55,495 nucleotides of DNA from an uncultured Bacillota bacterium (GCA_949295785.1 CASFMJ010000107.1:1-55495), one strand, 5' to 3'; counted from the first letter of the stretch, positions 1 to 55,495 are shown. Numbers and translations: made by a program. The notes: generated from the letters alone by a model not told the origin.

Positions 1-176
1 AGAGATACTAAGAATGATAAAGGATAGTATCACAAGGGTGTAAGACTAAATTCAGCAAGGACGGGAATTTAAATTTTCATTTAAGGATTTTATGTTTTTT
101 TCCATACTGTGTGGACTTTTGCTTAGGTAAAATGATATACTGTAATCCGATACATTTATATATCAGGGAGCAAAAA

Positions 177-1193
177 ATGACCGATTTGATACTATATCTG
201 GGAGTTACCGTAGTCGGATACTTTGCAGGAACAAAATTTAGAAAAGTAAAGGACAGGCTGACATGGACCGGAAAGGTGCAGACTGTGGCTATCACACTTC
301 TGGTAATCTGCATGGGTGCCAGGATGGGTGCAAATGAGGAAATAACAGAAAATCTTAGTACCATAGGGCTTTCTGCATTTCTTATGACTGTTGTTATAAT
401 GATATTTTCTGTAGGAGCCGTGTCAATCGCAAGAAAGATACTTAAGATAGACAGGTACGGGAGGCTTGACGAAAATTCCGTTAAACAGACTGAAAATCAG
501 CATCAGGATAATAACACGCAGGTTATCAGTGAAATACATGCCATAGAGGATGAGGAGAAAAAGCAGGGTGTGAATATGATGACTGTAATCATCCTGATTT
601 CCGTGATAATAGGAATGCTGGCAGGATATTTTATAGTAAGGGATGTCTTTGCCGATAATATGGAAGCTTTTGAGAATGGTGCAGGTCTCGGAATAAAAAT
701 CGGATTATGTCTTCTCCTTGTTTTTGTAGGGATAGATCTTGGAATAGAGGGTACAGTGATCAGCAATTTCAGAACAGTGGGACTGAGGATATTTGCGGTG
801 CCGTTTGCTGTCATAATCGGAACAATGTCTGCTGCAGTGATAATGTCTTTTTTCCTTGATCTATCTATGAAAGAATCTCTTGCCGTAGGTGCCGGTTTCG
901 GCTGGTATACTCTGGCACCGGGAATAATAATGGAAGCAGGATATATGACAGCAAGTGCTGTATGCTTTCTGCATAATGTCATGAGGGAACTGTTATCTAT
1001 TGTTTTCATACCGATTGTAGCAAAGAGGATAGGTTATGTGGAAACAGTCGCACTGCCCGGCTCGGCTGCTATGGATATATGTCTTCCCATTGTGGAAAAG
1101 GCAACAAGAGGTGATATTGCAGTATACTCCTTTATTTCGGGAGTGGTTCTGAGTACACTGGTACCCATACTGGTGCCCATAATAATCAGTTAA
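177..1193 (+). CDS. LysO-family (DUF340) amino-acid exporter, first of two
   Basis: Integral membrane protein of 338 residues, rich in hydrophobic segments along its whole length, resembling the LysO/DUF340 family of L-lysine exporters. A charged linker near residues 105-135 separates a short N-terminal membrane domain from a longer C-terminal one. The conserved stretch GFGWYTLAPG followed by a histidine-asparagine motif (LHNVMREL) and later AAMDICLPIV is shared almost unchanged with the next gene. I chose the ATG at 177 because AGGGAG lies just upstream; an in-frame ATG at 111 has no ribosome binding site. The gene is 24 bp from its paralogue and surely co-transcribed with it. Substrate is inferred from family only; no lysine riboswitch is visible in the short upstream sequence. 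Confidence 0.85.
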   Translation: MTDLILYLGVTVVGYFAGTKFRKVKDRLTWTGKVQTVAITLLVICMGARMGANEEITENLSTIGLSAFLMTVVIMIFSVGAVSIARKILKIDRYGRLDENSVKQTENQHQDNNTQVISEIHAIEDEEKKQGVNMMTVIILISVIIGMLAGYFIVRDVFADNMEAFENGAGLGIKIGLCLLLVFVGIDLGIEGTVISNFRTVGLRIFAVPFAVIIGTMSAAVIMSFFLDLSMKESLAVGAGFGWYTLAPGIIMEAGYMTASAVCFLHNVMRELLSIVFIPIVAKRIGYVETVALPGSAAMDICLPIVEKATRGDIAVYSFISGVVLSTLVPILVPIIIS

Positions 1194-1217
1194 TTTTCTT
1201 AGACGGAGAAAAAAATC

Positions 1218-2180
1218 ATGGCTTTACTGTTTTTATACTGGGGCATAATGCTTATCTGCTATGCTGTCGCTTCAAAATTAAGGGATAGAAAAGAAAAGTT
1301 TGGATTTGTCGGTGAACTGACCAATGTGGTCATATATATACTTGTATTTCTTATGGGGCTGAGGATGGGCGCCAACAGTGAGGTCACATCAAATCTGGGA
1401 ACAATTGGACTTCAGTCACTGGGAATAACCGTATTTACAGTAGGTGGAAGCATACTGGCTGTACATTTTACACGCAAAGCGCTGAAACTTAATAAGCAGG
1501 GTATGCCGCAACTTGATGAAGAGGGGGAAGAAGATGCTGCAGAGCAGCAGAACGCCGGCGGTCTTAGATTTACTGTCATAATCCTTGCTTTTGTGGCAGG
1601 AGGAATGGCAGCTGGATATTTTATAGTGCCGGAGATTTTCAAGGATGTGGAAGATTTTCAATCCATGTCGGGAGACTGGCTTGTAGCCGGGATATGTGTG
1701 CTCCTTGGGCTGGCAGGATTCAGCCTTGGTATTGAGGGCAAAGTTGCACAGAGCTTCAGAGGAGCAGGTTTAAGAGTTGCTTTTATTCCGGTGGCGGCGG
1801 TTGCAGGCAGCCTTATTATGGGAGCATTATATGGTATCATTTCGCCGCTTACAGTATCTGAATCTGTTGCTGTCAGTGCCGGCTTCGGATGGTACACTCT
1901 GGCACCGGGAATGATAACAGAAGCTGGGTTTGCAGTTGCGGGAGCTGTTTCATTCATGCATAATGTCATAAGAGAAACTTTGGGAATTGTTATAATACCT
2001 GTGGCGGCTAAAAAAATAGGGTATATAGAATGTACTTCTATACCGGGAGTAGCTGCTATGGATGTGTGCCTTTCCATTGTAGAAAGATCATGCAGGGCGG
2101 AAACAGTAGTGTACTCGTTTTGTACGGGAGCACTTATGTGTGTCTGTGTACCTGTGGTAGTAACACTTGTTATAGGATGA
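1218..2180 (+). CDS. LysO-family (DUF340) amino-acid exporter, second of two
   Basis: 320-residue polytopic membrane protein, paralogue of the preceding gene: both contain RMGAN near residues 45-50, a charged central linker (here glutamate-rich, near residues 98-112), GFGWYTLAPG and AAMDVCL. The family exports L-lysine and perhaps toxic analogues in E. coli. Two full-length copies in tandem suggest either a heteromeric transporter or two specificities. An ATG at 1218 follows GACGGAG. The gene ends at a bidirectional terminator shared with the convergent ABC-F gene. Confidence 0.85.
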   Translation: MALLFLYWGIMLICYAVASKLRDRKEKFGFVGELTNVVIYILVFLMGLRMGANSEVTSNLGTIGLQSLGITVFTVGGSILAVHFTRKALKLNKQGMPQLDEEGEEDAAEQQNAGGLRFTVIILAFVAGGMAAGYFIVPEIFKDVEDFQSMSGDWLVAGICVLLGLAGFSLGIEGKVAQSFRGAGLRVAFIPVAAVAGSLIMGALYGIISPLTVSESVAVSAGFGWYTLAPGMITEAGFAVAGAVSFMHNVIRETLGIVIIPVAAKKIGYIECTSIPGVAAMDVCLSIVERSCRAETVVYSFCTGALMCVCVPVVVTLVIG

Positions 2181-2186
2181 GAATAT

Positions 2187-2233
2187 AAAAAGACGCTTCT
2201 TTATATATGATAATTGACATGGAAGCGTCTTTT
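2187..2233. terminator. Bidirectional terminator between lysO pair and ABC-F gene
   Basis: A 12-bp perfect stem (AAAAGACGCTTC and its complement) with a loop of about 23 nt; the A-run and T-run at the two ends let it serve both convergent genes. Confidence 0.8.
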
Positions 2234-2247
2234 CTATTCTTAAATAT

Positions 2248-3804
2248 TTATATTATTTTTGTTGTCCAGTCTTCTATATTCAAGACTCTCGTAACGAAAG
2301 GTTCATAGAAAGAAGGATCGTGTGATACAAGAAGTATGGTGCCGGGATACTGAGAAAGAGCACGCATAAGTTCTTCTTTTGCATCTATGTCAAGATGATT
2401 GGTAGGCTCGTCAAGTACAAGCCAGTTATGCTGGCGGTTCATGATTATTGCCAGACGTACTTTGGCATTTTCGCCACCGCTGAGTACTCTCATCTGACTG
2501 GTTATGTGGTCATTGGTAAGCCCGCATTTTGAAAGGCAGAGTCTGACCTCTCTGTTTTCCATGGAAGGAAATTCTGCCCAGAATGTATCAAGGGCAGTCA
2601 CCGTGGAATCTCTGTCGGCTTCCTGCTGGAAATATCCGGGGTAAAGGTAGTCACCGAGAGTAACGGTGCCTGAGACAGGCGGCAGCTTGCCTAAAACAGT
2701 CTTCAGAAGAGTAGTCTTTCCGAGACCGTTTGTACCTGTAATTGCCACTTTTTCTCCACGCTCCAGATTAAAAGTCACGGGTCTGGTGAGAGGGGAATCA
2801 TATCCTATTACAAGATCTTTAGCCTGGACTATGAACCTGCCGGGTGTTCTGGCCATCTGAAAACTGAATTCCGGTTTGATTTTCTCCTGGGGTCTTTCGA
2901 GGATTTCCATCTTGTCAAGCTTCTTTTGCCTCGAATGGGCCATTCCTCTTGTGGCTACTCTGGCCTTGTTGCGGGCTATAAAATCCTCAAGCTTTTCTAT
3001 TTCGGCCTGCTGTTTTTCATATGCCCGAATTTCCTGTTCTTTCTGTATTTCATACATGCGCAGGAAATTATTATAGTCGCCGGTATATCTGGTCATATTG
3101 CCGCCTTCCAGATTATATATGACATTTACCACAGAATTTAAAAAATCCATGTCATGAGATACAAGTATAAAAGCGTTTTCATACTCACTGAGGAATCTTG
3201 TCAGCCATATGATATGCGGATGATCAAGGTAGTTGGTGGGTTCGTCCAGAATCAGTATTGATGGATTAGACAGCAGAAGCTTTACCAGCAGTACTTTTGT
3301 TCTCTGGCCGCCGGAAAGATCTGACACGTCTGTATCAAGACCGATATCTGTAAGGCCGAGACCTCCGGCTACTTCTTCAATCCTGGCATCAAGCTGATAG
3401 AATCCGGATGACTCCAGCATCTGTTGTATTTCACCGGCTTCATCCATCATATCGTTTAAAGCCGATTCATCTGCATCAGCCATCTCTTCATAAAGTCTGA
3501 GCATATTTTCTTCAAGATTATACATATCATCAAAGGCGGAACGGAGCACTTCTCTTATGGTCATGCCTTTTTTCAGCACGCTGTGCTGATCCAGATATCC
3601 TACAGTCACATGACGTGACCAGGTTACAGTGCCTTCATCAGGTGTGAGCTTTCCCGTTATTATATTAAGAAAAGTAGACTTTCCTTCGCCGTTGGCTCCT
3701 ATAAGGCCGATGTGTTCTCCCTTAAGGAGACGAAAAGACGCATCCTCAAGAATCTGTCTGGCTCCGAAGCCATGGGTAACTTTTTCAACTGTCAGTAAAC
3801 TCAT
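2248..3804 (-). CDS. ABC-F family ATPase
   Basis: 518-residue soluble protein with two ABC ATPase domains and no membrane segment, the ABC-F plan. First domain: Walker A GANGEGKST (about residue 36), signature LSGGQ, Walker B LILDEPTNYLD. A charged inter-domain linker occupies about residues 240-320. Second domain: GTNGLGKTT, LSGGENAKVRL, LVLDEPTNHLD. ABC-F proteins bind the ribosome E site and either aid translation or protect from antibiotics. The YbiT/EttA-like length with no long C-terminal arm favours a housekeeping role, but a resistance role cannot be excluded. Monocistronic, between two terminators. Confidence 0.9.
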   Translation of the reverse strand: MSLLTVEKVTHGFGARQILEDASFRLLKGEHIGLIGANGEGKSTFLNIITGKLTPDEGTVTWSRHVTVGYLDQHSVLKKGMTIREVLRSAFDDMYNLEENMLRLYEEMADADESALNDMMDEAGEIQQMLESSGFYQLDARIEEVAGGLGLTDIGLDTDVSDLSGGQRTKVLLVKLLLSNPSILILDEPTNYLDHPHIIWLTRFLSEYENAFILVSHDMDFLNSVVNVIYNLEGGNMTRYTGDYNNFLRMYEIQKEQEIRAYEKQQAEIEKLEDFIARNKARVATRGMAHSRQKKLDKMEILERPQEKIKPEFSFQMARTPGRFIVQAKDLVIGYDSPLTRPVTFNLERGEKVAITGTNGLGKTTLLKTVLGKLPPVSGTVTLGDYLYPGYFQQEADRDSTVTALDTFWAEFPSMENREVRLCLSKCGLTNDHITSQMRVLSGGENAKVRLAIIMNRQHNWLVLDEPTNHLDIDAKEELMRALSQYPGTILLVSHDPSFYEPFVTRVLNIEDWTTKII

Positions 3805-3910
3805 TTAAGGGTCTCCTTTTTGTTAATCAGCCTGAAACAGGCTGAAACTTATGATACCATAAGGTGCAAAAAAAATAAAGCCGGATAATATTATTTTAAC
3901 AACAAAGAAA

Positions 3911-3984
3911 AAAAGATCCTGAAAGCAGATGATCTTTTTATAAAAAAGCTCACTGTTTCTGATCTTGAAACAAGTGAGCTTTTA
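3911..3984 (-). terminator. Two tandem terminators downstream of lexA
   Basis: Two hairpins lie end to end. The stem at 3943-3984 has AAAAGCTCACT as its left arm and is followed on the minus strand by a T-run. The second hairpin (3911-3939) has an AAAGATC stem flanked by A- and T-runs. Both read well in the direction of lexA. Confidence 0.7.
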
Positions 3985-4064
3985 GACATAATATAATTTC
4001 AGTTCAAAAATGGGCAGATAAGGTTATCAGCGAGAGTACAAAGGAATGTTAATATAATTATATA

Positions 4065-4721
4065 TCAGCTGAAATATCTGAACACACCTTTAACTTTACC
4101 GAGTATCTTTACATCTTTGACAAGGATAGGACTCATGGATGAATTTTCGGGCTGGAGCCTTATGTGATCCTTCTCCTTATAAAATGTTTTTACTGTGGCT
4201 TCGCTTTCAAAACCGTCAATCATTGCCACGACTATATCGCCGTTGTTGGCGGTTTCTGTCTGCTGCACCAGAATAAGATCTCCGTCCATTATGCCGGCTT
4301 CGATCATACTTTCACCTCTTACGTGAAGCATATAGCTGGTGCCGGATGCGTAGCGGGCAGGTACAGGGAAAAAATCTTCTATATTCTGCTCGGCAAGGAT
4401 GGGTGTACCGGCAGCAACATTGCCTATAACAGGTACAGTGATCATTTCCATATCAGAAGCGGTATCAGCATGAATGTCAGCAGAGCGTTCTTCATGTTTA
4501 CCGGAGGTGGGATCCACAACCATAAGAGCCCTTGGCTTTGAAGGGTCTTTGACAAGATATCCCTGCTTTACAAGACTTTCTATATCTTTATGAGCTGTGG
4601 AGGTTGATTTTATTCCCAGAGCTGCACATATTTCTCTTACCGTAGGAGGATATCCTTTGGTTCTGATTTCGTCCTTCATGTATTTAAGGATCTTCTGTTC
4701 TCGTTCTTTAAGTGCTGCCAT
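4065..4721 (-). CDS. lexA: LexA repressor
   Basis: SOS repressor of 218 residues that undergoes RecA-stimulated self-cleavage. N-terminal winged helix (residues about 1-70, with YPPTVREICAALGIKS) binds DNA. The cleavage site is the Ala-Gly in NVAAGTPI. The catalytic serine is in RGESMIEAGI, and the lysine general base is most likely in EATVKTFY, as in the S24 peptidase fold. The ATG at 4721 has AAGGAG at an 8-nt distance, better than the ATG two codons upstream at 4727, which is too close to it. An SOS box lies in the upstream gap, indicating autoregulation. Confidence 0.95.
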   Translation of the reverse strand: MAALKEREQKILKYMKDEIRTKGYPPTVREICAALGIKSTSTAHKDIESLVKQGYLVKDPSKPRALMVVDPTSGKHEERSADIHADTASDMEMITVPVIGNVAAGTPILAEQNIEDFFPVPARYASGTSYMLHVRGESMIEAGIMDGDLILVQQTETANNGDIVVAMIDGFESEATVKTFYKEKDHIRLQPENSSMSPILVKDVKILGKVKGVFRYFS

Positions 4722-4776
4722 AGCCATCTCTCCTTTTTATGTATGAAAAAACTATATCATAAAAAGAACAAAAAGT

Positions 4777-4788
4777 AAACACACGTTC
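4777..4788 (-). promoter_or_regulatory. LexA (SOS) box upstream of lexA
   Basis: On the minus strand it reads GAACGTGTGTTT, fitting the Gram-positive LexA consensus GAAC-N4-GTTY. It lies 56 bp before the lexA start codon. Confidence 0.75.
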
Positions 4789-4797
4789 ACTAAATAA

Positions 4798-5301
4798 TTA
4801 AAACTCCGACAAATTTTTGCCGAACTTTAACTCTTTTCCGTCCGGTCCGTATTTTTTCCTTTTACCGGTGATATCTGCAATATCTATTTTCCAGACGGCA
4901 GTTCTGTGAAGGCTTTTTTTGATGGCGGCATCAAAATGAACCATGTTGGAAGGAGTATATTTTTCAGAAATTCTGCGCAGAGCTTCTTCTTTTTCACTGT
5001 CTTTCAGAACCTGACGGGCGATTCCTGTGACAATGGCCGATTCGTATTCTGTTGTGAATTTATCACGTGAAGGTTTAACATCTCCCACACAGACTACGCA
5101 TACACGGGGATATGATTTGAGAATCTCAGTTTTTCGTCCTTCCGGGGCACAGTGGAAATATAAAGTATCCCCTGCACGTGCAATTGAAATGGGGACTGCA
5201 TAAGGTGAATCGATATCCACCATTGACATTACTGCATAGCTGCATTTGTCTATCATTTCCAGTGCGAATTCTCTTGGCATTTCTCTGTCTCTTCGTCTCA
5301 T
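4798..5301 (-). CDS. Pyridoxamine 5'-phosphate oxidase-fold (NimA-like) flavoprotein
   Basis: 167-residue protein of the PNPOx split-barrel fold that binds FMN. The N-terminal pattern (charged start, then CSYAVMSMVDIDSPYAVPIS and LYFHCAPEGRKTEIL) is that of the Nim/5-nitroimidazole reductase-like subgroup. The start at 5301 follows AAGGAGGA; an upstream in-frame ATG at 5328 would overlap tag further. It is 2 bp from the tag stop and probably co-transcribed. Whether it reduces nitroimidazoles cannot be told from sequence. Confidence 0.8.
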   Translation of the reverse strand: MRRRDREMPREFALEMIDKCSYAVMSMVDIDSPYAVPISIARAGDTLYFHCAPEGRKTEILKSYPRVCVVCVGDVKPSRDKFTTEYESAIVTGIARQVLKDSEKEEALRRISEKYTPSNMVHFDAAIKKSLHRTAVWKIDIADITGKRKKYGPDGKELKFGKNLSEF

Positions 5302-5303
5302 GA

Positions 5304-5861
5304 TTATTCCTCCTTGTATTTGAAACATCCGGGCTCGTGGGAATAAATGATACCAACAGCCTGAAGATATGAATATATGATAGTGGTGCCGACAAATTTC
5401 ATGCCGCGTTTTTTCAGGTCAGCTGATATAAGGTCAGACAGATCAGAAGATGTCTTTCCTGTTTCATATATTATGTTGCCATCGGTGAAACCCCACAGAT
5501 AATCTGCGAATGTACCGAACTCAAGCTGTATATCTCTGAAAATCCCGGCATTGCTTACAGCAGCGTTTATCTTACGTCGGTTACGTATTATACCGGCATC
5601 GCACAGCAGAGCTTGTATCTTATCATCATTGTAATTTATTATTTTATTTATATCAAAACAATCAAAGGCTTTACGAAAAGATTCTCTTTTATTAAGAACA
5701 CATTCCCAGGAGAGCCCTGCCTGAAAAGATTCTAAAATGAGCATTTCCAGCAGTTTATGATCATCCCGGCAAGGGGTGCCCCATTCTTTGTCATGGTATT
5801 CTATGTATAACGGGTTTTTTGGATTTACCCAGCTGCATCTCCGATTTGTATGTTGTGTCAT
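5304..5861 (-). CDS. tag: DNA-3-methyladenine glycosylase I
   Basis: 185-residue base-excision repair enzyme that removes 3-methyladenine. Family hallmarks are visible: RCSWV near the start followed by YHDKEWG, the LILESFQAGLSW segment, and HEPGCF at the C terminus. The Cys and His residues in the first and last motifs form the zinc site typical of Tag. Immediately upstream of the NimA-like gene and, after it, lexA, so a small stress-related group on the minus strand. Confidence 0.93.
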   Translation of the reverse strand: MTQHTNRRCSWVNPKNPLYIEYHDKEWGTPCRDDHKLLEMLILESFQAGLSWECVLNKRESFRKAFDCFDINKIINYNDDKIQALLCDAGIIRNRRKINAAVSNAGIFRDIQLEFGTFADYLWGFTDGNIIYETGKTSSDLSDLISADLKKRGMKFVGTTIIYSYLQAVGIIYSHEPGCFKYKEE

Positions 5862-6034
5862 ATGGCATAACTCCTTTGTTCTTATATGAAAAGTATTATA
5901 CCATCTGTCTTAAGATAACTCCACATTAATTTGCTGTACAGGAAGCTGCAGAAAATATAAATCATTGCATTATATAAGAGCATGTGATAGAATAGAAACA
6001 AATTTATGAATTTGTCTTTATTGTGGAGAGGAAA

Positions 6035-6682
6035 GTGCCAAAAGTATCTTATTCCGTTGAGGAAAGAAAAAGAATCAGGGATGAACTGCTGCAAGCGAGT
6101 CTGGAACTTATGTCTGCTCAGGGCATAAGACATACGACCATAGAGCAGGTATATAAAAAAGTTGGTATATCACGTACGTTTTTTTATACCTTTTTTCCTA
6201 CAAAAGAGGATCTGGTAGTAGAGATGCTGTATATTCAGCAGCCGAAAATAATCAGATATGTGAATGAACTGATGGCAGATACTTCATGTGATTGGGAAAA
6301 TGCTGTGAGAAAGTTTTTTTATACATGCTGCAAAGGGGAAAAAAGCGGTATTGCAATACTGTCCATAGAAGAACAGCAGATGATTTTCAGGCGCCTGTCT
6401 GCGGAAAGCTATAAAACATTCCGTAAAAAACAGTTTTCACTTTTTTCAAAAATTTTAGAGAGTTTCGGTGTAAGTCCCGACAGAAAAAGAGTGGAACTGT
6501 TTATCAATCTTTGTCTCGCAATGCTGGTGACCATAAAGGCTATTCCGGAAACCATGCCGCTGCTTGTGCCGGAAGCTGTTAATGATACAATGGAGTTTCA
6601 GATAAATTCCATAGTTGACTATCTCAGCAGACTCAGACAAGAGGATGGGAGTATATTGCCGGAAAGGGGCAGAGGGATGTAA
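6035..6682 (+). CDS. TetR/AcrR family transcriptional regulator
   Basis: 215-residue regulator with an N-terminal TetR helix-turn-helix (about residues 25-55, TTIEQVYKKVGISRTFFYTFFPTKEDL) and an all-helical ligand domain. I chose the GTG at 6035, preceded by GGAG at 6-nt spacing; the GTG at 6023 in the same frame has no ribosome binding site. It has no obvious co-transcribed target and is followed by unrelated genes; the ligand is unknown. Confidence 0.8.
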   Translation: MPKVSYSVEERKRIRDELLQASLELMSAQGIRHTTIEQVYKKVGISRTFFYTFFPTKEDLVVEMLYIQQPKIIRYVNELMADTSCDWENAVRKFFYTCCKGEKSGIAILSIEEQQMIFRRLSAESYKTFRKKQFSLFSKILESFGVSPDRKRVELFINLCLAMLVTIKAIPETMPLLVPEAVNDTMEFQINSIVDYLSRLRQEDGSILPERGRGM

Positions 6683-6824
6683 GAATGTAACCGCCGGATC
6701 ATATTTTGGTCAGGCGGACTATTTTTAACCATAATAAATACAAAATTATAAATTTATTCTTATTTTGCGGATTCCCGATTGTTTTTATGAAGGATTGCGG
6801 GAAGCATTGAAGGAGGAGGAAAAA

Positions 6825-7310
6825 ATGGGATTGTTCGGTAATTTGTTCAAAGGCCCTGAAATTGACATGGAAAAAAGTCAGGCCAATGCAAAAAAAATGA
6901 GACTTCTTTTTAATCAGGTGGTGGAAAACGGAGATGATTACAGACTGATCTTCGGATATACAGAAGATGTTGGCTGGTTCAATTACGGTTTTGTCCATGG
7001 GAGCAAGACGAAGATAGGGAATCTTATCGTAGGATGGAATGAAGAAACAGAAACAATTGTTGTGGTTCCCACTGTGCCGGATCTTTCCGGATGCGGAGAT
7101 CCTACATATTATCGCCGGGGTGAAATCCTTAAAGCATACAGAAATAAATATCCTACAGATGCATTCATTATTTATCCTGACAGAAAAGGTTATATAGGAA
7201 TAAATGCTTATGACTGGCTGGATGATGAGAAACTTTATGTATATGTTTCGCAGGAAGAAGAACTGGCGGCCTTTACAGACTTTTTCATGAACCATTATAT
7301 TAAGAAATGA
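6825..7310 (+). CDS. Conserved hypothetical protein
   Basis: 161-residue soluble protein beginning MGLFGNLFKG, of a family I do not recognise. A strong AGGAGGAGG precedes the ATG at 6825. Composition is mixed alpha/beta with many aromatic residues and no membrane span. The start resembles small bacterial proteins that begin with a short amphipathic anchor. Four-base overlap or near-contact with the next small membrane gene suggests a two-gene operon. Confidence 0.7.
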   Translation: MGLFGNLFKGPEIDMEKSQANAKKMRLLFNQVVENGDDYRLIFGYTEDVGWFNYGFVHGSKTKIGNLIVGWNEETETIVVVPTVPDLSGCGDPTYYRRGEILKAYRNKYPTDAFIIYPDRKGYIGINAYDWLDDEKLYVYVSQEEELAAFTDFFMNHYIKK

Positions 7311-7318
7311 GGGTGAAG

Positions 7319-7501
7319 ATGTCTTTGGGTGCAATCGGTGCATTCTTTGGGGTTCTGGTAGTGATTTTTATTTTTGGAAATCTCTGGTTTAATCTGGTCG
7401 AGGCAATTTTAAAAAAGATAAAGAGAATTTTTGGAAGAGAAAAGGAGTCTGCGGCATGGCACACACTGGGCCCGGAAGAAAAAAAAGATGATTTTATATA
7501 A
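7319..7501 (+). CDS. Small single-pass membrane protein
   Basis: 60 residues with one hydrophobic helix (about residues 5-30) followed by a lysine/arginine-rich cytosolic tail. The ATG at 7319 follows AGGG by 5 nt; an in-frame ATG at 7307 overlaps the stop of the preceding gene and would add four residues. Probably translated with its upstream neighbour. Function unknown. Confidence 0.6.
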   Translation: MSLGAIGAFFGVLVVIFIFGNLWFNLVEAILKKIKRIFGREKESAAWHTLGPEEKKDDFI

Positions 7502-7508
7502 AAGCAGT

Positions 7509-7540
7509 CAGCGCCTGTAAAAAGGCGCTGATATTTTTTT
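7509..7540 (+). terminator. Terminator after the small membrane protein
   Basis: Perfect 7-bp CAGCGCC stem, 8-nt loop, then a T-run. Confidence 0.8.
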
Positions 7541-8147
7541 ACTTATCTTCTATTTTCATGGTTTCCATCTGCTGTCTGGTTATTCCATTTCTTTTCCCAT
7601 AGCTTTCCCAGTATGATGAGGACGCTCTGATAAATGTTCTGACCGGGAGAGGCATTGAGGTATGAAGGCTGCAATAGCGGCATTGGGTGATGGAAGAGGC
7701 AAGCTTTCTGATTTTTCTTGTGACCATAAATTTAAACGGAGTGGTGAGTATAGCCTCTCCGCTGCCTATTTGGAGAACGGAACCGAAAGTATAACCGTTC
7801 TTGCGGCAAAACAGTCTGATCATTTTAACAGCGGTATCATTCTGCTCCCATTCAAGAAAACCGCAGTTTATCAGTACAGATATTACTGGCTTATGCGCGG
7901 GGGACGATAACTCGAGACTTTTTAAAAAATCCAGCATAGTCACAGGGATGCTGTCTGCGTACAGAGGGAATACAAGCAGAATATCTGAAAATCCTTCAAG
8001 TCTTTCACACAATTCAGCGTGATTTGATTTAGTTATGTTATGATATTCTGTTACAAGGCTGCAATGACCCGAAAAAATTTCGGCGTACTTTTTTGAGTTG
8101 GATCGCGGAGCTCTGGGGCTTCCGTTAAGGATAATTATCTTTCCCAT
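7539..8147 (-). CDS. Flavodoxin-fold NAD(P)H oxidoreductase
   Basis: 202-residue flavoprotein-like protein of the NADPH-dependent FMN reductase/flavodoxin superfamily. The N terminus GKIIILNGSPRAPRSNSKKY is the FMN phosphate-binding loop after the first strand. A second conserved turn (LVFPLYADSIPVTMLDFLKSL) forms part of the flavin site. It overlaps the upstream flavoprotein gene by 13 bp, so the two are translationally coupled. Substrate unknown. Confidence 0.8.
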   Translation of the reverse strand: MGKIIILNGSPRAPRSNSKKYAEIFSGHCSLVTEYHNITKSNHAELCERLEGFSDILLVFPLYADSIPVTMLDFLKSLELSSPAHKPVISVLINCGFLEWEQNDTAVKMIRLFCRKNGYTFGSVLQIGSGEAILTTPFKFMVTRKIRKLASSITQCRYCSLHTSMPLPVRTFIRASSSYWESYGKRNGITRQQMETMKIEDK

Positions 8148-8644
8148 TTTTTAACCTCCGATGTTACTATAGCATCCAGATCTTCTTTATCAGCAAAGAT
8201 AATTTTTGACTTATTGAAGTTCATGTTTTTTGAATTCCGTTGTATGAGTTTAAAAAATATCTGCTGCTCTTCCTCAGTGTCAGCCCCATATCCTATTATT
8301 GTTGCATCTTTTAAGGCTACATCGCGCTGCAGATGATGGGTCTCCCCGTCAAGAATCCTTATAAATGCCTGCTGAATGGGAATGGCCCTCTCAAGCATAG
8401 TTTTCATTACGGTGTCATATCCTCCGTATTTTATTCTGGTGATATAAATGACTTTATCACTCTTTGCTATCAACGGATATATTTTTACCGCATCATCCCG
8501 TATCACACATTTTCCCGGTGTCCTGGTCCAGCATCCGAAACAGCCTTTGCAGTTTTGTATGTTAAGGGATGACAGATCTATTAGTTTTATGTCTTCATTT
8601 TGTATGCTGATCTTAAGTGGCAGATCGCTCAATATAAGTTTCAT
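8135..8644 (-). CDS. NADPH-dependent FMN reductase-like protein with Cys cluster
   Basis: 169 residues. The segment NCKGCFGCWTRTPGKC (about residues 31-46) is the four-Cys pattern of flavodoxin-like reductases such as the iron-sulfur flavoproteins. The FMN loop normally found at the N terminus (GSP-type) is weak here, so the start may be shortened or the fold modified. No AUG with a clear ribosome binding site lies further upstream. Cotranscribed with the following flavodoxin-fold gene; the pair may act as partners. Confidence 0.7.
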   Translation of the reverse strand: MKLILSDLPLKISIQNEDIKLIDLSSLNIQNCKGCFGCWTRTPGKCVIRDDAVKIYPLIAKSDKVIYITRIKYGGYDTVMKTMLERAIPIQQAFIRILDGETHHLQRDVALKDATIIGYGADTEEEQQIFFKLIQRNSKNMNFNKSKIIFADKEDLDAIVTSEVKKWER

Positions 8645-8777
8645 TTGTTATTAATCCTGTCTTTTGGGTGTTTTAAGCTTTTCAGTTAGCTTTTGAAATC
8701 GTATGCTTTTTTATACATTAAAAAGGGCAAGGGTTGCCTGAGCTGATTCTTACAGAAGTGAAGCAGTTTTGATTATG

Positions 8778-8808
8778 AAAAAAACGGAGCAGGCCGTATT
8801 CAGCCTGC
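8778..8808 (-). terminator. Terminator of the tRNA-Arg gene
   Basis: GCAGGC stem with an 8-nt loop, followed on the minus strand by a run of seven T, 9 bp after the tRNA 3' end. Confidence 0.75.
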
Positions 8809-8816
8809 CCGGCTTC

Positions 8817-8892
8817 TGGTGCGCCAAGGGGGAATCGAACCCCCGGCCTTCACATTCGGAGTGTGCTACTCTATCCCCTGAGCTATTGGCGC
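8817..8892 (-). tRNA. tRNA-Arg (CCG anticodon)
   Basis: A full cloverleaf reads on the minus strand: acceptor GCGCCAA pairs with TTGGCGC; D stem GCTC/GAGT; anticodon loop CTCCGAA gives CCG; T arm GGGGG-TTCGATT-CCCCC; discriminator A and CCA encoded. The first anticodon-stem pair is a G-A mismatch. The tRNA reads CGG, a rare arginine codon in this A-rich genome, where AGA dominates. Confidence 0.93.
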
Positions 8893-9013
8893 AAAACATA
8901 TAATATATTTATATCACAAATCTTCAATATTTAAAAGAAAAAATTTGATAATGATGAATACGGCTTTACATACCTGATAATAAGCACCGAGACTATAATA
9001 GACAGTAAGGACG

Positions 9014-9688
9014 TTATTTAAAGAGATTTCCTTTAAGACAGAATCTGTTCCGGTCATATTCTATCAGACCGTCTTTCTGCATTCTGCTGAGCTCAGCCGA
9101 CATGGCACTGCGGTCTACACAGAGAAAGTCAGCGAGTTCCTGTCTTGTAAATGGTATGGTGAAGCTGCTGCTTCTGGTGTTTTTTGCATTAAAGGAAAGA
9201 TAGGCCATAAGTTTTTCTCTTGTTGTACGTTTTGACAGAAAACCTATATTTCTATTCAGCAGCAGGGCCTTATCAGAAATTATTCGCAGCATATTCCGGA
9301 GGAGTATTTCAGCATATTGATTTTTTGATTCGGCAGATGACATCATAGACGCACAATCTATGAACAAAACCCGGGATTCTTCCTCGGCAAAAACACTTAC
9401 AGGCATAATATCTGTATCAGAAAAGGCAAAAACTTCAGCAAACAGTTCTCCGGGATTTATGTCACTTACTATATTTCTGTTACCATAAAAATCTTCTCTT
9501 ACTATATGAAGCTTTCCCGAAAGAAGGATACCTGCCCGGTCTGCTCTGTCACCTTCCAGAATCACAGCAGTGCCTTTGGCATATGAACATACTCTTGCTT
9601 TCATTATTGATAAGACATCACTGATCTGATTTTCATCTATGTCTCTGAATAAAGACATATTTTTTAAAATTGAAAAATATTCCTTCAT
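9014..9688 (-). CDS. Crp/Fnr family transcriptional regulator
   Basis: 224 residues: a cyclic-nucleotide-binding-like jelly roll (about residues 10-125), a dimer helix, and a C-terminal winged helix (about 170-215, with FTRQELADFLCVDRSAMSAELSRM). No N-terminal Cys cluster of the FNR type is present, so it is more like the CRP-fold sensors found beside hybrid-cluster-protein and redox genes. It is divergent from the TIGR04076-like/ferredoxin pair across a gap with a good dyad operator, which suggests it controls them. Confidence 0.9.
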   Translation of the reverse strand: MKEYFSILKNMSLFRDIDENQISDVLSIMKARVCSYAKGTAVILEGDRADRAGILLSGKLHIVREDFYGNRNIVSDINPGELFAEVFAFSDTDIMPVSVFAEEESRVLFIDCASMMSSAESKNQYAEILLRNMLRIISDKALLLNRNIGFLSKRTTREKLMAYLSFNAKNTRSSSFTIPFTRQELADFLCVDRSAMSAELSRMQKDGLIEYDRNRFCLKGNLFK

Positions 9689-9701
9689 ATTTCACCTCTT
9701 T

Positions 9702-9717
9702 TGTTGTAAAAACAACA
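9702..9717. promoter_or_regulatory. Inverted-repeat operator between divergent genes
   Basis: Perfect dyad TGTTGT-AAAA-ACAACA, 14 bp from the Crp/Fnr start codon. This spacing of half sites fits a CRP/FNR-family operator; binding by the adjacent regulator is inferred. Confidence 0.6.
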
Positions 9718-9788
9718 GTTTTCATTTTTGTATCATAATATAATCATCTCATAAAAGCAAGCAAGAAGAAAGGCAGGTGATAATTATT

Positions 9789-10049
9789 ATGAAACCGTCA
9801 GTGATCATAACTCTGGTGGATAAGAAAGGACACGCAGGATGCCATAAAGGCCACAGGATAGGTGACAGCTTTGATTTTGACACTGACAGAGGAAAGCTTT
9901 GCCCGATGGCAATGCATGTGGCTTTTCCATATGTAGATATAATACGATACGGGGGAAAAGCACCGGTTGACAGAAATGGAGATATCTGTTTCTGCTGCCC
10001 TGACAGTGATGTGATAAATATATTCAAAATAGAGGAGAAAATACGATGA
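9789..10049 (+). CDS. Small Cys-rich TIGR04076-like protein
   Basis: 86 residues with scattered cysteines (HAGCHKGH, LCPMAMH, CFCC) that match, to my eye, the TIGR04076 family of short proteins in anaerobes found beside ferredoxins. AGGTGAT at 9775-9781 supports the ATG at 9789. It overlaps the next gene by 4 bp (ATGA). Probably redox or metal related; function unknown. Confidence 0.65.
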   Translation: MKPSVIITLVDKKGHAGCHKGHRIGDSFDFDTDRGKLCPMAMHVAFPYVDIIRYGGKAPVDRNGDICFCCPDSDVINIFKIEEKIR

Positions 10050-10756
10050 TCAGAAAAATAATAAAAATAGACGAATCCAAATGCAACGGATGCGGGGCAT
10101 GTGCCGCAGCATGTCATGAGGGAGCCATAGGGATGGTGAACGGAAAGGCAAGGCTTATGCGTGAAGATTATTGTGACGGTCTGGGGGACTGTCTGCCGGC
10201 ATGTCCTACGGGAGCGATAACCTTTGAAGAAAGGGAAGCACCGGCATATGATCATGGGGCAGTGCTGGCAAATAAAGCAAAGAGACAACAGGAAACAGAA
10301 AAATCAGTTCCCTTAGGATGTCCGGGTTCAGCTTCAAGGCTGATTAAAAGGCAGGCAGAAAAAACAGAATCTCAAGAGGACGGAAAGACAGAAAGCATGC
10401 TTTCGCAGTGGCCGGTACAGATAAAGCTTGTTCCTGTCAGGGCTCCGTATTTTGACGGCGCCAATCTTTTGATAGCCGCTGACTGCACCGCATATGCATA
10501 TGGAGATTTTCACAGAAGCTTTATAAAAAACAGAGTAACTGTCATAGGATGTCCTAAACTGGATGAGGGCGATTACAGCGAAAAGCTGACCGCTATAATT
10601 GCTGAAAACGACATAAAAAGTGTCACCATAGTAAGAATGGAAGTCCCCTGCTGTGGAGGAATAGAGGCTGCTGCAAAAAAAGCCATACAAAACAGCGGAA
10701 AATTTATTCCATGGCAGGTTATTACTATCTCTACTGATGGAAAGATATCAGACTGA
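10046..10756 (+). CDS. 4Fe-4S dicluster ferredoxin-domain protein
   Basis: 236 residues. The first 60 hold two ferredoxin cluster motifs: CNGCGACAAAC and CDGLGDCLPAC with a following CPTGAI. After a linker comes a domain with further cysteines (ADCTAYAYGDF, IGCPKLDE, VPCCGGIE), as in the iron-sulfur proteins of anaerobes linked to hybrid cluster protein or Crp regulators. No hcp gene lies in the window. Its stop overlaps that of the convergent flavoprotein by 9 bp. Confidence 0.8.
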   Translation: MIRKIIKIDESKCNGCGACAAACHEGAIGMVNGKARLMREDYCDGLGDCLPACPTGAITFEEREAPAYDHGAVLANKAKRQQETEKSVPLGCPGSASRLIKRQAEKTESQEDGKTESMLSQWPVQIKLVPVRAPYFDGANLLIAADCTAYAYGDFHRSFIKNRVTVIGCPKLDEGDYSEKLTAIIAENDIKSVTIVRMEVPCCGGIEAAAKKAIQNSGKFIPWQVITISTDGKISD

Positions 10757-11623
10757 TATGTTTTCAGGAAGTCTGTCTATATAAGCCTTGATGTTTTGAG
10801 CGGCAGCTGCACTTTCGGCGGCTGCCTCATTTTCTTTTCTGCAGAAATCACGACGGAGAGGGCCTACAGCATAGATTCCTCTCACATTGGTCTCACCATT
10901 TTTTGCTGTTGCCGCTCTTCCTTCTTCATCAAGCATTATATATGGCCTGCACAGTTTGTTATTTGGTTTATCACCCAGGAGTACTATGACCGAATCACAG
11001 TATATAATACCGGGATTACCGGAGGTTTTGTCAGCTACGGTAATTCCGTAAAATCCCCGGTCATCACATATCAGTTCTGTGATAACTGTCTGCCTCAGAA
11101 GAATAATATTGCCCGATAAATTAATTTTTTTCATAATATGCGGATCTAAACCGAAAGGACCGGTTTCATATAAAAGAAAGACTTTACTGCAGTATTTGCC
11201 TAAAGAAATAGCTGCTTCTGCCGCTTTAAGATTCCCTGCAGCTATTGCCACAGTCCTGCCATCATATATACCCTTTTGGATTCCCGAAATGTCATAAGCG
11301 ATGTTTTTTTTATCCAGTGAAGACTCACCGGGAAGACCCAGACGGCGGGGAGATGATCCGCAGGCCATTATGACAGCTTTTACTATGAAAGGCCCGGAAG
11401 ATGTGAGTATCAGTTTCTTTCCGCTTATGGGAGTGAGAGAAAACAGATCTCCGAGATAAGTTTCTGTATCCGGATTCTTACATGTCATATCTGCAATATC
11501 AGCAGGATTTGTTTTTTTCCCCGGCATAATGATAACTGAAAGCCCTTCTTTTTGGCATGCAGATGCTGATGCCCATGCCTCATCCGTATTACCTATCACC
11601 GCTACATCATATTTTCTCTTCAT
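10748..11623 (-). CDS. Thioredoxin-reductase-like NAD(P)/FAD protein, motifs degenerate
   Basis: 291 residues resembling the thioredoxin-reductase superfamily: a Rossmann-like N terminus, the ATG segment (IMACGSSPRRLGLPGE), and a C-terminal GIYAVGPLR that matches the FAD-binding GIyAaGD motif. Both dinucleotide motifs are broken: the expected GxGxxG is replaced by GNTDEAWAS, and the second by AIAAGNLKAAEAA. No CxxC redox pair is present. I chose the ATG at 11623 because GGAGG precedes it. It may bind FAD weakly or be a regulator or partner of the convergent ferredoxin. Confidence 0.7.
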   Translation of the reverse strand: MKRKYDVAVIGNTDEAWASASACQKEGLSVIIMPGKKTNPADIADMTCKNPDTETYLGDLFSLTPISGKKLILTSSGPFIVKAVIMACGSSPRRLGLPGESSLDKKNIAYDISGIQKGIYDGRTVAIAAGNLKAAEAAISLGKYCSKVFLLYETGPFGLDPHIMKKINLSGNIILLRQTVITELICDDRGFYGITVADKTSGNPGIIYCDSVIVLLGDKPNNKLCRPYIMLDEEGRAATAKNGETNVRGIYAVGPLRRDFCRKENEAAAESAAAAQNIKAYIDRLPENISV

Positions 11624-11676
11624 TTCATCCTCCATGTCTTTTTTTTTATTATTTCTTATTTTTTGTCATGTATACA

Positions 11677-11705
11677 TTGACAAAACAGATAAACATGAGA
11701 TAATT
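11677..11705 (+). promoter_or_regulatory. Promoter of the gtrA operon
   Basis: TTGACA at 11677-11682, then a 17-bp gap and ATAATT at 11700-11705 as the -10. The two repeats that follow lie over the start site. Confidence 0.6.
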
Positions 11706-11736
11706 GAACTGTAGTACAAAAATGAACAGTAGTACA
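11706..11736 (+). promoter_or_regulatory. Direct-repeat operator for the aminotransferase operon
   Basis: Two 13-bp copies of GAACtGTAGTACA (11706-11718 and 11724-11736) differ by one base and are spaced by 18 bp. They lie at the predicted transcription start, a place where a repressor would block it. The TetR protein of this operon is the likely binder, by inference. Confidence 0.55.
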
Positions 11737-11758
11737 ATTTTGTTGCAGGGAGAAGCAT

Positions 11759-12250
11759 ATGGAAAAGAAAACAGATGAGAAACTTACAAAAAGAGAGAAT
11801 ACATTGCAGGTGATAAAGTTTGTCATATTTTCTGTATCTGCAGGGGTGATTCAGACTATTTCATTCACAATTGTCAACGAGCTGACCTCATGGCCATACA
11901 CGCCATGTTATCTGATAGCGCTGACATTGTCGGTTCTGTGGAATTTTACCCTTAACAGAGAGTTCACTTTCAAATCGGCTAACAACGTTCCTGTAGCTAT
12001 GGTGAAAGTGGCAGCATTTTACTGTGTGTTTACGCCTGCTTCCACATGGTGGGGCGCGGCGCTTACAGATGCAGGATGGAATGAATATGTGGTACTTCTT
12101 CTTACTATGGCTGTAAATCTGACGACAGAATTTTTATATGACAGATTTTTTGTTTTCAGAGGAACAATGAACACCAACAGAAGGGCGCTTAAGGCTGCAG
12201 AAAAAGCTGACATGAATGTCTCTTCGGATATTGATGATGAAATAATATAA
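11759..12250 (+). CDS. GtrA-like membrane protein
   Basis: 163-residue protein with four hydrophobic segments (about residues 18-40, 48-66, 80-96, 107-125) and a conserved WNFTLNREFTFKS motif, the hallmark of the GtrA family. GtrA proteins are thought to move prenyl-linked glycans or nucleotides across the membrane. Starts the operon with tetR and the aminotransferase. Confidence 0.85.
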   Translation: MEKKTDEKLTKRENTLQVIKFVIFSVSAGVIQTISFTIVNELTSWPYTPCYLIALTLSVLWNFTLNREFTFKSANNVPVAMVKVAAFYCVFTPASTWWGAALTDAGWNEYVVLLLTMAVNLTTEFLYDRFFVFRGTMNTNRRALKAAEKADMNVSSDIDDEII

Positions 12251-12272
12251 CCTGATATGGCGGTGAAATCAA

Positions 12273-12818
12273 ATGGAGAAACTTTCCAAAAAACAGAAGA
12301 GCCGCAGAAAGATACTGCATGCGGCTAAGGGACTTTTTGAAAAGCATGGTATAGACAATGTGACTTTTTCAGCTATAGCACAGGAGGCAGATGTATGCAG
12401 GACCACTGTGTTTAATCACTTTTCCGGTACTGCCGATCTTATGCTTGCTATTATAAGTGAAGAAATAGAAGATATACGTAATTTCTGCAATGAAAATAAT
12501 TACAGGGGCAAACAGCTGGTATATGCGCTTTTTGAAAAACTCATAGAAGATACGGCATATTATCCCACTCTTTCAACCAGATTGATAAACAATGCCATAT
12601 TAAGCAGTGAAAGAGAAAATCCTGTAAGAATAATTGAAGAAATGACCATGGCCGGATTAGAGGAGGCAGGCTTTACAGAAGACGAAAGCCGGAAAAAGGC
12701 TGTGCTTGCTCAGGGAGCATATTTCGGACTGATTAATCATTATCATGTCAATCATCTGAGTTTTGATGCAGCTGAAATGAAAAGGAATTTTCACGGTCTT
12801 ATGGCCCAAATAATATAA
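12273..12818 (+). CDS. TetR/AcrR family regulator
   Basis: 181 residues, with the helix-turn-helix around residues 28-55 (TFSAIAQEADVCRTTVFNHFSGTADL). The ligand-binding half is all helical and not recognisable. It lies 24 bp before the aminotransferase gene and 22 bp after gtrA, so it likely reports on and regulates this operon through the direct repeats at 11706-11736. Confidence 0.83.
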   Translation: MEKLSKKQKSRRKILHAAKGLFEKHGIDNVTFSAIAQEADVCRTTVFNHFSGTADLMLAIISEEIEDIRNFCNENNYRGKQLVYALFEKLIEDTAYYPTLSTRLINNAILSSERENPVRIIEEMTMAGLEEAGFTEDESRKKAVLAQGAYFGLINHYHVNHLSFDAAEMKRNFHGLMAQII

Positions 12819-12841
12819 GATAATGCGAAGGAGGCAGTAAA

Positions 12842-14338
12842 ATGAAGAATTGCGGTATAAGCAGATGGGATGATCCGGCCAAGATAAATGCCGATCTTAA
12901 GAGGCTGACACAGCAGCCCATATGGGAAGTAAATGATGATTATTATGAAAATGTGATACTGAAGTATTACGATGAGAAGTGCACAAAGTCCCGTGCCATA
13001 TATGAAGAAGCCAAGGAGTATATTCCGGGAGGCGTACAGCATAATCTGGCTTTTAATAAACCTTTTCCTGTGGCATTTGCTAAAGCAGGCGGTGCATATC
13101 TTTATGATGAAGACGGCAATCAGTATATAGATTTCCTTCAGGCAGGCGGTCCAACCATCCTGGGCAGCAATTATGAACCCATAAGAAAAGCTGTTATAAA
13201 TCTTCTTGAGACATGCGGACCTGTTACAGGCCTTCTTCATGAAGCAGAACTTATGATAGCCAGAGAGATAAACAGACATATGCCCAATGTGGAGATGTTC
13301 AGGATGCTGGGCAGCGGAACTGAATCGGTTATGGCAGCAATAAGAATAGCAAGAATAGCCACGGGGAAAAAGAGAGTGATAAAAATCGGCGGAGGTTATC
13401 ACGGCTGGAGCGATCAGATGGTATATGGTCTTAAGATTCCGGGAAGCAGGGGATTGCTTGAGTCACATGGAATCCCCGGTAAAGCTTACGGACGTACCGA
13501 CGAAGTAAGGCCTAATGATCTGGATATGCTGGAAAAGATGCTGAAGCGAAACAGAATAAAAGGCGGAACTGCTGCGGTGATAGTAGAACCTGTCGGCCCG
13601 GAAAGCGGCACAAGACCGGTAGCCATAGATTACAACAAGGGAGTCAGACAGCTGTGTGACAAATATGGCGCTCTGATGATCTTCGATGAGGTAGTTACAG
13701 GCTTCAGAGTTGCATTGTCAGGAGCCCAGGGCTTTTTTGACGTAGTTCCTGATCTTACGGTATTCGGCAAAATAGTGGCAGGAGGATACCCCGGCGCAGG
13801 CGGTGTGGGAGGAAAGAAAGAATACGCACAGCTTATGGCGGCAGGGCTTGCTACAGGAAAACACAGAGCTTATGTAGGGGGAACCCTGGCGGCTAATCCG
13901 CTTTCTGCTCTGGCAGGATATACGGCTATAAAAGAAATAGAGAGAACCAATGCATGTGAGGTGGCAGGAAGAGCAGGAGACAGACTGACAGACGGATTGA
14001 AATCCCTTATAGATAAATACGGACTTCCATTTGTATGTTACAATCAGGGAAGCATTGTGCATCTTGAATGCACGGGAGCAATGAGTTTTGACTTTTCATC
14101 ATTTTCACTGATAAAATCAGCATTAGGTCTGCTCAAGAATAAAGATATGATGTACGAGAGAAAGGACTCCATGGAAAGAATGGGAGCAGCATATATGGCC
14201 AACGGCCTTGTGACACTGGCCGGAAGCAGATTATATACATCTCTTGCTGATACAGATGAAATAATAGACGAAGCCTTAAGCAGATTTGAAAGTGTTTTCA
14301 GAGAAGTAGTGAAAACAGATAAATGTGGATCAAAATAG
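12842..14338 (+). CDS. Class III (PLP) aminotransferase, glutamate-1-semialdehyde-aminomutase-like
   Basis: 498 residues of the class III aminotransferase fold. The N-terminal part (about 1-60) is extra. FEDxxG-type entry loop (YLYDEDGNQYIDF), substrate-binding GSGTESVMAAIRIAR, PLP-binding region IVEPVG and MIFDEVVTGFR (Asp pairs with the pyridine N), and Lys in VFGKIVAGGYPG for the Schiff base are all visible. It resembles glutamate-1-semialdehyde 2,1-aminomutase but heme genes are absent; the neighbours are a sugar kinase and an aldolase, so a catabolic transaminase is more likely. It ends 11 bp before the kinase start. Confidence 0.83.
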   Translation: MKNCGISRWDDPAKINADLKRLTQQPIWEVNDDYYENVILKYYDEKCTKSRAIYEEAKEYIPGGVQHNLAFNKPFPVAFAKAGGAYLYDEDGNQYIDFLQAGGPTILGSNYEPIRKAVINLLETCGPVTGLLHEAELMIAREINRHMPNVEMFRMLGSGTESVMAAIRIARIATGKKRVIKIGGGYHGWSDQMVYGLKIPGSRGLLESHGIPGKAYGRTDEVRPNDLDMLEKMLKRNRIKGGTAAVIVEPVGPESGTRPVAIDYNKGVRQLCDKYGALMIFDEVVTGFRVALSGAQGFFDVVPDLTVFGKIVAGGYPGAGGVGGKKEYAQLMAAGLATGKHRAYVGGTLAANPLSALAGYTAIKEIERTNACEVAGRAGDRLTDGLKSLIDKYGLPFVCYNQGSIVHLECTGAMSFDFSSFSLIKSALGLLKNKDMMYERKDSMERMGAAYMANGLVTLAGSRLYTSLADTDEIIDEALSRFESVFREVVKTDKCGSK

Positions 14339-14349
14339 CGGAGGGGCAG

Positions 14350-15885
14350 ATGGAAAAGTATATTTTATCCCACGATATGGGAACCAGTTCGGACAAAGCG
14401 GTACTGGTCGATTTTTCAGGCAATATCAAAGCAACATCTGTAGAACCTTATCCCACATATTATCCCAATCCCGCATGGGTGGAACAGGATCCTGCCGACT
14501 ACTGGAAGGCTGTGGCAGCAAGCAGCCGCGATATAATCAGAAAGACGGGTATTGATCCCGGGCAGATAAAAGGGATAGTCTTTTCTACTCAGGCGCAGGG
14601 CATAATCCCCGTGGATGAGGCAGGCAGTGTGCTGTACAACAATATAACATGGGTAGACGGCAGAGCCGAAAAACAGGCTCAGAGCATCATGAAAAAACTG
14701 GGAGGCAAAAAAGTGTTTTCGGCAGTGGCAGGCACCCCCATAATGGGGAAGGACTGTATACCCAAGATAGTATGGTTAAAGGAAGAAAAGCCGGAAATAT
14801 ACGCCAAAACTTTCAGGATACTTGATGTTAACGGATATCTTAAATATAAATGTACAGGGAAAATGGTGACAGAACTTTCCGGTGCCTCTTCCTACGGTCT
14901 TGACCTGAAGAAAAAGCAGTGGCTTAAAGTCATGAAAATGACCGGGGTAGATATGGAAAAGCTGCCTCCCCTTGTATGCAGTACCGATATAGTCGGAGGA
15001 CTAACGGAAAAAGCAGCGGAAGAAATGGGACTTATTGCCGGCACTCCGGTACTCGGAGGATGTGATGATGTTCAGGCTGCTGCTGTAGGATCAGGCATGT
15101 GCGGAGACGGCGATATACATATATATCTTGGTACATCGGCATGGGTGGCTGCGGCAAGCAGAACGGCAGATAAATTTATGCATGGAGCGGCAGCCATACA
15201 GAGCGCAGACAGAGAGATGAATCTTATAGCCGGTATAACAGAATCTGCAGGAGCCAATATACAATGGCTTCAGGAGCAGTTTTTCTCTACGGAAAAAGAA
15301 CAGTACGGAGACAAGATATTTGAATACATGGATCAGGTGATAAAGAAAATTCCGCCCGGCAGTGATCATCTGATCTGTACGCCATGGATGCTGGGGGAAA
15401 GATGCCCGGTTTCATCCACCACAACGAGGGCAACACTCTTCAATATAAGCATGGTTCATACAAGAGAGCATCTTATGCGGGCTGTATACGAGGGAATCGG
15501 ATATAATCTGAGATGGATACTTGAAAATTATAATCGTGATTATGGATTTGCGTGTGATAATTTCAGGATAATAGGAGACGGCGCTTTAGATGACGGATGG
15601 ATGCAGATAATCGCAGATATAACCGGAAAACATTTTTCTGTTGTAAAAGACCCGAGAAATGCAGGAGCAGTAGGCGCAGCCATAGTTGCTCTGATAGGCC
15701 TGGGTGAGCTTCCGGGATTTTCCGCTGCCAGAGATTTTGTGCAGATAGAAAAAAAATATGTTCCTGATCCTGCCAATGCTGCCATATATGACAAACTTTT
15801 TGAAAGTTATAAAGATATATATAATTCTCTTAAAAACGCATATGTCAAAGCCAACGGAGAAAGGTTCAAGGGGGAAGAAGAATGA
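14350..15885 (+). CDS. FGGY-family carbohydrate kinase
   Basis: 511-residue kinase of the FGGY family. N-terminal HDMGTSSDKAVLVD is the phosphate loop; WVEQDPADYW and NNITWVDGRAE are characteristic. The second domain has IYLGTSAWVAA and a GDGALDDGWMQIIADI segment in place of the usual GGGA(K/R)S. The ATG at 14350 follows GAGGGG. It overlaps the aldolase gene by 4 bp (ATGA). The sugar is unknown; xylulose- or ribulose-like is the nearest pattern, so it may phosphorylate the product of the preceding transaminase. Confidence 0.83.
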   Translation: MEKYILSHDMGTSSDKAVLVDFSGNIKATSVEPYPTYYPNPAWVEQDPADYWKAVAASSRDIIRKTGIDPGQIKGIVFSTQAQGIIPVDEAGSVLYNNITWVDGRAEKQAQSIMKKLGGKKVFSAVAGTPIMGKDCIPKIVWLKEEKPEIYAKTFRILDVNGYLKYKCTGKMVTELSGASSYGLDLKKKQWLKVMKMTGVDMEKLPPLVCSTDIVGGLTEKAAEEMGLIAGTPVLGGCDDVQAAAVGSGMCGDGDIHIYLGTSAWVAAASRTADKFMHGAAAIQSADREMNLIAGITESAGANIQWLQEQFFSTEKEQYGDKIFEYMDQVIKKIPPGSDHLICTPWMLGERCPVSSTTTRATLFNISMVHTREHLMRAVYEGIGYNLRWILENYNRDYGFACDNFRIIGDGALDDGWMQIIADITGKHFSVVKDPRNAGAVGAAIVALIGLGELPGFSAARDFVQIEKKYVPDPANAAIYDKLFESYKDIYNSLKNAYVKANGERFKGEEE

Positions 15886-17114
15886 ATGAGATTTACCGCG
15901 TAATGGAAAAATACGCACGTATGATGGCATCACAGGATTATTCCACCGGGGTGTCGAAACTGATGCTGGAAACATCATCAGGTGTATACGCCACGGCAGA
16001 TGGGGCAGATATGAGATGTCTCAAAGAGTCAGATGTGGAAAAACTGAACATAGACAAGCTGCCTATACCAAAAGATGAGATGAAAGCAGTGGTTTATTCT
16101 CAGACACCATATTGTCACCTTGCTTTAAAGAAGGCAAGACCTTTCAAGGCCTGCCTGGACGATATGGCACAGGTATTCGGACATACGGCTTATATTGCTG
16201 ACGGCAGAAGCAGCAATGTATCTGCAGGCAAATCAATAGGAAAGGCGCTGAAAGGAAATGTGGGCTGCCTTGTTTTAAGAGGAACTGATAAAAAAGGCGA
16301 TGGCAACGGCTATACTCTTACCATGGGCCGCAGTCTTTATGAAGCAGTGGTTGCGATGACAGTGCTGGAAAAATCTGCAGAAATAACTTTTCTTGCCGAC
16401 AAAATCGGGGGAGCCATACCTCTTGCCAGGTGGGAAGCCCGGCTGATGAGATATATATATGCAAAAAAATATTCAAAAGCCGAAGAAAAGGTAAAAACGG
16501 CTGAGATTGAGAAAGGAGCAGAAGCAGAAGCTAAAAAGCAGGAGACATTTGAACCTCATGAGCAGAATATGAGAGAACTTCTGGTAGAGTACGGCAAAAA
16601 ACTGGTAAGAACCGGACTTGTGCAGGGAACCTGGGGAAATCTGTCTGTAAGGCTGGACGAAAAATATATGCTTACTACCCCTTCGGGACTGGACTATATG
16701 AGGCTTGAAGCAGCGGATATGGTAAAAGTGGAGATAGATACACTGAAATATGACGGCAATAAAAAACCCACATCAGAAAAAGGGCTTCATGCGGCAATAT
16801 ATAAGAAACGCCCCGATATAGGTGCTGTGATACATACCCATTCCAAGTACTGCAGCGTTTTTGCCGCTGCATGTAAAGATATGCCAGTTACAGAGCGTTT
16901 TAAAGAAACTTTTGGGGAAACAGTAAAGCTGGCCGGTTATGCTCTGCCGGGAACAAAAGCTCTGATGAAAAATACAGCCGAGGCAGTGGGTGATGGAATG
17001 GGCGCCATAATGGCTCACCATGGTATGATTGCCTGTGGAAATGATATTGAGAAGGCTTTTGCAAACTGTGCGGCTCTTGAAGAAAACGGAAAAGAATATC
17101 TTGACAGACTTTAA
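15882..17114 (+). CDS. Duplicated class II aldolase (AraD/FucA fold), catalytic C half
   Basis: 410 residues, two aldolase domains joined by a charged linker (about 195-225). The C-terminal half shows GTWGNLSVRL, HTHSKYC (metal His pair) and HHGMIACG, the FucA/AraD zinc triad. The N-terminal half keeps the fold (GVSKLML, PYCHLALKK) but has YSQ in place of HTH and LRG in place of HHG, so its metal site is lost. The kinase product may be cleaved to DHAP or lactaldehyde-type fragments by the C half. It ends the operon, just before a terminator. Confidence 0.8.
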   Translation: MNEIYRVMEKYARMMASQDYSTGVSKLMLETSSGVYATADGADMRCLKESDVEKLNIDKLPIPKDEMKAVVYSQTPYCHLALKKARPFKACLDDMAQVFGHTAYIADGRSSNVSAGKSIGKALKGNVGCLVLRGTDKKGDGNGYTLTMGRSLYEAVVAMTVLEKSAEITFLADKIGGAIPLARWEARLMRYIYAKKYSKAEEKVKTAEIEKGAEAEAKKQETFEPHEQNMRELLVEYGKKLVRTGLVQGTWGNLSVRLDEKYMLTTPSGLDYMRLEAADMVKVEIDTLKYDGNKKPTSEKGLHAAIYKKRPDIGAVIHTHSKYCSVFAAACKDMPVTERFKETFGETVKLAGYALPGTKALMKNTAEAVGDGMGAIMAHHGMIACGNDIEKAFANCAALEENGKEYLDRL

Positions 17115-17195
17115 ATATTTTTTTAAAGTAAAAAGTCAGAATGTGCTGTAAGTAATTTTTCGCTGTGATATAATCTAAAATAAGTAAAAAAATGG

Positions 17196-17234
17196 AAAAA
17201 GACAGACCTGAAAACTTAAAAGGCCTGTCTTTTT
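17196..17234 (+). terminator. Terminator after the aldolase operon
   Basis: Long stem GAAAAAGACAGACCT against AGGCCTGTCTTTTT, with one A-C mismatch, then T-run. Confidence 0.75.
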
Positions 17235-17265
17235 ATGTTTGTTCCGTTTTACGACAAGTCATAAG

Positions 17266-17297
17266 AAGGATGTTTTCTTTTAGAAAATATCCTTTTT
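17266..17297 (+). terminator. Terminator-like hairpin just before the surface protein
   Basis: A 13-bp stem (AAGGATGTTTTCT with one G-U pair), 3-nt loop, then TTTTT, ending 15 bp upstream of the AAAGGAGG ribosome binding site. It may attenuate expression of the surface protein. No second antiterminator arm is evident. Confidence 0.5.
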
Positions 17298-17324
17298 ATA
17301 TAATATTTCAAAAGGAGGAAAAAA

Positions 17325-20300
17325 TTGAAGAAAAGAATTAAAAAAATCGCAGCGCTGGCCATGGCAGTCTGCATGCTGTATGTATCAATCATGCCTGCAT
17401 GGGCAGAAATTAAAGGAATGAGATCCTTTCCTGTGACGGGTTATAAAGTATATCATAATATAATGGACTATGGAGAGGATGTGGGAGGACTCTCATTTTT
17501 CACCATTGACGGTAAAGCCGCATTCTGCATACAGTCAGGCAGGGCAGTAAGAGGCTCAGACGGACAGCTTTTTTATCCCGGACGCGAAAATGCCTTTGAT
17601 ATCCAATTTACAACAGAAATACTTACAGAGGATGATTCTGCTCAGAGCAGAATAGCATATCTGGGTTATTATTCACTTGCAGATCCTGATATGCGGGACT
17701 ATGCGTTTACGCAGATGATGATATGGCAGACTCTGCCTGCTCAGTCCATAACAGCAAACGGCATGACAGGAGGTAAATACAACTCGTATTTTGCCGACAA
17801 GACTGTAAATGATAATTATCTCATATGGAAGAAAAAAATTGAACAGAAGTTGAAAAGCTGGGATAAACAGCCTGATTTCGGAACCGGCCGCATTGGAGTA
17901 AAGGCAGGAGAGTCCACAGAGGTGACTGAACTTTCCGGCGCGCTTGCTGATTACGAAGACTTTTCTCTGAGTAAAGACGGCATAACGGTTAGCCACAAGA
18001 AAGGAAATAATAAACTTAAGGTGACTGCTTCTAAATACTGCACTGTAAAACACGTGTGCATGACCGAAAAGGAACTGACAGATGCAGGAGCTGTAAAGTA
18101 CCCGGCAAAAGAGAAAGTAAACTATGTGTACAAGTCAGACAAAAGTCAGGATATGGCCATATACGGTGCTGTCGGGAGTGTACCTGTGAGTCTTGAATTT
18201 GATGTTAAAACTGTACATGGAAAAATAGCTATAGAAAAGACCAAGGCCCCTGACGGATACAGTGACGAAAAACTGCCGGAGAGCGGAGCAGAATTTCAGA
18301 TTTATCCCACATCCGCCAAAAGCTATGATTATGCCCGGGAAGAATGCAGAGATATCCTTATAACTGATATACAGGGAAAAGCTGTGACAAAGGCTCTGCC
18401 GTATGGAACATATACCGTACATCAGATAAAAGGAGCAGAAGGCCATATAATGACAGATGATTTTAACGTGGAAATAACAGCAGATCAGCATGATAAAATA
18501 TATAAATACAATATAATGAACGAAACAATAAAATCGGATATAAGGATAGTAAAAAAAGACAGTGAAACAGGTAAAGTTATTCCACAGAAAGGTGTAAGCT
18601 ATGTGCTGACCAACAAAATCACAGGTGAAAAAATCCCGGGGCCAGAAAAAGACGGATGCTTTGCAACTGACGAAAACGGATATATAACACCGGATATAAA
18701 CCTGTGCTATGGAACATACATACTTACAGAAATAAAAGCGCCTGACGGATATGTTTTGGGAAAACCGGTGGAGTTTCAGGTAAACAGCGACAGGCAGACC
18801 GTAATCATAGAACAATTTGATATGGCTCAGAAAGGTGTAATAAAAATAGAAAAAACAGGGGAAATTTTTAAAAGCGTAAAAAAAGAAGGGGATAAATATA
18901 TACCGGTATTTGATGCTGCACCCATAGAGGGCGCAGAGTTTAAGATAGTGGCCGATGAAGATATAGTTACGGCAGACGGCACAGTGAGACTTAAAAAGGA
19001 TGAAGTTGCAGACATCATAATTACAGACGTTAATGGCAAGGCGACTTCAAAGAAGCTGTATCTGGGGAAATATAAGGTGACAGAGACAAAGACTGCATCA
19101 GGATTTGTGAAAGACAGCACTCCCAAGACAGCAGAACTTACTTATAAGGGACAGGAGGTACAGCTGACAGAAACACAACTTTCTGTAAAAAATCAGAGAC
19201 AGAAGGCTCAGGTTACCATAAGCAAAATATTTGAAACCGATGGGTTATATGGGATGGATACCGGAGAATCGTATCTGACCGCCCGCTTCGGACTTTTTGC
19301 CGCAGAACAACTAACTGCTTTCGACGGAACGAGAATACCTGAAGACGGCCTGATAGAAACAGTATCTCCGTCAGTTACTGATAAAAAAGACATATATGAA
19401 GTTTCTTTTGAATCTGATGTGCCTCTGGGCAGCTATTATATCAGAGAACTTTCTGCCCCGGAAGGATATGTTAAAGATGAAAAATATTATCCTGTGATAT
19501 TTTCCCCTGACGATAACTGCCGGGTGATTGATGTAATCAGGGCAAACAGCAATATTCCGGTTATCAACAGACTTGTAAGAGGAGAAATATCCGGCATAAA
19601 AAAAGATGAAAAAGGAGAAGCAGTAGCCGGAGCCGTAATAGGAATTTTCAGAGAAGCTGATGTGGAAGAGGGAAAACCGCTTGATGGGGACAAAGCCGTG
19701 CTTACAGCAGTTACAGAAAAAGACGGCTTTTTTTCTTTTGACAGAGTACCTTTTGGCAAGTATGTGATAGCCGAGATAAAACAGCCTGAGGGATTTCTTC
19801 TATCGCAAGAACTGATACCTGTAACAATAGACGAAGACGGCCTTGTCATAAACTTAGATATGGTAAATGAACATATCCCGACTCTCAACACTTATGCATA
19901 CTTTGAGGGTGGCAGCAGAAAACATCAGGCGGGAGGTGATGTAACTGTCATAGACAAAGTGAAATATACGAACCTTATGAAAAAACATCCGTATACAATA
20001 AAAGCAACCTTGATAGATAAGACTACCGGAAAGGCAGTAGCCATATCACAGAAATCCTTTATTCCGGAAGGTTCTGACGGGAAAATCACAATGGAGTTCA
20101 CCTTTAATACCGGCCAATATGCAGAAACAGGCGGACAGCTGGTGGTTTTTCAGGAACTGTATCGTGACGACAGGACAGGAGAGAAAAAGGTTGCCGGACA
20201 CGATAATATAAATGATAAGGATCAGACCGTATGCCTTACGGCATTCCAGCCGCCGAAGACATCTGATGATGCGGATTGGAAGCCGTATGCTTTCACGATG

Positions 20301-20366
20301 TCGACAACAGTGGCTGTCATGGCAGTGATAATATACATAAAAATACACCGTCAGAAAAAAATATAG
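17325..20366 (+). CDS. VaFE-repeat surface protein with thioester and Cna-B domains
   Basis: 1,013 residues with a TTG start supported by AAAGGAGG. A signal peptide (about 1-28, ending AWA) is followed by a thioester domain: FCIQSG near residue 67 and FTQMMIWQT near 129 match the Cys and Gln that form the internal thioester. Then come several Cna-B/SpaA-type beta domains (about 290-870), each with a lysine near its start and a Glu in TEIKAPDGY-type motifs, which makes intramolecular isopeptide bonds in this family. A C-terminal VaFE-type domain has LVVFQEL in place of VaFE. The tail PPKTSD, a hydrophobic stretch and KIHRQKKI look like a sortase signal of the (S/P)PxTG type. Likely an adhesin. 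Confidence 0.88.
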   Translation: MKKRIKKIAALAMAVCMLYVSIMPAWAEIKGMRSFPVTGYKVYHNIMDYGEDVGGLSFFTIDGKAAFCIQSGRAVRGSDGQLFYPGRENAFDIQFTTEILTEDDSAQSRIAYLGYYSLADPDMRDYAFTQMMIWQTLPAQSITANGMTGGKYNSYFADKTVNDNYLIWKKKIEQKLKSWDKQPDFGTGRIGVKAGESTEVTELSGALADYEDFSLSKDGITVSHKKGNNKLKVTASKYCTVKHVCMTEKELTDAGAVKYPAKEKVNYVYKSDKSQDMAIYGAVGSVPVSLEFDVKTVHGKIAIEKTKAPDGYSDEKLPESGAEFQIYPTSAKSYDYAREECRDILITDIQGKAVTKALPYGTYTVHQIKGAEGHIMTDDFNVEITADQHDKIYKYNIMNETIKSDIRIVKKDSETGKVIPQKGVSYVLTNKITGEKIPGPEKDGCFATDENGYITPDINLCYGTYILTEIKAPDGYVLGKPVEFQVNSDRQTVIIEQFDMAQKGVIKIEKTGEIFKSVKKEGDKYIPVFDAAPIEGAEFKIVADEDIVTADGTVRLKKDEVADIIITDVNGKATSKKLYLGKYKVTETKTASGFVKDSTPKTAELTYKGQEVQLTETQLSVKNQRQKAQVTISKIFETDGLYGMDTGESYLTARFGLFAAEQLTAFDGTRIPEDGLIETVSPSVTDKKDIYEVSFESDVPLGSYYIRELSAPEGYVKDEKYYPVIFSPDDNCRVIDVIRANSNIPVINRLVRGEISGIKKDEKGEAVAGAVIGIFREADVEEGKPLDGDKAVLTAVTEKDGFFSFDRVPFGKYVIAEIKQPEGFLLSQELIPVTIDEDGLVINLDMVNEHIPTLNTYAYFEGGSRKHQAGGDVTVIDKVKYTNLMKKHPYTIKATLIDKTTGKAVAISQKSFIPEGSDGKITMEFTFNTGQYAETGGQLVVFQELYRDDRTGEKKVAGHDNINDKDQTVCLTAFQPPKTSDDADWKPYAFTMSTTVAVMAVIIYIKIHRQKKI

Positions 20367-20501
20367 GAGAATATTCCATGTATCATAAACGAAAGATAAA
20401 ACAGTAAGAATAAGGCGGAATATTTTGAATTAGAGATATGAAGATAAGATATAGCCGTTGATTGATTTTCAGAACAACGAACTTTACTTAGAAATATTCA
20501 A

Positions 20502-20640
20502 TGACCGGTAATGTATGGGAATGTCTAAAGATGTTTTGGAGTGCCTTTGAGTGTATGGGATTATTTGGGTTGCATAGGAATGTATGAGAATATCCCAGAT
20601 TGTCTTGTAATGTCTGGGATTGTTTAGTATTGTTTAGTAT
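20502..20640 (+). repeat. Degenerate 10-bp tandem repeat
   Basis: About 14 units of a TG-starting decamer (consensus near TGTNTGGGAN, e.g. TGTATGGGAA, TGTCTGGGAT, TGTTTAGTAT twice) run almost without gap; one unit is 9 bp. The 10-bp period equals a DNA helical turn. It is not in a reading frame of any gene. Confidence 0.65.
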
Positions 20641-20671
20641 CTTCTGTTGGCAGTTTATTAAAATTCATAGT

Positions 20672-20818
20672 GATTTGGCAATAAAATCGACATTTTTACA
20701 TGTAAAAATACATTGTATTTATACGATTTGTTGCAACCTTTTAAGAAATTTAAATATTTGACAACGTATTCGACAAAAAGTGCTGGCAAAAATGTAAAAA
20801 AAGTTAAATTTGCCAACA
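20672..20818 (-). repeat. Dispersed intergenic repeat, copy A
   Basis: Related to 34785-34930 in the opposite orientation. They share ACAAATCGTATAAATAC (20715-20731, complement) exactly, and a TGTCGAATA box 44 bp away (20769-20775, complement TTCGACA) in both copies. The ends carry TTTGGCAA and TTTGCCAA. Confidence 0.7.
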
Positions 20819-20831
20819 AGTGATAACAGAT

Positions 20832-21050
20832 GGCCTTGCAGTCCTTTCCGTCAGAAACCTACCGGTTCTGCAGCCTGCAGTCCTTTCGCCAGAGACCTGC
20901 CAGCTTGCAGCCTGCGGTTCTTGCAGACGGGTTCTTGATAGCCTGTGGCTTGTGTATCCTGCTATTTCAGTCACGTCGCTATGCCTGCAGTCCTGTTCTT
21001 TCTGCCTGGCTGCTATGCTTTTGCCAACTTCTGATCCTCCTGCAGACGGC
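20832..21050. repeat. GC-rich pyrimidine-biased repeat patch
   Basis: A run rich in C and T with CTGCAG and GCAGTCCTTT repeated (20834, 20874, 20980 region). The first two stretches of about 38 bp (20832-20871 and 20872-20908) match at most positions. Its base content is unlike the A-rich neighbours. Short open frames exist on both strands but lack ribosome binding sites. Otherwise the interval 20367-21139 holds nothing more that I recognise. Confidence 0.5.
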
Positions 21051-21139
21051 ATATAACAAATCATAATTTTATTCTGAACTGTTGATCAGATGCTGCCTCT
21101 TATAATCTTCAAAAAAGGTGAGAAAACCCAAAATAAATA

Positions 21140-21168
21140 TTGACATGAGACACGATAGATGTTATTCT
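21140..21168 (+). promoter_or_regulatory. Promoter of infC-rpmI-rplT
   Basis: TTGACA at 21140-21145, 17-bp spacing, TATTCT at 21163-21168, placing the start near 21175 at the head of the leader. Confidence 0.75.
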
Positions 21169-21174
21169 AATCAA

Positions 21175-21300
21175 GTATGAAGTAGAAGTTATCCGCTTCT
21201 CACCTGTCCGGCCAAAGCGCTGAAACAGGTAAATAAAGCATGAAACACCTTTACAGGTCTATGTTGGCGGATACTTCATGTGTCCGCTTTTTTTATTTGT
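21175..21300 (+). ncRNA. L20-type leader with terminator, infC operon
   Basis: The leader contains CACCTGTCCGG...CCAAAGCG, an ACAGGT arm that can pair with it, and AAGCATGAAACACC, features of the ribosomal L20 leader. It ends in a terminator hairpin, GCGGATAC/GTGTCCGC followed by seven T (21271-21297). Free L20 is expected to bind and favour termination, from knowledge of B. subtilis. Confidence 0.8.
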
Positions 21301-21368
21301 GGTTGATCGTTTCATAAACTTGCGGAATGATTTTTGAAACGACAAAGATTTTAGGAGGTGCAGGAGCC

Positions 21369-21884
21369 ATTAGCAAGGAAAATCTCATTAACGAAGAAAT
21401 CCGTGATAAAGAAGTAAGAGTCATTGATTCAGATGGCACAATGCTGGGGATTATGTCTATTGAAAAAGCCATGGATCTGGCCAATGAAAGAAAGCTGGAT
21501 CTGGTAAATATTTCCCCCAATGCCAAGCCGGCAGTTTGTAAGATACTCGACTACGGAAAATATCGTTACGAGCTTCAGAAAAGAGAAAAGGAAGCTAAGA
21601 AAAAGCAGAAGACAACTCAGGTAAAAGAGATTCGTCTGTCTACTTTTATAGAAGCGCATGATATACAGGTAAAAGCCAAGACAGCGGCCAAATTTCTGGC
21701 TGACGGAGACAAGGTAAAAGTAGGATTGCGTTTCAGAGGAAGAGAAAGAGATTACGCCGCTAAAGGCATGGATGTCATGAACGCTTTTGCGGAGGCGGTT
21801 TCCGACGTGGGCGTAGTAGAGAAAAAGCCTGTGTTCGAGGGACGTAACCTGACCATGTTTTTAGGTCCCAAGTCAGATAAATAG
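21369..21884 (+). CDS. infC: Translation initiation factor IF-3, ATT start
   Basis: 172 residues, normal length for IF-3. INEEIRDKEVRVI starts the N-terminal domain; the lysine-rich linker (about residues 72-90) and a C domain with KVGLRFRGRE follow. The start is most likely ATT at 21369, giving (M)SKENLINEEIRD, because AGGAGG at 21353-21358 lies upstream, and the codon fits the rare start used by infC in many bacteria for self-regulation. The ATG at 21327 has no ribosome binding site. First gene after the L20 leader. Confidence 0.9.
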   Translation: MSKENLINEEIRDKEVRVIDSDGTMLGIMSIEKAMDLANERKLDLVNISPNAKPAVCKILDYGKYRYELQKREKEAKKKQKTTQVKEIRLSTFIEAHDIQVKAKTAAKFLADGDKVKVGLRFRGRERDYAAKGMDVMNAFAEAVSDVGVVEKKPVFEGRNLTMFLGPKSDK

Positions 21885-21962
21885 ACTTTAGCACCTGCGG
21901 CCGCAAGTAACGGTCAAAGGGCGACATGATAAAAGATATTGATATAGGAGGAGAAAGTCATC

Positions 21963-22163
21963 ATGGCAAAGAATAAGATGAAATCCCACAGAGGGGCATG
22001 CAAGAGAATGAAGCTTACCGGAAGCGGTAAAGTTAAAAGAAATAAGGCATACAAGAGCCACATTCTTACTAAGAAGGCAGCTAAGAGAAAAAGAGGCCTG
22101 AGAAAAGCTACTACTTTAACCAGCGCAGATCTGAAGAGAATGCTCAGATCCATGGCAAAATAA
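21963..22163 (+). CDS. rpmI: Ribosomal protein L35
   Basis: 66 residues, highly basic ([24 protein letters not shown]), matching bL35. GGAGGAGAAAG precedes it. Part of the infC-rpmI-rplT operon, a fixed order in bacteria. Confidence 0.97.
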
Positions 22164-22186
22164 TCGGAGTTCAGGAGGTAAGAAAA

Positions 22187-22543
22187 ATGGCAAGAGTAAA
22201 AAAAGGTGTAAACGCCCATAAGAGACATAAAAAAATTCTGAAGCAGGCAAAAGGCTTCTACGGTGCAAAGAGTAAGGTTTTCAGAGCAGCTAATCCTGCT
22301 GTTATGAGAGCTTTAAGATCAGCTTATGTTGGAAGAAAACTGAAAAAGAGACAGTACAGGCAGATGTGGATAGCAAGAATAAATGCCGGTGCCAGAATGA
22401 ACGGTATAAGCTACAGCCAGCTTATGAACGGACTTAAAAAGTCAGGTATAGAAATAAACAGAAAAATGCTTTCAGAAATGGCAATCCATGATGCAGCAGG
22501 ATTTGCCACTCTGTGTGAGACAGCAAAGAAAGCAGTAAAATAG
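22187..22543 (+). CDS. rplT: Ribosomal protein L20
   Basis: 118 residues, basic N-terminal tail ([16 protein letters not shown]) then the globular domain with [15 protein letters not shown], the bL20 signature. It binds 23S rRNA early in assembly and, by family knowledge, represses its own operon through the leader. Confidence 0.97.
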
Positions 22544-22567
22544 ATAATCAGAAACACGTCTGAAATC

Positions 22568-22621
22568 AAAGCCGCAGTATCAGTAACTGAAAATTAAGTA
22601 AACTGATAAGGCGGCTTTTTT
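22568..22621 (+). terminator. Terminator of the infC operon
   Basis: AAAGCCGC / GCGGCTTT outer stem with TATCAGT inner pairing, then a T-run. Confidence 0.75.
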
Positions 22622-22659
22622 AATGGTTAATTTTAACCCATCCAAGACTTGTAATATCA

Positions 22660-22687
22660 TCATATTCCGGGCTGTTTCACATATATT
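22660..22687 (+). promoter_or_regulatory. Candidate sigma-E promoter of the split carboxypeptidase
   Basis: TCATATT at 22660-22666, 13-bp gap, CATATATT at 22680-22687. Against the mother-cell sigma-E consensus (KMATATW - N13-15 - CATACAHT) the match is 7 of 7 and 7 of 8. The start would lie some 30 bp before ATG 22725. Confidence 0.55.
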
Positions 22688-22724
22688 TTAAAGAATATAT
22701 ATGCAGAAAGGACGGCGCTGTTAT

Positions 22725-23324
22725 ATGAAGTCTGAAAGAAAAAGAAAACATGGAGAAAACAGTGATAAGAGATCCGGGAAGATGGCCATTGATATGGGAA
22801 AAGAAACTGAAAAGATAAGTCATGGCGCCAGGAAAAAGATATTGGTAACAGCAGTGGGCTGTGCTCTTATTCTGGGTGTGTTTGCAGGAATAGACAGAAA
22901 TCTGGTGAAGCAGGAAACCATAGAACTGGAGACAGTGAGTGATGAGGTGCCGGCAGAAGAAAATAATGCACCCTTTGAAGTTGCAGCCAAAGGCGCAGTT
23001 TTAATAGATGCAGATACAGGTAAAGTGCTTTTCAGCCAGAATCATCATGAGGAACTGCCATTGGCGTCAGTCACTAAAGTAATGACCATGCTTATTGTGA
23101 TGGAATCAGTAGATTCAGGAAAGATAAGCCTTGACGATGAGGTAACTATTTCTGAAAGAGCGGCATCCATGGGAGGCAGTCAGATGTATATGGAGGCCGG
23201 AGAAACACATACGGTCAGCGAATTGCTTAAAGGAGTAGCTATGGCCAGTGCTAATGATGGATGTGTTGCATTTAATCAGGGAGAACTTTTGGGAGAAAAA
23301 ATAAGTGCGATAGACATTATTTAA
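22725..23324 (+). CDS. D-Ala-D-Ala carboxypeptidase, N-terminal part (interrupted)
   Basis: Residues 1-179 of a low-molecular-weight PBP (peptidase family S11) that trims pentapeptides of peptidoglycan. One membrane anchor lies at about residues 38-58. The active-site serine is in SVTK (115-118), and SAN (175-177) is the second motif. At 23261-23263 the frame leaves the gene and enters the inserted element, adding about 20 foreign codons to a stop at 23324. The KTG motif is 7.5 kb away at 31067, so this fragment alone should be inactive. The ATG at 22725 is favoured because the upstream ATG at 22701 has no ribosome binding site. Confidence 0.88.
   Translation: MKSERKRKHGENSDKRSGKMAIDMGKETEKISHGARKKILVTAVGCALILGVFAGIDRNLVKQETIELETVSDEVPAEENNAPFEVAAKGAVLIDADTGKVLFSQNHHEELPLASVTKVMTMLIVMESVDSGKISLDDEVTISERAASMGGSQMYMEAGETHTVSELLKGVAMASANDGCVAFNQGELLGEKISAIDII
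23249..23293 (+). repeat. attL of the inserted element
   Basis: TGCTAATG (23249-23256) is the left attB arm; the 12-bp core ATGTGTTGCATT follows at 23261-23272; then the left element arm GCATTTAATCAGGGAG (23268-23283) and CTTTTGGGAG. The latter two are inverted copies of the right end. Confidence 0.8.
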
Positions 23325-23482
23325 GATGATTTATTAAAAAATCAGATGAATGGGGTAAGGAAATCCGACGTGGATAATGAAACCAGCTGGCGCAAAATAA
23401 ATTTTACTGCAGAACCATTGAAGCTGATTGTGCAGTGACCTTTTGCGGATAAATAAAGAAGGGTGAAAATATTTCGTATAGG

Positions 23483-23514
23483 AAGAAGTAGGTTAAATGG
23501 CCTGCTTCTTTTTT
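23483..23514 (+). terminator. Terminator inside the element
   Basis: AGAAGTAGG / CCTGCTTCT stem with a T-run. It would stop transcription that enters from the interrupted gene. The rest of 23325-23866 shows no gene I can support. Confidence 0.65.
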
Positions 23515-23866
23515 GCAGGTTACAAAAGTCTCAGACTCGACCGGCCTGAAAACAGATTATAGATATAAATACCTGAAAAATAAGGCTTATTACTTATAAT
23601 ACACCTTTACGAATACGGGGATATGGGAAAGATAGTATATACCCAGAGATTTGCCAGAGTAATAAATCCAGGGTCGGAGAGGAATTTATTCCGGTAATTA
23701 ATTAAAATGTAAAAAAATGTCCCCTAAAGGCTGATTAATATTGTTATATATAATATAAATAGCATTACTTGATTTTAAATCAGAATTGACTGAATAATTT
23801 GAAAACTGACGAGCTGAGTTATGATTGATACATGGATCACATGATTAAAGTAAGGGGGGAGTCTCA

Positions 23867-25297
23867 TTGAACAAATACTTATCTCTAATTTTCTTATATA
23901 ACAGAGCAAGTTATAAGAAAATTTTGATTGCAGCAGGCATAATTCCGCTATCTTTCTCAGCAATATTCTTCCTGAAAATCGGGAATCCAAACAAGGCAGG
24001 AGCATATATGCTGATGGAACGGGCTTTCGGAGGCGTGGGGCCTGTTTTACTGTTTGCTGCTGCAATTCTGATGGCACTGGCAGCGGTTGTAACTGCACTG
24101 AATGGCCGAAAAGTCGTAAAGGGAACAACATCAACTACCGGATACACATTCAGAACTTTGCGAATATCACCTATTCAGTCTTACTCTACAGTTTTAATCT
24201 ACTATATTTTGATAATTCTGATATTTTGGGCACTTGCAGTGGCTTCTCTGGTTATCCTTGGAGGAATAGGACTGACCGTGGCAGGCACATCGAATCTGAA
24301 GGTACAGTTGGCTTTGGGTTTGCTGCGGACGGATCTTGGAGCGGCATTGATACCAATCGCAAATGGAACCCGTATGGCATTTAATATTGTGGCAGTCTTA
24401 GCTCTGGCAAATGATTGTGCAAAGTCATGTTATTTAGGATGGCATAACGGCAGACCCTCATTTGGTGTAATATTGGTGGCGATTCCTGCTATTCTTGTAT
24501 GGGCAGGCGCTTTGTCAGATACTTATATATTTGTAGTAATAATCATTCTTTTGGTTTATGTTGCCATTTCATTTGGAGATGTGATTTTTAGAGAAAAACA
24601 TCCGAAAGGTGATCCTTTTAAAACGAACCAATATTCAGGAGTGATGGATATGGACGGGTTTGAATTTGATGAAAGCACTTATGTCCCTATATCCAACACA
24701 TTAGTTGAGGATTATGATTTAGATGAACTAAGAGCGTCTCTTAACAGGCAATCCACCGGACAAAGAGAGCATGTAAAGGAAAAATGGACTAAAAAACTGA
24801 ATTTGACAAGACTGAGAAAAAAGTTTCTGCCGGTAGGAATCAATATGGAACGAGCCAACAATCTGTTTGGAGCATGTCTCTGTTTAGGAATCGGGGAACA
24901 TTTTGTATTCCTGTTCAAATATGTTCTGGAATTCTATCGTGTCAATGAAAATATCAAAGGAGTCACCATTGCTTCCGGTGTTAAAATGCCTTACTTCTGG
25001 GAACTGCAGCAGCATAGTTATTACGGATATGTACTTGCTGTTTTGCTGGTGATTTTTATACAGGCGTATTGGAATTATGAGTACTACAACAAAAAAACAA
25101 AGAGTGTGTATGTGATGAAAATGCTGCCGGACGGTAAAGAGTACAGAAGAACCATTTGGGCAATCCCTGTAATAGAAGCTGTTTTCATTGTTGCAGTTAT
25201 GATTGTGCATGTCATATTTGATGTATGTGTGTATGTGTTCATGACTCCGGAACTTGCACTGTATCCGGATTATCTGCAGCATATTTTACCTTTTTAA
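23867..25297 (+). CDS. ABC-type permease in the element
   Basis: 476 residues, TTG start after AAGGGGGGAG. About six hydrophobic segments in the first 230 residues, a long cytosolic-looking charged region (about 235-325), then further membrane spans at the C-terminal end (about 345-475). It resembles ABC-2 type permeases only in general layout. It is followed at 18 bp by the ATPase gene, its likely partner. Cargo unknown; peptides or antibiotics are common for this type. Confidence 0.75.
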   Translation: MNKYLSLIFLYNRASYKKILIAAGIIPLSFSAIFFLKIGNPNKAGAYMLMERAFGGVGPVLLFAAAILMALAAVVTALNGRKVVKGTTSTTGYTFRTLRISPIQSYSTVLIYYILIILIFWALAVASLVILGGIGLTVAGTSNLKVQLALGLLRTDLGAALIPIANGTRMAFNIVAVLALANDCAKSCYLGWHNGRPSFGVILVAIPAILVWAGALSDTYIFVVIIILLVYVAISFGDVIFREKHPKGDPFKTNQYSGVMDMDGFEFDESTYVPISNTLVEDYDLDELRASLNRQSTGQREHVKEKWTKKLNLTRLRKKFLPVGINMERANNLFGACLCLGIGEHFVFLFKYVLEFYRVNENIKGVTIASGVKMPYFWELQQHSYYGYVLAVLLVIFIQAYWNYEYYNKKTKSVYVMKMLPDGKEYRRTIWAIPVIEAVFIVAVMIVHVIFDVCVYVFMTPELALYPDYLQHILPF

Positions 25298-25314
25298 CCA
25301 GCAGGAGGACTAAC

Positions 25315-26037
25315 ATGATTGAGATTAAAAATGTATCTAAAACATATAAAGATAAGATTGCACTTTCTGATTGCAGCCTTCAGATTCCAAAAGGACAGAT
25401 AATCGGACTTTTTGGGGCAAACGGAGCAGGAAAGACAACATTCATGAAATGTGTTTTGGGATTTCTTACCTTTGATGGGGAGATTACCTTAGACGGAGAA
25501 AAAATAGGCAGGCACAATATTGACAAACTGGCTTTTGCCACAGGAGACCATTCTTTCTTCCCTTCTCTTACAGCAGATGATCATAAGATTTTTTATATGA
25601 TGCACTTCCCTAAATTTAACGAAAGACGGTACGATGCACTGATGGAATTCTTTGAGCTGCCAACCGGTAAGAAAATCAGTGAATTCAGTCTGGGTATGCA
25701 GAACCAGTTTGAAGTAGTTCTGGCAATCAGCCGTGGTGCAGAATATGTGTTTATGGACGAACCCTTTGCGGGAAATGATGTCTTTAACAGAGAGGATTTT
25801 TATAAGGTGCTGGTCAGCGTTCTGAACCAGGATGAGACTGTTATTATTTCTACTCATTTGATTGAGGAGATTGCCGACTATATTACCAGAGCTGTTCTTA
25901 TTCGAAAGAGCAAGATTATCGACGATCTGAGCGTAGCAGAAATTGAAGCTTCCGGCAAATCTCTGATTGAAATTGTAAGAGAACGATACGATTATAGGTC
26001 AGACCGCATTAAAAAAGCGGTAGACCAGATGAAATAA
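25315..26037 (+). CDS. ABC transporter ATP-binding protein in the element
   Basis: 240 residues. Walker A GANGAGKTT (about 37-45), Q-loop region TGDHSFFPSL, signature region EFSLGMQNQ in place of LSGGQ, Walker B YVFMDEPF and H-loop STHL. The weak signature is frequent in ABC-2 exporters (e.g. bacitracin-type and YtrB-like). AGGAGG precedes ATG 25315. Forms one unit with the permease and the membrane-anchored protein. Confidence 0.87.
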   Translation: MIEIKNVSKTYKDKIALSDCSLQIPKGQIIGLFGANGAGKTTFMKCVLGFLTFDGEITLDGEKIGRHNIDKLAFATGDHSFFPSLTADDHKIFYMMHFPKFNERRYDALMEFFELPTGKKISEFSLGMQNQFEVVLAISRGAEYVFMDEPFAGNDVFNREDFYKVLVSVLNQDETVIISTHLIEEIADYITRAVLIRKSKIIDDLSVAEIEASGKSLIEIVRERYDYRSDRIKKAVDQMK

Positions 26038-26077
26038 TGCTGAGAAAATGGTTGATGGAAAAGGAGATGGAGCCGTT

Positions 26078-27904
26078 ATGAAAAAATCTGTTATGATATT
26101 TTTAACCGTGGCAGTTTTCTCGGCTGTGGTAACTGTATGCTGCTGGAGTTTTGTAAACAGTCAGGTTGGCGAGGCGATTCTGTCAGAAGAAACCATAGAG
26201 GGAAGCAGAACGGAAGCGGATTGGTTAACAGTAGAATTCAGAGCTGACTCTGCAGATAACCTGCACTGGAAGAACTCTTTTGATTACAGTACCAATCAGA
26301 CCACGTCTGTTTTCAAAAGGGGAGAAATGGAGAAAAAGACGGATACCGTTGTTTATGATAATATTCGTTTCAACGGGTGGTCAGAAGTGCCATATACAAC
26401 AAAGATTAAGTACGAAGCACTGGAAGGACTTCAGGAACAAAAAATACAAGAGTATTATGAAGCCATAGAGCAAAAGGTTGTAAATAGCGGAGTACCAGAG
26501 CAAGGAGAAATCCACTTAAAGGATTATCTGGATTATTATCCCATCAGTTTTCAATTCCAGTTCGGAAACAAGGGATATGATTCGGAAAGTGCCTTGAACG
26601 CTCTGGATTATTATGAAGAAAATGAAGAACTTTCGCCGGATGGGGAAACCGTTTATGATACTGAGATTACTTTGTATACCGAATTAAACCGAAGGTTTAA
26701 AATACCGGTTATAGATAATGAATATCAAAAATACGAAGTATCTAAAATAGAAAATTATGATGGTCCAAAGTCTCTGGCATATAACGTTAATATCGAAAAA
26801 CCTTTGGCTTCCGGGAAAGACTACTACCAGTTTGACCCCGTCATCGTACTGCAAGAGGAGAATACGATTGATGGAATTCAGTGGACGCACCCGGATATTT
26901 CAGATAGTTCATCCCAGGAGACCAAATCTGCCGATACGAAAAACAGAATGCTTTTCATCGTAAATAACAGAACTGCCGGAGGAGAGATCGTAGATGTTTC
27001 AAATATACAAGACGGCTACGGAATTTATGAGCTTCCTCTGGGATTGAGTAGGAGCAACAGCGCAAGAAAAGGCGGTTTCGGCCAGGCAGCGTCTTATAGC
27101 AGACCTTTGGTAAATGAATTAAAAAATGTGTATCCCCTGGACGAAGAAGCAGAGTACATAGAAATGAGTTTATCTGAAGATCACCGATATTTGGCTGTTT
27201 TTTCTGTGAAGGATGGTGCGTATTTCGTGGACGTAGTGGATGCGGACTATTGGTCCTCAAATGGCCCGGAGAAAGTCTTTCCGGCATCGGAGACGATGTC
27301 TTATGCGTGGGGTGAAGACGGAAGTATTGTCATGACCAATCATCAGGGCTATGTGGCAGTGATTTCAAAAGCAGACGCCAATAAAGATTCCTACGGAGTT
27401 CTTTTTAGCAGAAATGTAGGTGATGACTTTGTTCAGGAATTTTTTGACGGAGAAATGACGGAAAAAGTTAATTCAACTTCCAGGTATCAATGTGGCATTG
27501 AACAGGGCCTTTCTGTTGCAGAAAACGATGGAAAAGCAGCTCTGGTACAAAATATGCTAGTAGGCGATTATAAATACCACATCAGAAATGCAGCTCTTAC
27601 CTGCGCAGTAATCAGCGAAGATGGAATTCTGTACAGAGGAAATATAAAAAGCAATTTGGTAGATTTAGATTATGATATGACCAAAGAAGAAATAGAGGAA
27701 GTGAAAGAATTTTTAGATGATGCTGCGGAAAGAGAATCCAATTCTGCTGCTACGAAAAGCATGTCGGGGTCAGCTTTTTCCAGACGTATACTTCAGCCTG
27801 CGAAAAATTTTTTGAATGCTGCTGCAAAAGGCGAACTGGGAACTCATTTTGCCGAATATATGATTCAACCGGACAGCAATGAGAATCACGTGCGGTGTAA
27901 CTAA
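26078..27904 (+). CDS. Membrane-anchored extracytoplasmic protein of the ABC unit
   Basis: 608 residues with one N-terminal hydrophobic segment (about 5-25) and a long polar domain. The region about 300-540 has repeated aromatic-glycine beta strands (e.g. RYLAVFSVKDGAYFVDVVDA, SYAWGEDGSIVMTNHQGYVAVI) like a beta-propeller. Not recognised by family. Spacing of 40 bp to the ATPase suggests it works with that transporter, perhaps as a sensor or a substrate-binding part. Confidence 0.65.
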   Translation: MKKSVMIFLTVAVFSAVVTVCCWSFVNSQVGEAILSEETIEGSRTEADWLTVEFRADSADNLHWKNSFDYSTNQTTSVFKRGEMEKKTDTVVYDNIRFNGWSEVPYTTKIKYEALEGLQEQKIQEYYEAIEQKVVNSGVPEQGEIHLKDYLDYYPISFQFQFGNKGYDSESALNALDYYEENEELSPDGETVYDTEITLYTELNRRFKIPVIDNEYQKYEVSKIENYDGPKSLAYNVNIEKPLASGKDYYQFDPVIVLQEENTIDGIQWTHPDISDSSSQETKSADTKNRMLFIVNNRTAGGEIVDVSNIQDGYGIYELPLGLSRSNSARKGGFGQAASYSRPLVNELKNVYPLDEEAEYIEMSLSEDHRYLAVFSVKDGAYFVDVVDADYWSSNGPEKVFPASETMSYAWGEDGSIVMTNHQGYVAVISKADANKDSYGVLFSRNVGDDFVQEFFDGEMTEKVNSTSRYQCGIEQGLSVAENDGKAALVQNMLVGDYKYHIRNAALTCAVISEDGILYRGNIKSNLVDLDYDMTKEEIEEVKEFLDDAAERESNSAATKSMSGSAFSRRILQPAKNFLNAAAKGELGTHFAEYMIQPDSNENHVRCN

Positions 27905-28079
27905 AACCTGTCTAAAAACCGGGAGAACATGCAGACACTAAAAACGATAAAGTATATAGTTACTCCTTTCAGAAAATGAAACTCCTGTGCTGAATTTAAA
28001 GTGTGACGTGTCAGACAGCATTAAAAGAAAGGTAGATATCTTATTTATTTAATATATGCTGTAGTTATACTGAAAAATG

Positions 28080-28088
28080 TGTTATAAT
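28080..28088 (+). promoter_or_regulatory. Extended -10 promoter of the sigma-like gene
   Basis: TGTTATAAT, a full extended -10, lies 30 bp before the ATG at 28118. The -35 region is weak. It suggests independent expression of the sigma-like gene in vegetative cells. Confidence 0.5.
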
Positions 28089-28117
28089 CAAAAAAATACT
28101 TTTTTCGGGAGAATGTC

Positions 28118-28654
28118 ATGAGCGATTCAGTAAGAGAGAAAGCAATTGATCTCATTCAAAATAAGTATGGGAAAATGATGCATAAAATTGGTTATGAAAT
28201 TCTTCAGGACTGGCATTATGTTGAAGATGTAGAGCAAGAAGTACTATGTAAATTAATCATGCATCATCAAGAGAAAACAATGCTGCCACCCGCTGAATTA
28301 AAAAGCTACCTCCGTACAGCGGTTAAAAATACAGCCATAAATATGGGTATTAAAAATTATTATATTGCGAAGGCCGAAGAAAAGTATTTCTTAGATATAC
28401 CGTTATCGATGACATTTGTCGATGTAGAGGCCTTTCAAGATAAATATGGGTTCGGTTCAGAAATAACGGAATTATTAAATAACTTGAGTAACATAGATAG
28501 AAATATTCTTTGCCTGCAGTACGGAGAAGGCTATCAGATAAAAGAAATTGCAGAAGCATTAGGTGTTAATAGCGAATATGTAAAGAAAAGGGCGTATAGG
28601 GCAAAGATTAAATTGAAAAGCATCGTAGTCGAAAAAGAAGAAGTTGAGCTGTAA
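28118..28654 (+). CDS. Sigma-70 family factor (ECF-like) in the element
   Basis: 178 residues. A region-2-like N half (GYEILQDWHYVEDVEQEVLCKLI) and a region-4 helix-turn-helix C half (LSNIDRNILCLQYGEGYQIKEIAEALGVNSEYVKKRAYRAK) match the ECF/sigma-70 plan. No anti-sigma gene follows. It may direct transcription of the cargo or recombinase genes. A strong terminator follows. Confidence 0.85.
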   Translation: MSDSVREKAIDLIQNKYGKMMHKIGYEILQDWHYVEDVEQEVLCKLIMHHQEKTMLPPAELKSYLRTAVKNTAINMGIKNYYIAKAEEKYFLDIPLSMTFVDVEAFQDKYGFGSEITELLNNLSNIDRNILCLQYGEGYQIKEIAEALGVNSEYVKKRAYRAKIKLKSIVVEKEEVEL

Positions 28655-28688
28655 TATGACAGAAGAGATGGATTAAATAAGAATCCTT

Positions 28689-28757
28689 AAGAGTCCGGCA
28701 AAACGAAAGCTGCCCCTGAATTATCAGGGCTTTGTTTTACCGGACTCTTTTTTCTTT
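28689..28757 (+). terminator. Terminator after the sigma-like gene
   Basis: AAGAGTCCGG / CCGGACTCTT outer stem with long inner pairing (GCAAAAC / GTTTTAC type), then TTTTTT. Confidence 0.85.
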
Positions 28758-28932
28758 TTTTGTATTTGCCACTGATAGAAAACAGTGTCTTTCGTGTTGC
28801 CCTGAAAGAAGACCTATGAGATAAAAGAAACACCCGGTAAAGTCAAAGAAAATACCCGATTATTGCATGGCAAAATAAAAAAAGGGACATCTTAATACAA
28901 TTTAATCATAGATTATATGGGGTGATAAATAG

Positions 28933-29106
28933 ATGAATGAAAGAAAAAAGAATCTGAAGAACGAAAAAATATCCAATGGATATACCATCAGATGTAACTA
29001 TGGAAATGAATCCTTAGAGAATTGCATGATTAAAATTGTAAAAATGGTAGTGGCGCAAAGTTTAAAGCAGGGAGATAATCCGGTGACACATGGCAAATCA
29101 TTATAA
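28933..29106 (+). CDS. Small protein preceding the recombinase
   Basis: 57 codons read from ATG 28933 (GGTGAT just upstream), starting MNERKKNLKNEKIS and including ENCMIKIVKMVVAQ. It ends 23 bp before the recombinase start and probably is co-expressed. Short basic genes of this sort often precede serine recombinases in clostridial elements; a recombination directionality role is a guess. Confidence 0.55.
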   Translation: MNERKKNLKNEKISNGYTIRCNYGNESLENCMIKIVKMVVAQSLKQGDNPVTHGKSL

Positions 29107-29129
29107 ATATTGTCGGGAAAGGAGTGCCA

Positions 29130-30707
29130 ATGAAATTGAAGGCGGCAATATACTGCAGATTATCGAAGGAAGATCTTGACAAGGAATATGAAGAACAGGA
29201 GAGTCAATCTATAATCAATCAGACAATGATGCTTCTTGATTACGTTGAAAAAAACGGTTTTGAATTATATGACATATACAAGGATGACGACTATTCCGGA
29301 CTTTATGATGACAGACCTGGTTTTGAGAAACTGATTCACGATGCTGAGGCAAGAAAGTTTGATGTAGTGATTTCAAAAAGTCAGTCCAGATTTACCAGAA
29401 ATATTGAGCACCTGGAGAAATATCTGCATCACGATTTCCCTCTTTGGGGAATTCGATTCATCAGTCTGGTGGATAATGTGGACACAGCTGTTAAGGGAAA
29501 CAAAAAATCAAGACAGATCAATGCTTTAATCAACGAGTGGTATTGTGAGGATCTGTCAGAATCTATCAGGGCAAGTTTTAAGATAAAACAGCAGAAAGGC
29601 CAGTTTTTAGGTTCATCCGCCCCCTATGGCTATGTCAAATCTCCAAAGGATCATCATCTGCTGATTCCCGATCCATATGCGGCAGGCATTGTAAAACGGA
29701 TATTTTATATGTATTTGAGTGGAATCGGCAAGAATAAAATCGGCTGTATTCTTACTGAAGAAGGAGTTCTTATTCCTTCGGAATATAAGAGACGGGTGCT
29801 CCATGTGAATTATCATAATGCCAATGAGAAATATGGAGAAAACAGCCGCTGGTCCTTTCAGACTATAAATACTATTCTTAAAAATGAAGTGTACATTGGC
29901 CATCTGGTTCAAAACAAGTGTGTGAAACAATCATATAAAACAAAAGGCAAAAAAGCAGTGCCTGAAGAAAAATGGATCCGGGTTGAAAATACTCATGAAC
30001 CGATTATTGATGAACAGACTTTTCTAAGGGTGCAGAAAATGCTTGCAGAACGACACAGGGAGACTAATATTCAGATTTTGAATGAAGGACTGTTTGCCCG
30101 AAGATTGTTTTGCGGAGACTGCGGAAAGCCTATGACAACGTATTATACAAAGAGAAAAAAGAATGGTGAGAGGCATAAATGCTATATTTGCGGTGAATAT
30201 AAAAGGTTTGGAAACCTATACTGTACAAGTCATAATATCCGTGAAGATACACTGAAGGAAATAATTCTGAAAGACTTGCAGCAGCAGGCTGAGGTTATAT
30301 TGAGCATCGGAAGCAAAGGAAGAATAAGAGAGTTTAAGTGTATCAGCGACAGCGAAAACAGAGCATATAAGCTGAAGAAACTTAACGAGGAGCTGGAGAA
30401 AATAGAAAATTATAAGACTAAGGTGTTTGAAAATTTCGCCGATGGACTCTTAAACAAGTCTGAATATGTAAAGATGAAAGCAAGTTATGACAACATAGAA
30501 GCAAAGCTGCGGCAAAGTATTCATAAGTGCAAAGTGGAACAAGCTGAACCTGGGGAAAAAATCGATTTTGTTTCCTGGCTGGAGAATTTTTCGGACAACT
30601 TCAATGTAAAAGAACTAACGAGAGAAATGGTTTTGAACTTAATCGACAGCATCTACATATTTAAAGATGATACTGTGGAAGTCAACTATAAATTCAGTAT
30701 CGCTTAA
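29130..30707 (+). CDS. Large serine recombinase (site-specific integrase/excisionase)
   Basis: 525 residues. The resolvase domain holds the catalytic serine in YCRLSKED (residue 12), with Arg residues in SQSRFTRN. The recombinase domain (about 170-300) contains APYGYVKSP. A zinc ribbon follows (CGDCGKPM near 328, then CYICG and C). A coiled coil and C-terminal tail (about 400-525) complete the fold. ATG at 29130 follows GGAAAGGAG. The 47-bp gap to the right end of the element is what is expected for the enzyme that moves it. Confidence 0.93.
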   Translation: MKLKAAIYCRLSKEDLDKEYEEQESQSIINQTMMLLDYVEKNGFELYDIYKDDDYSGLYDDRPGFEKLIHDAEARKFDVVISKSQSRFTRNIEHLEKYLHHDFPLWGIRFISLVDNVDTAVKGNKKSRQINALINEWYCEDLSESIRASFKIKQQKGQFLGSSAPYGYVKSPKDHHLLIPDPYAAGIVKRIFYMYLSGIGKNKIGCILTEEGVLIPSEYKRRVLHVNYHNANEKYGENSRWSFQTINTILKNEVYIGHLVQNKCVKQSYKTKGKKAVPEEKWIRVENTHEPIIDEQTFLRVQKMLAERHRETNIQILNEGLFARRLFCGDCGKPMTTYYTKRKKNGERHKCYICGEYKRFGNLYCTSHNIREDTLKEIILKDLQQQAEVILSIGSKGRIREFKCISDSENRAYKLKKLNEELEKIENYKTKVFENFADGLLNKSEYVKMKASYDNIEAKLRQSIHKCKVEQAEPGEKIDFVSWLENFSDNFNVKELTREMVLNLIDSIYIFKDDTVEVNYKFSIA

Positions 30708-30720
30708 AAAACAGGTATAA

Positions 30721-30776
30721 ATACTCCCAAAAGCACTCCCTGATTAAATGCTGCATGTGTTGCATTGGCAGAATAT
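30721..30776 (+). repeat. attR of the inserted element
   Basis: CTCCCAAAAG, then CTCCCTGATTAAATGC (30736-30751), the inverted copy of the left end; then core ATGTGTTGCATT (30755-30766), followed by GGCA of the restored gene. CATTGGCA (30763-30770) is the right arm of attB. Confidence 0.8.
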
Positions 30777-31538
30777 ACCGCAGGCAGTGAAGAAATCTTT
30801 GTGGAAAAGATGAACAAAAGAGCAGAAGAACTGGGTATGACTGATACACATTTTTCCAACACCAATGGTCTTCCTGTGGCAGATCACTATTCAAGCGCAT
30901 ATGATATAGCAATAATGTCTATGGAACTGTACCGTTATGAAGAAACAAGAAAGTGGTTCACCACATGGCAGGAAAGTATCACAGTGGGCCTTCCGGGAAA
31001 AGAAAAGGAATTCGGACTGACCAATACCAATAAACTTATTAAACAGTATCAGGGGTGTAACGGTATAAAGACCGGATATACAGCTGATGCAGGATATTGT
31101 CTTTCTGCATCGGCCACAAGAGGCGATACACACCTTATAGCAGTGGCTCTGGGATGTGAGACTTCGGAAATACGTAATCAGGAGATAAGTAAGATGCTGG
31201 ATTACGGATTTGCCAATTATGAAACATGTATAATAGCCGAAAAAGGAGAAGCAATGGAAGAAATCGCAGTGGAACGAGGCAATCCGCAGAAGGTGGAACT
31301 GATAGCAGATCAGCGAATAACAGCGCTTGTTGAAAAAGGAAAAAGTGATAGCGTTACAACAAAAGTGTGTGTTGAAGACAAAGTGGAGATACCGTTTGTC
31401 AAGGGCGATGAACTGGGAGTGCTGGAAGTATATCAGGATGATAAGCTCATAGATCAGTATCCTCTTGTAGCTGCAGGAGATGTGAATAAGGCTTCATTCC
31501 GTCAGATGATATCCCGTTTTTTTAAGAAAATATTCTGA
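30757..31538 (+). pseudogene. D-Ala-D-Ala carboxypeptidase, C-terminal part (interrupted, restorable)
   Basis: The rest of the split carboxypeptidase: CVALAEYTAGSEEIF continues after SAND, FSNTNGLP follows, and the KTG motif (GIKTGYTADAGYC) completes the active site. A C-terminal PBP5-like beta domain and a basic amphipathic tail (MISRFFKKIF) anchor the protein at the membrane. It has no ribosome binding site or start of its own near the junction; the first TTG at 30765 is internal. No frameshift or stop has entered either part. Joined to 22725-23262, it makes 439 residues. Confidence 0.88.
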
Positions 31539-31623
31539 TGAGGTGATAATAAAAAAATGAACCTGATTAAGCACATTACATACTAAAGAAAAACAACCTA
31601 ACAGTCAGGAGGTTATCATCAGT

Positions 31624-31887
31624 ATGGAAAAAGAATATATAGCAGCATTTTCTTCTTTTTATAAGGCGGCTTATGCCCAGGACATTCTGGAGGAAGCAGG
31701 AATAAAAGTACGTCTTGCCAAGCTTCCGCAGGAACTTATGAGATCATGCAGCACCGGCATATATATAAAAGCCGGAGACATTCATCAGGCCAGATCTGTA
31801 CTTCAGGCAAGGCAGATTGATATACGAGGTATTTATGCCGTTGATGATCTTGGAAAAGGAAGAAAAAGTTACAAGAAAATAATGTAA
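31624..31887 (+). CDS. DUF3343 protein (putative Se/S carrier-like)
   Basis: 87 residues, AGGAGG upstream of ATG. Matches the DUF3343 pattern: YIAAFSSFYKAAYAQDILEEAGI, CSTGIYIKAGDIHQARSVL. Family role uncertain. Has its own terminator at 31899-31940. Confidence 0.75.
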   Translation: MEKEYIAAFSSFYKAAYAQDILEEAGIKVRLAKLPQELMRSCSTGIYIKAGDIHQARSVLQARQIDIRGIYAVDDLGKGRKSYKKIM

Positions 31888-31898
31888 AAAACACAATC

Positions 31899-31940
31899 AG
31901 TCGCTCCATGAGAGTATTTTCAACAGGAGCGGCTTTTTTA
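31899..31940 (+). terminator. Terminator before spoIIGA
   Basis: AGTCGCTCC / GGAGCGGCT stem, T-run. Confidence 0.75.
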
Positions 31941-31963
31941 TTTTTTTATCGGGTATGGCAGGA

Positions 31964-31997
31964 TTCGACAGACTTCGTATGAAGAGAGCAGTATCAT
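31964..31997 (+). promoter_or_regulatory. Spo0A box and likely spoIIG-type promoter
   Basis: TTCGACA (31964-31970, complement of the 0A box TGTCGAA) overlaps a -35-like TCGACA; TATCAT at 31992-31997 is a -10 at about 21-bp spacing, as in the B. subtilis spoIIG promoter, where Spo0A-P compensates for the long gap. Confidence 0.6.
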
Positions 31998-32009
31998 ATA
32001 CACGGTGAT

Positions 32010-32831
32010 GTGAAATTGATCATTTATGCCGAATATCTCTTTATGGAAAATTTTATAGCGGGATTGCTCCTGCTGCTCCTTACTTCAAAAATCACCGGAA
32101 TTTATACAAGGCTTTGGAGAATAATAATTGCTTCTGTATTATGCGGACTTACAGGGTTTATTATTTTTCTGCCGGTAAAAGGCATGCTGTCGGTGATTAT
32201 AAGGTTGCTGACCGGAGTACTCTGTACTGCCGCTGCTTTTGGAAAAAGAGAACTTGTAAAAATCTCAGCTGTTTTTCTGATAATGACTTTTATGGCAGGA
32301 GGAGCAGTGATGGCACTTATGTTATGGATGCAGCAGCCGTCAGTTACTCACCAGGGAATAATATACATGGATGCAGTGACATATATAAAACTCATATGCT
32401 ACGGTATCCTTGCGCTGGGGTTTGCATACTGGTTTGTCAGACTGGTGAGAAAGCGCGGTGCAGATATAAATGCCAAAGGGAAAGTGTGTTTTATTATAGA
32501 TGGCGAAAGCTATTTTTTCAGGGCCTTTGCCGATTCCGGCAACAGCCTGAGAGAACCCATAAGCGGAAAGCCGGTAGTACTGTTGGATATTCGTGGAGCA
32601 GCCGGCTTGCCGTTTAGGTCCTCGGATCTTCCTGACAGATACAGAGTTATACCATATAGGGCAGTGGGTACAGAAGCAGGCAATCTGGATGGAATAAGAA
32701 CAGATAAAACAGTTTTTCAGAATATTGAGATAGAAGACACATACATAGCATTTTATGACGGAGTATTCGGAGAATATGAAGCTCTTGTAAACAAAGATTT
32801 TTTAGAAAGGGGATTGCTGCGGAATGTATAG
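32010..32831 (+). CDS. spoIIGA: Sigma-E processing peptidase SpoIIGA
   Basis: 273 residues. Five N-terminal membrane segments (about 1-150), then a cytosolic aspartic protease domain with the catalytic Asp in [12 protein letters not shown]. It cleaves the pro-sequence of sigma-E. A GTG at 32010 or a TTG at 32016 could start; GGTGAT at 32004 is better spaced from the TTG. It overlaps sigE by 8 bp. Confidence 0.9.
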
Positions 32832-33558
32832 AGAATCCAGGATAATGTCTGTCTTTCAGCCGTCATTTTTATTAAGACGATTGTTAGAGGTTTTCCGGAG
32901 CAGAAAAAAAGAAATTTATTATATAGGAGGCAGCGATGTACTTCCTCCACCCCTGGAAAAAGATGAAGAAGCCAGGTTACTTAAATTATATTCAGAAGGA
33001 AGCAAAGAAGCCAGAAGTATTCTTATAGAACGAAATCTCAGGCTTGTTGTGTATATATCGAAGAAATTCGAGAATGCAGGAGTTAATGTGGAAGACCTTA
33101 TATCCATAGGAACAATAGGGCTTATCAAAGCAGTGAACACCTTTAAACCGGAAAAAAATATAAAGCTTGCCACATATGCATCAAGATGTATAGAAAATGA
33201 GATACTCATGCACCTGCGAAGGACGACAAAACTTAAGAGTGAAGTAAGCCTTGACGAACCTCTTAACGTAGACTGGGACGGAAACGAGCTGCTTCTTTCG
33301 GACATTTTAGGTACTGAAAATGATGAAGTATACAGCCGTCTGGAAGATGAGGTGAACAGAAAGCTTCTTTATGGAGCAATGAAGAAACTGGAGCCCAGAG
33401 AAAAAGAACTGATGGAAATGAGATTCGGCCTTAAAACGGGACGAGAGATGACACAGAAAGAAGTTGCTGACCGGATGGGCATTTCCCAGTCATACATATC
33501 ACGCCTTGAAAAAAGGATAATAACCAGACTTCGAAAAGAGATAAAGAAACTGGGATAA
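32824..33558 (+). CDS. sigE: Mother-cell sigma factor sigma-E
   Basis: 244 residues. A pro-sequence precedes [15 protein letters not shown], the usual processing area (cleavage by SpoIIGA expected near residues 29-32). Region 2 ([17 protein letters not shown]) and region 4 ([23 protein letters not shown]) are typical. Controls early mother-cell genes, possibly including the split carboxypeptidase. Confidence 0.95.
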
Positions 33559-33660
33559 AGGCGCAAACAGACCTTGGGATACCACACATTGGCATACATA
33601 ATACCTGGGTCATAAGTACATAACTAAATTAAATCAATGGAAACAGGCAGGTATGTATTT

Positions 33661-34434
33661 ATGACAAACAAAGTTGAAATATGCGGTGTGGACACATCCA
33701 GACTGCCACGCTATAAAGAAAGTGAAATGACAGAAATGCTGAGCCGTATAAAAGCCGGTGACAGCTCTATAAGAGACAAATTTATCAAAGGAAACCTCAG
33801 GCTGGTACTCAGTGTGATACAGCGCTTTGCCAACAGAGGAGAAAATCCCGATGACCTTTTTCAGGTAGGCTGTATAGGACTGATAAAGGCACTGGATAAT
33901 TTTGACATGAGCCACGGGGTAAAATTTTCCACTTATGCTGTACCTATGATCATCGGCGAAGTAAGGCGATATCTTCGGGATAACAACTCGATAAGAGTAT
34001 CAAGATCTTTACGGGATCTTGCATACAAGTCGCTTCAGGTTAAGGAAAACCTGGCACGGGATCTGCAGCGCGATCCTACAGTGACGGAAATTGCACAGGC
34101 CCTGGGTGTGGAAAGGGAAGATGTTGTTACTGCTCTCGAATCAATACAAGAACCTGTATCATTGTTCGAGCCTGTGTTTCATGATGATGGAGATGCTATA
34201 TATGTTATGGATCAGGTATCTGATACAAAAAATACCGATTCAAAATGGATCGAGAATATTTCACTTTCAGAGGCCATGGACAAACTTTCCCCCAGAGAAA
34301 AGCATATTCTTAATATAAGATTTTTTGAAGGAAAAACCCAGATGGAGGTGGCCAGAGAAATCGGTATATCCCAGGCTCAGGTCAGCAGACTGGAAAAGAA
34401 CGCCCTGTCAGCAATGAGAAAAGAACTTAGTTGA
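33661..34434 (+). CDS. sigG: Forespore sigma factor sigma-G
   Basis: 257 residues beginning MTNKVEICGVDTSRLP, the signature start of SigG; the in-frame ATG at 33637 has no ribosome binding site. Region 2 DDLFQVGCIGLIKALDNFD and region 4 QMEVAREIGISQAQVSRLEK are conserved. It lies 78 bp after sigE, the usual clostridial order. Confidence 0.95.
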   Translation: MTNKVEICGVDTSRLPRYKESEMTEMLSRIKAGDSSIRDKFIKGNLRLVLSVIQRFANRGENPDDLFQVGCIGLIKALDNFDMSHGVKFSTYAVPMIIGEVRRYLRDNNSIRVSRSLRDLAYKSLQVKENLARDLQRDPTVTEIAQALGVEREDVVTALESIQEPVSLFEPVFHDDGDAIYVMDQVSDTKNTDSKWIENISLSEAMDKLSPREKHILNIRFFEGKTQMEVAREIGISQAQVSRLEKNALSAMRKELS

Positions 34435-34552
34435 TTCAACATGACATTTTTTAAGATGATATTTTGAAATATATCTTACTTGCTTGTTTTCATGTTATCT
34501 GAAGAGGTAAAATAAGGCATGGCATAAAGGTGCTTTCATAGAGGAGTCAAAG

Positions 34553-34597
34553 GAAAACACTGATCCGTTAACAGGTATCAGTGTTTTGTGTTTTTTG
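34553..34597 (+). terminator. Terminator after sigG
   Basis: AAAACACTGAT / ATCAGTGTTTT stem of 11 bp, followed by T-rich DNA. Confidence 0.75.
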
Positions 34598-34784
34598 TGA
34601 GCTCCGGGATTTTTAAAGATCTACGATTTCTAAGCCGCCTCATTAGAAGGAACAGACGAGGAATCAATAGTGATACAATCGGGAAATAATCGTGTAAAAA
34701 TCTACTGTAATGCTGAGCATACACCGGCCAGAGGTACTCTTCGGGCATTTCTCCCATAGGTGATTAAAGGAGTATATATTTACA

Positions 34785-34930
34785 GATTGGCAGAAATCTC
34801 ACTTTTTTTATTTTTGACAACATTTTTTGTCGAATATGTTGGCAGAAGATAAATTTTTTTAAAATCAGGCGACAAATCGTATAAATACGAGCTATATTTA
34901 TATATAAAATGTCGAATATGTTGGCAAAAT
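34785..34930 (+). repeat. Dispersed intergenic repeat, copy B, with two Spo0A-like boxes
   Basis: Related to 20672-20818, opposite orientation. It holds two copies of TGTCGAATATGTTGGCA (34828-34844 and 34910-34926), each starting with the 0A box TGTCGAA, on either side of ACAAATCGTATAAATAC (34872-34888). The distances (44 and 38 bp) are nearly those in copy A. Otherwise 34598-35248 holds only the 29-bp repeat and no gene I can see. Confidence 0.7.
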
Positions 34931-34956
34931 CTTCTTTTCTGCAGGAAACATCATAC

Positions 34957-35028
34957 GGCATTTACAAAGCCTGAACCGGTATAAAGACCGGATATAACTG
35001 GCATTTACAAAGCCTGAACCGGTATAAA
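34957..35028 (+). repeat. 29-bp direct repeat, 43-bp period
   Basis: A 29-bp sequence (begins GGCATTTACAAAG, ends CCGGTATAAA) is exactly repeated at 34957-34985 and 35000-35028. Between them, CGGTATAAAGACCGGATATA (34977-34996) equals the part of the carboxypeptidase gene that codes for GIKTGY (31061-31080). Confidence 0.7.
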
Positions 35029-35248
35029 AAATGCCGGCAGCTGTTGTTATGCCGTATAAGAAATATCTTTCTTCTTTAAAAATAACAAAGCTGAGAGATT
35101 ACAGCCATTTATTGTGAAGCCATAAAACACATATTTAATTCTGAATGTTAAATATATAATGAAACGGTTTCTACTTGAAATAAACCTTCCTTTGTGATTA
35201 AATGTAATGAGCAGATATATCAGACTGCATTGTTTTTAGGAGGATAAA

Positions 35249-35941
35249 ATGATATACACAAAAGAAGTGGAAAACATGTGTCCCGTACATAAGGGAGCAT
35301 ATCACGGACCTGCACCTATCCCACAGGAAGGTAAATGGGTACAGGTAAAAGAAATATCAGATATTTCCGGACTGACTCACGGAGTAGGCTGGTGCGCGCC
35401 GCAGCAGGGAGCCTGCAAGCTTACTCTCAATATAAAAGATGGCATCATCGAGGAAGCCCTGGTAGAGACTCTTGGCTGCTCAGGCATGACTCATTCGGCA
35501 GCCATGGCAGGAGAGATTCTTGTAGGTAAAACTCTGCTTGAGGCCCTGAATACCGATCTTGTGTGTGATGCCATAAACACAGCAATGAGAGAACTGTTCC
35601 TGCAGATAGTATACGGAAGAAGCCAGTCGGCCTTTTCAGAAGGTGGACTTGCCATAGGAGCAGGTCTTGAAGATCTTGGAAAAGGAACAAGAAGTCAGGT
35701 GGGAACAATATACTCCACCAAGGCTAAAGGACCAAGATATCTTGAACTTGCTGAAGGATATATAACCGAGGTTGGCCTGGATGAAGAAAACAATATAATC
35801 GGATATAAATATGTGAACATGGGGAAGCTGATGGATGCTCTAAAAGCCGGGGATACGGCGCAAGAAGCAATGGAAAAAGCCGGCGGAGTATACGGAAGAT
35901 TTGATGAGGCGGTCAGAACCATTGACCCCAGAAAAGAATAG
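35249..35941 (+). CDS. NifU-like iron-sulfur scaffold protein
   Basis: 230 residues with Cys in GWCAPQQGAC and LGCSGMTHSAAMAGEIL, the latter like the NifU/IscU N-terminal pattern. No ORF for NifS, IscS or a SufBCD set lies nearby. It always seems to pair with a GGGtGRT protein in clostridia, by memory. AGGAGG precedes the ATG. Stop lies 10 bp before its partner. Confidence 0.75.
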   Translation: MIYTKEVENMCPVHKGAYHGPAPIPQEGKWVQVKEISDISGLTHGVGWCAPQQGACKLTLNIKDGIIEEALVETLGCSGMTHSAAMAGEILVGKTLLEALNTDLVCDAINTAMRELFLQIVYGRSQSAFSEGGLAIGAGLEDLGKGTRSQVGTIYSTKAKGPRYLELAEGYITEVGLDEENNIIGYKYVNMGKLMDALKAGDTAQEAMEKAGGVYGRFDEAVRTIDPRKE

Positions 35942-35951
35942 GAGGGCAGCA

Positions 35952-36953
35952 ATGATAACTTTTGAAAATTATGACAGAAAGATTGAAAAAATCAATGCGG
36001 TCCTTGCAGACAACGGAATAAGAGATCTTGAGGATGCTGCGGATATATGCCGGAAAGCAGGGTTTGACCCTTCACAAATAGTAAAAGGCATTCAGCCCAT
36101 ATGCTTTGAGGATGCATGCTGGGCATATACAGCAGGCGCAGCTATTGCCCTTAAAAAAGGATGCGTCAAGGCTGCCGATGCAGCCGAGGCTATAGGTCTG
36201 GGACTGCAGGCTTTCTGCCTTCCGGGTTCAGTGGCAGAAGACAGAAGAGTTGGCCTTGGACATGGAAACCTTGCAGCAATGCTTTTAAGAGAAGAAACTC
36301 AGTGCTTTGCATTCCTGGCAGGGCACGAATCATTTGCTGCCGCAGAAGGAGCTATAGGAATCGCAAAATCAGCAAACAAAGTACGCAGCACACCTCTCAG
36401 GGTAATACTCAACGGACTGGGAAAAGATGCTGCTCAGATAATTTCAAGAATAAACGGTTTTACCTATGTGCAGACTGCATTTGACTATGGTACAGGTAAG
36501 GTTCAGGTTATAAGAGAAATCCCCTATTCCAAAGGAGAACGGGCGAAAGTACGCTGCTACGGAGCGGATGATGTACGTGAAGGTGTAGCCATAATGCATC
36601 TGGAAAATGTAGATGTTTCAATCACCGGCAATTCGACCAACCCGACCAGATTCCAGCATCCTGTGGCAGGCACCTACAAAAAAGAATGCACTGAACTTGG
36701 TAAAAAATATTTTTCTGTTGCTTCCGGTGGAGGAACCGGCAGGACACTGCATCCTGACAACATGGCGGCAGGTCCTGCATCGTACGGCATGACTGATACC
36801 ATGGGAAGGATGCATTCAGATGCCCAGTTCGCAGGTTCATCATCAGTGCCTGCCCATGTGGCAATGATGGGCTTTATCGGCATGGGCAACAATCCCATGG
36901 TGGGCGCCACAGTGGCAGTTGCTGTTGCTGTTGAAGAAGCTGCAGGCAGGTAG
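35952..36953 (+). CDS. GGGtGRT protein
   Basis: 333 residues containing SGGGTGRTLHPDN, which names the family. GAGGGC precedes ATG 35952. The C-terminal part is glycine/alanine-rich (GFIGMGNNPMVGATVAVAVAV). Conserved His/Cys residues (CFED, GLGHGN, ITGNSTNPTRFQHP) suggest a cofactor or substrate site. Function not known; partner of the NifU-like gene. Confidence 0.8.
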   Translation: MITFENYDRKIEKINAVLADNGIRDLEDAADICRKAGFDPSQIVKGIQPICFEDACWAYTAGAAIALKKGCVKAADAAEAIGLGLQAFCLPGSVAEDRRVGLGHGNLAAMLLREETQCFAFLAGHESFAAAEGAIGIAKSANKVRSTPLRVILNGLGKDAAQIISRINGFTYVQTAFDYGTGKVQVIREIPYSKGERAKVRCYGADDVREGVAIMHLENVDVSITGNSTNPTRFQHPVAGTYKKECTELGKKYFSVASGGGTGRTLHPDNMAAGPASYGMTDTMGRMHSDAQFAGSSSVPAHVAMMGFIGMGNNPMVGATVAVAVAVEEAAGR

Positions 36954-37020
36954 GCCGGATAAACTGAAATGTGTTCACATAAAAAACACATTGGCATGTA
37001 CTTGAAAAAAGACACAAGTC

Positions 37021-37049
37021 TTGATTTTTGACGTAGAAGATGGTAAAAT
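37021..37049 (+). promoter_or_regulatory. Promoter of the BMP transporter operon
   Basis: TTGATT at 37021-37026, 17-bp gap, TAAAAT at 37044-37049, about 44 bp before the start codon. I see no purine riboswitch here. Confidence 0.55.
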
Positions 37050-37092
37050 CAGAAAGTATTGATTCGTTTTTACTGAAAATACGGAGGAGAAA

Positions 37093-38106
37093 ATGAAAAA
37101 AATAATTTCGCTCTTACTGGTTCTGACACTGGTGCTGTCGGTATTTTCACTGGCAGGATGCTCCGGTGACTCAGAAGATGAAGGTGACCAGCTGACCGTT
37201 TGTGTGGTAGTATCTTCTGCATTTGGTGACAAGTCGTTCAACGATTCTGCTAAAGAAGGTGCAGATAAGCTTAAAGAAGATTATAATGTAAATGTAAAGA
37301 CCATAGAATGTCAGCAGGAGAATTTTAAACAGCGCATGATGGAAGCCGCTGAACAGTCGGATATCGTTGTTCCTGTAGGCTGGGAATTCTATGAGATAAC
37401 TGATGTTGCAAAAGAATATCCCGATACAAAATTCATATGGGTTGATAATCCGGCTGAGGGCATAGAAGATCTGCCAAATGTTCTCTGCATACTTTATGCT
37501 CAGAATCAGGGTTCATTCCTGGCAGGATATATTGCAGCCAATATGTCTGAAACCGGTGTTGTAGGTGCTGTAGGAGGAGAAGATAACGATACTATAAATG
37601 ATTTCCTTACCGGTTATACCGAAGGAGCTCAGTATGCCAACCCGGACATAAAAGTAGTGACAAATTATGCCAATACTTATGAAGACCCGGCAAAAGGTAA
37701 AGAATGTGCTCTCGCTCTCAACAGTCAGGGAGCTGATGTGATATTTGCAGTTGCCGGAAATACCGGAAACGGAGTATTTGCTGCCGCTAAGGAAAAAGAC
37801 TTTTACGTCATAGGAGTCGACCAGGATCAGAAACTTTCTGCACCTGAGTATGATGAACAGATTATATGTTCCATGAAGAAAGAAGTGGGACTGTCTATAT
37901 ATGATACTATCAAGACATATATTGAAGATGATTCATGGACAGGAGCAAGAATCTGGACAGCTGATATGGCAACAGGATATGTTTCCATCGCATACGGTGA
38001 TGAGAACTCAGTACAGCAGGTAAGCGATGAACTCAAACAGGAAACAGATGATATCAAGAGTAAAATCGTTTCAGGAGACATAACTGTTTCAACTACCAGA
38101 AAATAA
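37093..38106 (+). CDS. BMP-family lipoprotein, nucleoside-type substrate-binding protein
   Basis: 337 residues. Lipoprotein signal with lipobox LAGC at Cys22. The BMP/PnrA fold (SSAFGDKSFNDSAKEGADKL, PDTKFIWVDNPAE, GVDQDQKLSAP) binds purine nucleosides in studied members. First gene of the importer operon; a terminator between it and the ATPase gene should make it the most abundant product. Confidence 0.9.
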   Translation: MKKIISLLLVLTLVLSVFSLAGCSGDSEDEGDQLTVCVVVSSAFGDKSFNDSAKEGADKLKEDYNVNVKTIECQQENFKQRMMEAAEQSDIVVPVGWEFYEITDVAKEYPDTKFIWVDNPAEGIEDLPNVLCILYAQNQGSFLAGYIAANMSETGVVGAVGGEDNDTINDFLTGYTEGAQYANPDIKVVTNYANTYEDPAKGKECALALNSQGADVIFAVAGNTGNGVFAAAKEKDFYVIGVDQDQKLSAPEYDEQIICSMKKEVGLSIYDTIKTYIEDDSWTGARIWTADMATGYVSIAYGDENSVQQVSDELKQETDDIKSKIVSGDITVSTTRK

Positions 38107-38135
38107 AGATTCACAGCAGATGATTTCGCACATGA

Positions 38136-38167
38136 GGCGTAGCGTTAAATGCGCTACGCCGTTTTTA
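38136..38167 (+). terminator. Intra-operon terminator after the binding protein
   Basis: Perfect 9-bp GGCGTAGCG stem, followed by TTTTT, 41 bp before the ATPase gene. Some read-through is needed to express the rest. Confidence 0.75.
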
Positions 38168-38208
38168 TAAAAGAAAATATTCTTTATACAGACTAAGAGG
38201 TAAAAGTT

Positions 38209-39774
38209 TTGGAGGATAAGCAGGATATAATTGTAAGATTTGATAATGTTTCCATGCAGTTTCCCGGAGTGCTTGCCAATGATAATGTTTCTCTTGAAAT
38301 AAAGCGAGGAGAAGTATTTGCACTGGTGGGTGAAAACGGGGCAGGCAAGAGTACTCTTATGAATATTTTGTACGGTCTGCATCGGCCGACAGACGGCAAT
38401 GTATATGTAAATGGAAACAGACTTGAAAAATTCAGACCTATGGAATCCATAAGCCTTGGTGTAGGTATGGTACATCAGCATTTTATGCTTGTACCGTCTT
38501 TTACAGTGGCCCAGAATATTGTTCTGAGCAGGGAACCGAGAAAACTGAAATTTTTTTATGATCTTAAAAAGGCAGACATGCAGGTAAGAAAGCTGTCAGA
38601 AGATTACGGCCTGGCAGTAAATCCTGACGCTGTTGTAGGAGAATTGAGCGTAGGCATACAGCAGAGAGTGGAAATCCTCAAGACATTATACAGAGGCGCC
38701 GAAGTACTGGTGCTGGATGAGCCTACAGCCGTTCTGACTCCGCAGGAGACAGAAGAACTGTTTTCTGTTATAAGAAAGATCGTAAAAGAAAAAAACATGA
38801 CGGTAATAATAATAACCCATAAACTGTATGAAGTGATGGCAATATCTGACCGCGTCGGAGTAATGCGGCGGGGAAAGCTGGTGGGAGTGGAAAATACCGC
38901 TGATGTAAATGAACGTATGCTGGCTTCAATGATGGTTGGAAGAGAAGTGATTTTTGACAGTATAGAAAAGACAGGCTCACCTGAAGATGTAATGATAGAA
39001 GCCGACGATCTGTATGTGGCTGATAACAGAGGTCTGATGGCAGTAAAAGGCATAAGCCTCAACGTCAAAGCGGGAGAAATCCTTGGTATAGCTGCTATAG
39101 AAGGAAACGGTCAGAGTGAACTGGTGGAAGCACTGACCGGAATGCGGCCCATTGAAAAGGGGAAACTTTTTATCAACGGGAAAGATGCTGTTGGAAAAGG
39201 TCCCAGAGATGTGAGAAAGATGGGACTTGCCCATATCCCGGAAGATCGTATGTCCACAGGAGTAGCACTTCCTTCTTCTGTAACTGATAACATGATAATA
39301 GGCAAAGAAAGAAAGAGAGAATTTGCTGTAAAAGGCATACATCTGAAAAAGGCCAGTATTGTCAGATATGCAGAAGAACTCTCTGCTAAATTTGATCTCA
39401 GAGGAGCAGGAACTGATACCCGCGTTGACTCTCTTTCAGGCGGAAATATGCAGAAAGTGGTAGTAGCAAGAGAATTTTCACTGGACACGCCTGTGCTGGT
39501 AATTGCCCAGCCCACTCGTGGTGTAGACGTGGGAGCCATAGAATTTATTCATAAACAGATAATTGAAAAACGAAACAGCGGGTGTGCAATCCTGCTGGTA
39601 AGCGCTGATCTTGACGAGGTATTCAGACTTTCAGACAGGATAATAACAATGTATGAAGGTAAGATAACCGGACAGTTCAGGCCTGATGAGATAGATAAAA
39701 TGGAAATAAGCTATTACATGACAGGAGACAGAACCAGAGAGAACCGGCCTGTTCAGCAGGGAGGTACACAATGA
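38209..39774 (+). CDS. Nucleoside ABC transporter ATPase (two domains, NupO-like)
   Basis: 521 residues; TTG start after AAGAGG. Two ABC domains in tandem like YufO/RbsA. First: GENGAGKST, LSVGIQQRVEI, LVLDEPTAVLTP. Second: AIEGNGQSE (modified Walker A), LSGGNMQKVVVAREF and a Walker B with VIAQPTRGVDVGA. Overlaps the first permease by 4 bp. Confidence 0.92.
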   Translation: MEDKQDIIVRFDNVSMQFPGVLANDNVSLEIKRGEVFALVGENGAGKSTLMNILYGLHRPTDGNVYVNGNRLEKFRPMESISLGVGMVHQHFMLVPSFTVAQNIVLSREPRKLKFFYDLKKADMQVRKLSEDYGLAVNPDAVVGELSVGIQQRVEILKTLYRGAEVLVLDEPTAVLTPQETEELFSVIRKIVKEKNMTVIIITHKLYEVMAISDRVGVMRRGKLVGVENTADVNERMLASMMVGREVIFDSIEKTGSPEDVMIEADDLYVADNRGLMAVKGISLNVKAGEILGIAAIEGNGQSELVEALTGMRPIEKGKLFINGKDAVGKGPRDVRKMGLAHIPEDRMSTGVALPSSVTDNMIIGKERKREFAVKGIHLKKASIVRYAEELSAKFDLRGAGTDTRVDSLSGGNMQKVVVAREFSLDTPVLVIAQPTRGVDVGAIEFIHKQIIEKRNSGCAILLVSADLDEVFRLSDRIITMYEGKITGQFRPDEIDKMEISYYMTGDRTRENRPVQQGGTQ

Positions 39775-40868
39775 ACAAGATTTCTGAATCATTAAAGAAG
39801 AACAGAACATACCTGATTTCATTGATATTGAGCATAATGGCGGCTCTTATCATAGGAGGGATACTGATGGCTGTTACCGGTTTTGATCCCTTTGAAGGCT
39901 ATGGAGCTATGCTTAACGGCGTATTCGGATCTGCCAGAGTTTTCGGTAATACACTTGCGAAAATGCTCACACTGTGCCTTACAGGTCTGGCAATGACTGT
40001 CGGAGCCAAAGCAGGCCTTTTCAATGTTGGAGGAGAGGGACAGCTGTTTCTGGGAGGACTTGCTGCAACCATGACCGGAGTGGCACTTCATGGTGTGTCA
40101 CCGGCATTTGCTCTTCCCCTGGCATTTTTAGCCGCTGCAGTAACAGGGGGAATATATGCCTGGATACCGGCTGTATTAAAAGTAAAGCTTAATGTAAGTG
40201 AAGTCATAACCACCATAATGCTTAACTCGGTGGCCATTTATGTATGTACATATCTGGTCAACAGCAGCGGACCTCTTGCTACTGATGATCACGGTATTCT
40301 GGGAGGCACAGATGCCATCCCTGAAGCATTCAGATTTGCCCAGATAATACCCCGTTCCAATCTGAGCACCGCTATTATATACAGTGCAGTTATAGCTTTT
40401 ATCTGCTGGTATCTGATGCAGAAAACCAGTATAGGACTGGAGATGAAAGTGACAGGCGAAAATGAAAGGTTCTCTTTTTTCGCAGGTCTGCCGAAAGAGA
40501 AGATAATGATATGGTCCATGGTGGCTTCCGGTGCCATATGCGGTCTTGTTGGTATGTTTGAGGTTTATGGATACCAGTTCAGATTTCAGGACAGTATAAG
40601 CAATGAATTTTATTATGACGGTATGCTGGTGGCCATGATAATGAACTATAACCCCATTGGAATCATAATAATGAGTTTTTTCTTTGCTGTAATAGATATC
40701 GGAGCAGGAGCCATGGAGTTTTCCACAGGAGTTTCCGGAGAAATATCAGACATAATATTTGCAATAATAATTTTCCTCATGGCTGCTGAAAGTGGTATAA
40801 CCAAGGCTGTAACAGACAGATTGTCACAGCGCAGAGCAAGGCAGAAGCTGAGAAAGGGGGATCTCTGA
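39771..40868 (+). CDS. Nucleoside ABC transporter permease 1 (NupP-like)
   Basis: 365 residues with about eight to ten membrane spans; GLAMTVGAKAGLFNVGGEGQLFLGG is the usual motif of this BPD_transp_2 family. The C-terminal tail is basic. Pairs with the next gene to form the channel; start overlaps the ATPase stop. Confidence 0.9.
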   Translation: MNKISESLKKNRTYLISLILSIMAALIIGGILMAVTGFDPFEGYGAMLNGVFGSARVFGNTLAKMLTLCLTGLAMTVGAKAGLFNVGGEGQLFLGGLAATMTGVALHGVSPAFALPLAFLAAAVTGGIYAWIPAVLKVKLNVSEVITTIMLNSVAIYVCTYLVNSSGPLATDDHGILGGTDAIPEAFRFAQIIPRSNLSTAIIYSAVIAFICWYLMQKTSIGLEMKVTGENERFSFFAGLPKEKIMIWSMVASGAICGLVGMFEVYGYQFRFQDSISNEFYYDGMLVAMIMNYNPIGIIIMSFFFAVIDIGAGAMEFSTGVSGEISDIIFAIIIFLMAAESGITKAVTDRLSQRRARQKLRKGDL

Positions 40869-41824
40869 TGGACAGTATTTTAGAAGTATTCAACATAGGA
40901 CTCTTTCAGAATACACTGCGCACGGCAACACCGGTTATACTGGCAGCCATGGGCGGGCTCATGACAGAACAGGCAGGTATCATGAATATCGGAATGGACG
41001 GAATGATACTGGCAGGAGCATTTGTAGCCGTTGCATTCAGCTTTGCCATGAGCAGTGCGGCAACAGGTGTCATAGCGGCTGTACTGTGCGGAATACTTAT
41101 CGGATTGTTTTTTGCATTATTTGTGGTAAAATTTAGAAGTGATGAATTTATCATAGGCATGGCACTGAATACTTTTGCAGGAGGACTTACAGTATATCTG
41201 CTCCGCTCGATTTTCGGTGTGAAGGGAACATTCTCCAGTGAAGGAATAGTTGCTCTGCCTGTGGTGCATATTGATTTTCTTGACAGTATACCTTTGATAG
41301 GACCGCTTTTGAATGATAATTCCATATTTGTATATGTAACATGGCTGCTGGTATTTGCATCGTGGGTATTCCTGTACAGAACCCCTTGCGGTTTCTGGAT
41401 GAGAGCGGCAGGAGAGCACCCCAGATCTCTTGAGACAGCAGGCATAAGCCCTGAAAAAATGAAGTTTCTTGCCAGCATATTATGTGGTATATTGTGCGGA
41501 TTTGCAGGAGCCCATCTGTCTCTGGGATATCTCACCATGTTTACAGAAGGAATGAGCAACAGCAGAGGATTTATTGCGTTTGCATGTGTTATCTTCGGCA
41601 TGGCCAATCCGCCAAAGGTATTTCTTGCGGCACTTTTATTCGGATTTCTGGATGCTCTGGGATTAAGACTTCAGAGCGTAGGCATACCGTCAGACCTTAC
41701 ATCCACACTTCCGTATATTGCCACTGTTCTTATGCTGGTGTATGTGGTTGTTGCAACTAAAAACAAAACGAAAAAAGCAGCCAGAAAACAGCTTGAAATC
41801 AGTGAAGGATTATTTAATAAATAA
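40868..41824 (+). CDS. Nucleoside ABC transporter permease 2 (NupQ-like)
   Basis: 318 residues, many hydrophobic spans, with EQAGIMNIGMDGMILAGAF, the BPD_transp_2 signature, and RAAGEHPRSLETAGI in the cytosolic loop. ATG overlaps the stop of permease 1 by 1 bp. A PPIase lipoprotein follows at 12 bp and may share the operon. Confidence 0.9.
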   Translation: MDSILEVFNIGLFQNTLRTATPVILAAMGGLMTEQAGIMNIGMDGMILAGAFVAVAFSFAMSSAATGVIAAVLCGILIGLFFALFVVKFRSDEFIIGMALNTFAGGLTVYLLRSIFGVKGTFSSEGIVALPVVHIDFLDSIPLIGPLLNDNSIFVYVTWLLVFASWVFLYRTPCGFWMRAAGEHPRSLETAGISPEKMKFLASILCGILCGFAGAHLSLGYLTMFTEGMSNSRGFIAFACVIFGMANPPKVFLAALLFGFLDALGLRLQSVGIPSDLTSTLPYIATVLMLVYVVVATKNKTKKAARKQLEISEGLFNK

Positions 41825-41836
41825 AGGAGAGGTATT

Positions 41837-43015
41837 ATGAAAAAAATTTTTACAGCATTAATCGTTCTGGTTATCTGCGTTACAGCGGTTTTTCTCATGA
41901 CAGGATGTGGTGGTTCAGAGCCTTACAGCAAATATGATCTGTCAGAGTATATCACTCTGCCTGATTATGATTCTTTCGATGTTTCGGTACCCGAAGTGTC
42001 AATAACTGATGATGATATTAAAGAAGAACTTGAGAGCAGACTTGAAGCTGCTGCTGAAACTGAGACTGTTACAGAAGGAAAAGTTAAAAAAGGCGATGCT
42101 GTAACCATAAAGTTTGAAGGCACCCTTGACGACGGTACTTCTGTTGATGGTATGAGTTCAGAAAGCTACAATCTCACACTTGGCTCAGGAAGCATGATAG
42201 ATGGATTTGAAGAAGGTCTGTATGATGCGGAAATAGGTAAAGAAGTGAGCCTTGACCTTAAATTCCCTGACCCGTATACAAATAATGAAGAACTGTCGGG
42301 AAAAGATGTAACATTTAAAGTTACAGTACTGAGCAAGAATGTGACTAAGACACCCGAACTAAATGAAGAGTTCGTGAAAAATAACAGCGACTGCAAGACG
42401 GTAGAAGAATATAAGGCGCAGGTGGCAAAAGATCTTGAACAGGAAGAATACGACCAGCAGCTTTATGATATTAAATCTGAACTGTATTCTAAGATTATAA
42501 GTGAAACCGAGGTAAAAGATTATCCTGAAGAGGAGCTTGAAGCTCAGATTGAAGAACTGAATAAAAGTTATGAAAAGATGGCTGAAGACAGCGGAGTGGA
42601 ATGGGATGAATATCTGAGCAGCAACCTGGGAGTAAGCCAGGAAGAATATGATGAACAGATAGATCTTTATGCCAAGGAACTTGTGAAGCAGGAGATGGTG
42701 ATATATGCCATAGCTGAAAAAGAAGATATTAAAGTCACTGATGAAGAATATGACGAATACCTTGACAGTCTACTCAAATCATCAAATTTTGAGGATGAAG
42801 ATGCGTTTAAGGAATATACCGGTATGTCACTGAAAGAATATGCAAAGACATATAAGCTGGACAGAGACCTTCTTCTGACAAAAGAACTGGATGCCATATA
42901 TGAAAGATTATCAGCAGATGGTGATAAAGAAGAAGTAGAAGAAGAAAAAACCACAGAGGAAACAGCAGAAAAAGACGAATCAGCTGAAAGTGACAGTGAA
43001 AACAGTCAGGAGTAA
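41837..43015 (+). CDS. Trigger factor/FKBP-like lipoprotein PPIase
   Basis: 392 residues. Lipobox MTGC at Cys23 sends it to the outer face of the membrane. The FKBP domain (about 75-170, GDAVTIKFEGTLDDGT, GSGSMIDGFEEGL) and trigger-factor C-terminal helices (about 175-350) are present, while the ribosome-binding N-terminal domain is missing. The tail is acidic (EE-rich from about 360). It likely folds secreted proteins in place of PrsA. Confidence 0.85.
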   Translation: MKKIFTALIVLVICVTAVFLMTGCGGSEPYSKYDLSEYITLPDYDSFDVSVPEVSITDDDIKEELESRLEAAAETETVTEGKVKKGDAVTIKFEGTLDDGTSVDGMSSESYNLTLGSGSMIDGFEEGLYDAEIGKEVSLDLKFPDPYTNNEELSGKDVTFKVTVLSKNVTKTPELNEEFVKNNSDCKTVEEYKAQVAKDLEQEEYDQQLYDIKSELYSKIISETEVKDYPEEELEAQIEELNKSYEKMAEDSGVEWDEYLSSNLGVSQEEYDEQIDLYAKELVKQEMVIYAIAEKEDIKVTDEEYDEYLDSLLKSSNFEDEDAFKEYTGMSLKEYAKTYKLDRDLLLTKELDAIYERLSADGDKEEVEEEKTTEETAEKDESAESDSENSQE

Positions 43016-43080
43016 TAATATTTGTGCGTCATATTTGACTTTCCGGAGGAATATACTTGTCTAAACGGGAGGTACAAAGG

Positions 43081-43323
43081 ATGATAAGTACAGATAAACT
43101 TAAAAACAAAGAAGTGATAAATATCGGCGACGGAAGGAGCCTGGGCTTTGTATACGATATAGAAGTCGATCTGGACAAAGGTATGATCGACGGTATCGTA
43201 ATACCTGGTGCAAGAGGCTTCATGGGTCTTTTTTCCAAGGGAGAAGGAGACACAGTTATAAAATGGGAACGTGTAAAGACCGTGGGTGATGATGTCATCC
43301 TGGTGGATATGGATGGATTCTGA
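43081..43323 (+). CDS. YlmC/YmxH family (PRC-barrel) sporulation-associated protein
   Basis: 80 residues of the PRC-barrel fold (LKNKEVINIGDGRSLGFVYDIEVD, DGIVIPGARG). ATG 43081 has GGGAGG at 8 nt; a TTG at 43057 with GGAGG would add eight residues and is also possible. The family is widespread in spore formers; role not established. Confidence 0.8.
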   Translation: MISTDKLKNKEVINIGDGRSLGFVYDIEVDLDKGMIDGIVIPGARGFMGLFSKGEGDTVIKWERVKTVGDDVILVDMDGF

Positions 43324-43376
43324 ATATTTTATATAAACGCCGGTATGCAGTATGATCGAGGCAGGAGGCATATATA

Positions 43377-43886
43377 ATGAAATGTCCGTATTGCGACAGT
43401 CCTGATACAAAAGTCATAGACTCAAGACCTACTGAAGAAGGACATGCTATAAGGAGAAGACGGGGATGCGACAAATGTAACCGCCGATTCACCACCTATG
43501 AGAAAGTTGAAGAGACGATACTCATGGTGGTCAAAAAAGACGGGCGGCGGGAGGCCTTTGACAGATCCAAGATCTTAAACGGCATTATAAAGGCATGTGA
43601 GAAGCGCCCTGTATCTATCGCTCAGATGGAAGCCGTAGCAGATGAGATAGAACGGAATATAAGCAACTCCATGGAAAAAGAAGTAGAAAGCTATGATATA
43701 GGCGAGATGATAATGTGCCGGCTGAAAAACTTAGACGAAGTTGCTTATGTGAGATTTGCTTCCGTGTACAGACAGTTTACTGATGTGAGCACTTTTGTGA
43801 GAGAGATAGAAAAACTGATCGGACCTGCACCCTCATCGCAGCCACAGGAAAAGGAAAGTTCCAGAAAAAACAAAAAGAAAAAATAA
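43377..43886 (+). CDS. nrdR: Transcriptional repressor NrdR
   Basis: 169 residues. Zinc ribbon MKCPYCDS...[16 protein letters not shown] (Cys 3, 6, 31, 34), then an ATP-cone domain (about 49-139). It senses dATP/ATP and represses ribonucleotide reductase genes. The C-terminal extension (about 145-169) is lysine-rich. Confidence 0.96.
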
Positions 43887-43913
43887 GCTTGTATGGGAGA
43901 TTGTAAGAGTATA

Positions 43914-44576
43914 ATGGAAAAATTTTTTCAGATAGCCATAGATGGTCCAGGTGGAGCAGGGAAGTCAACAATAGCCAAAGCTGTAGCCCAGAAGCTTGGC
44001 ATAGAATATATAGATACCGGGGCCATGTACAGAGTGCTGGGGCTCAAGATGCTGAAAAACGGCATGGAGTTTAAAGACAGCAGCGATCTTCGCATGCTGC
44101 TGGATAATACATCAATAGACTTCAGGGATGGTGACATATTTCTTGACGGAGAGCCGGCAGGACATCTGATCCGCACTCAGGAAGTGTCTATGGCTGCATC
44201 CGCCTGTTCGGCCATACCGGCTGTAAGAAAGAAGATGGTGGAAGCACAGCAGAAAATGGGCGAAAGCAAAAATGTGATAATGGATGGACGAGATATATGT
44301 GAAGTCGTTTTTCCACAGGCACAGTTCAAGTTTTTTGTAACAGCTGATACACAGGAAAGAGCCAGAAGACGATTTGAAGAACTGAAAGCAAAGGGAGAGA
44401 ATGTGACATTTGAACAGGTGCTGGCTCAGATTAAAGAACGAGATCTGAACGACTCAACAAGAGAAGCAAGTCCCATGAGACAGGCAGATGACGCAGAACT
44501 TCTTGATACCACTGATATGACTGCAGAACAGGCAGCAGACTATATCTGTGAAAAAGTAAGAAAAACTGTGAAATAA
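43914..44576 (+). CDS. cmk: Cytidylate kinase
   Basis: 220 residues. Walker A IDGPGGAGKSTIAK, YIDTGAMYR, GRDICEVVFPQA and REASPM are conserved in CMP kinases. ATG 43914 gives the usual N terminus; the upstream in-frame ATG at 43893 has no ribosome binding site. Ends in the hairpin that covers the next gene's ribosome binding site. Confidence 0.94.
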   Translation: MEKFFQIAIDGPGGAGKSTIAKAVAQKLGIEYIDTGAMYRVLGLKMLKNGMEFKDSSDLRMLLDNTSIDFRDGDIFLDGEPAGHLIRTQEVSMAASACSAIPAVRKKMVEAQQKMGESKNVIMDGRDICEVVFPQAQFKFFVTADTQERARRRFEELKAKGENVTFEQVLAQIKERDLNDSTREASPMRQADDAELLDTTDMTAEQAADYICEKVRKTVK

Positions 44577-44590
44577 TTGCAGCATAAAGA

Positions 44591-44628
44591 ATACCTCCGG
44601 CGGAAAAACTATTGCCGGGGGTATTTTT
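44591..44628 (+). terminator. Terminator overlapping the ribosome binding site of the PBP gene
   Basis: An 11-bp stem (ATACCTCCGGC / GCCGGGGGTAT, one G-U pair), 12-nt loop and five T, ending at the base before ATG 44629. The GGGGG that would serve the next gene is in the 3' arm. Confidence 0.7.
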
Positions 44629-46236
44629 ATGGAAAAGATAAACGACACCAGAGTCAGGCTTTGTCTGGTTATGTTCTTAATACTTATAAGTCTTTTAATG
44701 GTACGTCTGGCGTATATACAGATCATATGTCATGAGTCGTATGAAACCGCAGCCATATCCCAATACGAAATATCTATTGAAGGTCTTGACACAAGAGGCC
44801 TGATACTTGACAGAAACTCTATGCCTCTTACAGATGGTACCAATCAGTTTTATTACATCATTGACAGAACTCTTATGGATGATGATCTGAAAAAAGCCAT
44901 GGAATCCATTGAGGCAATGCAGGTAGCCTCGGAAAAGTCATCATATATGGTTTACCAGACTGAGCGCTATGACAGAGATGTAAGTGACCAATTGAAGGAA
45001 AAATATAACGCTTATATATTCAGAGCGTCAGCCAGATACAGTGACGATCAGCCGGCCTGTCATCTTATCGGATATCTGAATAAAGACTCGGAAGAAGGCG
45101 TATCAGGACTTGAACTGATGTTTGAGGATATTCTTGCTCCTGAAGGAAATAATCTGGTGATATATGCAGACGCTGCCGGAGATATTATAGCAGGCAGAGC
45201 ACCTGAAATAAGATCAGAAAGTGAAGATACCAAAGGGCAGGACACGATGGATGAAAGGTATGTAATAACTTCCATTGACAGAAGAATCCAGTATGTATGT
45301 GAAAAAGCTCTCGCAGATCATGCAGAGTCAGGAGCTGCCCTGGTCACCGACTGCGATACAGGTGAGATTCTCGGCTGGGCCTGCGCTCCCTGTTTTGATC
45401 CAGACAATGTTGAAGCTTATCTTGATTCGGGAGACTGCCTTATAAATAAGGTAAGCCAGGCTGCATATGCTCCCGGTTCAGTGTTCAAGATTGTTACAGC
45501 AGCAGCCGCCCTTGAAAACGGAATATGTGATATTGATCAGACGTTTACATGTGAAGGTCAGGTCACCGTGGGAGGTGTCACTTTAGGATGTTCAGGGGCG
45601 CCTTTGGGCGGACATGGTAAACTTACCATGAGCGAGGCTATGGCATGCTCGTGTAACTGCTATTTTGCGCAGCTTGGAGAAATGGTCGGAAGTGAAAACA
45701 TAGTAAGGCAGGCTCGTTATATGGGGCTGGGGAGCACAGTGCTGGAAGGATTTCCGGAAGAAACAGCAGGGAACATACCTGAAGAAGACGAAGTCGGCCC
45801 ATGGGATGTAAGTAATCTCTCAATAGGTCAGGGAAGTATATTGGCCACGCCTCTGCAGATAAACAGAATGACCGCTGTTGTGGCCTCAGGAGGGCGACTG
45901 ATAGATTATTCTGTTGTGAAGCAGGAAAGTGATACAGAAGGAATAAGAATTATAAGTCTGAAGACAGCTGCACATCTGGAAAAGATGATGAGAGCTGTAA
46001 CGGAAAGGGGCACGGGATTTTCAGACAGAGAATATACCGTATGGGGAAAAACAGGTACGGCAGAAACCCGGATAAACGATGTGAAGTCAAATACGTGCTG
46101 GTTTACCGGATATTGCCGTATAGCAGACAAAACATATGTTATTACTGTAATGACTGAAGACGGCAGTTCCGGCACAGCCGATGCCATGCCGGTATTCGAT
46201 GATATAGCCGACTTCCTGGTGAACTTACAGAAGTAA
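44629..46236 (+). CDS. Class B penicillin-binding protein (transpeptidase)
   Basis: 535 residues. N-terminal membrane anchor (about 10-30), dimerisation-like domain, then transpeptidase: SxxK in PGSVFKIV, SxN in ACSCNCYFA, KTG in WGKTGTAETR. Shorter than SpoVD/FtsI with no PASTA domain. It lies away from the shape cluster, next to sporulation genes, so a spore-wall role is possible. Start depends on the hairpin described above. Confidence 0.88.
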   Translation: MEKINDTRVRLCLVMFLILISLLMVRLAYIQIICHESYETAAISQYEISIEGLDTRGLILDRNSMPLTDGTNQFYYIIDRTLMDDDLKKAMESIEAMQVASEKSSYMVYQTERYDRDVSDQLKEKYNAYIFRASARYSDDQPACHLIGYLNKDSEEGVSGLELMFEDILAPEGNNLVIYADAAGDIIAGRAPEIRSESEDTKGQDTMDERYVITSIDRRIQYVCEKALADHAESGAALVTDCDTGEILGWACAPCFDPDNVEAYLDSGDCLINKVSQAAYAPGSVFKIVTAAAALENGICDIDQTFTCEGQVTVGGVTLGCSGAPLGGHGKLTMSEAMACSCNCYFAQLGEMVGSENIVRQARYMGLGSTVLEGFPEETAGNIPEEDEVGPWDVSNLSIGQGSILATPLQINRMTAVVASGGRLIDYSVVKQESDTEGIRIISLKTAAHLEKMMRAVTERGTGFSDREYTVWGKTGTAETRINDVKSNTCWFTGYCRIADKTYVITVMTEDGSSGTADAMPVFDDIADFLVNLQK

Positions 46237-46277
46237 TCTGTACCGGGCTGAAATTAGAATGATTCTGATTCGGCCTT

Positions 46278-46916
46278 CTAACTGTCAATGTAGTCTTCGA
46301 GATAAGATCTGAGTTTATCCAGCGCCTTTTTCTCTATTCTTGACACATAACTGCGGCTTATTCCCAGTTCTTTTGCGATTTCACGCTGCGGCCTTGGTTC
46401 ATTGCCGTCAAGACCATATCTGGCGGTTATTACTGCCTTTTCACGCTGAGTAAGAGCTTTTCCTATTGCATCACGCAAATTGCCGACCTGTATTTTCAGA
46501 TCAATCGAGTCTACGATTTCATCTGTATCAGTACCGAGAATGTCATTAAAACTTATTTCGTTTCCGTCTTTATCTACGCCTATGGGCAGGCTGAGGGAAA
46601 TCTCCTGCCTGACGCGTTTTGATGCCCTTATACTCATCAGAATCTCATTTTCTATACATTTAGCCGCATAAGTGGCCAGCCTGGTGGCTTTTTTCCCTGA
46701 ATATGTATTTACAGCTTTTATCAGACCTATGGTGCCTATTGATATCATGTCATCCTGATTATTACCGGGTCCTACGTATTTTTTAGCGATGTGAGCCACA
46801 AGTCTGAGGTTCCGTTCTATAAGTACGGCTTTTGCTTCAGGATCGTTCTGCTCAAGCAGCTTAACGTAGTACTGTTCCTCTTTATCCGTAAGTGGATTTG
46901 GAAAAGAAGTACTCAT
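46278..46916 (-). CDS. sigK: Sigma-K-like sporulation sigma factor (no pro-sequence)
   Basis: 212 residues, closest by eye to Sig[83 protein letters not shown]. It begins at the residue where mature SigK begins, so no pro-sequence is present, as in some clostridia. The gene is continuous, with no intervening element. AGAGGGGG precedes the ATG. Confidence 0.82.
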   Translation of the reverse strand: MSTSFPNPLTDKEEQYYVKLLEQNDPEAKAVLIERNLRLVAHIAKKYVGPGNNQDDMISIGTIGLIKAVNTYSGKKATRLATYAAKCIENEILMSIRASKRVRQEISLSLPIGVDKDGNEISFNDILGTDTDEIVDSIDLKIQVGNLRDAIGKALTQREKAVITARYGLDGNEPRPQREIAKELGISRSYVSRIEKKALDKLRSYLEDYIDS

Positions 46917-47024
46917 TTATGTAAACCCCCTCTATAGATTTAAACTATATGCTGGCGGAAGATGTCCGGTGCCTGGCTATGCTTAAAAATGCAAGTACCT
47001 ATTTAAACTGCAGGGTAAGAATAC

Positions 47025-47055
47025 AAAAACGGGCCTTTTTCAGATATAAGGCCCG
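47025..47055 (-). terminator. Terminator of the DUF1540 gene
   Basis: CGGGCCTT stem with a 10-nt loop and five T on the minus strand. Confidence 0.75.
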
Positions 47056-47088
47056 CATACTGCCACTTTACAACTGACTGAATAATTA

Positions 47089-47250
47089 TTATTTTTCAAA
47101 AGAAAGGCAGTCTGTACATTGATCCTTATTAGGATTTGCTTCATGTGTGCCGACGGTTATGGAATCAAGAGCACAGAAATTTTCAGTCTTTTCGTGGTGT
47201 TTGCACTGGTCTACAGTGCATCTGATGGTCTGATGATTTTTACATCCCAT
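47089..47250 (-). CDS. DUF1540 small Cys-rich protein
   Basis: 53 residues (too short for most ORF lists), with RCTVDQCKHH, FCALDSITV and DQCTDCLSF. The Cys spacing is that of DUF1540. AGGAGGG precedes the ATG. Probably metal-binding; the family is common in spore formers. Confidence 0.8.
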   Translation of the reverse strand: MGCKNHQTIRCTVDQCKHHEKTENFCALDSITVGTHEANPNKDQCTDCLSFEK

Positions 47251-47327
47251 GTTTTTTCCCTCCTTGTTTATTGATTCAATATAAATATTATGACCGAAAA
47301 CTTCACAAATTATTACGGGAGTGACCC

Positions 47328-47356
47328 TTGTACTTTATCTGATAAAATGGTATAAT
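47328..47356 (+). promoter_or_regulatory. Promoter of radC-mreBCD
   Basis: TTGTAC, exact 17-bp spacing, TATAAT at 47351-47356. Confidence 0.7.
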
Positions 47357-47445
47357 TTTAGCCGATAATATGCATGTTAGAGGGATTATCAGCGGATAGG
47401 CATTCGTGATTTTTATTTTGTTTTTTATGTTTAAAAGGAGACAAT

Positions 47446-48123
47446 ATGAAAATCAAATCTTTACCCGAATATGAACGCCCTGTTGAGAAATGTCTCTCGA
47501 TGGGCATAGAAAGTCTTTCTAACAGTGAACTGTTAGCCCTCCTGATAAATTCAGGAACCAGTGAAAGATCGGCCAAAGATCTTGCTGAAGAAATACTGGC
47601 CAAAAGCCGGGACGGAATAAGTCATCTGAGAGAAAGTTCCGTTGAAGAACTTATGACAGTAAGAGGAATAGGCTCATCCAAAGCTGCCAGAATAATGGCG
47701 GCGGTGGAACTTGGAAAGCGTATCGCTTTAAGACCTGTAAAAAAGGGCATGATAATAGAAGACGATGAAGATGTTGCAGAGTTGTTCATGGAAGAAATGA
47801 GACGACTCAAAAAAGAAATGTTTAAAGCAGTGCTCCTCAATTCCAAAGGAGGAGTAATATCTGTGGAAACCGTTTCCATAGGTGAATTAAGCAGTACAAT
47901 TGTACATCCCCGTGAGGTGTTCTGCCAGGCTGTGAAAAAAAGTGCCGCCGCAATAGTCTTTGTACATAACCATCCCAGCGGCGATCCCATGCCAAGCGAT
48001 GAAGATATCGCAACAACGGCAAGACTTAAAGAGTGTGGAAGGCTTCTGGGAATAAGGGTGGTGGATCATCTGATTATTGGAGACGGACGGTATATGAGCC
48101 TTAGGGCTATGGGAAAAATCTAA
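47446..48123 (+). CDS. radC: RadC (JAB/MPN domain) protein
   Basis: 225 residues. An N-terminal helix-hairpin-helix (GIGSSKAARIMA) and a C-terminal JAB metal domain with HNHPSGDPMPSDED, the zinc motif. The old DNA-repair name is uncertain. It precedes mreB at 17 bp, a clostridial commonplace. Confidence 0.93.
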   Translation: MKIKSLPEYERPVEKCLSMGIESLSNSELLALLINSGTSERSAKDLAEEILAKSRDGISHLRESSVEELMTVRGIGSSKAARIMAAVELGKRIALRPVKKGMIIEDDEDVAELFMEEMRRLKKEMFKAVLLNSKGGVISVETVSIGELSSTIVHPREVFCQAVKKSAAAIVFVHNHPSGDPMPSDEDIATTARLKECGRLLGIRVVDHLIIGDGRYMSLRAMGKI

Positions 48124-48140
48124 GTATGAGGTGTAAAAGT

Positions 48141-49196
48141 ATGTGTAGTTTTTTTAAAGCAAAAGATATGGGTATCGATCTGGGAACAGCTAATACATTG
48201 ATTTATGTAAAGGACAGCGGTATAGTGCTCAATGAACCGTCAGTTATCGCTGTAGATGCAGATACATCCAAGATACTGGCCGTTGGCGCTGATGCCAAGG
48301 CCATGCTGGGTAAGGCTCCAAAGAATATATCGGTGGTAAGACCTTTGCAGGACGGAGTAATATCGGATTTCGATAAGACGGCAGATATGCTCAGAACTTT
48401 TATCGAGAGAGCGATGGAACAGAAAAAAATGAGAAACTATCGGGTAGCTGTAGGTGTGCCTACAGGTGTCACCGAGGTGGAAAAAAGAGCTGTGGAAGAA
48501 GTTGTAAGGCAGATGGGTGCAACAGAAGTATATATTCTTGAGGAACCCATGGCAGCAGCAATAGGGGCAGGTCTGCCGGTGGACGGGACTACAGGATGCA
48601 TGATAGCAGATATAGGTGGAGGAACAACCGATGTGGCTATAATCGCCCTTGGAGGAGTGGTGGCAAGCACTTCAATAAGGCATGCAGGTGATAAATTCAA
48701 CGAGGCAATCGTACAGTATATAAGAAAACGTCATGCACTGCTCATAGGAGACAGGACAGCAGAAGAACTGAAGATAAACCTGGGATGTGCATGCATGGAT
48801 AATGACGAGCTGGGTAATGAAGTAATCAGAACAATGAATGCCAGAGGCAGGGATATTATTTCAGGTCTGCCCAAAACTCTTGAGATAACTAATAAAGATA
48901 TGATGATAGCGCTCCAGGAATCCATGGATATAGTTATTGATGCAATAAAAACGACTATAGAGAAGGCTCCTCCTGAAATTGCCGCAGACATTGCCGAAAA
49001 AGGTATGATGCTTTCAGGGGGCGGTGCCCATATATATAATCTGGATAAACTGATCAAGAAGAAAACCGATATGGATGTATCAATAGCCGAGAACGCCTTT
49101 GAGGCCGTGGCTCTTGGGACAGGAAAAGGTCTTGAGGATGTGGAGAAACTCAAGATATATACAAGAAAATCCAGAAGGAGAGGAACTGAGAATTAA
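48141..49196 (+). CDS. mreB: Rod shape-determining protein MreB
   Basis: 351 residues, actin fold: MGIDLGTANTLIYVKD (phosphate 1), IADIGGGTTDVAIIALGG (phosphate 2) and MLSGGGAHIYNLDKLI (adenosine). Organises cell-wall synthesis. ATG 48141 has GAGGTG at 7 nt; ATG 48126 is possible. Four bases to mreC. Confidence 0.95.
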   Translation: MCSFFKAKDMGIDLGTANTLIYVKDSGIVLNEPSVIAVDADTSKILAVGADAKAMLGKAPKNISVVRPLQDGVISDFDKTADMLRTFIERAMEQKKMRNYRVAVGVPTGVTEVEKRAVEEVVRQMGATEVYILEEPMAAAIGAGLPVDGTTGCMIADIGGGTTDVAIIALGGVVASTSIRHAGDKFNEAIVQYIRKRHALLIGDRTAEELKINLGCACMDNDELGNEVIRTMNARGRDIISGLPKTLEITNKDMMIALQESMDIVIDAIKTTIEKAPPEIAADIAEKGMMLSGGGAHIYNLDKLIKKKTDMDVSIAENAFEAVALGTGKGLEDVEKLKIYTRKSRRRGTEN

Positions 49197-49199
49197 GAT

Positions 49200-50018
49200 A
49201 TGAGATGGATCAGAGAACACAAACTGATAACCGGACTTTTATCATTGCTGATAGTCATGGCACTGATTTTTGTGTTGTCAGTGGTTACGGGCACAGGGGA
49301 TAATTCACTTTCTTCTTTTTTAAATAACGGGGTTACAAAGATTTCAGGATTCTTTTCTTCTGTAGGAACAAATGTAAGAGACGGTGTTTCAGGTATTTTT
49401 GCCGGTGCAAGCAAGCAGAACGAAATTGATGATCTTGAAGAAGAGATTGCTAAGCTGCAAAGAGAACTGGCACAGGCCAGACTTGAAGAAGATCAGCTTC
49501 AGCAGCTTCAGGAACTGGCCGGAATACTGAATTATGATTATACCTCTGAGACTTTCAATGTGGTCACGGCTGATGTAAAACTCAAAGACGGCTCCAACTG
49601 GACGGGAGTATTTACCATAGACAGGGGAAAAGAATCAGGCATATCCACAGGCAAAATCGTCATCAGCGGAGCCGGACTGGTTGGAATAGTTACGGAGACC
49701 GGTGACGGATGGGCAAAAGTGAGGCCGGCTGTTTCAGAAGATGAAAAAATCAGCTTTAAACTGGCAAGAGACGGCAGCCAGCTGGGAATAGTTTCAGGAA
49801 ATTCCGAAGGAACAATGTCCGGCTATATGCTTGATGATGATTCTACAGTTGCAGAGGGAGACATACTTATCAGTTCGGGCATGGGGAGCTATCCCGAAGG
49901 AATTGAAATAGGCAGTGTCAAGTCAGTGAAATATAACAGTGACAAACTCATGAGAGAGATAACTGTAGAACCGGCTGTAAGTTTTGAAAGTCTCAGGAAG
50001 GTAGCGGTGATAATATGA
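49200..50018 (+). CDS. mreC: Rod shape-determining protein MreC
   Basis: 272 residues: an N-terminal membrane span (about 10-28), a coiled coil (about 75-105, NEIDDLEEEIAKLQRELAQ), and a beta domain (110-272). Links MreB to the PBP2 outside the cell. Overlaps mreD by 4 bp. Confidence 0.93.
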   Translation: MRWIREHKLITGLLSLLIVMALIFVLSVVTGTGDNSLSSFLNNGVTKISGFFSSVGTNVRDGVSGIFAGASKQNEIDDLEEEIAKLQRELAQARLEEDQLQQLQELAGILNYDYTSETFNVVTADVKLKDGSNWTGVFTIDRGKESGISTGKIVISGAGLVGIVTETGDGWAKVRPAVSEDEKISFKLARDGSQLGIVSGNSEGTMSGYMLDDDSTVAEGDILISSGMGSYPEGIEIGSVKSVKYNSDKLMREITVEPAVSFESLRKVAVII

Positions 50019-50515
50019 GATACTGGAAAGCCGGGATTTTTTTCCTGATAGCTTTTTTCATACAGACTTCACTGCTGAACATCATAAATATAGGCGGATA
50101 TACGCCTAACCTTTTATTATGTTTGGTAGTGATTTTTTCATTTTTATATGAGAAGGATATGTATGGACTTGTTATGGGAACCGTTTTCGGCCTTGCATAC
50201 GACGTATGCTATAGTTATGTAATAGGACCTACTCCCATAGCACTGATTATCGTAGCCGTACTTGTACTGGTATTGAGAGAATATGCCAATATTGAGAACA
50301 TCATAAGCATGTGGACTGTTTCTGTAATATCATTTTTTGTTTATTATTTTGTAAACTGGGGATTGTACAAGATAGCAGGAACCACATTCAGTTTAGGATA
50401 CGCTTTTTCTCATGCTATATGGGCAATATTGTATTCTTTGTTTGTGATTACAATACTTTATATTTTCATGATAAAAAAGGTGTCGAGGCACCATAAAGAC
50501 AGGTATTTCAGATGA
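50015..50515 (+). CDS. mreD: Rod shape-determining protein MreD
   Basis: 166 residues with about five membrane helices. LLNIINIGGYTPNLLLCLVVIFSFL and GLVMGTVFGLAYDVCYS are MreD-like. Overlaps both neighbours by 4 bp. Confidence 0.9.
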   Translation: MRYWKAGIFFLIAFFIQTSLLNIINIGGYTPNLLLCLVVIFSFLYEKDMYGLVMGTVFGLAYDVCYSYVIGPTPIALIIVAVLVLVLREYANIENIISMWTVSVISFFVYYFVNWGLYKIAGTTFSLGYAFSHAIWAILYSLFVITILYIFMIKKVSRHHKDRYFR

Positions 50516-53259
50516 ACAAGAAATTACTTAATTCGAGATTTTATCAGATACTGACATTGGTAATAGTACTGGTGCTCATATTGTGTATCAGGCTTTTTAT
50601 TCTTACAGTGGTGCAGCATGACTCATGGAATGCATCTGCTGACAGTCAGAATACGAAAGAAATAACGACTACGGCTCCAAGAGGGAAGATCCTGGATCGT
50701 TACGGCAGAGAAATAGCCACAAATAAGCAGGTATTCACTGTCACTTTTAATGTGAGCGGCCTTTCCACCGAGGAAATAAACAACAACAGCTACAGTATCG
50801 TCAAGATACTGGAAGCAAATGGTGATGAATACGTAGATAATTTCCCCATTATAATTGAGGACGGCAAATTCAGATACTCATATGATGATGAAAAAGCAGA
50901 GTGGCTTAAAAGTCAGGATTTTTCATCGGATATGACGGCAGAGCAGGCATTCAACGCATTGAGAAATCAGTACGAGATAGACCCTCATGTAGACCGCTAT
51001 GAGGCTGCAGAAGAACTTCAGACCACTTATGGGGTATATCCTCCTATAAACATAAGGAGTATGACTTATACCTATGATACCGATAAAGAGGAATTCCTGG
51101 AAAAATATGAGCTTGACACAGATCTCAGCGCCCAGGAGGCATTTAAAGAACTGCGTAAAAAATATAAAATAGACGAGAACCTTTCAGACAATGAAGCAAG
51201 AAAAATTTTCAGAATAAGAGAAGAAATAAAGACTCTGGGATACAACAAATATCTTTCCAGTACCATAGCAGAGGATGTTTCGGATGAAACAGTGATATAT
51301 ATTGAAGAAATGTCATCTGAAATAAAAGGTGTGGAGATAGGTTCAAAGACAATACGCTATTATCCTAACGGAAATACCCTTTCTCATGTTATCGGATATA
51401 TGGGGAGCATTTCCGATTATCAGTATGAGGAATATGTCACTGAGAAAGGATACAATGCAACTGATCTGATTGGAAAAGAGGGTATAGAAGCTTCCATGGA
51501 ATCGTATCTTAAGGGAACCGACGGTGTCAAGTCTGTAATGGTCAACAGCAGTGGCGATTATATAAAGACAGTAAGTGAAACTGATCCTGTAGCAGGAAAA
51601 GATGTATATCTGACGGTAGATCTGGAGCTTCAGAAGACAGCAGAAGAAGCTCTTGAGAATGCCGTAAAGGCCGTGCAGACCGGAAGCACATTCAGAGGTG
51701 AATATGGAAGCACTCGTATGAGCAAATTTGCCAACTGCGGATCAGGAGCCGCCGTAGCTATAGATGTTGAAACAGGCGATGTACTGGCAATGGCAAGCTA
51801 TCCCGACTATGATCCCAACATATTTGCTGAGGGGATATCAACAGAAGACTGGGCTTCTGTTCAGAGTACAAACCCAAGAGATCTGCTGGCGCCTACTCCT
51901 CTTTACAATGTGGCAACAAAGGCATCTGTACAGCCCGGTTCAACATTCAAGCCGGTAACTGCAGTGGCAGCCCTTCAGTGCGGTCTTGATCCAAGCCTGT
52001 CAATAAGAGACCGGGGGCACGTCACTGTAGGAGACAGAGACTGGGGATGCAGCGCATGGAACAGTTACAGAGGAACTCACGGATGGCAGGATCTTGCTAC
52101 AGGAATACAGAATTCGTGCAACTATTATTTTTACTGTATCGCAACAGGAAAAGACTGGGGAACAGGAGCCTCGCTGGGATACAGCGAAGATATAAGCATA
52201 GAGAAGATAATGGAAGTAGCTAAGGAATTCGGACTTGGACAGGAGACCGGAATAGAACTTGACGAAGCTACAACTCCCCTTCCATCAGCAGAGAGAAAGA
52301 TGGAGGCAACAAAGAACTCTCTGTGGTCCCATCTTTACAGCACAGCTGTAAATTACTGGCCGGCTTCAGTAACTGAGGATGATGAAAAATTGCGGTCGGA
52401 AATTGACACGATAGTAAGCTGGACGGAAGAAAACCCGTCCAGGGAAGAAATAATAAACAGAATCAAAGAACAGACGTCAGTAAAAGAAGACAAAGTGGAA
52501 ACGATAACAGATATATGTAAATATTCATATTTCAATCAGGCACAGTGGGGTCTGGGAGATGAATTCAATATATCTATCGGACAGGGAGACAATGCCTATA
52601 CACCGCTTCAGATGGCCAATTATGTGGCAACGCTTGGAAATTACGGTGTCAGGAATCAGGTTAATATAGTAAAGGGCATAGAAGGTGAAGGCCTTACTGA
52701 AAAAAGTGAACCTTATACCATAAATGTTGAAAAGTCCGATATGGAGAAAGTAATTGAAGGAATGCGCCGAGTTGTAAAGTATGGTACACTCTCAGGAGTA
52801 TTCAGCAGGCTGCCCGTTGAAGTTGCCGGCAAGACGGGAACAGCTGAAAAGGACGGTTATATAAATCCAAAGGATGAAGTAGGTTATGTTAAAGAGCATC
52901 TTTCTTCTATAGTTTCAGGTGTTTCGTGGTCAGAAGTTGAGACCGAGATGAAGAAACTGATGAAGGAAGATCCCGAAAGATATCCTACGGAAAACGATGC
53001 TGTAGATGATGCCCTCATTGAGGCAAGCGGAAATAAGATAACTCAGTCACAGATAGATAAGTTCAAAGACACATATGATGAGTTTGCATGGGTCGTTACC
53101 ATGGCTCCGGCAGATGATCCAAAGATTGCCGTGGTGGTGATGCTGGTGCAGGGAGGAATATCATATAATGCAGGACCGGTGGCAAGAGAGATAATAGGTA
53201 AATATCTTGATTTGCAGGGACAGTATGATGAAGCAGATTTTACGACAAAAATGCAGTAA
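50512..53259 (+). CDS. mrdA: Penicillin-binding protein 2 (elongasome transpeptidase)
   Basis: 915 residues, longer than E. coli PBP2 (about 630). N-terminal anchor (15-33), a dimerisation domain with APRGKILDRYGREIATN; insertions of acidic repeats around 125-240. Transpeptidase motifs: SxxK in PGSTFKPV, SxN in NSCNYYFY, KTG in GKTGTAEKDG. It works with MreBCD in side-wall elongation. Confidence 0.92.
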   Translation: MNKKLLNSRFYQILTLVIVLVLILCIRLFILTVVQHDSWNASADSQNTKEITTTAPRGKILDRYGREIATNKQVFTVTFNVSGLSTEEINNNSYSIVKILEANGDEYVDNFPIIIEDGKFRYSYDDEKAEWLKSQDFSSDMTAEQAFNALRNQYEIDPHVDRYEAAEELQTTYGVYPPINIRSMTYTYDTDKEEFLEKYELDTDLSAQEAFKELRKKYKIDENLSDNEARKIFRIREEIKTLGYNKYLSSTIAEDVSDETVIYIEEMSSEIKGVEIGSKTIRYYPNGNTLSHVIGYMGSISDYQYEEYVTEKGYNATDLIGKEGIEASMESYLKGTDGVKSVMVNSSGDYIKTVSETDPVAGKDVYLTVDLELQKTAEEALENAVKAVQTGSTFRGEYGSTRMSKFANCGSGAAVAIDVETGDVLAMASYPDYDPNIFAEGISTEDWASVQSTNPRDLLAPTPLYNVATKASVQPGSTFKPVTAVAALQCGLDPSLSIRDRGHVTVGDRDWGCSAWNSYRGTHGWQDLATGIQNSCNYYFYCIATGKDWGTGASLGYSEDISIEKIMEVAKEFGLGQETGIELDEATTPLPSAERKMEATKNSLWSHLYSTAVNYWPASVTEDDEKLRSEIDTIVSWTEENPSREEIINRIKEQTSVKEDKVETITDICKYSYFNQAQWGLGDEFNISIGQGDNAYTPLQMANYVATLGNYGVRNQVNIVKGIEGEGLTEKSEPYTINVEKSDMEKVIEGMRRVVKYGTLSGVFSRLPVEVAGKTGTAEKDGYINPKDEVGYVKEHLSSIVSGVSWSEVETEMKKLMKEDPERYPTENDAVDDALIEASGNKITQSQIDKFKDTYDEFAWVVTMAPADDPKIAVVVMLVQGGISYNAGPVAREIIGKYLDLQGQYDEADFTTKMQ

Positions 53260-53276
53260 CAGACAGGAGGAAGGTC

Positions 53277-54014
53277 ATGGGTAAAGCCATTGTGATAGCA
53301 TCAGGTAAAGGTGGTACAGGCAAGACCATGTTTGCGGCTAATATTGGTACTACTCTGGCGAGGCAGGGACACAAAACAGTGCTTATAGATCTTGATACGG
53401 GTCTTCGCAACCTTGACCTTTATCTTGGCGTAGAGAACAATATAGTATATGATGTCAATGATGTGCTCAATGGCGTATGCAGAATAAGGCAGGCTCTTTT
53501 AAAAGTAAAATCGTTTCCCGGTCTGTATTTTATGGCGGCTTCTCCGCAGAAGCCGACGGGAGAGATAACGCCCCTTCATATTAAAGTGCTTTGTGAAAAG
53601 CTGAAGAAAAAATACGACTATATAATAATCGACGCGCCGGCCGGAATAGATGACGGAATGATTATAGCAACCGGCGGATGCGACATGGGGGTAATAGTGG
53701 TGACTCCCGAATATGCTTCTCTCAGAAATGCCGATATAGTTAAAAAGACGCTGAACGAACAGGGAATACAGAATATCTGCTATATAGTAAACAGAATCGA
53801 TCTTGACCTTATTGAATCAGGTAAAGCTCCCACATTCGAGGAAGTCACAAAGAATATACGGGAAAAAATCGTAGGAATAATAAAAGAGGATGAAAACATA
53901 CATGTGTCAACAAATCTGGGAATACCCATAGTTTCTGTGACTGACACATATATTGCTGCAAGCTTTATGAACATGGCGATGAGGATAAAAAAACTCCTTG
54001 ACGATAATAAATAA
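53277..54014 (+). CDS. minD: MinD-type septum-site ATPase
   Basis: 245 residues. Deviant Walker A GKGGTGKTM, DLDTGLRNLDLYLG, IIIDAPAGIDDG, and an amphipathic C-terminal helix (AMRIKKLLDD) for the membrane. minC and minE are not in the following sequence; a lipoprotein gene follows. It may act with DivIVA or with MinC coded elsewhere. Confidence 0.9.
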   Translation: MGKAIVIASGKGGTGKTMFAANIGTTLARQGHKTVLIDLDTGLRNLDLYLGVENNIVYDVNDVLNGVCRIRQALLKVKSFPGLYFMAASPQKPTGEITPLHIKVLCEKLKKKYDYIIIDAPAGIDDGMIIATGGCDMGVIVVTPEYASLRNADIVKKTLNEQGIQNICYIVNRIDLDLIESGKAPTFEEVTKNIREKIVGIIKEDENIHVSTNLGIPIVSVTDTYIAASFMNMAMRIKKLLDDNK

Positions 54015-54029
54015 CATAATGCTGTATAA

Positions 54030-54100
54030 AGAGACATGAAGTGCATTTCAAAAAGGAATAAAAGCTGACTTACGGCAATGCACCTCGTGTCTCTTTTTTG
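54030..54100 (+). terminator. Terminator of the mre-minD cluster
   Basis: A 17-bp stem with two G-U/A-C changes (AGAGACATGAAGTGCAT), long loop, then TTTTTT. Confidence 0.75.
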
Positions 54101-54165
54101 GTGCCTGGTAAACTGAACTGCAATAGCATATGTAAAAAAATTAACATAAAAATTATGACAGCCTA

Positions 54166-54181
54166 TTTCATTATCATGAAA
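54166..54181. promoter_or_regulatory. Palindrome before the lipoprotein gene
   Basis: Perfect dyad TTTCAT-TATC-ATGAAA, just before a TATAAT at 54184-54189 and 55 bp before the ATG. Likely an operator. Confidence 0.4.
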
Positions 54182-54236
54182 TTTATAATATAATATTAAT
54201 TATTAAAAACTGTATTATATTTATAGGAGGAAAGTT

Positions 54237-55175
54237 ATGAAAAAAAGGACACTTTTATCAGTATTTCTGTCACTGATGCTGATTTTCAGCCTTAGCGCAT
54301 GCGGCAGCAAAGATTCAGGAGGCAGCGGCGGCTCAGGTGGCAGCAGCACAGGAGGAACCCTGTACGACAGAACAGCCATATCAGCAGAAGAGGGTACCGA
54401 ATCCAAGGTAAGTATGGATGACATTAAATGGAGCTTTGAAAACCAGACCAAATACGACGAGGAAAATGGATATCTTACATATGAAAATAACACAGGTTAT
54501 GATTTAGTTTTCTTCTATCTTGATTTTGCTCTAAAGAGGGATCTGACAGAAGAGCAGCAGTCTGAACTCCATAAACAGCTGACAGAATTCAACGGCCTGA
54601 CAGAGTCTGATATAGATGAGACCCGATATTCTGACTCTCACGTTGAGGCAGGATGGACTATCGGACCCGGAAGTATGCATGTAGTGCCGGACGGAGAGTC
54701 GCTGGCAGTGGAAATGAGATGCTATGTGGATTACAAAGGTTTCAAAATTGACTCAGCATTAATGGAGTATTTTGAACCCTTAAGAGCCAAGTTCTCATAT
54801 GCAGACGGAGATGATATCAGGTCCTTTGAATATACCTTTGCAACCGATACATATGAGGAAGAGTGGTCTGTTGTCAATGGCCGCTACTGGTCTGACAGCG
54901 ACCTTGCAAAATCGCTGCCTGAGCTTCCAAAGGATAAAATATCGGTTCTTGCCGAGGAAGAGAACGATACAGATACAAGGTTTGACGTGACAGTAGGAAA
55001 AGTATCAGAAGAAGATTATAAAGACTATGTAAAAGCGTGCAAGAAAGAAGGATACGAAGAGGATGCAGAAGAGACTGATGGAGAGTATTCGGCAACAAAC
55101 GGCGAATATCAGCTGCATCTGGAATATTTAGATGGGTCAGAAGGCATGCGAATTCAGGTTGTTCCTTTAAGCTGA
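54237..55175 (+). CDS. Uncharacterised lipoprotein
   Basis: 312 residues. Lipobox LSAC at Cys22, then a glycine/serine spacer (GGSGGSGGSS). The middle domain (about 55-210) resembles a beta-sandwich; the C-terminal domain (about 245-312, FDVTVGKVSEEDYKDYVKACKKEGY) looks like DUF6591, by memory. AGGAGG precedes the ATG. Function unknown. Confidence 0.8.
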   Translation: MKKRTLLSVFLSLMLIFSLSACGSKDSGGSGGSGGSSTGGTLYDRTAISAEEGTESKVSMDDIKWSFENQTKYDEENGYLTYENNTGYDLVFFYLDFALKRDLTEEQQSELHKQLTEFNGLTESDIDETRYSDSHVEAGWTIGPGSMHVVPDGESLAVEMRCYVDYKGFKIDSALMEYFEPLRAKFSYADGDDIRSFEYTFATDTYEEEWSVVNGRYWSDSDLAKSLPELPKDKISVLAEEENDTDTRFDVTVGKVSEEDYKDYVKACKKEGYEEDAEETDGEYSATNGEYQLHLEYLDGSEGMRIQVVPLS

Positions 55176-55229
55176 AAAAACTATACATAAGAAAGAGGAA
55201 GTTTCAGAACTTCCTCTCAGACCGTAGAC

Positions 55230-55265
55230 AAAGCCCGGCCTAAAACAGAAGGCTGGGCTTTTCTA
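55230..55265 (+). terminator. Terminator after the lipoprotein gene
   Basis: AAAGCCCGGCC / GGCTGGGCTTT stem with one G-U pair and a T-run. A second GAGGAAGTT hairpin without T-run is just upstream. Confidence 0.7.
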
Positions 55266-55378
55266 ATGCTTAAAATGATAGCTTTAGTCGAAATCGAGCC
55301 TGTGAAAAAAAGTCTGTAAATACGACATGAGATTATCCTTCTATGGTAAAATCTAATCAACCATAGGAGGATATTTTT

Positions 55379-55495
55379 ATGGCTAACAAGAAAAAAGAAG
55401 TTTATCATGTTAAACCACTCAATGAAAACAAGAAAAATATCATCGCAGCTCTAATCGAAGAATATGATATCGAAACAGCTGACGATATTCAGGAA
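55379..55495 (+). CDS. IS256-type transposase, N-terminal part (cut by window edge)
   Basis: 39 codons from ATG 55379 (TAGGAGG upstream): a lysine-rich start, then NIIAALIEEYDIETADDIQE, which resembles the N terminus of IS256/mutator transposases (EYDI..AEDIQDAL). GAGCCTGTG at 55296 may mark the left inverted repeat. The rest lies outside. Confidence 0.65.
   Translation, partial: MANKKKEVYHVKPLNENKKNIIAALIEEYDIETADDIQE

Follow-up and report, generated by a model that had tools for sequence, protein, structure and literature searches.

The window analysed here is a stretch of 55,495 nucleotides from an uncultured Bacillota bacterium, in which a D-Ala-D-Ala carboxypeptidase gene (dac) is divided by an element encoding a large serine recombinase (LSR). 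The features of the locus are as follows:

22660..22687, + strand: putative sigma-E-type promoter of dac, with -35 TCATATTC, 11 nt, -10 ACATATATT, 37 nt before the ATG
22725..23272, + strand: 5′ part of the carboxypeptidase gene, with SVTK and SAN and the core at its end
23261..23272, + strand: attL core ATGTGTTGCATT, with the crossover TG inside the Cys codon that follows SAND-G
23273..30754, + strand: intervening element, 7,494 bp counting one core
23867..25297, + strand: cargo membrane protein without a family match, resembling an ABC permease in its position and hydrophobicity
25312..26037, + strand: cargo ABC transporter ATPase
26048..27904, + strand: cargo 618-aa protein of unknown family, with a hydrophobic segment at its N terminus
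28118..28654, + strand: cargo ECF-type sigma-70 factor
28887..28914, + strand: sigma-E-like promoter ahead of the small ORF-LSR operon, ACATCTTA-N11-TCATAGATT, 18 nt before the ATG
28933..29106, + strand: 57-aa ORF, candidate recombination directionality factor (RDF), motif YGxxSLxxCMxxVIR
29124..30707, + strand: LSR, 527 aa
30755..30766, + strand: attR core ATGTGTTGCATT
30755..31538, + strand: 3′ part of the carboxypeptidase gene, with the KTG motif and PBP5_C domain

The 12-bp core ATGTGTTGCATT is present in exactly two copies in the window, at 23261-23272 and 30755-30766. In a computed join, recombination within this core removes 7,494 bp and produces a single 439-aa frame in which SVTK, SAND and KTG are all present. 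Left unjoined, the 5′ part reads approximately 17 codons past the core into element sequence before a stop, and no ribosome-binding site specific to the 3′ part is visible. The Pfam Peptidase_S11 model (239 positions) is matched from 6 to 111 by the N part and from 111 to 238 by the C part, followed by PBP5_C, and the joined DNA aligns through the junction with the uninterrupted orthologues of same-genus genomes. Because the element ends are inverted repeats, the reconstructed attP, CTCCCTGATTAAATGC-TGCATGTGTT-GCATTTAATCAGGGAG, is a strong dyad of 27 paired positions; random window 72-mers (n=2,000) average 13.3 and never exceed 22. Its centre is TG, matching the expectation for a serine-integrase site, and the predicted attB is AATGATGG-ATGTGTTGCATT-GGCAGAA. 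The repeat, the kept frame and the orthology of both parts far exceed chance; a coincidental repeat is ruled out, with core, frame, orthology and dyad all in agreement. An assembly chimaera is also rejected because the same split recurs across independent assemblies, including one single-contig genome (G235, below). The initial annotation had placed the SVTK/SAN and KTG parts of one carboxypeptidase on either side of a serine-recombinase element, an arrangement upheld by the Pfam split and by the complete LSR between the parts. Its 12-bp core, kept frame and 439 residues with three motifs are reproduced by the computed join, and the comparison with uninterrupted relatives that it had proposed as a check yields five same-genus orthologues that match across the junction.

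The LSR is complete, with the Resolvase, Recombinase and Zn ribbon domains of Pfam in order. When the LSR, the small ORF, the 618-aa protein and the permease were scanned against PHROGs, only the LSR gave a match. A prophage is rejected, since none of these four proteins apart from the LSR matched PHROGs and neither the ATPase nor the sigma factor is a phage structural protein. The ATPase is nearest to PmtA and lantibiotic-protection ATPases, with scores far under the family cut-offs. No close relatives of the LSR were found in viral contigs, nor was a circular attP when these were searched, and no plasmid relatives of the cargo were found. The 57-aa small ORF has no family match. RDFs are small proteins, unrelated to one another, whose genes lie close to that of the recombinase (PMC10747680), making this conserved ORF an obvious candidate for the excision/directionality factor, a role that is inferred.

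One uninterrupted orthologue of dac, with 68-76% identity, is carried by each of the other five genomes in the genus and by G033, which belongs to another genus. Across 61 genomes, 25 possess both dac and SpoIIGA, one dac only, none SpoIIGA only and 35 neither (Fisher p 3e-16); the sole genome with dac but without SpoIIGA is 86% complete. Within the host family, the corresponding counts are 15, 0, 0 and 22. This association is specific to dac, and not a property of carboxypeptidases generally, because most SpoIIGA-less genomes possess other S11 enzymes. The host genome carries sigE, sigG, sigK, spoIIGA and spoIVA, and the initial placing of spoIIGA, sigE and sigG as neighbours of the split gene is confirmed. 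In G001 and G033, deoB-type and pyrimidine-nucleoside-phosphorylase-type genes lie directly upstream of dac, and spoIIGA-sigE-sigG downstream; we take the upstream genes to resemble the neighbourhood of B. subtilis dacF. The features of a dacF orthologue are present, namely the S11 catalytic motifs, PBP5_C and dacF synteny, with gene names assigned by eye. Judged from its sequence, and on the strength of the SpoIIGA co-occurrence and the spore genes of the host, the split gene is a sporulation gene of the dacF type. Two further S11 carboxypeptidases in the host genome are of other types.

The joined protein was used to search the family and the order for genomes in which only a part starting at residues ~173-180 matched, and closer inspection of these revealed further cases. 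In total, 8 of the 79 dac-bearing genomes of the host family, distributed over six genera, are split at the same codons (residues ~176-183). The two halves lie 5.3 kb apart in G461, 8 kb in G158, 19 kb in the single-contig genome G235 and 58 kb in G354; both are present on separate contigs in G268 and G496, and in G518 the 3′ half was seen with its LSR. An LSR is located just upstream of the 3′ half in each host-family case. A scan of 84,980 species genomes, using an alignment of five dac-splitting LSRs as the query, recovered 80 loci. Of the LSRs with at least 44% identity, nearly all are placed within a carboxypeptidase gene that is interrupted at SAN-D-[AG]-C, or close to one. In the LSR tree, 42 members of a clade of 44 (support 100) lie beside a dac half broken at that motif, the exceptions being one ended by a contig end and one (L126) followed by a different gene, and LSRs at a greater distance do not lie in dac. 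A lineage separate from this clade comprises the LSRs of G158, G235 and G354, and therefore the same codons have been reached at least twice. Three distant relatives of this second type are found in viral contigs, none of them in dac. In 42 of 44 elements the LSR has a small ORF ahead of it, either of the YGxxSLxxCMxxVIR type or of a second type in G158, G235 and G354. Split dac genes are found in dozens of Lachnospiraceae-type genomes, a label taken from record titles; among the carriers are the cultured Schaedlerella arabinosiphila (strain DSM 106076), Petralouisia muris, Dorea sp. 5-2, Roseburia hominis An869 and Lachnospiraceae bacterium 3-1 and 3-2.

Cargo is unrelated across these elements, with ABC transporters in the window and G461, dehydrogenases and a lipoate ligase in G158, and VirB4- and FtsK-like genes of a conjugative element in G354. 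Such free variation, from transporters and dehydrogenases to a VirB4-type ICE, would be expected of an ordinary mobile element of the IME/ICE type that uses the active-site codons as its attB, excises rarely for transfer and leaves the gene off in its carriers. Conserved protein motifs are common att sites, and most dac orthologues are intact, both of which favour this explanation. In G354 mobility, and not development, could drive excision because of the VirB4- and FtsK-like genes carried. The condition of the split genes argues in the opposite direction. No stop or frameshift was found before the break or in the 3′ half of any split copy examined, and in a tree of 82 carboxypeptidases the host-family split genes are scattered among intact ones with ordinary branch lengths. 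The elements of G235 and G354 have collinear segments in common from end to end, suggesting that their ancestor was probably already split and that the split predates their divergence. Between these two genomes, dN/dS is 0.064 for the 5′ half (for which the synonymous distance is near saturation) and 0.057 for the 3′ half, alike to the 0.02-0.13 of intact dac pairs; more distant pairs were saturated and left out. Horizontal replacement could in principle mimic these values, whereas a permanently dead gene would not. Both halves have thus been under purifying selection across a shared split ancestor, which is difficult to reconcile with a gene that is merely off in its carriers. A decayed or replaced gene is ruled out by the intact halves and dN/dS, which also bear out the earlier description of two parts without decay. 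The outcome that would have refuted the initial annotation, a paralogue taking over from a decaying split copy, was not seen: paralogues exist and the split copies are undecayed. The mobile-element explanation also has to accommodate the restriction of these elements to a gene that hardly ever occurs without SpoIIGA, and the sigma-E-like promoters that precede the small ORF-LSR operon. It is considered unlikely, without being dismissed.

These promoters were scored as matches to a sigma-E consensus (taken from PMC3416734) and the scores are not measurements; controls were drawn from the window and the spoIVA loci, not the whole genome. The putative dac promoter has a score of 19.5 (p 0.002 against shuffles), a value reached by none of 600 random window 150-mers. 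The host spoIVA promoter, GCATAACT-N11-TCATATATT, has the same spacing and a near-identical -10 box, whilst the spoIVA starts of G003 and G004 are miscalled and uninformative. The dac motif is found at the same place in G001, G004, G005 and G033, in a weaker form in G002 and further upstream in G003. A clear sigma-E-type dac promoter is seen in the window's genus, G033 and G496, and is not evident in G158, G235, G354 or the Lachnospiraceae-type hosts. Orthologues from several other families of the order instead have TGTATAA-type, sigma-G-like upstream sequences, each weak individually, which agrees with the sigma-G dependence of C. difficile dacF. The operon promoter of the window taken alone reaches a p of about 0.035. 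Among elements in the same orientation as the gene, 17 of 28 have a KCATA..WT -10 with an ATA-type -35 ahead of the small ORF-LSR operon, compared with 1.6, and at most 6, in shuffles; among oppositely oriented elements, the KCATA motif precedes this operon in only 1 of 14.

The sigma-E-like promoter of the recombinase operon also counts against reversible, non-developmental switching, in which low-level excision and re-integration in all cells would keep a fraction always intact, as does the requirement of serine integrases for a directionality factor in excision. Vegetative switching would, in addition, bring no obvious gain for a sporulation gene. In its favour, element orientation at the same site varies within part of the LSR clade, so that related elements occur there in both orientations, and yin of C. 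botulinum was found always to be excised in some of the population (PMC10747680). On balance, such switching is regarded as improbable. A recent inactivating insertion, with too little time for decay and with function covered by paralogues, could be proposed from the single split genome in the window's genus and the two other S11 carboxypeptidases, but is scarcely credible given the eight family cases in six genera, the long-term maintenance in G235 and G354 and the different types to which the paralogues belong.

The reading that we consider probable is that the window contains a skin-type sporulation-gene-intervening element in a dacF-type gene, excised in the mother cell, with excision, its timing and the cell type all being inferred. 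Three criteria for a skin-type intervening element are fulfilled, in that a spore gene is cut, the direct repeats restore the frame and the element encodes its own recombinase, while the directionality factor and mother-cell sigma control of excision are candidates on sequence evidence alone. The skin-like interpretation of the initial annotation is supported by the SpoIIGA link, the recurrent split, purifying selection and the sigma-E-type and sigma-E-like promoters, although excision itself remains an inference. In this proposal, dac would be off and cut in growing cells. During sporulation, mother-cell sigma-E would transcribe the 5′ dac half and the small ORF-LSR operon, and the LSR would recombine the two ends, attL and attR, at the TG within the Cys codon that follows the SxN motif, freeing the 7.5-kb element as a circle and rejoining dac. 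The joined enzyme would then trim the peptide side chains of cortex peptidoglycan; the mother cell would die and the element would be kept in the spore. The DNA alone documents the split, cores, frame, symmetric attP, recurrence, sporulation association, lack of decay and promoter-like sequences on which this scheme is built, whereas what the small protein does and how the cortex is affected are, like excision, inferred.

The assignment to the mother cell requires particular consideration. In B. subtilis, dacF is a forespore gene under sigma-F. In C. difficile, dacF is a forespore gene dependent on sigma-G (PMC3738446, PMC3789822). Because dacF elsewhere is a forespore gene, mother-cell expression of the split gene, an assumption of the initial annotation, now rests on the putative sigma-E-type promoter. 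In the window's genus, this promoter is a meaningful agreement because rejoining in the forespore would lose the element from the germ line. A broader and more tentative model, possible but not yet to be preferred, proposes that the LSR clade specialised on SxN codons, together with the second lineage, constitutes a widespread, exchangeable developmental switch of the cortex with arbitrary cargo, the hosts being Lachnospiraceae-type genomes and the window's family. The switch would be tolerated because dac in these hosts is read by mother-cell sigma-E and not by the forespore sigma factors of its orthologues. Together, these observations suggest a widespread switch, undescribed until now, that rejoins the gene only during spore formation.

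Split spore genes named in the literature consulted are sigK, spoVFB, spoVR, spsM, gerE, yabG and kamA (PMC4191935, PMC5595907, PMC6957869, PMC10747680), with SP-beta in spsM (PMC4191935), gin in gerE (PMC5595907) and yin in yabG (PMC10747680) as precedents. No dac-interrupting element was found in the full-text literature searched, most subscription papers and preprints being outside its reach, and the initial claim of a new case in a peptidoglycan gene stands to that extent. The kind of system is already known; within the reach of these searches, what is new is its target, its cargo of non-phage genes and the specialisation of a whole recombinase clade. In common with skin in sigK of Bacillus subtilis and Clostridioides difficile, the dac element has an LSR, a short direct repeat and a kept frame, and a likeness in sigma-E-type control is suggested for the recombinase operon. 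In contrast to skin, its target is a peptidoglycan carboxypeptidase at active-site codons rather than a sigma factor, no phage genes were found within its 7.5 kb, and its excision is only inferred. Like the dac element, gin of Bacillus cereus ATCC10987 is a non-prophage element that encodes a serine recombinase; its additional factor, GirX, has only a candidate counterpart in the dac element. PMC5595907 describes GirX, a 9-bp overlap, 28.6 kb, three recombinases and one reported strain. The dac system, by comparison, has one recombinase clade tied to one target in many genera. Also similar are yin (Clostridium botulinum V73, PMC10747680), SP-beta (PMC4191935), vfbin in spoVFB and vrin in spoVR, which have a recombinase, mother-cell gene targets and directionality factors that are partly known or candidate. 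The dac element likewise has a recombinase and a candidate directionality factor, with mother-cell expression of its target inferred from the promoter, and differs from them in its target gene. DacF of B. subtilis and CD1291 of C. difficile share with the split dac an S11 peptidase with PBP5_C, and the deoB-type and nucleoside-phosphorylase-type genes upstream of B. subtilis dacF recur in sister species of the split gene. However, these dacF genes are uninterrupted and forespore-controlled (sigma-F or sigma-G), whereas that of the window is interrupted and preceded by a putative sigma-E-type promoter. As a resource, the dac system also offers a family of LSRs whose conserved attB is mapped and for which matching candidate directionality factors are at hand. 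Developmentally excised elements have so far been known from only a few spore genes, in most instances from a small number of strains; the dac system is recurrent, targets a peptidoglycan enzyme, is present in several cultured strains and offers sister species in which the gene is naturally intact or split, and regulated rearrangement in commensal spore formers is therefore directly testable.

In the Lachnospiraceae-type carriers (among loci L127-L161, typed from record titles), the region upstream of the 5' half of the split dacF-type D-Ala-D-Ala carboxypeptidase gene (dac) repeatedly shows the pattern GCATATTT-N12-xxTTACAxT, of unresolved sigma class, at roughly -32 to -37. In many of these carriers (L138, L134, L136, L139, L155 and L160), the split gene is followed within a few kb by a second carboxypeptidase gene, which is intact and only distantly related. 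In elements placed against the direction of dac (L129, L135, L141, L144, L153 and L154), an inverted repeat, TTGTATCATGTATAAT...TGTACATGATACGAG, is found with a TATAAT directly 5' of the gene for the large serine recombinase (LSR), and together these are perhaps the elements' own operator-promoter. The 58-kb element of the host-family genome G354 (L073-L076) lies within a sporulation gene, carries VirB4- and FtsK-like genes and is probably an integrative conjugative element.

The genome of the window encodes a second LSR (L002, G000:C95; 38% identical), and two further genes were identified in the window itself:

17325-20366, + strand, large secreted protein of 1,013 aa with a TTG start (by eye)
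46278-46916, - strand, sigK, uninterrupted (match to SigK models)

The secreted protein has apparent Cna-B-type repeats and is possibly a surface adhesin or pilin, both assignments again being made by eye. The skin element is absent from the window sigK, and the match to the SigK models starts at position ~24 of its product. Judged from sequence, this protein seems to lack an inhibitory pro-sequence, an apparent absence in which it is alike to the SigK of C. difficile, where the inhibitory pro-sequence has been reported missing.
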